From Chromatiaceae bacterium (GTDB lineage: Bacteria; Pseudomonadota; Gammaproteobacteria; Chromatiales; Chromatiaceae), in assembly GCA_024639005.1 (NCBI GenBank), contig JAHEJD010000025.1, positions 1 to 34,237 of the forward strand: a stretch of DNA of 34,237 nucleotides, given 5' to 3'. The notes under the pieces are model-generated. The model saw only the letters and a list, made by a program, of their open reading frames with translations, was not told the origin of the DNA and did no database searches. Position 1 is the stretch's first letter; each line of letters opens with the position of its first letter. Positions 1 through 34,237 of this stretch are shown here, piece after piece. A program made the position numbers and the translations under genes.

Positions 1-1
1 G

Positions 2-286
2 GTACTCTACTTCGCTTATCTGGCGAACAAGATGCGCAAAGAGGCCGAGGAGGTCATGCCGCCAGAGACCGTCGAGACCGTCGAGCAGCTGCTCGCGTGG
101 CTGCGCCGGGTGAAAGGCGACCGCGCCTATCTCTTGGCCGATGAAAATGTGCGGGTGACTGTCAATAAGCAGTTTGCGGAGCCCTTCACCCGCCTGGATC
201 CAGGCGACGAAGTGGCAATAGTCCCCAACTCCCCCAATCCGCCCCCGCCACCCCAACCGCCCAAACAGCGGCAAGACGACTGGTAG
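2..286 (+). CDS. MoaD/ThiS-like ubiquitin-fold protein, 5'-truncated, no C-terminal Gly-Gly
   Basis: The frame is open from the first full codon at position 2 (VLYFAYLANKM...), so the true start lies a few codons before the window. MoaD proteins characteristically begin M-x-VLYFA, followed by a helix and a VNxxxx...L-GDEVA segment near the end. Both are visible here (VTVNKQFAEPF, then LDPGDEVAIVP). MoaD is the small subunit of molybdopterin synthase and carries sulfur as a thiocarboxylate on a terminal Gly-Gly. This protein has no Gly-Gly: after AIVP it runs into a proline-rich tail (NSPNPPPPPQPP) and ends KQRQDDW. It therefore cannot work as a canonical sulfur carrier unless it is processed. 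It may be a diverged paralog with a binding role. No frameshift that would restore a GG end is visible in the other frames. The family call is fairly secure; the function is uncertain. Confidence 0.7.
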   Translation, partial: VLYFAYLANKMRKEAEEVMPPETVETVEQLLAWLRRVKGDRAYLLADENVRVTVNKQFAEPFTRLDPGDEVAIVPNSPNPPPPPQPPKQRQDDW

Positions 287-370
287 GCTGCCAGACGATC
301 GAGTCGATTACGTGTGGATCTGGATTATCCTATCCGTCCCAATTACCCACGGAATGCAGCGAGACGCGCT

Positions 371-943
371 ATGGAGATAATGTTGTTAGGCCTGGTGCTC
401 TTTCTTGGCACGCACTCGATTTCCATCGTTAACGCGACCTGGCGCGACCACGCCGCTGCACGGCTGGGCGAATTCAGCTGGCAGGCGATCTACGCGGTGT
501 TCGCAGTTGCCGGGCTCATCCTGATCATTTGGGGCTATGGTGTGGCGCGCCAGGCGCCCGTAGTGCTCTATATCCCACCGATGTGGCTGCGGCATGTCGC
601 GCTGCTGCTGATGCTGTTTGTCTTTCCGCTACTGCTCGCCGCCTATCTGCCCGGCCGGATCAAGTCCACCACGCGCCACCCCATGCTGCTGGCGACCAAG
701 ATCTGGGCCCTGGCCCATCTGCTTGCCAACGGCATGCTGCATGACGTGGTCCTGTTTGGCGCGTTTCTGGCTTGGGCCGTGGTCGACCGCATCTCGATGA
801 AGCGACGGGTGCAGCGACCCGTCCCTGGTGTGCCGGCGTCAAGGTACAATGACGTCATCGCAGTCGTCGGCGGCCTGGTCCTGTATGTCTGGTTCGTGCT
901 GCAGGGTCACGCCTGGCTGTTCGGCGTCGCACCAGCCGGCTGA
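371..943 (+). CDS. NnrU family integral membrane protein
   Basis: This 190-residue protein is made almost entirely of hydrophobic helices, about six of them (roughly residues 3-20, 37-57, 72-92, 104-125, 128-146, 160-183). It begins MEIMLLGLVLFLGTHSISI, the usual N-terminus of the NnrU family. It also has the conserved RHPML segment before a helix rich in W, A, H and N (KIWALAHLLANG). NnrU proteins are inner-membrane proteins first linked to nitric oxide/nitrite reduction regulons; their biochemical role is not settled. The frame is open back to a GTG at 314, but that extension is polar and not family-like, so the ATG at 371 is preferred. The gene follows the MoaD-like gene on the same strand by 84 bases. 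That could hint at molybdoenzyme or denitrification biology, but no such enzymes are in the window. Confidence 0.75.
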   Translation: MEIMLLGLVLFLGTHSISIVNATWRDHAAARLGEFSWQAIYAVFAVAGLILIIWGYGVARQAPVVLYIPPMWLRHVALLLMLFVFPLLLAAYLPGRIKSTTRHPMLLATKIWALAHLLANGMLHDVVLFGAFLAWAVVDRISMKRRVQRPVPGVPASRYNDVIAVVGGLVLYVWFVLQGHAWLFGVAPAG

Positions 944-995
944 GGCAGCAAGGGATTCGGGTCAGGCCCAACCCCACAACTCGGAGAGCCCCGTG

Positions 996-1682
996 ATGCG
1001 CTGGAAGACCGCCTATCGCTCCTTTTACTATCAGGATGCCCCTAAACCCGACGACCTGTCGCTGCGCCCCGCGGAGACCGCACTGCTGTGCATCGATGTG
1101 CAGAACTACGGCCTGGCGCCCAAATCTACCGCGGCCGAGAATGCGCGTTGGGCCCCGTTTATTGCGCGTATGCGCGATATCGTCATCCCCAACCTCGGCG
1201 CGCTGCAGGAGACATTCCGCAAACACGGAATCGATGTGATGCATGCGCGCATCGCCTGCCTGCTCGAGGACGGCCGCGACCGCTCGTTGAGCCAGAAGAT
1301 GCCGGGCTGGAACAACCTGCTGATGCCAAGAGATACCGAGGAGTCGCGGATCATCCCGCAACTCGCCCCGCTGCCCGGCGAAATCGTCGTCACCAAGACC
1401 ACCGACAGCGCGCTGACCGGCACCAATCTGCGCCTGGTGCTCAGCAATATGGGTATTCGCAATGTGATCGTTACCGGGATCTATACCGATCAGTGCGTTT
1501 CATCGACCGTGCGCAGCCTGGCGGACGAGAGCTTCAACGTCGTCCTGATCGAGGACTGTTGCGCCGCCGGCACCGACGAGCTTCACGTCCGTGAGCTGGA
1601 GATCATCAATATGATCTATTGCCATGTCCTCAGCCGCACAGAGCTTCTCGAAGTGATGGGGCTGGAGGCACGGATCTCATGA
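996..1682 (+). CDS. Isochorismatase-fold cysteine hydrolase (amidase-like)
   Basis: This 228-residue protein has the full catalytic triad of the isochorismatase-like cysteine hydrolases: Asp34 in ALLCIDVQN, Lys134 in VVTKTTDSAL and Cys167 in GIYTDQCVSSTVR. The family covers isochorismatases, nicotinamidases, ureidoacrylate and biuret amidohydrolases. With an intact Cys and the TDxCVSxTxR context, an amide or C-N hydrolysing activity is more likely than isochorismate cleavage. The substrate cannot be named from sequence. The start is set by GGAGAG at 983-988, seven bases before ATG 996; a longer open frame back to 828 overlaps the previous gene in another register and looks non-coding. The gene lies 52 bases after the NnrU gene and is probably co-transcribed with it. 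It converges on nudB across about 60 bases that show no clear terminator. Confidence 0.8.
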   Translation: MRWKTAYRSFYYQDAPKPDDLSLRPAETALLCIDVQNYGLAPKSTAAENARWAPFIARMRDIVIPNLGALQETFRKHGIDVMHARIACLLEDGRDRSLSQKMPGWNNLLMPRDTEESRIIPQLAPLPGEIVVTKTTDSALTGTNLRLVLSNMGIRNVIVTGIYTDQCVSSTVRSLADESFNVVLIEDCCAAGTDELHVRELEIINMIYCHVLSRTELLEVMGLEARIS

Positions 1683-1746
1683 CGCGCGTCCTATCGCGCC
1701 GAACAGGGCGGCACCTGATAGGTCACGGCTTTCGCCTAAACGGCTG

Positions 1747-2223
1747 TTAACCTGCAAGATGGCGGACCATCCACTCGCGAATGAGCCTGCGATTGGTCCA
1801 GGAGGTCGCTCGCCGGACCGCCTGGGCGGCAGGCAACCAGCGGCACTGTCGATGCTCAGCTGGGTTGAGTCGGATGCTGCGGCGTGCCGGCAGTTCGAGC
1901 GCAAACCAGTGTTCACGGTTGGTGTGCGCCGAGGGCGCATAGCGGGTGCGCCAGGGTGGCACGATCGGAAAGCTGACGGTGCGCCGCAGATCCACGAGCT
2001 TATTGCCGGCGCTAAGCCCGGTCTCTTCCGCCAATTCGCGCGCGGCCGCCGCGCGCGCCGACTCTTCCCAGTGGAGTGAGCCGGTGACGGACTGCCAAAA
2101 GCCGTGTGGCCGAGTGCGTTCCATCAACAGCACCTCGCCGGCCCGGGTGCAGATCATTACCAGTACGGATTCGGGGCGCTTGTAGTCCCCATCGGCTGGC
2201 AGTGCCGCGGCGTCCGTCTCCAA
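1747..2223 (-). CDS. nudB: Dihydroneopterin triphosphate diphosphatase (Nudix)
   Basis: The product removes pyrophosphate from dihydroneopterin triphosphate, an early step of folate synthesis, and may also act on dATP. The 158 residues match E. coli NudB along most of the length: YKRPESVLV near the N-terminus, FWQSVTGSL, an intact Nudix box (G-x5-E-x7-REL-x-EET-G-L), TRYAPSAHTNREHWF, and SWTNRRLI near the end. The only start that keeps the conserved YKRP segment is a TTG at 2223-2221. It follows the TGA of aspS with no gap and lies in the same frame; GGGGG just before the TGA can serve as ribosome binding site. The gene is thus almost certainly translationally coupled to aspS. No yebC or ruvC follows; the gene is met by the convergent hydrolase. 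Confidence 0.9.
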   Translation of the reverse strand: METDAAALPADGDYKRPESVLVMICTRAGEVLLMERTRPHGFWQSVTGSLHWEESARAAAARELAEETGLSAGNKLVDLRRTVSFPIVPPWRTRYAPSAHTNREHWFALELPARRSIRLNPAEHRQCRWLPAAQAVRRATSWTNRRLIREWMVRHLAG

Positions 2224-4020
2224 TCAGCCCCCGCTACCCTCGACAGCGCCGGGCTGCGGGAGCCGCACGCGCAAGTGCAGTTCGCGTAGTTGGCCCTGGG
2301 TCACCTCTGAGGGTGCCTGGGTCAGCAGGCAGCTCGCACTCTGGGTCTTGGGGAAGGCCATCACGTCGCGGATAGATTGCGCACCGCTCATCAGCATCAC
2401 CAGGCGGTCCAGGCCGAATGCCAGGCCACCGTGTGGCGGACAACCGTACTTGAGCGCAGTCAGCAGGAACCCGAACTTCTCCTGCGCCTCCTGTGCTTCG
2501 ATCCCAAGCAGACGGAAGACCTGCTCCTGAATCTCCTCGCGGTGGATACGAATCGAACCGCCGCCGACCTCGGTGCCGTTGATCACCATGTCATAGGCCC
2601 GCGACAGGGTGTCGCCAGGCGCACTGCCGAGTCTGTCGACATGTTCGGCCTTGGGTGCCGTGAACGGGTGATGCAGCGCCTGCCAGCGTCCTTCGCCCTC
2701 GTCCCATTCGAACATCGGGAAGTCCACCACCCACAGGGGTTGCCAGCCCTCTTCCACGAGGCCCAGATCACGACCGAGCTTCTCGCGCAGAGCACCGATC
2801 GCCTCGTTGACCACGCGGGCCTTGTCGGCACCGAAGAAGATGAGATCGCCGTTCGCCGCGCCGGTACGCGCCAGAATCTCGCTGACCGCGTCGTCCGGCA
2901 GAAACTTGAGTATCGGCGACTGCAGACCGTCGCGACCCTGGGCGACATCGTTCACCTTGACGTAGGCGAGGCCCTTGGCGCCGTATATCCCCACAAACTT
3001 GGTGTAATCGTCGATGTCCTTGCGACTCAGCTCGCCGCCGGCGGGAACCCGCAGCGCCACGACCCGACCCTTCGGGTCTTTGGCTGGCCCGGCAAATACC
3101 TTGAACTCGACGTCTACCATCAGGTCGGCGATGTCGATCAGTTCCAGCGGACAACGCAGATCGGGGCGGTCGGTACCGAAACGCTGCATCGCCTCGGCAT
3201 AGCTCAAGCGCGGAAAGGGATCAGGCAGCTGAACGCCGAGGGCGTTGTCGTAAAGGTCGCGGATCATGCCCTCCATCAGGCGCATGATCTCGTCTTCGCT
3301 CATGAACGACATCTCGAGGTCGAGCTGGGTGAACTCCGGCTGACGATCGGCGCGCAGATCTTCGTCGCGGAAGCAGCGCACGATTTGATAGTAGCGGTCC
3401 ATGCCCGACATCATCAGCAGCTGTTTGAACAGCTGCGGTGACTGTGGCAGCGCAAAGAACCTGCCGGCATGCACCCGGCTGGGCACCAGGTAGTCACGCG
3501 CGCCCTCGGGCGTCGCCTTGGTCAACATCGGCGTCTCGATATCGAGAAATCCCCGGTCGTCGAGATAGCGGCGCAGCGTGCGCGTGACCAGTGCCCGCAG
3601 CACAATGCGCTCCTGCATCACCGGGCGGCGCAGATCGACATAGCGATAGCGCAGGCGCAGCTCTTCGGAGGTATCCTCATCGTCGAGCTGGAAGGGAGGG
3701 GTCTCGGCGCGATTGAGGATCTCCAGCTCCTGCCCCAGTACCTCGACCTCACCGGTCGGCAGCTCTTTGTTCAGCGTGCCCTCCGGGCGTGCGCGGACGC
3801 GACCTTTGACACGCACCACGAATTCGTTGCGCACATGTTCGGCGGTGGCGAAGACTTCAGGGAGATCGGGATCGTAGACGACCTGGACCAGGCCACTGCG
3901 ATCGCGTAGATCGATAAAGATCACGCCCCCGTGGTCACGGCGGCGATTGACCCAACCGCTGAATTCGACCGTCTGGTCGATATGGGCAGTGTTCACTTCA
4001 CCACAGTAATGGCTGCGCAT
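2224..4020 (-). CDS. aspS: Aspartate-tRNA ligase
   Basis: This class II aminoacyl-tRNA synthetase charges tRNA-Asp with aspartate in the cytoplasm. The 598 residues are close to the E. coli enzyme's 590. It starts [10 protein letters not shown], has the N-terminal OB-fold anticodon-binding domain ([19 protein letters not shown]), motif 2 ([18 protein letters not shown]), the bacterial GAD-type insertion in the middle, and motif 3 ([13 protein letters not shown]) near the C-terminus. The frame is open 34 codons upstream of the chosen start, but family alignment and GGGA eleven bases before ATG 4020 fix the start. The hairpin at 4045-4073 lies between fmdB and aspS and could terminate or attenuate transcription into aspS. 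The protein ends GSGG-stop, and nudB begins on the next codon. Confidence 0.97.
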
Positions 4021-4044
4021 GGCGTTTTCCCAGGTTGGAAAAGA

Positions 4045-4073
4045 CGAGGCGCCCCGACCGGCGGGGCGCCTCG
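4045..4073 (-). terminator. Strong hairpin between fmdB and aspS, candidate terminator or attenuator
   Basis: A perfect 11-bp GC-rich stem (CGAGGCGCCCC pairing with GGGGCGCCTCG, 7-base loop) lies 31 bases after the fmdB stop. On the minus strand it is followed by TCTTTTCC, a short T-run. It fits a rho-independent terminator for fmdB-direction transcripts. It ends only about 24 bases before the aspS ATG, so it would also lie in the aspS leader if aspS is read from an upstream promoter. No separate aspS promoter is obvious between hairpin and start codon. Confidence 0.65.
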
Positions 4074-4103
4074 ACTGAAGACCGTAATCGGTACCGCGAC
4101 AAC

Positions 4104-4391
4104 TCAGTTGCAGGCAGGACAAGTCCCGGTCTTGCAGCTGTGGCTGTCGGATGACGCCTCTTTGGCCGGCGCCTCTTTGCCACCCCTATCGGCGGGATTT
4201 GCCTTGGAACTACCTTTGGAATCGGTCGCGTACCAACCGGTGCCCTTGAGCTGGAACGCAGTCGCCGAGACGAGCTTTACCAGTCCCGGCTGTGCACACG
4301 CTGGACACTCCGTCAGCGGGGCCTCGCTGATTTTCTGCAGGGCCTCCAGCTCATGACCACATGATTCGCACCGATATTCGTAGAAAGGCAT
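4104..4391 (-). CDS. FmdB-family zinc ribbon protein
   Basis: This small protein of 95 residues starts [18 protein letters not shown], the hallmark of the FmdB/putative regulatory zinc-ribbon family. Cys8/Cys11 and Cys29/Cys32 (CPAC) form the predicted zinc site. The family name comes from a proposed regulator of formamide amidase, but most members are uncharacterised. The middle is low-complexity (K, A, S, D). The C-terminus carries three extra cysteines ([10 protein letters not shown], Cys86, 91, 94), a possible second metal or redox site. An fmdB-like gene near aspS is common in gammaproteobacteria. The gene is separated from aspS by a strong hairpin. Confidence 0.85.
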
Positions 4392-4539
4392 GTCGTTACC
4401 TCAAGGATTCCAATGCCGGGCGAATATTACCACAGCCTGAAATGCGCCGAGAAGCGGCGCGAACGCGAATCCAGAGCGCGCAGCGGCCGGCAGCCTCGAT
4501 CGGCACCGCTGCGGCACCCTCGGCCGGCGCCCGCCCTCC

Positions 4540-4824
4540 TCAGATCGGCAGCGTGCCGTCGATGTCGTTGCTGTCGTCTGCGGCGAGTTCGGGCTCGCGC
4601 AAGCGATTTACCAACAACCGCATCTGTGAGAGTTCATGCTCCGGCATGCCGAAGCGCAAATACTTATCGGTGGCCACCAACAGCGCCTGCAGTGCGATAT
4701 TGCGCTCGTGCAGGTAGCGGAGCGCCTTGGCCAGGTGATGCGGATCGTTGCCTTCCGCCCGCATCTGCTCGGCAGCGCCCAGCGCGGCCTCGAGTTCGTC
4801 ATCGTCTAGTCTATAGGTCTTCAT
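4540..4824 (-). CDS. Small helical protein of unknown function in the motAB-PilZ operon
   Basis: I do not recognise this 94-residue protein. It starts MKTYRLDDDELEAAL and is predicted almost wholly helical and soluble, with an acidic tail (ADDSNDIDG). The start at 4824 overlaps the end of the PilZ gene by 14 bases, which suggests translational coupling. An alternative ATG at 4854 adds ten residues. The position as last gene of a stator/PilZ operon suggests a role in motility control or as a partner of the PilZ protein, but this is inference from context only. Confidence 0.7.
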   Translation of the reverse strand: MKTYRLDDDELEAALGAAEQMRAEGNDPHHLAKALRYLHERNIALQALLVATDKYLRFGMPEHELSQMRLLVNRLREPELAADDSNDIDGTLPI

Positions 4825-5446
4825 GGATTTTAATGTCCTCCCCATGGCGATCACGCATCTGATCGCCCTGGCGCCTTAGCAGATGGCGAATCAATAGCTC
4901 CCGATCCTGCTCGCGGATGTGTGAAAACTCGATCCGGGCGACATGCCCGTACCTACCCGAGGATTCGTCTGTTGAGGCCGGACTGCTGTCGATGACAGTG
5001 CCGTAGATCAGCAGTCCGGTAAATGACGGGAACAACAGCATGCGGATCTCCAGGCTGGTGCCTGGCTCGTAGGGCTCATCAATCCCGACACACATGCCGC
5101 CGGCACTCAGATTCACCGGCGTCGCGCGCTCTGCGATGAGTTCCGGCTCCTGCGCGATAAACGCCCGACCGATGACCTCGATCTTTTGATCGATAGCGCG
5201 CAGATAGGCCGCGAGGTCCGGATCACGATTCTCGATCCGGCGCAGGCCCAGTGACATCTGCGCGGTGATCGCCGTCAGACTCGACAACACGGTGAAGTTG
5301 CCCGCCAGATCGTGATCCAGACGATCGAGGCGACTCTCCAACTCCTCAGCGGGGACCCGGCGCAGACTCAAACGGACCGTGTCGTCGATGCGAAAGAACC
5401 TGCGTCTTTCCGCCGCGGACTTATCGTGCTGTGTCACTTCTGTCAT
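4811..5446 (-). CDS. PilZ domain protein with a long helical insert, next to motAB
   Basis: This 211-residue soluble protein carries both halves of the c-di-GMP-binding PilZ signature: R15-x3-R19 in RRRFFRIDD and N112-x-S-x-x-G117 in NLSAGGM. Between them lie about 90 residues that look helical (roughly residues 33-106), much longer than in a minimal PilZ domain. The beta-barrel strands continue after residue 112 (SLEIRMLLFPSFTGLLIYGTVID). PilZ proteins bind c-di-GMP and pass the signal to partners; the YcgR type acts on the flagellar stator. The gene starts 16 bases after motB ends, so a role in c-di-GMP-dependent control of this stator is a natural inference, though the fold differs from YcgR. 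Confidence 0.8.
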   Translation of the reverse strand: MTEVTQHDKSAAERRRFFRIDDTVRLSLRRVPAEELESRLDRLDHDLAGNFTVLSSLTAITAQMSLGLRRIENRDPDLAAYLRAIDQKIEVIGRAFIAQEPELIAERATPVNLSAGGMCVGIDEPYEPGTSLEIRMLLFPSFTGLLIYGTVIDSSPASTDESSGRYGHVARIEFSHIREQDRELLIRHLLRRQGDQMRDRHGEDIKIHEDL

Positions 5447-5462
5447 TGCGAGTTCCCGGTGT

Positions 5463-6353
5463 TCACTTCAACTGGAGATCCCCGAGGTCTCCAAAGTCTT
5501 CATCCATGCCGCGCATCAGAATCAGCTCGACGCGTCGATTCTTCGCGCGGTTCTGTGGACTGTCGTTGTCGACCAGTGGCTGGGTGTCGGACAGGCCCTG
5601 CACCAGCACGCGTTCCTCCGCAATCTCCGGATTGCGCAGCAGCGAGTGCAGGACGGTCACCGCACGTGCCGAGGAGAGCTCCCAGTTCGACCGGAAACGG
5701 CCCGTGCTGATCGGGATATTGTCGGTGTGACCAGACACCATAATGGTGCCGGGTTTGGCTGCCAACACCCTACCGATCCTGCCCATCACGTCGTGAAAGC
5801 CGGGGTCGAGCCGCGCACTCCCGGATCCGAACGACCCCTTCTCCTGGATGCGAATGATAATCTTCTTGTCGACCTGCTCGAGCGTCACCAGGCCCTGCCG
5901 GACCTCCACCTCCAGCGCTTCCTGCAGATCTGCAAACTGTTCACGCAGCTCTTCCTGCAATGCCCGTTGTGCCGCCTCCAGCGCCTTTTTCCGCTCGCTC
6001 TCCTGCTGCTGCTCACCCGCGCCCTCACCCTCGCCGTCTTTCATCTTGAGGTGTTCTTTTTCCACATCGGAAGTCTCCTGGCGAATCTCGGTAATCACCG
6101 ACGGTTCGCCCAGGGTCGGGCTCCATTCCTGTTTGATGACGCTGATCCCCTTGACGATCTCGTTGGCCGGGATCTCGCGCTGCACCCCGAATGCGTCCTT
6201 CATCGACTCCGCCATCTTCTTGAACCGCACCGCATCAATGGTCGCAAACGACAGCAGCAGCACGAAAAAGCACATCAGCAGCGACATCAAATCGGCGAAC
6301 GTTGCCATCCACGGCGGAAGTCCGTCTTCGCACTTTGGGCAGTCATCGGCCAT
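5463..6353 (-). CDS. motB: Flagellar stator protein MotB/PomB
   Basis: MotB-type proteins anchor the stator to peptidoglycan and form the ion channel with MotA. The 296-residue product has a short cytoplasmic N-terminus (MADDCPKCEDGLPPW), one membrane helix with the essential ion-binding aspartate (Asp21 in ATFADLMSLLMCFF), a charged periplasmic linker (about residues 95-150, rich in E, K and Q), and a C-terminal OmpA/MotB peptidoglycan-binding domain (SGHTDNIPIS, LSSARAVTVL, NRRVELIL). The N-terminal segment resembles sodium-type PomB more than E. coli MotB, but ion choice cannot be proven from sequence. GAGGTGC before ATG 6353 is a good ribosome site, and only ten bases separate it from the motA stop. 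Confidence 0.92.
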   Translation of the reverse strand: MADDCPKCEDGLPPWMATFADLMSLLMCFFVLLLSFATIDAVRFKKMAESMKDAFGVQREIPANEIVKGISVIKQEWSPTLGEPSVITEIRQETSDVEKEHLKMKDGEGEGAGEQQQESERKKALEAAQRALQEELREQFADLQEALEVEVRQGLVTLEQVDKKIIIRIQEKGSFGSGSARLDPGFHDVMGRIGRVLAAKPGTIMVSGHTDNIPISTGRFRSNWELSSARAVTVLHSLLRNPEIAEERVLVQGLSDTQPLVDNDSPQNRAKNRRVELILMRGMDEDFGDLGDLQLK

Positions 6354-6363
6354 TCATTGCACC

Positions 6364-7119
6364 TCAGGCCTGCGCGAGGCGCTTCTTCGGCGGTAGATAG
6401 GTACCGAGCATCTGTTCCAGCACCTTGGGATTCATGCCCTCCTGGATGCCGGCAATAGTCTCGAGGATCAGGGATTTATTCGTTTGCTCGAGTTCACTGG
6501 CTCGCCCCAGCTTGTCGGCCATTGGCTGGGCGAAGGCATTGGCGATGATGGCACCATACAGCGTGGTCAGCAGTGCCACCGCCATCGCCGGTCCGATGGC
6601 CGCCGGATCGGACATGTTCGCCAGCATCTGCACCAGACCCACCAAGGTGCCGATCATGCCCATTGCAGGCGCCATGATCGCCATATTCTTGAACATCCGC
6701 TGACCGACCTCGTGTCGCTGAATCGTCAGATCGATGTCTTTGGTGAGCATCTTCTGCACCAGCGCCGGGTCATGCCCATCGACGCACAGACCGATGCCTT
6801 TCTCCATGAAGGGGTTGGTAATCTCTTGTCCTTCGAGCGCGAGCAGACCGTTCTTGCGGGCGACATCCGCCAGGGTTACGGCCTCTTCGATGAGTTTTTT
6901 CGGGTCGTCTACCCTGTAAATAAAGGCCTTCAGGCCGATCGCGAAGGAGCCGAGGAAATCGCCGAGTGACACCTGCATCAGCGTGACCATGAAGGTCCCG
7001 CCCACGACGATCAGGATCGAGGGCACGTTGACGAACAACATGACGTCGCCGCCAGTCGCAATTGCGCCGATAATTACGCCAAATCCGCCCAGCAGGCCGA
7101 CGAGCGTAGCGATATCCAC
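6364..7119 (-). CDS. motA: Flagellar stator protein MotA/PomA
   Basis: The product is the four-helix inner-membrane subunit of the flagellar stator. It passes ion flow to the rotor through a cytoplasmic loop. It is 251 residues long and begins VDIATLVGLLGGFGVII as in PomA. It has the conserved helices MAPAMGMIGTLVGLVQML and ALLTTLYGAIIANAFAQPMADKL, with the functionally important prolines in each region. The GTG start at 7119 is decided by a perfect AAGGAGGT six bases upstream; a longer frame to 7185 has no family match. Transcription probably starts near 7180 from the sigma-28-like promoter at 7187-7213. No rotor, hook or filament genes are in the window, so this stator operon stands apart from the main flagellar clusters. 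Confidence 0.93.
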   Translation of the reverse strand: MDIATLVGLLGGFGVIIGAIATGGDVMLFVNVPSILIVVGGTFMVTLMQVSLGDFLGSFAIGLKAFIYRVDDPKKLIEEAVTLADVARKNGLLALEGQEITNPFMEKGIGLCVDGHDPALVQKMLTKDIDLTIQRHEVGQRMFKNMAIMAPAMGMIGTLVGLVQMLANMSDPAAIGPAMAVALLTTLYGAIIANAFAQPMADKLGRASELEQTNKSLILETIAGIQEGMNPKVLEQMLGTYLPPKKRLAQA

Positions 7120-7125
7120 CGATAA

Positions 7126-7133
7126 ACCTCCTT
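7126..7133 (-). promoter_or_regulatory. Perfect Shine-Dalgarno site that fixes the GTG start of motA
   Basis: AAGGAGGT on the minus strand, six bases before GTG 7119. It selects the GTG over an in-frame ATG further upstream. Confidence 0.85.
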
Positions 7134-7186
7134 GCGGGCACCGCCCGACGGCCGTGGTGCTACCAGCCAGGCGCGGTATGTGCAAC

Positions 7187-7213
7187 GTAGCGGGAGTCAG
7201 GGCGAAAACTTTA
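7187..7213 (-). promoter_or_regulatory. Sigma-28 (FliA)-like promoter for the motA-motB-PilZ operon
   Basis: On the minus strand, TAAAGTTT at 7213-7206 matches the enterobacterial FliA -35 element exactly. It is followed after 11 bases by CCCGCTAC, which shares five of eight positions with the -10 consensus GCCGATAA. The spacing is the FliA optimum. This would start transcription about 60 bases before motA, in keeping with motAB being late flagellar genes. The -10 match is imperfect, so the call rests mainly on the -35, the spacing and the location. Confidence 0.6.
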
Positions 7214-7242
7214 GTTCTGCCGTCGACCAGGAAGGGGGGTCA

Positions 7243-8088
7243 ATGCATCACAAATCGGTACTGGTGACCGGTTGTTCCAGCGGCATCGGGCGCTGTGTCG
7301 CCGTCGGCCTGCAGCAGCGAGGCTACCGCGTGATCGCGACCGCGCGCAGACAGCGAGATCTCGACGATTTGGCCCACCAGGGGTTAGAGGTAATCCATCT
7401 AGAGCTCGATCAACCCGCGTCGGTCGCCGCCGCCGTTACCCAGGTGCTCGAGCGCTGCGAAGGCCACGTATTTGGTCTCTTCAACAACGCAGCCTATGGC
7501 CAACCGGGCGCGGTCGAAGACTTGAGCTGGGAGGTACTCGAGGCACAGCTGCGCACTAATCTGCTCGGATGGCATGAATTGACCCGCCTCCTGATCCCTG
7601 GCATGCGCCAGCGCGGCGAAGGCAGGATCATTCAAAACAGCTCGGTCCTCGGACTGGTCGCCATGCCTTACCGCGGTGCCTACATCTGCTCGAAATTCGC
7701 GCTGGAGGGGCTGACCGACACACTGCGCCTGGAACTGCACGGCAGTGGCGTCCGAGTTAGCCTGATCGAACCGGGACCGATTGTGAGCCGCTTCCGGGAA
7801 AATTCTTACGCCAAGTTCAAGCAGAACATCGACGCCGAGAACAGCGTGCATCGCGAGCAATATCGGGCCCTGGAGGCCCGGCTCGCGAGCGACGGGCCAA
7901 CAATGGCCTTTACACTGCCTCCGGAGACCGTGCTAAAGAAGGTGGTGCATGCGCTGGAGAGCAGGCGCCCGCGTGCACGCTACGCAGTCACCACTCCTAC
8001 CCATGTGTTCGCTGCACTGCGTCGGCTACTCAGCACGCGACAGCTCGACTGGCTGTTGCGCCGGGCATCCGGCGACGGTAGCCGCTGA
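7243..8088 (+). CDS. Short-chain dehydrogenase/reductase (SDR)
   Basis: This is a classical SDR of 281 residues. The nucleotide-binding motif TGCSSGIG is at residues 9-16, NNAAYG follows the central strand, and the catalytic set is present as Ser in QNSSVLG and the Y-x3-K pair in YICSKFALEG. Members of this group oxidise or reduce hydroxyl/keto groups with NAD(P)H; the substrate is unknown. The basic C-terminal tail (RRPRARYAVTTPTHVFAALRRLL) resembles SDRs that touch membranes or act on lipids. ATG 7243 is chosen for the GGAAGGGGGG just upstream; the frame is open to 7132 but that part overlaps the divergent motA leader. The gene is divergent from motA and stands alone. Confidence 0.88.
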   Translation: MHHKSVLVTGCSSGIGRCVAVGLQQRGYRVIATARRQRDLDDLAHQGLEVIHLELDQPASVAAAVTQVLERCEGHVFGLFNNAAYGQPGAVEDLSWEVLEAQLRTNLLGWHELTRLLIPGMRQRGEGRIIQNSSVLGLVAMPYRGAYICSKFALEGLTDTLRLELHGSGVRVSLIEPGPIVSRFRENSYAKFKQNIDAENSVHREQYRALEARLASDGPTMAFTLPPETVLKKVVHALESRRPRARYAVTTPTHVFAALRRLLSTRQLDWLLRRASGDGSR

Positions 8089-8345
8089 ATCTGACCTGCA
8101 GGGTGCGCTCGCGCAGCGTATCGCACCGCGGCGCGCTCTCCAGCTCGGCATGCTTGCACCCCCGTTAGCCCGCTTATCTCACCGTTTTCCATCGCGAGCG
8201 GTTCGAGACGCCGCTGCGGCGGGGCGCACGCAGCGAAGGGCGGCGAAGGCGTAGCCGACACTACGTCGAGCCGGCCGCAACGAGTACGCACCGTCACAGC
8301 GAGGGTATCGGGCCGCGCAGTAGGTAATCGGTGAGATATGCGGGC

Positions 8346-8963
8346 TCAGCGCCTGGCCCCAGCCTTCTTTTTGGCCGTCGCCTTCTTCTTTGCGACCTTC
8401 TTCTTTGCGACCTTCTTCTTTGCGACCTTCTTCTTTGCGACCTTCTTCTTTGCGACCTTCTTCTTTGCAACCTTCTTCTTTGCGACCTTCTTCTTTGCGA
8501 CCTTTTTCTTGGCCGCTACCTTTTTCTTCGGCGAAGCCTTCTTCTTGGCGGCCCTCTTCTTGGCGGTCTTCTTCGCGCCGACCTTCTTCTTGGCAGCTAC
8601 CTTTTTCTTGGCGCTGGCCTTCTTCTTCGCCGCCTTCTTGCGCGGCGTCGCAGTCGCCGTCGCCTCCACCTGGCCGCGTAATTGGTTCATTTTTCGACCG
8701 ACGGCGTCGACGATGTCATTGCCGATCTCCTCAATCTCATCGACCAGCGTCTTGAGCATCTTCGCCGCTTGGGTCTCGGTCACCCCCTTGGCGGTATCTG
8801 CAACCTTGTCGGTGACGGCGCCCAGGCCCTCTTTGACCTCGGTCAGCACGACGTCCCCGGCCTTCTCTACCTCAGTAATCACCGAGGAGGCGGTAGCCTT
8901 GAACGATTCGGCAAAGCCACCCTTGCTCGCCGATACCTTTTTTTTGCTTGCTTTCTTCGCCAT
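8346..8963 (-). CDS. Lysine-rich histone H1-like / phasin-like protein with KKKVA repeats
   Basis: The 205-residue protein has two parts. Residues about 15-95 form a helical, phasin-like region (FKATASSVITEVEKAGDVVLTEVKE... and MLKTLVDEIEEIGNDIVD). Residues 105-205 are almost only K, A and V, including eight successive VAKKK units, as in bacterial histone H1-like proteins such as AlgP. Such tails bind DNA or polyphosphate/polyhydroxyalkanoate granule surfaces through charge. A granule-to-nucleoid linker role, as proposed for PhaM-like proteins, is possible but unproven. AAGGGAG precedes ATG 8963, and a good promoter lies at 9000-9027. The repeat is encoded by near-identical 15-bp units and is a likely site of length variation. 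Confidence 0.8.
   Translation of the reverse strand: MAKKASKKKVSASKGGFAESFKATASSVITEVEKAGDVVLTEVKEGLGAVTDKVADTAKGVTETQAAKMLKTLVDEIEEIGNDIVDAVGRKMNQLRGQVEATATATPRKKAAKKKASAKKKVAAKKKVGAKKTAKKRAAKKKASPKKKVAAKKKVAKKKVAKKKVAKKKVAKKKVAKKKVAKKKVAKKKVAKKKATAKKKAGARR
8392..8511. repeat. Eight tandem 15-bp units inside the lysine-rich gene
   Basis: The unit GCGACCTTCTTCTTT (plus strand) is repeated eight times head to tail. Units 1-5 and 7 are identical, unit 6 has one change (GCAACC) and unit 8 has two changes. Each unit encodes one KKKVA pentapeptide on the minus strand. The high identity suggests recent slippage or unequal recombination; being 15 bp, changes in copy number keep the frame. Confidence 0.95.
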
Positions 8964-8999
8964 CGCAGACTCCCTTGTTGAACAATCTTTTCACTCATA

Positions 9000-9027
9000 A
9001 ATATAGGCGTGTCGAAAGAGACGGCAA
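9000..9027 (-). promoter_or_regulatory. Sigma-70-type promoter for the lysine-rich protein gene
   Basis: Minus strand TTGCCG (9027-9022) is followed after 16 bases by TATATT (9005-9000). The gene starts about 37 bases downstream. The match is good in -10 and moderate in -35. Confidence 0.5.
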
Positions 9028-9181
9028 TAGCAAAATGCGCATAAATTGATTTGAGCCGACATGGGGCGAAGAAGCGACGGCGGTTGCAAAGCAAACAGGC
9101 ACCGGCAAAAGAAGGGAAATGCGCTCGCGACCGGCAGCCTGCGCGCCAGCATCCCGATCGCTGGAATGCAAAGGCGCACCG

Positions 9182-10756
9182 TCAGGTCTGCGCGAAATAA
9201 TCTGCGAGAAACCGATCGAAATCTTTCCGCGGTTCGGCCTCGAGGCGTTCCTGTGCGATGAGAGACTCTGCGGCCTTGGCATCCAGCTCGGCCATTCTCT
9301 GCGGCGACAGCTCTCGCTCGACAAAATAGCGCTGATGCTGATGCGAGAGGCGCCGCGCGAACTGGTAAAAGCCTTCACCCTTGTCGCGCATCTCAGCGAG
9401 CATCTTGGCGGACGGCGTCAGGTCAGGGGCGCGCACCTTGGTGATTTGCTCATCGACTGCATCTTCGAACCAGGCGCCGCCTTCGATAGCGTCGAGCATC
9501 TCACAGACCGGCAACATCGATTCGAGGATCTCCAGCGACCATGCGTGCATTGGAATCCGTACACCGCGGTGCTGCAGCATCAGTCTCGGCTCACGGCCAC
9601 GGTGCGCAACGTCGAGCAGGTTACGGTCGATCTCGCGACGCTCGCGCTGATCGATCAACGGGCTCTCGGCAAGCAGACAGAAAAGAAGAAACGCCTCGAG
9701 AAAACGGCCCTGCGTCTCGTCCAGACCCAATGGATGGTAGGCGTTGACGTCCAGCGAGCGCAGTTCGATGTAGCGAATACCCCGTTTCTTCAGCGCCAGG
9801 CTCGATTTCTCGAGACCCTGAAGCACCTGCTTGGGCCGCACCGTGCTGTAGTACTCGTTCTCGATCTGCAGGATATTGTTGCTGAGCTGACGGTAGTCGT
9901 CGCCGTCACGCACACCGATCGCCTCCCACGCGGCTGCCGGGGTCATGGTCGCACGCAGCAGGCTGTCCGCATAGCAGCGCACGTCGTCGTAGCAGGCCTT
10001 GATGCCCAGACCCTCCTCGCGACTGTTTTGATAACCGATGTCGCCCATGCGCAACGAGGTGGCATGCGGCCCATAGTAGGTGGTCTCGTCAAACGATGCC
10101 AGATTGGTCGCCTGACCGAGAAAAAACGATTTACAGACCGCGGGCGACGCACCAAAAAGATAGGGGATCAGCCAGCCGAAGCGCTGCAGATTGCGAATTT
10201 GGCCCATGTAGCAGCGGTCGCGAAAGTCGCGCAGTCCAAAGACCCGACCCTCGATCCGACGCAATGCCGGCCACAGGTCCTCGGCGAGCGACCAGTTGAA
10301 GTGCACGCCGGCGATGACTTGCATGACGCGGCCGTAGCGGTAGCCCAGCCCGACCCGGTATAAATGTTTCATACGCCCTGCGTTCGAGTCCCCATACGCG
10401 GCAACCGGTATGTTTTGATCCCCGGAGAGGACGCAGGGCATGCTCGTGGACCAGAGTATCTCGTTGTCCAATCGACGATAGACGAAGGCCTGCAGATCGG
10501 CCAAATATTCCAGAGCGTCGCCCACTCGGGGAAATGGCGGGGTAATGAACTCGATCAGTGACTCTGAATAATCGGTCGTAATGTCCGTATGGGTGAGCGC
10601 CGAACCGAGCGCCGTCGGATGTGGCGTCAGCGCAATGCCGCCCGCGGTCGATACTCGCAGGCTTTCCTTTTCGAGACCGAAGCGGCCATCGTGAAGTAGC
10701 CGTATGTCGGTCTCGTTGGCGAGCCGGGCGAGCCGGCCCTGGACAGAATTGAGCAA
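9182..10756 (-). CDS. gshA: Glutamate-cysteine ligase
   Basis: GshA joins glutamate and cysteine with ATP, the first step of glutathione synthesis, in the cytoplasm. The 524-residue product matches the proteobacterial type-1 enzyme: RFGLEKESLRVS near residue 30, TDYSESLIEFITPP, IAGVHFNWSL, LRMGDIGYQN, RGIRYIELRSLDVNAY and a long helical C-terminus. The usual length is about 520. No ATG exists in frame at the N-terminus. The likely start is TTG at 10756-10754, with CGGAAAAA nine to ten bases upstream and a TATAAT promoter box 30 bases upstream; an in-frame stop lies shortly before. The gene is divergent from the PBP7-like gene. Confidence 0.95.
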   Translation of the reverse strand: MLNSVQGRLARLANETDIRLLHDGRFGLEKESLRVSTAGGIALTPHPTALGSALTHTDITTDYSESLIEFITPPFPRVGDALEYLADLQAFVYRRLDNEILWSTSMPCVLSGDQNIPVAAYGDSNAGRMKHLYRVGLGYRYGRVMQVIAGVHFNWSLAEDLWPALRRIEGRVFGLRDFRDRCYMGQIRNLQRFGWLIPYLFGASPAVCKSFFLGQATNLASFDETTYYGPHATSLRMGDIGYQNSREEGLGIKACYDDVRCYADSLLRATMTPAAAWEAIGVRDGDDYRQLSNNILQIENEYYSTVRPKQVLQGLEKSSLALKKRGIRYIELRSLDVNAYHPLGLDETQGRFLEAFLLFCLLAESPLIDQRERREIDRNLLDVAHRGREPRLMLQHRGVRIPMHAWSLEILESMLPVCEMLDAIEGGAWFEDAVDEQITKVRAPDLTPSAKMLAEMRDKGEGFYQFARRLSHQHQRYFVERELSPQRMAELDAKAAESLIAQERLEAEPRKDFDRFLADYFAQT

Positions 10757-10785
10757 AGCATTTTTCCGCGCAGTTTGGGCGCGCG

Positions 10786-10813
10786 ATTATAACCTGCAGG
10801 CCCAGCCTATCGA
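10786..10813 (-). promoter_or_regulatory. Sigma-70-type promoter for gshA
   Basis: A perfect TATAAT on the minus strand (10791-10786) has TCGATA 16 bases upstream as a weak -35. Predicted transcripts begin about 23 bases before the TTG start of gshA, which supports that start. Confidence 0.55.
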
Positions 10814-10858
10814 CGAAGGGTTTGCGATCCTACGAGAGCTGAGCGATCATGCGGCGCC

Positions 10859-11782
10859 ATGCGCAGTTGTTCAGTGGTGATGGCCGTCCTGCTTTGTCCC
10901 TTGATGCTGCTGCCGGTCGGCCAGTGTCTCGCCGATGGACCGACAAGCGAACATGCCCTCCGCCTTTGGAAACAGCTCGACACACGCAAGCTCAAGCTGC
11001 GTTCCAAGACCGCCCTCATTGTCGACCGATACGGCAATTCAATCTACGAACGCGACGCCGACAAAGCGGTACCCATCGCCTCGGTCACCAAACTGATGAC
11101 CGCAATGGTCATTCTGGATGCCAAGCTGCCACTGGACGAGGCCATCGAGATAGTCAAAGCCGATCGGGACTTACTGCGCCTGACCGGATCGCGCCTGCGC
11201 GTCGGTGCAACACTGAGCCGGGGCGATTTGCTGACACTGGCCTTGATGTCGTCCGAAAATCGGGCGGCCGCTGCGCTCGGTCGGACTTTTCCCGGCGGCA
11301 TGGACGGTATCATAGAAACGATGAACCGCAAGGCAGAGGAACTCGGTATGCGCAGATCGCGTTTCGCCGATCCAGCGGGGCTCGATGCCGACAACGTCGC
11401 CAGCGCCCACGACCTCGCTCGTCTGGTGTTCGCAGCGATGCAGTACGCGGAAATCCGCGCGGCGACCACGCGCAGCAGAATGGATGTTCGTCCTTGGAAG
11501 AAGCGGGGACCGCTGCGCTATGTGAATACCAACCGACTGCTGCGAAGCAGCAAATGGGACATTCAGGTCAGCAAGACCGGCTACATTAACGAGGCCGGGC
11601 GCTGTCTGGTGATGCATACGGAGTTCGAGGGAACGCCGACCGTACTGGTCCTGCTCAACTCGTTCGGCAAACTCACGCCGTTTGGTGACGCGAACCGCGT
11701 GCGCAAATGGATTAAATCCGGCGTTCAGAACACGGGCCAGCGACAGGCACGATCCGAGGCAGGCACGGGTCACTCCGGCTGA
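10859..11782 (+). CDS. pbpG: D-alanyl-D-alanine endopeptidase, PBP7 type
   Basis: This periplasmic serine enzyme cuts D-Ala-mDAP cross-links in peptidoglycan. The 307-residue product has an N-terminal Sec signal (about residues 1-25, ending QCLA) and the three S11 motifs: S75-VTK78 (PIASVTKLM), SEN in MSSENRAAAALG, and KTG in VSKTGYINEAG. Overall length and order fit PbpG. The low-complexity C-terminal tail (GQRQARSEAGTGHSG) is not conserved. The start lies 102 bases from the divergent gshA TTG. A second ATG at 10849 is out of frame. It converges with prc over about 70 bases without a clear terminator. Confidence 0.9.
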   Translation: MRSCSVVMAVLLCPLMLLPVGQCLADGPTSEHALRLWKQLDTRKLKLRSKTALIVDRYGNSIYERDADKAVPIASVTKLMTAMVILDAKLPLDEAIEIVKADRDLLRLTGSRLRVGATLSRGDLLTLALMSSENRAAAALGRTFPGGMDGIIETMNRKAEELGMRRSRFADPAGLDADNVASAHDLARLVFAAMQYAEIRAATTRSRMDVRPWKKRGPLRYVNTNRLLRSSKWDIQVSKTGYINEAGRCLVMHTEFEGTPTVLVLLNSFGKLTPFGDANRVRKWIKSGVQNTGQRQARSEAGTGHSG

Positions 11783-11850
11783 TCGACGACCGCTGCGCCG
11801 AGGAGCCTGAAAATGTCACCAGCCGCCGCGATGCCGATAATATTCCAAGG

Positions 11851-13941
11851 CTAGTTCAGCAGTGCAGTACGTGGCCGCATCGCCCGGATATGGTCGGCGA
11901 GTATGTTGGCGGATTCCTCTAACATGATTCGCTGAATACCCTCCTCGTCGTCCTTTTCATCGCTGTCGGCCGCAGGCTCGTCATCCTCGTCATCCTCGAG
12001 GCTGGCCAGCGGATCCAGTCCGCGGAAGGCGCGCAGACGGTTGCGGCGATCCAGGCGATCTTGCTCGCGCTGATCCCACTCCGCGCGGCGTACGGATTCC
12101 CGCAGAGATACGGTCTTGCGCTGCTCGAGCTCGATCAGGTCGTCTTCCTCCTCTACCAGGAAGCGGAACCCGGGATTGCTCTCCATCCGCACCAGCGAGG
12201 CGTCCCGCAAACTCGACACCGAGGTGATGCCATGCAATTGGTGCGCCGCCGGCTGGATCGATGCCCAGGGAAGCGCATTTTTAAGCGCCCGCTCGCCATG
12301 ATCGGCGGCGCCTTTTGCGGTCGGGTAAACGATGTCCGGCATAACGCCACGATGCTGAGTGCTTCCGCCCTGTACGCGGAAAAATTGCGCCATCGTAAGG
12401 CGCAAGCGGCCTATGTCGTCGCGCGAGCGCAGGAAGCGGCCCAGATCCACCAGCGTCTGCACCGTGCCTTTGCCGAAGGTAGGCTCGCCAATGATCAGCC
12501 CGCGACTGTAGTCTTGGATTGCGCCGGCGAAGATCTCGGAGGCCGACGCGCTGTTGCGGTCGACCAGCACCGCCAGCGGTCCTTCATAGACCTGTTCCGG
12601 GTCAGGATCACGCTCGACCTCGATCTTGCCGGCCGAATCCCGCACCTGCACTACCGGTCCCTTTTCGATGAACAGCCCCGTCAGCTCGGTCGCCTCTGAC
12701 AAGGACCCACCACCGTTGCGGCGTAAGTCGATGATTACCCCGTCGACGCCCTCGGCCTGAAGCTCATCGAGCAACTTGCGTACGTCACGCGTCGTACTGC
12801 GAAAGTCATCCTCGCCGGCCGCCTGTGCGCCAAAATCGCGGTAGAAAGCGGGTATCTCGACCACCCCGAGGCGCAACCCGCCGCTCTCGATCACTTCGCT
12901 CTTCGCCGCCTTGTCCTCGAGTTTGATTTCATCGCGCACCAGCAGGACCTCACGGGTGCGGCCGCCAACGCCCTGGCTCTTCGGCAGGACATTGAGTCGC
13001 ACGATGCTGTCTTTCGGACCGCGGATGAGATCGACCACATCTTGCAGACGCCAGCCGACCACATCTTCCATACCACCGTCTCGGCCCTGGGCTACACCGA
13101 CAATGCGGTCCCCGCCCTTCAGCTCGCCACTGCGCTCGGCCGGTCCGCCCGGCACTGTGCTTTGGATCTCGGTGAACTCGTTTTCATTGCGAAGCACCGC
13201 GCCGATACCCTGCAGCGACAGGCGCATCCCGATGTCGAAGTTCTCTGACAGCCGTGGCGACATATAGCTGGTATGTGGCTCGACGGTCAGCGTGTACGCA
13301 TTGATGAAGGCCTGGAAGACATCTTCCGGCGTCATCTGTGAAACCCTGCGCTTGATCCCTTTGTAGCGCTTGCTCAAGGTCTCGCTAATCTCCGCCTCGT
13401 CCTTGCCGGCGAGACGCAATGCCAGGATGTCGTTCTTGACCCGCTTGCGCCAAACGTCGTCAAGGGCGGCTGGATCTGCCGGCCACTCGGCCTCGCTGCG
13501 ATCGAACTGATAAATCTCGTCGCGCTCGAAATCGAAGTCGTTGGCGGCGAGGATTTCTTCAGCGTAAGCGACGCGCTCATCGACCGCCGCGCGAAAACGC
13601 CGGAATATCTCGAATGCGGGTTCCAGTTTTCCAGTGCGCAGATTGTCATCCAGTTCCAGACGATGGCGCTCGTAGCGCGCGACGTCCTGAGCGGTGAAGA
13701 AACTGCGGTTGGAGTCCAGCGACTCGAGGTAGCGATCGAGAATGGCGGTCGAAAGGCTATCGTCGAGACTGGGCTTGCGATAATGAAACTTCTCCATCAC
13801 CTGCGTGATGATCAACGCGGCCTGGCGTTGTTGATCGCTTGCACGGAGATCGTCGATGGTGACGTACGTGGGTTTGGCGATTGCCGTGCCGGCGCACAGG
13901 CAGACGAAGGACAACAGAAGGCCGATCAGGCGAAGTTGCAT
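11851..13941 (-). CDS. prc: Carboxy-terminal (tail-specific) processing protease Prc
   Basis: Prc is a periplasmic S41 protease that trims or degrades proteins from nonpolar C-termini; in E. coli it processes FtsI and degrades the hydrolase MepS with its adaptor NlpI. The 696 residues show a signal peptide (1-22, ending GTAIA), a helical N-terminal domain, a PDZ domain (about 245-330, with GGDRIVGV), and the protease core with Ser466 in NSASASEI and Lys491 in TFGKGTVQ. A helical C-terminal region carries a very acidic stretch (DDEDDEPAADSDEKDDEEG). GAGGT seven bases before ATG 13941 supports the start. The pairing with a convergent PBP7 endopeptidase fits cell-wall turnover, since Prc controls such enzymes, but the link is inferred. 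Confidence 0.95.
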   Translation of the reverse strand: MQLRLIGLLLSFVCLCAGTAIAKPTYVTIDDLRASDQQRQAALIITQVMEKFHYRKPSLDDSLSTAILDRYLESLDSNRSFFTAQDVARYERHRLELDDNLRTGKLEPAFEIFRRFRAAVDERVAYAEEILAANDFDFERDEIYQFDRSEAEWPADPAALDDVWRKRVKNDILALRLAGKDEAEISETLSKRYKGIKRRVSQMTPEDVFQAFINAYTLTVEPHTSYMSPRLSENFDIGMRLSLQGIGAVLRNENEFTEIQSTVPGGPAERSGELKGGDRIVGVAQGRDGGMEDVVGWRLQDVVDLIRGPKDSIVRLNVLPKSQGVGGRTREVLLVRDEIKLEDKAAKSEVIESGGLRLGVVEIPAFYRDFGAQAAGEDDFRSTTRDVRKLLDELQAEGVDGVIIDLRRNGGGSLSEATELTGLFIEKGPVVQVRDSAGKIEVERDPDPEQVYEGPLAVLVDRNSASASEIFAGAIQDYSRGLIIGEPTFGKGTVQTLVDLGRFLRSRDDIGRLRLTMAQFFRVQGGSTQHRGVMPDIVYPTAKGAADHGERALKNALPWASIQPAAHQLHGITSVSSLRDASLVRMESNPGFRFLVEEEDDLIELEQRKTVSLRESVRRAEWDQREQDRLDRRNRLRAFRGLDPLASLEDDEDDEPAADSDEKDDEEGIQRIMLEESANILADHIRAMRPRTALLN

Positions 13942-14042
13942 AGCATTTACCTCGTCGCGCGGATCGTCCGCGCCTGTGTACCGCGTCGCTCGACCCGGCG
14001 TGAACTCTGACCTTGCCCCATTATCGCTTTTGCGGCAAGCAC

Positions 14043-14930
14043 TTAGGCCCCAACACTGACCAGGTTATCGGCCGCCGCCAGTGGATTCCGCAGACCCGTG
14101 ACCAGGGCCAGATACTCCGGCGACTCGGGGCCGAGCCAGCCATGTCGGATGAGGAAATCAATCACCACCAAGTTGCAATTCATCTTGAAGTCGTCCGTTT
14201 CGCGCACGATTGCAGCAATTTCTGCTAACGGCAGCAGCATGAACTCCTCCACCTCCCCGTCCATGTTGCACGGCACAAAATCATCTGGCACTTCGAGATC
14301 GTAGCAGTACAATACGTCGCGCCGATAACCGCGCTGAGTTACCCGATTGTAGGAAATCGCGCCGACAGGAACAGCCTTCCGTGCCAATTGCTCTGGAACA
14401 GCGGCCTCCTCTGCAGACTCCTTGACCAGGTTTTCCTCCAAGGTCAGCGTATGCGGCAGGCCGCCTGCCACCATATTATCCAGCGCGCCGGGAAACAACA
14501 GGCGGTCACGCGCCCGTCGACCAACCCACATGCGGATGCCATCGGCACCGCGGACATAACCATTTAAATGCTGACCGAACGAGCGAACTCCGAAATATGC
14601 GGCCGCGGCACGGTCGACGACACAGACCGCGTTCTCGCGCCCCCCGGGGGTCACGGCATAGGGTTCCCCGAGGAACGGGGTGATTATTTCCGCCGCGGCG
14701 AGCTCGCGGGCGACTTGCTCCAAAGCCGCGCTGCGGGCGGCGAAATCCCGCAGCCCCGGATCCAGACGCATTTCATCATCATCAAACTGAAATGTGTCTG
14801 AAAAACGTCGCAGGTGGCGGGCAAACGCCGGGCGAATGCAACCGACCACCTGGGCGTCGATGCGCCACGGCAGAAACACCTCGTCCAACGGCGGATTGCA
14901 GGCCGCCACATGCCGAAAATAGCCTGTCAA
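14043..14930 (-). CDS. Nudix hydrolase with N-terminal DUF4743-like domain
   Basis: The N-terminal part (FRHVAACN, then RRFSDTFQFDDDEMRLDP) resembles the DUF4743 domain that precedes Nudix domains in proteins annotated as thiamine pyrophosphokinase-related. The Nudix domain follows (about residues 110-260): GGLPHTLTLEENLVKESAEE has the box in altered form, with KES in place of REx and AAV at the end. Downstream is the conserved NMDGEVEEF segment. Plant and yeast relatives act on oxidised thiamine diphosphates; the substrate here is not known. The start is uncertain: TTG 14930 gives MTGYFRHVAACN, the family-like N-terminus, with GGA ten bases upstream. In-frame ATGs at 14996 and 15011 lie inside the preceding gene's end and add unlike sequence. 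Confidence 0.75.
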   Translation of the reverse strand: MTGYFRHVAACNPPLDEVFLPWRIDAQVVGCIRPAFARHLRRFSDTFQFDDDEMRLDPGLRDFAARSAALEQVARELAAAEIITPFLGEPYAVTPGGRENAVCVVDRAAAAYFGVRSFGQHLNGYVRGADGIRMWVGRRARDRLLFPGALDNMVAGGLPHTLTLEENLVKESAEEAAVPEQLARKAVPVGAISYNRVTQRGYRRDVLYCYDLEVPDDFVPCNMDGEVEEFMLLPLAEIAAIVRETDDFKMNCNLVVIDFLIRHGWLGPESPEYLALVTGLRNPLAAADNLVSVGA

Positions 14931-14976
14931 GTGGAGATTCCGTCGCAGATGATCACCGCCTGGCGCATAGCCTCTC

Positions 14977-16548
14977 CTACTCGGCCAGCCGCGCATCGCT
15001 GACAACCGCACCGTAACGGCGCGCGGCGGCGGCGTTCATGGGTCCGATGTCTGTCCGGACCTGCGCCGTCTGCCCGGCCTTCAGCGCGCGCGACACCCGA
15101 TACGAGGCCTGCTCACGCAGGCCGCCACCCACCTGAGGCCCGACGACGACCCGCACGCCAGTGACCGCCAGTGGCGCTGTATTGCGGACGCTCACCACCA
15201 GATAGCCATTAGACGTCAGGCCCAGGGCAGTCTTGAGGTAGCGCGCGGGATTGTCCTGCAGGTCAAGTCGCGCAAGCTCCGCTTGCGCCAAGGTGCCAAC
15301 ATTCGACTTTGAAGAGGCGGCCGTGCGGAAATAACGGATTGCCTGGTCGCGCTTTCCGGTGAGCTGCGCCGCACGGCCGAGGCCGTAGTAGCCCTCGGCC
15401 GTCGGCAACAGCGCGACACTGCGCTCGAGGTCGCGTATCGCCCCGCGCGGGTCGTCGACTTCGTCGCGGACCAGGCCGCGTGCCAGCAGCGGGCGATAGT
15501 ACTCGGGGTTCAGTGCAACCGCGCGATCGAGATCCCTCAGCGCTGCCTTGTCATTGTCCTGGGCCGATTTGATCTCGCCACGCAGGCTATAAAAAATGGC
15601 CTCGTCGGGCTCGATGCGGATTGCCAGATTGACCTTGCGCAGCGCCGTCTTTAGGTCTTTGTCCTCGACCGCCCCGCGGGCCTCGTCGTAGGCCTCGTAG
15701 GCCGGCTTGTTGCGCCGCAGACGGGCGATCTCCCGCTGATATCTCGCCTCGGCGATCTCGCCGCCGGGGTTACCCAGCTGGTCGACGAGCGCTCGATTTG
15801 CCGCAACGCGCTCGGCCGACGGCGGGTGGCTGGCGAACAGTCCCTCGAGCCAGTTGGTTTGCCTATCTTTCGCCAACCGCACGAAGGTCTCCTGCAGCTG
15901 CACCGCGGCGGCCGGGTCATAGCCGGCGCGGGCCATGTAGCGCATGCCGTAGAGATCGGCCTCGGACTCATCGTCGCGACTGAACTTCTGATTGGTCAGC
16001 TGGGCGCCGACACTGGCGCCCATCATACTGACGTCGCGATAGCCGGAATCACCCAGCGCCACGCCGGCGGCCACCAGCGCGCCCTGCAGGAACATGCCGC
16101 GCTCCATCGACTGCGCGCTGTGCCGGGCGGCCGCGTGCACGATCTCGTGCGCCAAAACCGCCGCCAGCTCGGCCTCGCTGCGTAACTCCACCAATAGACC
16201 GCGATTGATGGAGATCTTGCCGCCGGGTAGCGCCCAGGCATTCGGTGAGGAGTCATTGAGCACCTTGAATTCATAAGGTAACTTGCGGTCGCTGACCTCG
16301 GCCAGGCGATCGCCGACCGACGTGACATAGGTGGTCAACGCAGGCTCCAGGATATAGTCGCCGCCCTGAGCCTGGCGATAGGGCCCGTAGTTCTTCTGCC
16401 CGATCGCCATTTCCTGCGCCTCCGAGACCAGGGTGATCTCGTTCTTGCCGGTGACCGGATTGACGGCGCAGCCGGCCAGTGCCCCGACCAGCAGCATCAG
16501 CGCCACTATGGCGACGTTATCGCGGCGTATTGGTCTGTTGATCCTCAT
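14977..16548 (-). CDS. M48 family metalloprotease lipoprotein with TPR repeats
   Basis: The 523-residue product starts MRINRPIRRD, has a signal ending in a lipobox (ALAGC, Cys27), then a zinc metalloprotease domain with H134-EIVH138 and the third ligand Glu194 in ESEADLYG. Residues about 290-420 form TPR-like helical repeats (e.g. AALRDLDRAVALNPEYYRPL), followed by a beta-rich domain of about 100 residues at the C-terminus. The layout is like BepA/YfgC, which helps outer-membrane protein assembly and clears stalled LptD, although BepA is usually periplasmic rather than lipid-anchored. ATG 16548 fits the signal peptide; the open frame continues upstream without a family match. The gene follows mazG after about 100 bases that hold a hairpin. 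Confidence 0.88.
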   Translation of the reverse strand: MRINRPIRRDNVAIVALMLLVGALAGCAVNPVTGKNEITLVSEAQEMAIGQKNYGPYRQAQGGDYILEPALTTYVTSVGDRLAEVSDRKLPYEFKVLNDSSPNAWALPGGKISINRGLLVELRSEAELAAVLAHEIVHAAARHSAQSMERGMFLQGALVAAGVALGDSGYRDVSMMGASVGAQLTNQKFSRDDESEADLYGMRYMARAGYDPAAAVQLQETFVRLAKDRQTNWLEGLFASHPPSAERVAANRALVDQLGNPGGEIAEARYQREIARLRRNKPAYEAYDEARGAVEDKDLKTALRKVNLAIRIEPDEAIFYSLRGEIKSAQDNDKAALRDLDRAVALNPEYYRPLLARGLVRDEVDDPRGAIRDLERSVALLPTAEGYYGLGRAAQLTGKRDQAIRYFRTAASSKSNVGTLAQAELARLDLQDNPARYLKTALGLTSNGYLVVSVRNTAPLAVTGVRVVVGPQVGGGLREQASYRVSRALKAGQTAQVRTDIGPMNAAAARRYGAVVSDARLAE

Positions 16549-16636
16549 GGTTTCGATGCCGTGTCGCCCCGCTGGCTGAAACAGAAAAGACGGAGGGTCG
16601 TAATCGCGCCACGCGTCGTGGCACAGCTCTGAAGAC

Positions 16637-16654
16637 CCTGACGATCGCGTCAGG
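16637..16654 (-). terminator. Perfect hairpin across the mazG stop codon
   Basis: CCTGACG-ATCG-CGTCAGG forms a 7-bp stem with a 4-base loop that includes the mazG TGA at 16650-16652. On the minus strand it is followed by GTCTTC, not a true T-tract. It could be a weak terminator, or a 3'-end stabiliser within the operon. Confidence 0.4.
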
Positions 16655-17447
16655 TTCCTTTCTCGGCCTCCTTGACCTGCTCCCAAGCCACATCGAGCGC
16701 CTCGAGAGAGAGTTCCCGCAAGTCTTGCCGACCCGCATTGCGAAGCTGCGTCTCCATCGCACGAAAGCGCCGCTCGAACTTCTCATTCGCGCGGCTCAGG
16801 GTCTGTTCCGCGTCCATGCCAAGGAGGCGGATCACATTCACCATCGCAAACAGCAGATCACCGAGTTCGTCCTGCAGCCGGTCAGGGTCGATGGCTGCAA
16901 CCTCCGCCTCGACCTCGTCGAGCTCCTCGCGCACCTTGTCGAAGGCGCCCTGCGCATCCGGCCAGTCGAAGCCGACCCTGGCCGCGCGTTTCTGCAGCTT
17001 CTCGGCGCGTATCAGCGCCGGCAGGGCACGCGCCACACCGTCCATCTGGCTGGCCTCCGCCGCTTGGCGCCCGGCCGCACGCTCTTCCGCCTTGTTTTGC
17101 TCCCAGGCCTGGCGCAGCTGCGCTTCATCGGTGACTTCGGCGTCGGCGAATACGTGCGGATGGCGCCGTACCATCTTGTCGCAGATGCCCTGGGCCACGT
17201 CTTGAAAATCGAACTGGCCCTCTTCGCGCGCTATCTGGCTGTAGAACACGATCTGAAACAGCAGATCGCCGAGTTCATCGCGCAGCTCTCGCATGTCGCC
17301 GCGCTGGATGGCGTCCGCCACCTCGTAGGCCTCCTCCAGGGTGTAGGGGACGATGGTCGCGCAGGTCTGGCGCCGATCCCAGGGGCAACCGCCCTCAGGA
17401 TCGCGCAGACGCGCCATGATTGACAGCAGTCTTTGCACGGCTTCCAT
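16650..17447 (-). CDS. mazG: Nucleoside triphosphate pyrophosphohydrolase MazG
   Basis: MazG hydrolyses (d)NTPs to monophosphates and pyrophosphate, removes aberrant nucleotides and affects ppGpp level. The 265-residue protein has the two tandem MazG domains of the long bacterial type. The first has LEEAYEV (from residue 37) and DELGDLLFQIVF (57-68); the second has REELDEVEAEV and DELGDLLFAMVN. GCPWDRRQT is also typical. ATG 17447 comes directly after the TGA of the SRAP gene, in the same frame, with GAGGG about ten bases before it. Translation is almost certainly coupled. Confidence 0.95.
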   Translation of the reverse strand: MEAVQRLLSIMARLRDPEGGCPWDRRQTCATIVPYTLEEAYEVADAIQRGDMRELRDELGDLLFQIVFYSQIAREEGQFDFQDVAQGICDKMVRRHPHVFADAEVTDEAQLRQAWEQNKAEERAAGRQAAEASQMDGVARALPALIRAEKLQKRAARVGFDWPDAQGAFDKVREELDEVEAEVAAIDPDRLQDELGDLLFAMVNVIRLLGMDAEQTLSRANEKFERRFRAMETQLRNAGRQDLRELSLEALDVAWEQVKEAEKGT

Positions 17448-18125
17448 TCAGGTCTCGCCCTCAAGGGCCACAATCAGATCCGGTTGGTCGACCCTGGGAT
17501 TGTTGACCGCGCGGCCTACCGGATACACCGTCAGAGCGGGCGCCCGCTGCGCCGCAAGAAGGGTCTCCAGCGGTTGCGGTTTTTGGCTGCGGATGTCCAG
17601 CCAAAGATCGAAGGCGGTCGGATCGATCACCACCGGCATGCGCTCGTGCACCGCCTTGACCTGCGCATTGGCCTCGCCGACCAGGATGGTGCAGGACGCC
17701 ACCTCGTTGCCGTCGGCGTCCTGCCAGTGCTCCCACAGCCCGGCCAGCGCGAGTGGCCTCCCGTCGCTCGGTCGCAGCACGAAGGGCTGCTTCTTTCCGC
17801 CCGCACTGCGCCACTCGTAGAAGCCGTCCGCCGGTAACAGGCAGCGTCGATAGCGAAAGGCGTTGCGGTAGGCCGGTTTCTGCGCCGCCGTCTCGACCCG
17901 CGCGTTTATCATGCTGAAGCGGCTGTCTGGCCCCTTCGACCAAGCGGGTATCAGGCCCCATCGCACCAGCGCCATCTCGCGCCGGCCATTGTGATCCTGG
18001 CGAACGATCGGCACCGGCTGGGTTGGCGCGATATTGTAGCGTGGCTCGAGCAGCGGCATCGGCATCTCGCCGAATAGCCTGGCCAGTTTGTCGGCGTTCG
18101 AATGCAGGAAATAGCGGCCGCACAT
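17448..18125 (-). CDS. yedK: SRAP (YedK/HMCES) abasic-site-shielding protein
   Basis: The family forms a thiazolidine link between its N-terminal cysteine and abasic sites in single-stranded DNA, protecting them from cleavage and error-prone repair. The start MCGRY exposes the required Cys2 after Met removal. The other active-site residues are in the expected places: Asn75 in FSMINARVET, Glu104 in DGFYEW and His160 in VHERMP. The length of 225 residues is normal. The gene begins three bases after the dgt stop and is followed with no gap by mazG, so three DNA/nucleotide-care genes are tightly joined. No obvious LexA box lies in the immediate junction. Confidence 0.95.
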   Translation of the reverse strand: MCGRYFLHSNADKLARLFGEMPMPLLEPRYNIAPTQPVPIVRQDHNGRREMALVRWGLIPAWSKGPDSRFSMINARVETAAQKPAYRNAFRYRRCLLPADGFYEWRSAGGKKQPFVLRPSDGRPLALAGLWEHWQDADGNEVASCTILVGEANAQVKAVHERMPVVIDPTAFDLWLDIRSQKPQPLETLLAAQRAPALTVYPVGRAVNNPRVDQPDLIVALEGET

Positions 18126-18128
18126 AGG

Positions 18129-19487
18129 CTAGTTGCCCGGCAGTGAGATACCGGTGACTTTCTTGTACAGGCTGACCGCATACGAGTCGGTCATGCCCGA
18201 GACAAAATCCGTCAACAGCAACAGCCGCAGATAAGGATCATCGACGGGTACCCGATCGGGGCCGACGAACTGCTCGGGTACCAGGCGAATCAGCATGCGG
18301 CTGCGCGGCGAGGCCCGCTCGCCGTGCTCTGCGACGTCATCGACCACCTGGACGAAACGCTCCAGCAGGTCGCTGACCACCTGGAATCCGGCGGCCTGGA
18401 TACTCACCACCTCCGGCGCGCAATAGATCCGCTGGCGGGCATTGTCGATCAGGGCATCCAGCGCGGCGCGCGCCGGCACCTCGTCCAGCAGCGGAACATC
18501 GAATCGTCCGGCGAGGATAGCGTCTTCGTTGTCCATGAAGCAGCTGAGCGCCTGGCGTATCACCTCATTGATGACCTTTGCGCGCAGGAACTCGACCCGA
18601 TCCTTGGGGTCGAGAATACTTTCCAAGCGCGGACGCTGGCGCTCCGGATCGCTGAGCAGCGGCCAGAACATCTCCAGCACCTCTGGATAGCTGAAGTGGC
18701 CGAGGCGAAAACCGTCTTCGATGTCGATCACGCGATAACTGATGTCATCCGCCGCCTCAACCAGGAAGGCCAGCGGATGCCGGCACCACATCGCATGATG
18801 ATTGTCGCATGGGATCAGGCCCACGGTCGCCGCCACGTCCTCGAATGACGCACGATCGGCTGCAGTAAAACCCTGTTTCTTGGCGCTGATGCCCGCAAAG
18901 CGACTTCCGCCGAGGCATGACTCGCGTGGGTATTTGGTGAACGCGGCCAGGGTCGCACAGGTAAGTTGCAGGCCGCCCGGATTGTCGGGATTCTGCAGCC
19001 GCGTGATGATGCGAAAACCCTGTGCATTGCCCTCGAACGATAGAAAATCCTCGCGCTCGCTGCCGGTCAACAGGGCCACGCGGCGTGCCCCATAGTCCGC
19101 GTTGTACGCCCAGTGGCGTATGGCATCTTCGCCGGAGTGACCAAACGGCGGATTGCCAATGTCATGCGCAAGACACGCGGCCGCGACGATGCTGCCCAGA
19201 TCGGCGGCCTCGACCGCGTCCAGACGGTGGCGGCCGATCACCTGCTCTCCGACCAGGGTGCCGAGTGACCGCCCGATGCTCGAGGCCTCAAGACTGTGCG
19301 TGAGGCGGGTGCGTATGTAGTCCACCTTGGACAATGGGAAGACCTGCGTCTTGTCCTGCATCCGTCGAAACGCGGAGGAAAACACGATGCGATCGAAGTC
19401 GCGCTGAAAATCGGTGCGCGCGCTCGACGCGGTGGGGGGTTGCTGCGAACCGAGCCGGTCTCGCGAGAGCAATTGCTGCCAGTGCAT
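18129..19487 (-). CDS. dgt: Deoxyguanosinetriphosphate triphosphohydrolase (dGTPase)
   Basis: Dgt splits dGTP to deoxyguanosine and tripolyphosphate, which adjusts dNTP pools and can restrict phage. The 452-residue product is an HD-domain protein: FRRMQDKTQVFPL, TRLTHSLEAS (His64), CLAHDIGNPPFGH (His108-Asp109), and EAADDISYRVIDIEDG with the further metal-binding Asp. ATG 19487 is used; the ribosome site before it is weak. It is the first gene of the five-gene minus-strand run dgt-yedK-mazG-M48-Nudix. Confidence 0.93.
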   Translation of the reverse strand: MHWQQLLSRDRLGSQQPPTASSARTDFQRDFDRIVFSSAFRRMQDKTQVFPLSKVDYIRTRLTHSLEASSIGRSLGTLVGEQVIGRHRLDAVEAADLGSIVAAACLAHDIGNPPFGHSGEDAIRHWAYNADYGARRVALLTGSEREDFLSFEGNAQGFRIITRLQNPDNPGGLQLTCATLAAFTKYPRESCLGGSRFAGISAKKQGFTAADRASFEDVAATVGLIPCDNHHAMWCRHPLAFLVEAADDISYRVIDIEDGFRLGHFSYPEVLEMFWPLLSDPERQRPRLESILDPKDRVEFLRAKVINEVIRQALSCFMDNEDAILAGRFDVPLLDEVPARAALDALIDNARQRIYCAPEVVSIQAAGFQVVSDLLERFVQVVDDVAEHGERASPRSRMLIRLVPEQFVGPDRVPVDDPYLRLLLLTDFVSGMTDSYAVSLYKKVTGISLPGN

Positions 19488-19667
19488 AGTGATGAGGCGA
19501 TTCCGGTCGATTCGGCGATGCCGTTGTTTTTCGCCAGGAAATGTACCACCCGGCGCGAAGCGCTGACCACCGGGAGGTCAGTCATCTCGCACCCGGTGCC
19601 GCACCATGAGGGTGAAGACCCTTCGGGCAGAGGCGTTCATAACAAAATCCGTATTGGCAGATAGAAT

Positions 19668-19696
19668 TTGTTTATATAAGCCGATTAAGGTAGACT
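19668..19696 (+). promoter_or_regulatory. Candidate promoter for the RND efflux genes
   Basis: TTGTTT and TAGACT are separated by 17 bases in an AT-rich patch (about 19636-19700) within otherwise GC-rich DNA. The adaptor gene begins 80 bases downstream. The same region must also hold the promoter of the divergent dgt operon. Confidence 0.4.
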
Positions 19697-19775
19697 CTTA
19701 CGGTCGCTTTCTGGCGTGCGGGCGGCCAACGGCGCCGGTTGCAACCTTCCTCGCTCTAACTCCGGAGTCCGTGAA

Positions 19776-20960
19776 ATGAAGCTTTTCAGCGTAGTCACTG
19801 CTGCGGTCTGTGTCACAGCCCTGAGCCAGGCCTTGGCAGCCGACACCCCACGCGGCGATTATCTGATCCACGTGGTTAGCCGGGATACTATCCCGGTAAC
19901 GCTGTCGTTCGCCGGCACCGTATCGGCCGATAAGACCCTGCAACTCACCGCACAGATGCCGGGTCGCATCGCAGATATCGCCGGCCAGGAGGGCGATGCA
20001 TTTGCGGCCGGCATCGTGTTAATCGAACTGGAGGACAGCGCCCTTTTGGCGCGCCGCGAGGCCGCACTGGCCAGCCGTGATGCCGCCGCTGCCGAAATCC
20101 GCAACGCCCGAGTCCAGCTCGATCGCGAACGCTTCTCGCCGCGCTCCAATGCAGCCAATACCGCACCCGGCGGCATGGGCATGCCGGCGATGATGGATCA
20201 GGCATTTGCCAATCCGATGCAAAACATGATGGGTATGCGCAGCCGCGGCGCCGACCGTACGTCGGACCTGGTCGGTATGGAGACCCAGCTGACACAGGCC
20301 ACCACGCGGTTAAAGACGGCACAAGCCAACATCCGCGAGATCGATTCGCTGCTGCGCGATACCAGGGGGGTGGCAGAGTTCGACGGCGTGATCCAGAAGG
20401 TGCATGTAGAGGTAGGCGATACCGTGCAGCCCGGGCAACCACTGCTCGATTTCAGTGAGTCGGCCGCGCTGGTCGTCGAGGCCGATCTGCCAATTCGTCT
20501 GAGTCGCACGCTGGCACTGGGCCAGCCGCTGATCGTGGCGCTGGGCGCCGACCAGCGGCTGCCGGCCCCGGTCAGCCGGATCTACCCGGTGGCCGACCCG
20601 CGTCAAAACACCGTGCGCATCGAACTCACGCTGCCGGTCGGCGCCGGCGCCACCCCCGGCCAGTACGTCGAGATCCGCGTGCCCGACGACGCCGCTGGCG
20701 TGCCCGATCAACTCGTGATCCCGCAGAGCGCCATCGTTACGAAAGGCGGACTGCCACTGGTCTTCACGGTCGATCGCGCCGGCAAGGCCCGCCTGCGTGT
20801 CGTGCGGCTGGGTAATTCGCCCGATGGCAAGACCCGGGTGGTGCTGTCCGGCGTCAACGTCGGCGACCGGCTGATCGACCAGCCACCGCCGGGCCTGCGT
20901 GCCGGCACGCAGATCGTCCAGCCGACAACGACGCCGGAAACGGCACAGAACGCAGAATAA
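19776..20960 (+). CDS. RND efflux periplasmic adaptor (HlyD/MFP family) with Met-rich loop
   Basis: This 394-residue adaptor links an inner-membrane RND pump to an outer-membrane channel. It has a signal peptide (1-21, ending QALA), a lipoyl half-motif (GTVSADKTLQLTAQMPGRIADI), an alpha-helical hairpin (about 88-120 and 160-195), the second lipoyl half (GVIQKVHVEVGDTVQPGQPLL), then beta-barrel and membrane-proximal domains (VTKGGLPLVFTV near 325). Between the two hairpin helices, residues 134-154 hold eight methionines (GMGMPAMM, PMQNMMGM). The hairpin tip normally contacts the TolC-like channel, so this is an unusual place for a Met-rich loop. ATG 19776 with GGAG ten bases before it fits the signal peptide. 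The permease gene follows after 13 bases. Confidence 0.9.
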   Translation: MKLFSVVTAAVCVTALSQALAADTPRGDYLIHVVSRDTIPVTLSFAGTVSADKTLQLTAQMPGRIADIAGQEGDAFAAGIVLIELEDSALLARREAALASRDAAAAEIRNARVQLDRERFSPRSNAANTAPGGMGMPAMMDQAFANPMQNMMGMRSRGADRTSDLVGMETQLTQATTRLKTAQANIREIDSLLRDTRGVAEFDGVIQKVHVEVGDTVQPGQPLLDFSESAALVVEADLPIRLSRTLALGQPLIVALGADQRLPAPVSRIYPVADPRQNTVRIELTLPVGAGATPGQYVEIRVPDDAAGVPDQLVIPQSAIVTKGGLPLVFTVDRAGKARLRVVRLGNSPDGKTRVVLSGVNVGDRLIDQPPPGLRAGTQIVQPTTTPETAQNAE

Positions 20961-20973
20961 CGAAGGGTTCGCC

Positions 20974-23900
20974 ATGTCGGACATCGAACGCAAGGAAGCC
21001 GCGGCCGTCGAGCTCGGTCTCGCCGGCAAGACCGCGCGTGCATTCATTCATTCACCGCTGTCGCCGCTGCTGTTCCTCGCGATGCTGGCGATGGGGGTGC
21101 TCGGCCTGATGGCCACCCCGCGCCAGGAGGACCCGCAGATCTCGGTCCCTCTGGTCGACATTTTCCTCCAGTACCCCGGCGCTTCGGCCGAGCAGGTCGC
21201 GGCAATGGCGGTTAATCCACTCGAGCGCATCATGAGCGAGATACCCGGCGTGAAGCATGTCTACTCGGCAAGCATGCGCGGCCAGGGCATCGTCACGGTG
21301 CGCTTCAAGGTGGGCGAGCAGACCGGCCCCTCGCTGGTCAAGGTGCACGACAAGCTCGCCTCGCACCTCGACCAGATGCCAACCGGTGTTCAGATGCCGC
21401 CGCTGGTCAAAGTCAAGGGCATCGACGATGTCCCGGTCGTCACCCTGACGCTATGGTCACCGGAACTCGATGGCGGCAGCCTGCGCCGGCTCGGCGTCAA
21501 CCTGTTGCAGCAGCTCAAACAGATCCCCAACACCGGCCAGGGTTTCGTGGTCGGCGGACAGCAGCAGCAGATCCGGGTCGAGATCCTGCCCGACAAGCTG
21601 CGCGGCAAGGGGCTGACCCCCGGCGAGGTGATCAACGTGATCCGCGGCAGTAATGCCGAGCAGATGGTCGGACGTTCCGAGACCGACAACCTCGACTCGC
21701 GCATCTATGCCGGCAGCTTCCTGAGGTCGCCGCTTGACGTCGACAACCTGGTCGTACGAGTGATGGACGGCACCCCGATATATGTGCGCGACGTAGCCAA
21801 TGTCAGCTGGGCCAACGAAGAGGCGAGCAACTATGTCAACTATTACACCGGGCCTGCCTATGCCAACGTCGACGGCGCGGAGAAACAGGCCGAGGGCGAC
21901 CTCGCAGTCACGGTCGCGATTGCCAAAAAAGAAGGTTCCAACGGCGTCACAGTGGCGAACGACATCCTGGCGATGGTCGAGTCGCTGAAGGGTCGACTGA
22001 TTCCCGAGCAGGTCCATGTAGAGGTCACGCGAAACTACGGCGAGACCGCGCAGGAGAAGGTCAACGAGCTGCTGTTCAAGCTGGTCGTCGCGACCGGTAT
22101 CGTCACGGGTTTGGTGTGGTATGCGCTCGGCCTGAAACCGGCGATCGTGGTCACTGTTGTAATCCCGGTCGTTATCCTGATGACCGTGTTCGCCGCGTTC
22201 GTGATGGGCTTCAGCATCGACCGGGTATCCCTGTTCGCGCTGATTTTCTCGATCGGGATCCTGGTCGACGACGCGATCGTGGTGGTCGAGAACATCTACC
22301 GGCGCTGGCTGATGGCCGGCGAGCCTTCGACCGAGATCGCGGTCGATGCGGTGCGTGAGGTCGGCAACCCGACCATTCTCGCTACCTTCACCGTGGTCGC
22401 CGCATTGATGCCAATGGCCTTCGTCAGCGGCCTGATGGGGCCCTACATGGCGCCGATCCCGGTGCTCGGCTCGATCGCGATGCTGATCTCGCTGTTTGCC
22501 GCCTTTGCGTTCACCTCGTATCTGGCGATGCGCATCCGCCCCTCGATGGCACAGTTGAAGAAGGCCGAGGAGGCCGAGCACGCGAGCAGCGAGAAGCTCG
22601 ACCGGCTGTTTCGCAAGGTGATCCCGAGGCTGCTGGAAAGCAAGGTCGCCGGCTATGGCTTCCTCGTCGGATTGGTGGTGCTGTTCTTCGCGGTGACGGC
22701 GATGTTTTATACCACCGCCGTCACCGTGAAGATGCTGCCTTACGACAACAAGGCGGAATTCGCCGTGGTGATCGACATGCCCGAGGGCACCGCGCTACCG
22801 GCCACCAGCAATATGGCGCGCGAACTGGCCGAGAAGCTGCGCGAGATCCCCGAGGTCACTGCACTGCAGACCTATGCCGGCACCGCGCGTCCGTTCGACT
22901 TCAACGGCATGGTGCGGCACTACTATCTGCGCAGCGATCCCTGGCAGGGCGAGATCCAGGTGCAGCTGCTCAACAAGAAGGATCGCAAGCGCAGCAGTCA
23001 CGACATCGCAGTACAGGCGCGCGCGCTGCTGTCCCCGCTGGCGCACGAGGCCGGGGCGAAGATCACCATCGCCGAGATGCCGCCCGGACCGCCGGTGATC
23101 CAAGCGGTGGTCGCCGAGATCTATGGCCCTGAAGCGGCCACCCGACGCCAGGTCGCCTCGGACATGACCAGGTTATTCGAATCGGTCCCGGGGCTGGCCG
23201 ACGTCGACAACTATATGAGCCAGCCGTATGAGGCCTGGCGCTTCGTGATCGACACTCAAAAGGCCTCGACCAAGGGCGTCTCGACGCGCACGGTCATCGA
23301 GACCCTGTCGAACGCGATGGGCGGCTACCGCATTACCGACGTGCGTGAGGGTTCTGCGCTGGAGCCGACCTGGATCGTGATCGAGGTCCCGCTCGCGCTG
23401 CGCGCCAACCCGTTGGCCCTCAGCGATCTCCCGGTGCCGGGGCCACAAGGCAGCACGCTGCCGCTGGCCGAGCTGGGCAGCTTCCAGCGCATTCAGGAAG
23501 ACCCCATCATCTACCACAAGGACCTGCGCCCGCTGGAGTACGTGGTCGGCGATGCCGTCGGCCGCCTGGGTGCACCGATCTACCCGATGCTCGAGATCGA
23601 CGAGCAGCTCGAGGACTACGTGACGCCGGATGGTCAGACCCTGTCGGGGGCGATGACGGGCAAGCCGGCCGACACCGGCCTGTCGGCATTCGAGTGGACG
23701 GGCGAATGGACCGTGACCTACGAGACCTTCCGCGACATGGGCGCAGCGTTCGCGGTCGCGCTGGTGCTGATCTATATGCTGGTGGTCGGGATGTTCGGCA
23801 ACTTTCTGGTGCCCGCGATCATCATGGCCCCTATCCCGTTGACCCTGCTCGGCATCGTGCCGGGTCACTGGCTGATCAGCCTGCTGACGGGGCACAACGC

Positions 23901-24264
23901 CTATTTCACCGCGACCTCGATGATCGGCTTCATCGCGCTGGCAGGGATCATCGTGCGCAACTCCATCCTGTTGGTCGACTTCGCCGTCGAGGAGGTGCGT
24001 CAGGGGGTCGAGGTACGCGAGGCGGTGCTGCGCTCGTGCAAGGCCCGCACCCGGCCGATCATGATTACCGCGTTCGCGCTGATCGGCGGCGCCAGTGTGA
24101 TCCTCACCGACCCGATCTTCCAGGGAATGGCCATCTCGCTGATGTTTGGCGTGTTTGTCTCGACCGTTTTGACCCTGCTGGTCATCCCGCTCGGCTGCGT
24201 CAGTGCCGCAGACAGCCTGCGTGAGATCGCCGCCGCCCGGGACGCCGAGGCCGGCCAGCACTGA
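20974..24264 (+). CDS. RND family efflux transporter permease
   Basis: This is a large inner-membrane proton-driven pump of 1096 residues. It has the RND plan: one helix, a periplasmic domain (LVDIFLQYPGASAEQVAAMAV, typical porter start), helices 2-6, and the repeat. The helix-4 pair Asp-Asp is present in GILVDDAIVVVENIY. In helix 10 the AcrB-type lysine (SAKNAIL) is replaced by arginine in IIVRNSILLVDFA. The C-terminus is typical (FQGMAISLMFGVFVSTVLTLLVIPLG). The two large periplasmic loops suggest organic-compound rather than metal export, but substrates are unknown. ATG 20974 has GAAGGG upstream. No outer-membrane channel gene is next to it, so a TolC encoded elsewhere is assumed. Confidence 0.93.
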   Translation: MSDIERKEAAAVELGLAGKTARAFIHSPLSPLLFLAMLAMGVLGLMATPRQEDPQISVPLVDIFLQYPGASAEQVAAMAVNPLERIMSEIPGVKHVYSASMRGQGIVTVRFKVGEQTGPSLVKVHDKLASHLDQMPTGVQMPPLVKVKGIDDVPVVTLTLWSPELDGGSLRRLGVNLLQQLKQIPNTGQGFVVGGQQQQIRVEILPDKLRGKGLTPGEVINVIRGSNAEQMVGRSETDNLDSRIYAGSFLRSPLDVDNLVVRVMDGTPIYVRDVANVSWANEEASNYVNYYTGPAYANVDGAEKQAEGDLAVTVAIAKKEGSNGVTVANDILAMVESLKGRLIPEQVHVEVTRNYGETAQEKVNELLFKLVVATGIVTGLVWYALGLKPAIVVTVVIPVVILMTVFAAFVMGFSIDRVSLFALIFSIGILVDDAIVVVENIYRRWLMAGEPSTEIAVDAVREVGNPTILATFTVVAALMPMAFVSGLMGPYMAPIPVLGSIAMLISLFAAFAFTSYLAMRIRPSMAQLKKAEEAEHASSEKLDRLFRKVIPRLLESKVAGYGFLVGLVVLFFAVTAMFYTTAVTVKMLPYDNKAEFAVVIDMPEGTALPATSNMARELAEKLREIPEVTALQTYAGTARPFDFNGMVRHYYLRSDPWQGEIQVQLLNKKDRKRSSHDIAVQARALLSPLAHEAGAKITIAEMPPGPPVIQAVVAEIYGPEAATRRQVASDMTRLFESVPGLADVDNYMSQPYEAWRFVIDTQKASTKGVSTRTVIETLSNAMGGYRITDVREGSALEPTWIVIEVPLALRANPLALSDLPVPGPQGSTLPLAELGSFQRIQEDPIIYHKDLRPLEYVVGDAVGRLGAPIYPMLEIDEQLEDYVTPDGQTLSGAMTGKPADTGLSAFEWTGEWTVTYETFRDMGAAFAVALVLIYMLVVGMFGNFLVPAIIMAPIPLTLLGIVPGHWLISLLTGHNAYFTATSMIGFIALAGIIVRNSILLVDFAVEEVRQGVEVREAVLRSCKARTRPIMITAFALIGGASVILTDPIFQGMAISLMFGVFVSTVLTLLVIPLGCVSAADSLREIAAARDAEAGQH

Positions 24265-24329
24265 CCCTATAGACCGGCGTCTGCAAAGGCCCGATGACGT
24301 CGTGCTCTCAAGCCGCTACATTGTAAGGC

Positions 24330-24680
24330 GTGAAGACTCCTGAGAATTCCGCAGCGACGCAGGGACCGGCTGGCCAACGGAGAAGCTCTCGGTCGGACGG
24401 CTGGTGGTCCGTGATTGGCATCGTGCTGCTGGCCGCGGGGTCTATGTCCGCGCGGGCCGCGGAGGATTTCGATCGCGCCCGCGCGCTGTATGAGAATCAT
24501 TGCCGTTCATGCCATGAGAGCTGGGCACATACCCGGGACGGGCGCGCAGTCGATTCACTCGATGGGTTGCGCATGCGCGTAGCGTCATGGAGTCTTCACA
24601 CCGGCCTCGGCTGGACCACCGAGGAGATCAACGCCGTCACCCGCTATCTGGACCGACGCTTCTACCAATTCACGCCATAG
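24330..24680 (+). CDS. Small c-type cytochrome, single heme
   Basis: The 116-residue product has a hydrophobic segment (about residues 25-43, ending ARA) that can serve as a Sec signal or anchor, then one heme motif, C58-RSC61-H62. A methionine at position 82 (GLRMRV) is a possible sixth ligand. The ending (TEEINAVTRYLDRRFYQF) is a typical helix of short soluble cytochromes c. Such proteins carry electrons in the periplasm. The start is a GTG at 24330 preceded closely by TAAGG; the polar N-terminus before the signal is unusually long, so a later start is possible. It lies 65 bases after the RND permease on the same strand and may be in the same transcript. Confidence 0.75.
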   Translation: MKTPENSAATQGPAGQRRSSRSDGWWSVIGIVLLAAGSMSARAAEDFDRARALYENHCRSCHESWAHTRDGRAVDSLDGLRMRVASWSLHTGLGWTTEEINAVTRYLDRRFYQFTP

Positions 24681-24702
24681 CAGCCTGATGTCTGCAGGGA
24701 CG

Positions 24703-25020
24703 TCAATCCCGCAGCGCGGGCGGCAGCGGCAGCGCATTGGTGTCGTGCGAATAGTCCTCGGTCCGGTATTCCATGCCGGCCGGCGGCGGTTGGTCGCTAA
24801 CATGCCATTGGCCTGAAGCATCCTGCCACTTGTAGACGCGGGTGGTCTGCAGCTCACGGCCAAGCGTGGTCTTGGCTGCCCAGTCCGGCAGGCGCTCCGG
24901 GTAGAGCGCGAAATACCCGCCCACGCCGGCGAGCGACGCCAAGATCAACAGCAGATACAGGAATCCGGCACGCCCGACCCGACGCTTGGCGTACGCTCTC
25001 ATCGACCTGGGCCACGACAT
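24703..25020 (-). CDS. Membrane-anchored DUF4124-like protein
   Basis: The 105-residue protein has a basic N-terminus, one membrane helix (about 18-38, GFLYLLLILASLAGVGGYFAL) and a short periplasmic part containing RVYKWQDASGQWHVSDQPP. This is the VYKWxDxxGxxHxSDxPP signature of DUF4124 proteins, small beta-hairpin domains common in gammaproteobacterial envelope proteins with unknown function. A second ATG at 25002 is as likely a start. It converges on the cytochrome gene with 22 bases between. Confidence 0.7.
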   Translation of the reverse strand: MSWPRSMRAYAKRRVGRAGFLYLLLILASLAGVGGYFALYPERLPDWAAKTTLGRELQTTRVYKWQDASGQWHVSDQPPPAGMEYRTEDYSHDTNALPLPPALRD

Positions 25021-25205
25021 TGACTCGCCATTTGCCGAATGTAGCGCCCTAACCGGCCAATCGCCAAATCGGGAAGTATCCGCAGCACGCCCGGCCCATG
25101 GGCCAGATGCGGCGGCAAGCCCTCAGGTTGAAATCGGAACTGCCGATAGCCTTGGCATCAGAAAATCGTGATACTCCGTATCAGTCGTTGAAAAGGATGG
25201 CCGGC

Positions 25206-25367
25206 ATGTTGAAGAGCATTGGAAAACCGTCATTGCTGCTGAAGTGGCGCAAGCGCTACTGGATCTGCATGCGTAGCGAGCGGCTCGATGACGGCCTGAG
25301 AAACAGGATCCGTCCTCTGGCCTTCGGCGGTTACGTGTTCTGGTTCGAGAAAGCGGACGCTACCTGA
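25206..25367 (+). CDS. Possible small basic protein, unrecognised
   Basis: A 53-codon frame begins MLKSIGKPSLLLKWRKR and is preceded by AAAAGGA at eight-base spacing. The product is basic and contains an aromatic-rich end (FGGYVFWFEKAD). I know no family for it. An in-frame ATG at 25197 and an open frame back to 25098 are alternatives. It sits in a poorly coding stretch, so it may not be real. Confidence 0.3.
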   Translation: MLKSIGKPSLLLKWRKRYWICMRSERLDDGLRNRIRPLAFGGYVFWFEKADAT

Positions 25368-25917
25368 GCTTCCCGCGGTAAACCCTCGGGCTTAACGCCC
25401 CTCTGGATCACTGGCGCAAGGCCGCGCCCATGGATGTCGCGTCACGCCGCCACGTCATCGGCCCCTACAAGACGTCGAATCGCCGCTGCTCCGTGCAGCA
25501 GTGTCGCCAGCCGAACAGCCGTCTCCAACGGTTGCCAGCCCTGCCCATCCCCGGCCCGCAAGCTCACCCGCTGGCGATCGATATCGACCGCATTGACCCA
25601 TTGAGGCTTCTTCGCACCAGCCCTCTCGAACAGCGGGACAAAAACGCCAGCGCCCCACCGGCGCGGAGTTGCGCAGCCCGCGAATATGGCCGAGAAGCAG
25701 ATTGATAAGTTGTTCAATTCCCTATCAACCCGGCCTCCGCGGGTTTGGCGCTCGGGCGCCCAGACCAGCGTTGCACCTGCCCTCGGCGAGGCTGCCACCA
25801 CACTGTCCGCACTTAAAATGTCTTTATTTCAATGACTTATTCTTATTTTTGCAGCTGTCGTTGAAGCAATAGATCCCGCACGGGGTCGGCGCCGAATTCC
25901 TGAATCCCTGACAGGGG
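25368..25917. other. Long stretch with little coding signal
   Basis: About 550 bases lie between the small plus-strand frame and the lipoprotein gene. The only frame of note is the doubtful one at 25442-25801. An AT-rich patch around 25813-25860 stands out from the GC-rich surroundings, and TTGATA (25702) pairs with TATCAA (25723) over 15 bases. No tRNA, insertion element end or clear terminator was seen; CCCT-GAC-AGGG near 25908-25918 is only a weak hairpin after the lipoprotein gene. Confidence 0.5.
25442..25801 (-). CDS. Doubtful open frame, possible gene remnant
   Basis: A 119-codon minus-strand frame exists here. Its second half (VNAVDIDRQRVSL, GWQPLETAVRLATLL) reads like protein, while the first half is low in hydrophobic residues and rich in R and P. 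No family is recognised. Third-position GC seems lower than in neighbouring genes. It may be a decayed fragment, or chance. Confidence 0.2.
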   Translation of the reverse strand: MVAASPRAGATLVWAPERQTRGGRVDRELNNLSICFSAIFAGCATPRRWGAGVFVPLFERAGAKKPQWVNAVDIDRQRVSLRAGDGQGWQPLETAVRLATLLHGAAAIRRLVGADDVAA

Positions 25918-26868
25918 CTAGCGCGCGAGCTGCGCTATCTTCGTGCACCGATCGATGGCCGGTCGCGCAAGCTGATGGGGTGCCGCATTGTCCACGAAGG
26001 CCTCCAGGTCGATGCGGATATCGGAGACCTCGCCGACAAATCGATCGCGCTGTTCCTCGCTGAGCGTATCGTCCAGCATCTGCAGCATGTCGATGGTCTC
26101 AGCGCGCACTTGCGCGACCTTGCTGACCAGACGGGGTGGCTGATCGGCGAAATCGACCCACCAGGCCACGAGGAACTGAGCCAGCGCCTGCTCATCGGCC
26201 TGCGCACGCAGCAGCCCCAGCAACCGCTGCTGTTGCTGTCGCCGGTAGCTCAGCCAATCCCCGGCCGTGTCCGGCATTTCGCCCACCTTGCGCTCGACGA
26301 TTGCCAGTTGCATCGTCGAGAGATCACCGATCCAGCCTTCGATACGATCGGCATAGCGCGCCAGGCGCTCGCGCTCGCGCCGCTGCGGGTCTTCAGCCAG
26401 GTAGTCTTCCTGATACTCGCGGGCGCTCTCTGCCAACTCGTCTGCCAAATGGTCGATCTGTTCGGGCGTGATATCCCGCAGCACGACGGTGGCCAGCGTC
26501 ACGGCGCGCCGGGCGTGTTCGCGATAGACGAGGTCGATGCTGTCGAGCAGGCAGTTCAGGCGGTCTCGGCGCAGACCGCGAGCGATCTCCGTCTCTGCAG
26601 TCTTCAGCAGGAACACTACGTCGGGAAGCAGATCGCGGCGGTGCTCGACCATCCAAGCGCTGAAGGGGTCTTTCCAGGCCTGACGCTGATCATGGTTCGG
26701 ATCGACCAAACCGCTCGCCCAGCGCTGCGCCAGCCAGGCGCCATTGTCATATAGCAGTCCGGTACGGCTGCAGCCGGCGGCCAGTACCACGGCCGCGATG
26801 ATTATGATACGAACGACGGTCACGAACTGATCAAACCCCTGCGCCCGTGGCAAACGGCGACGCGGCAT
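25918..26868 (-). CDS. DUF6279-like lipoprotein
   Basis: The product of about 316 residues has a hydrophobic segment followed by a lipobox (VVLAAGCS), so it is predicted to be lipid-anchored. The mature part begins TGLLYDNGAWLAQRW, close to the YNxxxWLxxRW start of DUF6279 lipoproteins, and continues as a long all-helical domain rich in Q, R and E (YRRQQQQRLLGLL). The function of this family is unknown. The start is uncertain: ATG 26868 gives a long basic N-region, and GTG 26823 would give a compact signal peptide. It is divergent from the DsrE-like gene. Confidence 0.75.
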   Translation of the reverse strand: MPRRRLPRAQGFDQFVTVVRIIIIAAVVLAAGCSRTGLLYDNGAWLAQRWASGLVDPNHDQRQAWKDPFSAWMVEHRRDLLPDVVFLLKTAETEIARGLRRDRLNCLLDSIDLVYREHARRAVTLATVVLRDITPEQIDHLADELAESAREYQEDYLAEDPQRRERERLARYADRIEGWIGDLSTMQLAIVERKVGEMPDTAGDWLSYRRQQQQRLLGLLRAQADEQALAQFLVAWWVDFADQPPRLVSKVAQVRAETIDMLQMLDDTLSEEQRDRFVGEVSDIRIDLEAFVDNAAPHQLARPAIDRCTKIAQLAR

Positions 26869-27108
26869 GCACGGTGGCGCCCTCTGAGAACACATTATCG
26901 GCGCAACGTTGCCAGGTAAATACAATAAAATTGGCGAAATTGCGCGGCGTTGACCGCTTGAGGGATGGTCATCCCCGCCCTGGTGACGGAATATCCGGGG
27001 CTAAGGGGCATCTGCAGCGGGATCATACGGGCCAGGGCAAGTAGAAAGGTTCGATCGACGAAAGCGATTTCGTCGGGCACCAGATTACAGACAGTAGAGA
27101 GGCGAGTT

Positions 27109-27585
27109 ATGCAACAGATCAACCAGGCACGGCGGCGGCTAATTCAGTGGGTAAGCGCCGTCGGCGGCCTGTTCGCAATCAGCGGCGCACGCGCCCATCA
27201 CACCGACACCCACTTTGACGATAAGTCAGAGCACCAGATTGTCTACCAGTGCAACAAGGCCGATGCTGACTATCTGTCGCACATCCTTTTTTCGGTCGGC
27301 GAACTGATCCGCAAACACGGTGACAACGTCGAGATCGTGGTGGCCTGTTTCGGCGCCGGTCTGCATCTCCTCGGCGACCCGCCGGAGCGGCCGGTCGCCG
27401 AGGAACTGCGCCAGCGTGCCTCTTCGCTGGCGGCCTACGGTGTGGCCTTCCATGCCTGCAAGAACACCATGAACGGTCTCGGCTGGACCGAAGAAAACCT
27501 GGTCGACTATGCCAAGGTCGTGGCGGTCGGCGTGGAAGACATCATGCTGCTGCAAGAGAGGGGATTCAGTTACTTCAGCTGGTGA
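27109..27585 (+). CDS. Exported DsrE-family protein
   Basis: This 158-residue protein has a basic N-terminus with adjacent arginines (ARRRLIQW), a hydrophobic stretch and a possible cleavage at ARA/HH, so it is likely exported by Sec or Tat. The rest is a DsrE/DsrF-like fold: HQIVYQCNKADADYLSHIL, VEIVVACFGAG and GVAFHACKNTM. Cysteines are at 48, 80 and 117, the last in the usual active position of the family (xACxNTM). DsrE proteins are sulfurtransferases in sulfur oxidation and tRNA modification; exported members are poorly understood. GAGAGGCGAG precedes ATG 27109. It ends eight bases before the convergent dnaE2 stop. Confidence 0.85.
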   Translation: MQQINQARRRLIQWVSAVGGLFAISGARAHHTDTHFDDKSEHQIVYQCNKADADYLSHILFSVGELIRKHGDNVEIVVACFGAGLHLLGDPPERPVAEELRQRASSLAAYGVAFHACKNTMNGLGWTEENLVDYAKVVAVGVEDIMLLQERGFSYFSW

Positions 27586-27593
27586 ACGGACGA

Positions 27594-30500
27594 TCAGTGG
27601 AAGTCGCGTGACACGATGTTGAGGCCGTTCAGCAATTCGCTGTGGTCTTCGAGACGTCGGCACAACAGGTGCTGCACGCCCTCGGCACGCTGGATCTCAG
27701 CCACTACGCCGAGCAGCTGTGCACCGAGCAGGATCTTGCGCTGGCGCTCGGCCAGATCCGCCCAGATCAACAGATTCAGTCCCCCGCTCTCATCCTCCAG
27801 GGTGACGAAAATCGCCCGGCCGTTCCCTGGGCGCTGCCGTATCAGGACCAGCCCGGCCGCGCGCACGATGTCACCCGCGGGGTGATCGCCGATCTCCTGC
27901 GCCGACAGAAAACCGCGCTCGCGCAACTGCCGCCTGATCAGGGCGAGTGGATGCTCGCGCAGGCTCAGTCCCAGCTGCGCATAGTCGGCCAGCACCGCCT
28001 GACCTTCATCCGGCGGGCACAGGCGCGGTACGCACTCCCTGAAGCGGTCCAGACCATACAACGGCATGGCATCCTCGACACCGGCGACCTCCCAGGCAGC
28101 GAGATGGCGGTGGCCGGCCAGACCCCGCAAGGTATCAGCGGCGGCCAGCGCCTTGAGATCGGCGCGGTTTAGCGCGGCGCGGCGCGCCAGATCCACAACG
28201 TCCTCGAATCGCCCCTGCCCGCGCAGCCGCGCAATACGTTCGGCTGCCGCCTGTGACAGGCCACGAACCAGCCGCAAACCCAGGCGCAAGGCTGGCATAT
28301 GGCGCCCGGGCGGGGATCCAGGTTCGAGGCCTGCGTTGCGCGCCGCAGTCTCCTCCAGGGTGCAATCCCAGTCACTGTAATTCACATCGACCGGCAATAC
28401 CTCGACGCCATGTTCGCGCGCATCGCGCATCAGCTGCGCCGGGGCATAGAAGCCCATTGGCTGGCTGTTGATCAGGGCCGCACAGAATGCCGCCGGGTGA
28501 TAGCGCTTCAGCCAGGCCGAGACATACACCAGCAGTGCAAAGCTGGCGGCATGGGATTCCGGAAAACCATAGTCGCCGAAGCCGAGGATCTGCCGGTACA
28601 GGCGTTCGGCAAACTCGCGCCGATAGCCGCGTGCCTGCATCCCGGACATCAGTTTCTTTTGATAGAGCTCCAGCCCGCCGCGCCGCTTCCAGGCCGCCAT
28701 CGCCCGGCGCAAATGATCCGCCTCGCCGGGCGTGAAACCGGCCGCGACCATGGCCAGCTTGATCACCTGTTCCTGAAAGATCGGCACCCCCAGGGTGCGC
28801 TCTAGCACCGAGCGCACCGCCTCTGATGGATAGTCCACCGCCTCCCTGCCCTGGCGACGACGCAGGTAGGGATGCACCATATCGCCCTGGATCGGCCCTG
28901 GGCGCACGATCGCCACCTCGATAACCAGGTCGTAGAAGCCCTTTGGTCTCAGCCGCGGCAGCATGGACATCTGCGCACGCGACTCGATCTGGAATACGCC
29001 GACGGTATCTGCACGCTGAATCATCCGGTACACCCCAGGGTCCTCTGCCGGTATGCGCGCAAGCGTCAATGCCTGCCTGGGGCCCTCGAAGCGGTTGATC
29101 AAATCGATCGTCCGGCGTATTGCCGACAACATCCCAAGTGCAAGCACGTCGATCTTGAGCAACCCCAATGCCTCGAGATCGTCCTTTTCCCACTGGATCA
29201 CGCTGCGCTCGGCCATTGCCGCATTTTCGATCGGTACCAGTTCATCCAGGCGGCCGGCTGCGATCACGAAGCCGCCGACGTGCTGTGACAAATGACGTGG
29301 AAAGCCGCGCAGACTGTTGACCAGTATGCGCAGCCGTTGCAGCGTCGGGTTGTCCGGGTCGAAACCCGCCTCGGCCAGATGCGCGGGTTCGATCTCCGCG
29401 TGTCGACGCCAGGCCGAGACCGCTGATACCAGGGCCTCGATCTGTTCCAGCCCCAGACCCAGGGACTTGCCGACATCACGCAGTGCACTGCGTGTGCGAT
29501 AGGTGATCAGGGTCGCCGCCAGCGCGGCGCGATCACGCCCATACTTGGTGTAGATGTACTGGATCACCTCTTCGCGCCGTTGATGTTCGAAGTCGACATC
29601 GATATCCGGCGGCTCATCGCGTTCGCGCGAGATGAAACGCTCGAACAGCAGGTTCATACGCGAGGGATCGACCTCGGTTATCTCCAGGCAATAACACACC
29701 GCCGAGTTGGCCGCCGAACCCCGCCCCTGACACAGGATGCCAAGCGCACGGGCGTGGCGGACGATGTCCCAGACGGTAAGGAAGTAGGCCTCGTAATGCA
29801 GTTCAGCGATCAATGCCAGCTCGTGTTCGATCTGCGCGCACACCCGCGCCGGGCAACCGTCCGGCCAGCGCCGCGCGATACCCTGCTCGGTCAGCCGGCG
29901 CAGCCAGGCGTGCGGTGTGAAACCGGCCGGCGTGACATCGTCGGGGTATTCATAGCGCAGCGCATCGAGCGAGAAACCGCAGCGCCCGGCCACATGCACC
30001 GTCTCCTCGAGCAGTGCAGCAGGATACAGCGTCGCCAGATCGTCCAGCGGGCGCAGATGACGCTCGCCATTGGACAGACGTGCATGTCCCAGCGCGGCCA
30101 CCGGGGTGTTCAGACGGACCGCCGTTAGCACGTCCTGCAGCGCACGCCGTCCACGCACATGCATGTGCACATCACCACTGGCGAGCCGCGGCAGCCGATA
30201 GACCTGCGCCAGACGTTCACTGCATCGCAGACGTTCGGTATCGTAGCCGTCACGCAACAGTTCAACCGCCAGCCAGGCACGCCCGGCGAAGGTCTTCGCC
30301 AGCCAGGCGGCGGCATCTTCCATGTCATCCTGATCTGTTGGCAGCAGGGCCAGGCAGTCCGGCAGGGCGTCTTCGAGATCGGCTCGCTGCAGTCGATAGC
30401 TGCCCTTGTCTGCATGCCGTCGCCCCCGGGTAATCAGGCGACATAACTGCGCATAGCCGGCGCGGTTGGTCACCAGCAGCACCAGATGCGGCCCATCGCA

Positions 30501-30749
30501 CAAGTGGACCTCACTGCCGATGATCAACGCCAGTCCGAGTGCCTTCGCCTCCTGATGCGCACGCACCACGCCCGACAGGGAACATTCATCGGTAACCGCC
30601 AGCGCGCGGTAGCCCAGGGCATGCGCCCGCTCGACCAACTCCTCGGGGTGCGAGGCACCGCGCAGAAAGGTGTAATTCGTCAGGCAATGCAACTCTGCAT
30701 AGGCGTCCGGTACGCGGTGCGGGGATCGAGGGCCGCAGGGGGCCGCCAT
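27594..30749 (-). CDS. dnaE2: Error-prone DNA polymerase III alpha subunit (DnaE2/ImuC)
   Basis: DnaE2 is the catalytic member of the SOS mutasome and copies past DNA lesions. The 1051-residue product has an N-terminal PHP domain (YAELHCLTNYTFLRGASHPEEL), the C-family polymerase core with catalytic Asp residues in DIDVDFEHQRREEV (382-395), CQGRGSAANSAVCY before it, helix-hairpin-helix region, and an OB-fold near the end (AAGLVLIRQRPGNGRAIFVTLEDE). The start ATG 30749 is the closest to the conserved YAELHC; ATG 30794, which overlaps the end of imuB, is possible. It is the last gene of imuA-imuB-dnaE2. Confidence 0.95.
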   Translation of the reverse strand: MAAPCGPRSPHRVPDAYAELHCLTNYTFLRGASHPEELVERAHALGYRALAVTDECSLSGVVRAHQEAKALGLALIIGSEVHLCDGPHLVLLVTNRAGYAQLCRLITRGRRHADKGSYRLQRADLEDALPDCLALLPTDQDDMEDAAAWLAKTFAGRAWLAVELLRDGYDTERLRCSERLAQVYRLPRLASGDVHMHVRGRRALQDVLTAVRLNTPVAALGHARLSNGERHLRPLDDLATLYPAALLEETVHVAGRCGFSLDALRYEYPDDVTPAGFTPHAWLRRLTEQGIARRWPDGCPARVCAQIEHELALIAELHYEAYFLTVWDIVRHARALGILCQGRGSAANSAVCYCLEITEVDPSRMNLLFERFISRERDEPPDIDVDFEHQRREEVIQYIYTKYGRDRAALAATLITYRTRSALRDVGKSLGLGLEQIEALVSAVSAWRRHAEIEPAHLAEAGFDPDNPTLQRLRILVNSLRGFPRHLSQHVGGFVIAAGRLDELVPIENAAMAERSVIQWEKDDLEALGLLKIDVLALGMLSAIRRTIDLINRFEGPRQALTLARIPAEDPGVYRMIQRADTVGVFQIESRAQMSMLPRLRPKGFYDLVIEVAIVRPGPIQGDMVHPYLRRRQGREAVDYPSEAVRSVLERTLGVPIFQEQVIKLAMVAAGFTPGEADHLRRAMAAWKRRGGLELYQKKLMSGMQARGYRREFAERLYRQILGFGDYGFPESHAASFALLVYVSAWLKRYHPAAFCAALINSQPMGFYAPAQLMRDAREHGVEVLPVDVNYSDWDCTLEETAARNAGLEPGSPPGRHMPALRLGLRLVRGLSQAAAERIARLRGQGRFEDVVDLARRAALNRADLKALAAADTLRGLAGHRHLAAWEVAGVEDAMPLYGLDRFRECVPRLCPPDEGQAVLADYAQLGLSLREHPLALIRRQLRERGFLSAQEIGDHPAGDIVRAAGLVLIRQRPGNGRAIFVTLEDESGGLNLLIWADLAERQRKILLGAQLLGVVAEIQRAEGVQHLLCRRLEDHSELLNGLNIVSRDFH

Positions 30750-30777
30750 GCGCCCTACAGCCTGCGCCCCGCGTTCC

Positions 30778-32205
30778 TTACATGAAGAGTCCATGCAGAT
30801 ACCAACCGCCCGCGCGGCGATCCCGGAATACCCATAGGCGTTCACCGGCCGGGCTGTGCGCGACAAAGTAGTCCCGGGTGATATCAAAGCCGTCCCACCA
30901 GCCGGCCTCGATGCGCTCGGGCAGGTTTTCCAGGCGTAATGCGCCGCCATACTGCGGGGCGCCCTGGCATTCCCGCAGGGGTCGTGGCTGGGGCAGCAGC
31001 CAGGGCGGCTGAGAGACCCCTCGGGGCGACAATGGCACCACGGACTCGCCCGGCTGACAAAACTGCCAGGCGCATTCCGGCCGATGGTCGGCCAGACAAC
31101 GCAGCCCGCGTATGCGCTGCTCGCCGAGGCGATTGCTCAGACGCTCGAGCAGGGCCTGGTCGGCCTGTGCCGGACGCTCGAACAGCGTGAGACTGCGCTC
31201 CTCGAAGGCCTGCCAGTCGTCCACCCGCAGATCGATCGCCACCACCGGCGCCGGGAATTGCAGACGCTCGATACGCTCACGCAACACCTCGAGCATGTGG
31301 TCCGGGTCGCGGCTGGGATCGAGCAGCCCCTGGCCGAACCGGGTAGGTGGATGATCACGGTGCCGCAGGGTCCACTGCAGGCGCTGCGCCCCACCACCCT
31401 GGCCGCGCAGAAAACCACACAAGGCCACCATCAGACGGCGCGCCGGGAACATCAGCGCCATGGTCTGCGCGATCTCGCCCAACAGTTCGATGGTCTGGCT
31501 GAAATGCCGCGGCGGCTGCCACTCCGGGCGTGGATCCGGCAGCCGACCGAGCAGGCGATCGAGCAAGTTCAACAACTGCGGCCCAGTGCGGCGCGCCAGT
31601 TCAGCACGCGGCAGCGCCAGCACATCGCCGATGCTGTCCATACCGATATGCCGGATCAGGTTGCGGACATCCCGCGCGCGGGTCAGGCATGCCAGAGGCA
31701 GCGGCGCCACCGCCTCGCACAGGCCATCCTGCATCACTACCTGGCAATCCGGTCGGTTACGGGCCAGCACGCCGGCAGCCATCGGCGTGGGCGCAACAGC
31801 GTGGCGAACACTGTAGCCAAGCTGTTCGAGTTCACGCTGCAAAGGCGCCAGCAGGGTCGGTAGACCGCCGAACAGACGCAGGCTGGCGCCGACCTCGAGC
31901 AGCAGCAATGAAGGTTCGAAGCTGATCCGCGCGCTGAACTGATAGGCCCAGGCCGCCAGCCCGTGCAGGGCCTGCTGTTCGCGTGCGCGATCACGCCGCT
32001 GTACCGACAGCCCGGTGCACAACGCCAGGGCTGCCGGCAACGCGAGTCCCGGCCGAATCCCGTAGGCCTGTGCCGCGCTATTGCAACGGCTGACTTGCTC
32101 ACGCCCACCGAGCTTTTCGATAATCGCCAGTGCACCGGCCTGCTGCCGGCCGCGGGTGATTACCTCGAGCGGCAGGTGCGGAAAATACAGCGCGAGCCAG
32201 AGCAT
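30778..32205 (-). CDS. imuB: ImuB, Y-family polymerase-like mutasome protein
   Basis: ImuB is a non-catalytic relative of DinB that links DnaE2 and ImuA to the beta clamp. The 475-residue product keeps the Y-family outline (MLWLALYFPHLPLEV at the N-terminus, SAAQAYGIRPG, LLLEVGASLRLFGG, then RHIGMDSIGDVLALPRAEL of the helix-hairpin-helix). The acidic catalytic residues are lost: the DMD-C of active enzymes is YFPH here and the second D-E pair is replaced. That loss is the norm in ImuB. ATG 32205 follows the imuA stop after three bases. The end overlaps a possible dnaE2 start. Confidence 0.93.
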   Translation of the reverse strand: MLWLALYFPHLPLEVITRGRQQAGALAIIEKLGGREQVSRCNSAAQAYGIRPGLALPAALALCTGLSVQRRDRAREQQALHGLAAWAYQFSARISFEPSLLLLEVGASLRLFGGLPTLLAPLQRELEQLGYSVRHAVAPTPMAAGVLARNRPDCQVVMQDGLCEAVAPLPLACLTRARDVRNLIRHIGMDSIGDVLALPRAELARRTGPQLLNLLDRLLGRLPDPRPEWQPPRHFSQTIELLGEIAQTMALMFPARRLMVALCGFLRGQGGGAQRLQWTLRHRDHPPTRFGQGLLDPSRDPDHMLEVLRERIERLQFPAPVVAIDLRVDDWQAFEERSLTLFERPAQADQALLERLSNRLGEQRIRGLRCLADHRPECAWQFCQPGESVVPLSPRGVSQPPWLLPQPRPLRECQGAPQYGGALRLENLPERIEAGWWDGFDITRDYFVAHSPAGERLWVFRDRRAGGWYLHGLFM

Positions 32206-32208
32206 GGC

Positions 32209-32856
32209 TCAGGGGACAAGGGCCGGGCCCCCCCGGTCCTCGTCCCTGCCGACGGGCACGATGCATGTCGCCCCGCCCCAGGCACCGCGGCGTTTGAGCA
32301 CCTCGACCGCGAGGCCCGCCGGTGAGGGGCGTACACGCAGACGCAGGGCCGCCGGCGATCCTTGGCGCACGGTGCGCAGCGAGCGAAACAGGATGCCCGG
32401 ACAATCGCCCTGCTCGGCCGCCAGCTGCAGACGGCGCAGCTGGGCCGCCTGTACCTGCTCCGGCCAGACCAGCACTGCACTGCAGGCACCCGACTTGAGC
32501 GCCTGTTCGGCCGCCCACAGACGCTGCCCGGCCGACACGTCGCGGACCAGCAACAGCCGCTCGACCCGGACCCCGCGCGCCACCAGCGCCGGAGCGTAGG
32601 GCACATAGGGTGGCGCGACCCATGCCAGCCAGCGCGGCCCCGCACTCAGACGGGCCAGCAACGGCAGTATCAGTGGCAGACCCTGATGGGCATCACTCAA
32701 CACCTCGGCCAGGGATGCGCGCGGCCAGCCACCACCGAGCACATCATCCAGCACCGTCCAGCCACTGCTCAGCAGCCTGTCTGCCGTCAGCAGGCCGCGT
32801 CGTCCCTGCCACAGGGCACCGTGCCGTTTCAGTTCGTCGAGACTTACAACCTGCAT
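32209..32856 (-). CDS. imuA: ImuA, RecA-like mutasome accessory protein
   Basis: ImuA (SulA-related/RecA-like) is the first gene of the SOS mutasome cassette. The product has 215 residues, starts MQVVSLDELKRHGALWQGRR, and shows SSGWTVLDDVLGGGWPRASLAEVL, equivalent to the region before Walker A of RecA. The Walker A P-loop itself is absent (SDAHQGLPL instead of GxxxxGKT), so ATP use is unlikely. The later part (WVAPPYVPYAPALVARGV, AEQALKSGACSAVLVW) fits the family. GTG 32868 is an upstream alternative start. A GTTC-N7-GTTC repeat lies 46 bases upstream. Confidence 0.92.
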   Translation of the reverse strand: MQVVSLDELKRHGALWQGRRGLLTADRLLSSGWTVLDDVLGGGWPRASLAEVLSDAHQGLPLILPLLARLSAGPRWLAWVAPPYVPYAPALVARGVRVERLLLVRDVSAGQRLWAAEQALKSGACSAVLVWPEQVQAAQLRRLQLAAEQGDCPGILFRSLRTVRQGSPAALRLRVRPSPAGLAVEVLKRRGAWGGATCIVPVGRDEDRGGPALVP

Positions 32857-32901
32857 CGCAGCGCACACCTAGAGGACACGGCGGAATAAGACGGAAATAG
32901 A

Positions 32902-32916
32902 GAACAAATATAGAAC
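32902..32916 (-). promoter_or_regulatory. LexA operator-like direct repeat, GTTC-N7-GTTC
   Basis: The minus strand reads GTTC-TATATTT-GTTC, the exact LexA box known from alphaproteobacteria. It stands 46 bases before the imuA ATG, where an SOS operator is expected, and its spacer contains TATATT, a possible -10. The gammaproteobacterial CTGT-N8-ACAG box is not present in this intergenic stretch. Confidence 0.75.
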
Positions 32917-32946
32917 ATAAAGGCCGCCTTGGCGACCCCGCTGGCG

Positions 32947-32978
32947 GCGGCAAAAGTTGATAGCGGGTCAACTGCCGC
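32947..32978. other. Bulged hairpin between the dioxygenase gene and imuA
   Basis: AGTTGA/TCAACT with a 7-base loop is extended by GCGGC/GCCGC with a three-A bulge, for an 11-bp interrupted stem. It lies about 50 bases after the dioxygenase stop on the minus strand. No T-run follows, so it would be a weak terminator or an RNA end stabiliser. Confidence 0.35.
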
Positions 32979-33026
32979 GAAAGGAGGAGGACAGCGAGCC
33001 CCGCCAGACAGAAAAGGTTTCGGGAA

Positions 33027-33662
33027 TCAGGCCGTCGGTGCGACGCCCAGAATCAGATCCCAATGCGCCTCGAGGTCGACTCCCGGTCTGCTGCTGGGGG
33101 AGAACGCCGCGGTTACCAGATGGCGCTGATCCACCGGCACCCGCTGGTACAGAAAATCGCTGTCGTTACGCGCCTCGTCGGCGACGTACAGCTGGGTGAC
33201 AAAGGGTCGCGCACCGGGCCGATAGACTGCGACATGGATGTGTGGCGTGCGCCCCGGATAGGGCACCGGCCTGATCGTCAGAAAACGATAACGCCCCTGA
33301 TCGTCCGCCAGGGTCCGGCCGAAACCCTGAAAACCCGCGTCGATGGCCTTCCGCCCCGGATCCCGCGGATGCCGATAGCGGCCATTGGCATCGCACTGCC
33401 AGATCTCCATGCGCACGCCACGCAACGGCGTACCGTTCTGATCGAGGATGCGTCCGCTCAGGTCGGCGATTGTACCCTTCGCCACGCCGTTCTGCCCGGC
33501 AACCTGTATCAGATCGTTGTCGTTGTCGAGCGGCGGCTCGGGCGGGTAGAAAGGACCGGCCGACTGGCGCGGTGTGAGTAGCCCGGTACTCGCCCAAACC
33601 GGCGCCGCGGCCACACCGATAGTACTAACCATCTGGCGTAAGAATTTCCGACGTTGCTTCAT
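33027..33662 (-). CDS. Tat-exported intradiol ring-cleavage dioxygenase family protein
   Basis: This 211-residue protein begins MKQRRKFLRQM, a twin-arginine signal, with a hydrophobic stretch to about residue 26. The mature part is the protocatechuate 3,4-dioxygenase-like beta fold. All four non-heme Fe(III) ligands can be seen: Tyr96 in GRYRHP, Tyr135 in PVPYPGRTP, and His141/His143 in PHIHV. Cytoplasmic members split catechol-type rings; exported members are common in soil bacteria and fungi and have little-known substrates. GGAGGAAA six bases or so before ATG 33662 is a strong ribosome site. It is a single gene with no other aromatic catabolism genes near. Confidence 0.9.
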   Translation of the reverse strand: MKQRRKFLRQMVSTIGVAAAPVWASTGLLTPRQSAGPFYPPEPPLDNDNDLIQVAGQNGVAKGTIADLSGRILDQNGTPLRGVRMEIWQCDANGRYRHPRDPGRKAIDAGFQGFGRTLADDQGRYRFLTIRPVPYPGRTPHIHVAVYRPGARPFVTQLYVADEARNDSDFLYQRVPVDQRHLVTAAFSPSSRPGVDLEAHWDLILGVAPTA

Positions 33663-34029
33663 CGTTTCCTCCACGGGGCATCGATTTTCAGGGCGCGGCG
33701 CCTGCCGGGCACCATTTTAGAGGACTCTCGGTTGGCAATCGCCGCTACCCAACCTCAATCGGCTCCACGCTTTGTCCTGGTTTTGTTGAGAAAGAAAGGC
33801 TTGTGTTGAGGAATTATGCGACCATACTTCGACTCGTTGCTCGGCAACGGCCAAAATTCTGGCCTTAAAAATAGACAATTATGAGACACGATGAGAATAC
33901 CGCACCGGCCCGTAGCGCGCAGTATGAGGCTGGCGACTTGTCGCGGGCAACGCTAGATCGACGCGGTCGGGTGGTGCATTCACGCCGACCCGCCCGCAAA
34001 CCTTCCCTGAAATTAACGGAGCTCGACCC
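33663..34029. other. Divergent intergenic region with paired hairpins
   Basis: This 367-base region separates the dioxygenase and the last gene, and must hold both promoters. No gene is supported here. Two hairpins stand side by side: CGTTGC-TCG-GCAACG at 33835-33849 and GGCCA-AAATTC-TGGCC at 33849-33864, followed by an AT-rich patch (33865-33882). I cannot assign a clear -35/-10 pair. Confidence 0.5.
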
Positions 34030-34237
34030 ATGAAAAAGACACTTACAGCCCTTGCAACCGTATCCGCCATCCTTATGACAGGCGTGGCGTCAGCCGAATG
34101 CGCTCACAATAAGCACGGCGGTTCCTACGCCGCGGGCAAGGCCGTGATGAATTCGATGCCATACGCCGGCGGTTTTGTCCTCACCGGCCAGCAGAGCATG
34201 ATAAAAGCCGAGCAGCCCGATATCGTCGATACTGCCA
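34030..34237 (+). CDS. Secreted protein of unknown function, 3'-truncated by the window
   Basis: The first 69 codons are present. A clear Sec signal (MKKTLTALATVSAILMTGVASA) ends before ECAHNKHGG. The mature start is rich in H, N, G and S and carries one Cys. The rest lies outside the window. GGAG eight bases before ATG 34030 supports the start. I do not recognise the family. Confidence 0.75.
   Translation, partial: MKKTLTALATVSAILMTGVASAECAHNKHGGSYAAGKAVMNSMPYAGGFVLTGQQSMIKAEQPDIVDTA

Follow-up and report, generated by a model that had tools for sequence, protein, structure and literature searches.

Organization of the imuA-imuB-dnaE2 cassette and its upstream region

The window analyzed here, i.e., the whole stretch of 34,237 nucleotides, carries at its end a mutasome cassette on the minus strand, in which the gene order imuA-imuB-dnaE2 and the gene families were confirmed. 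The first gene, imuA (32856..32209, minus strand), starts with an ATG at 32856, and its product matched the NCBIfam equivalog NF033429 (ImuA_translesion) with 193.2 bits against a cut-off of 150; an in-frame GTG at 32868 is a possible alternative start. It is followed by imuB (32205..30778, minus strand), whose product matched the Pfam family IMS (37.9 bits, cut-off 23.2) and is 64–81% identical to its same-genus orthologues, whereas it had no NCBIfam match, in contrast to imuA and dnaE2. The third gene, dnaE2 (imuC; 30794..27594, minus strand), encodes an error-prone polymerase and matched NF004225 with 1425 bits (cut-off 939); its start at 30794 is an ATG of our choice, which overlaps the end of imuB and from which the frame is open to the stop codon. 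Elsewhere in the window (8346–8963, minus strand), a protein with a long lysine-rich AKKKVAKKK-type tail was noticed, which by eye resembles histone H1-like proteins.

The original prediction, a perfect GTTC-N7-GTTC direct repeat 46 bases ahead of imuA, was confirmed. The putative LexA operator, GTTCTATATTTGTTC, is an exact match to this pattern at 32916..32902 (minus strand), and its end is 46 positions from the imuA ATG (32856), with 45 bases between. A consensus scan, with 9 of 12 matches, revealed a −10-like hexamer TATATT (32912..32907, minus strand) within the operator and a weak −35-like TCGCCA (32935..32930, minus strand). In previous reports, GTTC-N7-GTTC is described as the alphaproteobacterial LexA box (PMC8565304, PMC3323433, PMC9578287) and CTGT-N8-ACAG as the LexA box of most beta- and gammaproteobacteria (PMC3323433), and the imu cassette is stated to be persistently regulated by LexA where it is present (PMC3323433). 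Judged by its sequence, the cassette studied here would likewise be under LexA regulation.

Frequency of the motif in the window and the genome

A single GTTC-N7-GTTC match in the window is within chance: 0.74 matches are expected, and at least one occurred in 56 of 100 shuffles. The whole genome contains 61 exact matches compared with 48 for the reversed pattern; a crude ORF sort placed 51 of the 61 within ORFs and 10 outside, and among these 10 only the imuA copy starts with GTTCT. The extended pattern GTTCT-N6-GTTC exceeded its control in six of nine genus genomes (this one included in the nine); it showed no excess in this genome (10 versus 20 in the control) and no real excess in G007 (29 versus 47) and G008 (36 versus 35), and many of its matches are therefore not operators. 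The stricter GTTCT-N5-TGTTC was above control in all four genomes tried (G006, 15:3; G008, 16:5; G001, 7:1; G007, 12:5). What takes the repeat beyond chance is that the box is conserved at imuA in relatives and recurs at lexA in exact and at recA in one-mismatch form; these three genes are the regulon targets covered here.

Two genome matches that come closest to the box at imuA, C97:20407 and C111:8503, were rejected as further SOS sites: one falls within the initial leuS codons (EQIEN) and the other inside a MocR-like gene (gene names assigned by eye). The first leuS codons (EQIEN or EHIEN) create a box-like sequence at L032 3008–3022 in this genome, L243 2263–2277 in G002, and L240 2264–2278 in G005. 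Moreover, GTTCGAGTGCGGTTCGGTGGTCGTTC was observed at four places in this genome (C14:18877, C90:445, C103:18274, and C115:63432), each time in a noncoding stretch or a questionable short ORF; this dispersed repeat raises the number of motif matches.

Conservation of the box upstream of imuA

ImuB was searched for in 93 genomes, including this one, and found in 43, of which the best 30 loci were read. In all eight genus genomes with imuB found (this one included), GTTCTATATT[T/G]GTTC precedes imuA, and no CTGT-N8-ACAG was present in the 1500 bases before imuB. Altogether, a GTTC box was seen at imuA in 11 of the 30 loci read, namely in this genome, in seven congeners, and in the genera G011, G037, and G053; the box is identical or differs by one base in G037 and G053 and takes a looser form in G011. 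The absence of conservation in relatives, which would have counted against the original prediction, was thus not observed, although eight of the 11 loci come from one genus and hence are not independent. In a further congener, G004, ImuB had no match, yet the same box lies on a contig that apparently holds the imuA start.

No GTTC operator was found at imuA in the other 19 loci, where the stretch read ahead of imuB was as long as 1500 bases (882 in L076). A canonical lexA, recognized by a simple motif, lies just upstream in 10 of these 19 loci, and CTGT-N8-ACAG is present in seven; for the 11 GTTC-type loci, a canonical lexA was listed for none. All 19 go with a LexA of the canonical clade; this assignment comes from the tree, except in G050 and G057, where it is based on the score alone. 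In L084 and L088, the GTTC matches close to the canonical lexA fall within its coding sequence and were not counted as operators. Furthermore, among 49 loci from the species collection, the box was found in the seven closest (six congener loci and G053) and in none of the 42 others in the stretch read.

Boxes upstream of recA and lexA in the genus

The original prediction had also pointed to recA and lexA as genes that might carry GTTC-N7-GTTC, and in the genus lexA was found to carry it exactly and recA with one mismatch. Upstream of recA, GTTCTCTTTTTGTTT, which is one mismatch from the box, is identical in all eight genomes read (this one included; the cut recA of G005 was left out). The lexA start could be read in seven congeners, and at least one exact box precedes it in all seven. 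In five of them, the boxes form an exact facing pair 33–34 bp apart; the partner box in G001 has one mismatch, and the contig of G007 begins just upstream of lexA. The upstream lexA box directly abuts a TATAAT hexamer in G001, G003, G006, and G008. Control of the SOS genes by CTGT-N8-ACAG, which had been considered as a contrary outcome, found no support in the stretches read before imuA, lexA, and recA: this motif was absent from the 300 bases before recA in the eight genus genomes and from the 250 bases before lexA (or up to the contig end) in the seven congeners. Taken from these sequences, LexA of the genus would control its own gene and recA through the same box.

A second region of facing GTTC boxes was noticed at L242 2528–2579 (G003), L241 2034–2085 (G004), L101 3766–3817 (G005), and L271 1501–1551 (G008). 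It is located about 4–10 kb from lexA in G003, G005, and G008 and on a different contig in G004. In L241, L242, and L101, it precedes a short ORF (about 66 residues) that matched no Pfam family and lies beside a polysaccharide deacetylase-like gene (named by eye); this ORF is a candidate for an SOS-controlled small protein.

A gammaproteobacterial LexA clade associated with GTTC boxes

A set of 102 LexA proteins, a chosen part of the hits that combines relatives with an even draw of the phylum, was used for phylogenetic analysis. Left out of the counts were L101 (the cut lexA of G005), L111 (100 bases fetched, no gene), and six rows that belong to none of the clades described below (L207, L211, L220, L230, L175, and L179). 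The clades were defined by the tree and the recognition helix at a point when the boxes were already known, and the bootstrap of the tree was not fully settled. The tree separated a gamma-GTTC clade of 44 rows (support 95/85), within which the lexA of the genus falls and which spans ten family codes, a canonical gamma clade of 36 rows (100/96), and an alpha clade of 16 rows (100/99). The alpha rows belong to a different class within the phylum, which we take to be Alphaproteobacteria.

The results showed that GTTC-N7-GTTC lies within 160 bp upstream of lexA in 36 of the 44 members of the gamma-GTTC clade, in none of the 36 canonical members, and in 15 of the 16 alpha members, the last drawn from the 30 best hits to the G006 LexA and therefore not a fair draw of alphas. 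CTGT-N8-ACAG within 250 bp showed the reverse distribution (0/44, 24/36, and 0/16, respectively). In 200 shuffles of the 44 upstream regions, a mean of 0.15 and a maximum of 2 carried the box, versus the 36 observed. The exact box within 160 bp is missing in eight of the 44, including G037 and G053: the G037 lexA has one-mismatch sites only, though the box stands at its imuA, and the G053 lexA has no site within one mismatch, though its imuA also has the box. LexA proteins of both gamma groups occur together in several genomes, e.g., G010, G019, G028, G043, G048, G052, G085, and G090.

Several further rows deserve mention. G015 (L107/L237) and G032 (L208/L209) each possess two different gamma-GTTC LexAs, one in each of the clade's two sub-clades, and all four have GTTC boxes. 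Of the six rows that were placed in none of the three clades, L230 carries a GTTC box. L175 and L179 are from the same other class as the alpha rows and group elsewhere (the alpha group thus holds 16 of 18), with a different helix and no GTTC box. L207, L211, and L220 (from G031, G040, and G051) form a very divergent LexA-like group with the helix SVQ[TS]AR.HL; they adjoin a distant imuB-like gene and have neither GTTC-N7-GTTC nor CTGT-N8-ACAG upstream.

Residues 44 and 45 of the recognition helix contact bases in E. coli LexA. Alignment of the helix, as the original prediction had envisaged, revealed that LexA of the genus type carries His44-[Lys/Arg]45 as alpha LexA does, unlike canonical LexA. 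Position 44 (E. coli numbering) is His in 44/44 gamma-GTTC and 16/16 alpha proteins, whereas it is Glu in 27 and His in none of the 36 canonical proteins; position 45 is Lys or Arg in 42/44 gamma-GTTC proteins, Arg in 16/16 alpha proteins, and Glu or Asp in 30/36 canonical ones. The neighboring positions 41, 42, and 46 are mostly Gly, Ser, and Gln/Tyr/His in the gamma-GTTC clade versus Ser, Gly, and Leu in the alpha clade. The Ala-Gly cleavage site and the Ser/Lys catalytic pair are kept in 43 of the 44 clade rows at each of the four positions. The LexA of congener G006 matched TIGR00498 with 175 bits (cut-off 110.95), and both PF01726 and PF00717 were above their cut-offs.

The combination of box and helix was also seen in an isolate, Methylobacter sp. 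YRD-M1 (Methylococcales), whose plasmid-borne LexA is 60.6% identical to the G006 LexA and has the helix SRGSLHKH; its lexA has the box GTTCTCTTTTTGTTC at −77 and adjoins umuD and a Y-family polymerase gene. The LexA of Methylophaga thalassica is related and its helix is similar, but the 250 bp read at its gene contain no site within one mismatch of the box. Both the box and the helix SKSGIHR were seen in the alpha controls, the lexA genes of Sinorhizobium meliloti and Cereibacter azotoformans.

A probable gap at lexA in this assembly

No lexA was found in the assembly of this genome with PF01726, PF00717, TIGR00498, and a congener LexA as queries. Two candidates were rejected: a FeoC-like protein encoded next to a FeoB-like ORF (named by eye), which matched PF01726 below the cut-off, and a short S24 protein, in which no LexA DNA-binding domain was matched. 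A DNA search with the congener lexA region returned nothing (40 of 127 candidates scored) and is uninformative alone. The neighbors of lexA in congeners, i.e., the genes for a helicase, hspQ, and cmoB, are absent here as well, and the same protein query finds them in G003 and G006. The assembly is a MAG in 155 contigs and is 95.8% complete, and for this reason a gap in the assembly is a likelier cause of the missing lexA than loss of the gene. Since the lexA region is absent from the assembly, the repressor of this strain has to be deduced from congeners, from which we infer that its unassembled lexA is of the gamma-GTTC type.

True loss of lexA in this species, with the imu operon constitutive or otherwise regulated and the box a relic, is an unlikely alternative. 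It would account for lexA, the helicase gene, hspQ, and cmoB all missing here while present in G003 and G006. However, the disappearance of a block of several unrelated genes fits a gap in such a fragmented MAG, and both sites, at imuA and at recA, are preserved in this genome.

Proposed regulation of the cassette

We propose that a resident gammaproteobacterial LexA with alpha-type specificity very probably represses the imu cassette, in preference to the view that its operator was imported. Our confidence in this reading is high but not higher because G037 and G053 have the box at imuA and no exact box at their own lexA. The site at 32916..32902 would then be the SOS operator of imuA-imuB-dnaE2, read by a resident LexA that belongs to a separate gammaproteobacterial lineage. 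In the undamaged cell, LexA would occupy both GTTC half-sites, which are spaced by one helical turn (11 bp), and cover the −10 region; upon DNA damage, RecA filaments would trigger the self-cleavage of LexA, and the mutasome operon would be expressed. Binding, repression, and induction at the GTTC operator are thus predicted from sequence features, and the same repressor may control lexA itself and recA.

The original prediction offered two explanations, a LexA with alphaproteobacterial specificity encoded by this genome or an operator that came along with the cassette. The former is favored by the exact box at lexA in 7/7 congeners and the one-mismatch box at recA in 8/8 genomes, and the latter is contradicted by these sites. 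Even the former holds in a modified form: the congeners encode a LexA that very probably has this specificity, but it falls in a separate gamma clade, and the genome's own assembly is without lexA.

Recent acquisition of lexA from an alphaproteobacterium, which brought the motif along, would explain the shared motif and the shared His44-Arg/Lys45 pair, and the alpha and gamma-GTTC proteins can be joined on a single side of the tree (p-AU 0.59). It is nevertheless quite improbable. The alpha rows form a group of their own (100/99) and the gamma-GTTC rows another (95/85), which gives no support to a recent transfer from the alphas sampled; in addition, the gamma-GTTC clade covers ten family codes, and helix positions 41, 42, and 46 differ between the two groups. 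As joining the gamma-GTTC clade with the canonical clade gave a p-AU of 0.50, compared with 0.59 for joining it with alpha, a sister relation between gamma-GTTC and alpha LexA is neither shown nor rejected.

Import of the operator with the cassette by horizontal transfer, into a host with no matching LexA, is very improbable as well. The lack of lexA in this assembly is in line with it, but the site recurs at congener lexA and, one mismatch off, at recA here and in seven congeners; the cassette is established in the genus (ImuB identities of 64–81%), and elsewhere it often has CTGT operators or lies next to a canonical lexA. A chance match without function, which the expectation of 0.74 in the window and the small genome-wide excess (61 versus 48) would allow, is scarcely credible given that the site is identical or one base different at the same place in eight genus genomes, G037, and G053, and looser in G011.

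Regarding the origin of the repression by a resident gamma LexA proposed above, a tentative history, to which we give somewhat less than even weight, is that an old second LexA lineage of gammaproteobacteria, perhaps sister to alpha LexA, kept a GTTC-reading helix with His44-[Lys/Arg]45. Many species would then possess two SOS regulons with two operator codes, and loss of the canonical LexA would have led to rewiring of the cassette to GTTC by operator replacement. Previous reports restate a model in which, once the primary LexA is lost, control of the network passes to a diverged LexA (PMC8565304), and state that the recognition of direct repeats by LexA seems to have evolved several times (PMC7739468).

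The predicted picture is that one bacterial class uses two LexA alphabets, side by side in several genomes, with the operator difference tied to two residues of the recognition helix. Scans limited to CTGT-N8-ACAG would miss or misassign the SOS regulons of such gammaproteobacteria, which include Chromatiales-like MAGs and a Methylobacter isolate. The genomes may also form a natural gradation between carrying two LexAs and carrying one, along which operator replacement at a mutagenesis cassette could be traced. In the literature searched by title and abstract start, no description of a gammaproteobacterial LexA with a GTTC-N7-GTTC box was found; key older papers were outside this scope, and an earlier published description may exist.

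Comparison with known LexA systems

The system predicted here resembles the alphaproteobacterial LexA regulon in its direct-repeat operator and in the residue pair at positions 44 and 45, which is His44-Arg45 in the alpha helix. It differs in that the protein belongs to a different clade and does not lie within the alpha group, the 16 alpha rows standing alone (100/99). The boxes differ as well: 50 of 53 gamma-GTTC boxes read GTTCT, compared with eight of 16 alpha boxes, and boxes in both orientations are found at 16/44 gamma-GTTC lexA genes and at 0/16 alpha ones. With the canonical LexA of gamma- and betaproteobacteria, it shares the class, the two LexA domains, the self-cleavage residues, and the kind of target genes, whereas the operator, residues 44–45, and the clade (the canonical one being separate with 100/96) are different.

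The second LexA (LexA2) of Pseudomonas and Xanthomonas has its own operator motif and goes with imuA-imuB-dnaE2. The present case is similar to LexA2 in that a second gammaproteobacterial LexA is linked with this cassette. On the other hand, the LexA2 helix is SRSVARKH and that found here is S[RK]GS.HK, and lexA stands at the head of the cassette in the Pseudomonas loci read, whereas the lexA of the genus is located elsewhere in congeners. The LexA box of Acidobacterium capsulatum is said, by the title of a 2006 paper of Mazon, to be explained by lateral acquisition of an alphaproteobacterial lexA. Going by that title, both cases lie outside the alphaproteobacteria and have an alpha-type box, but the LexA described here is not within the alpha group.
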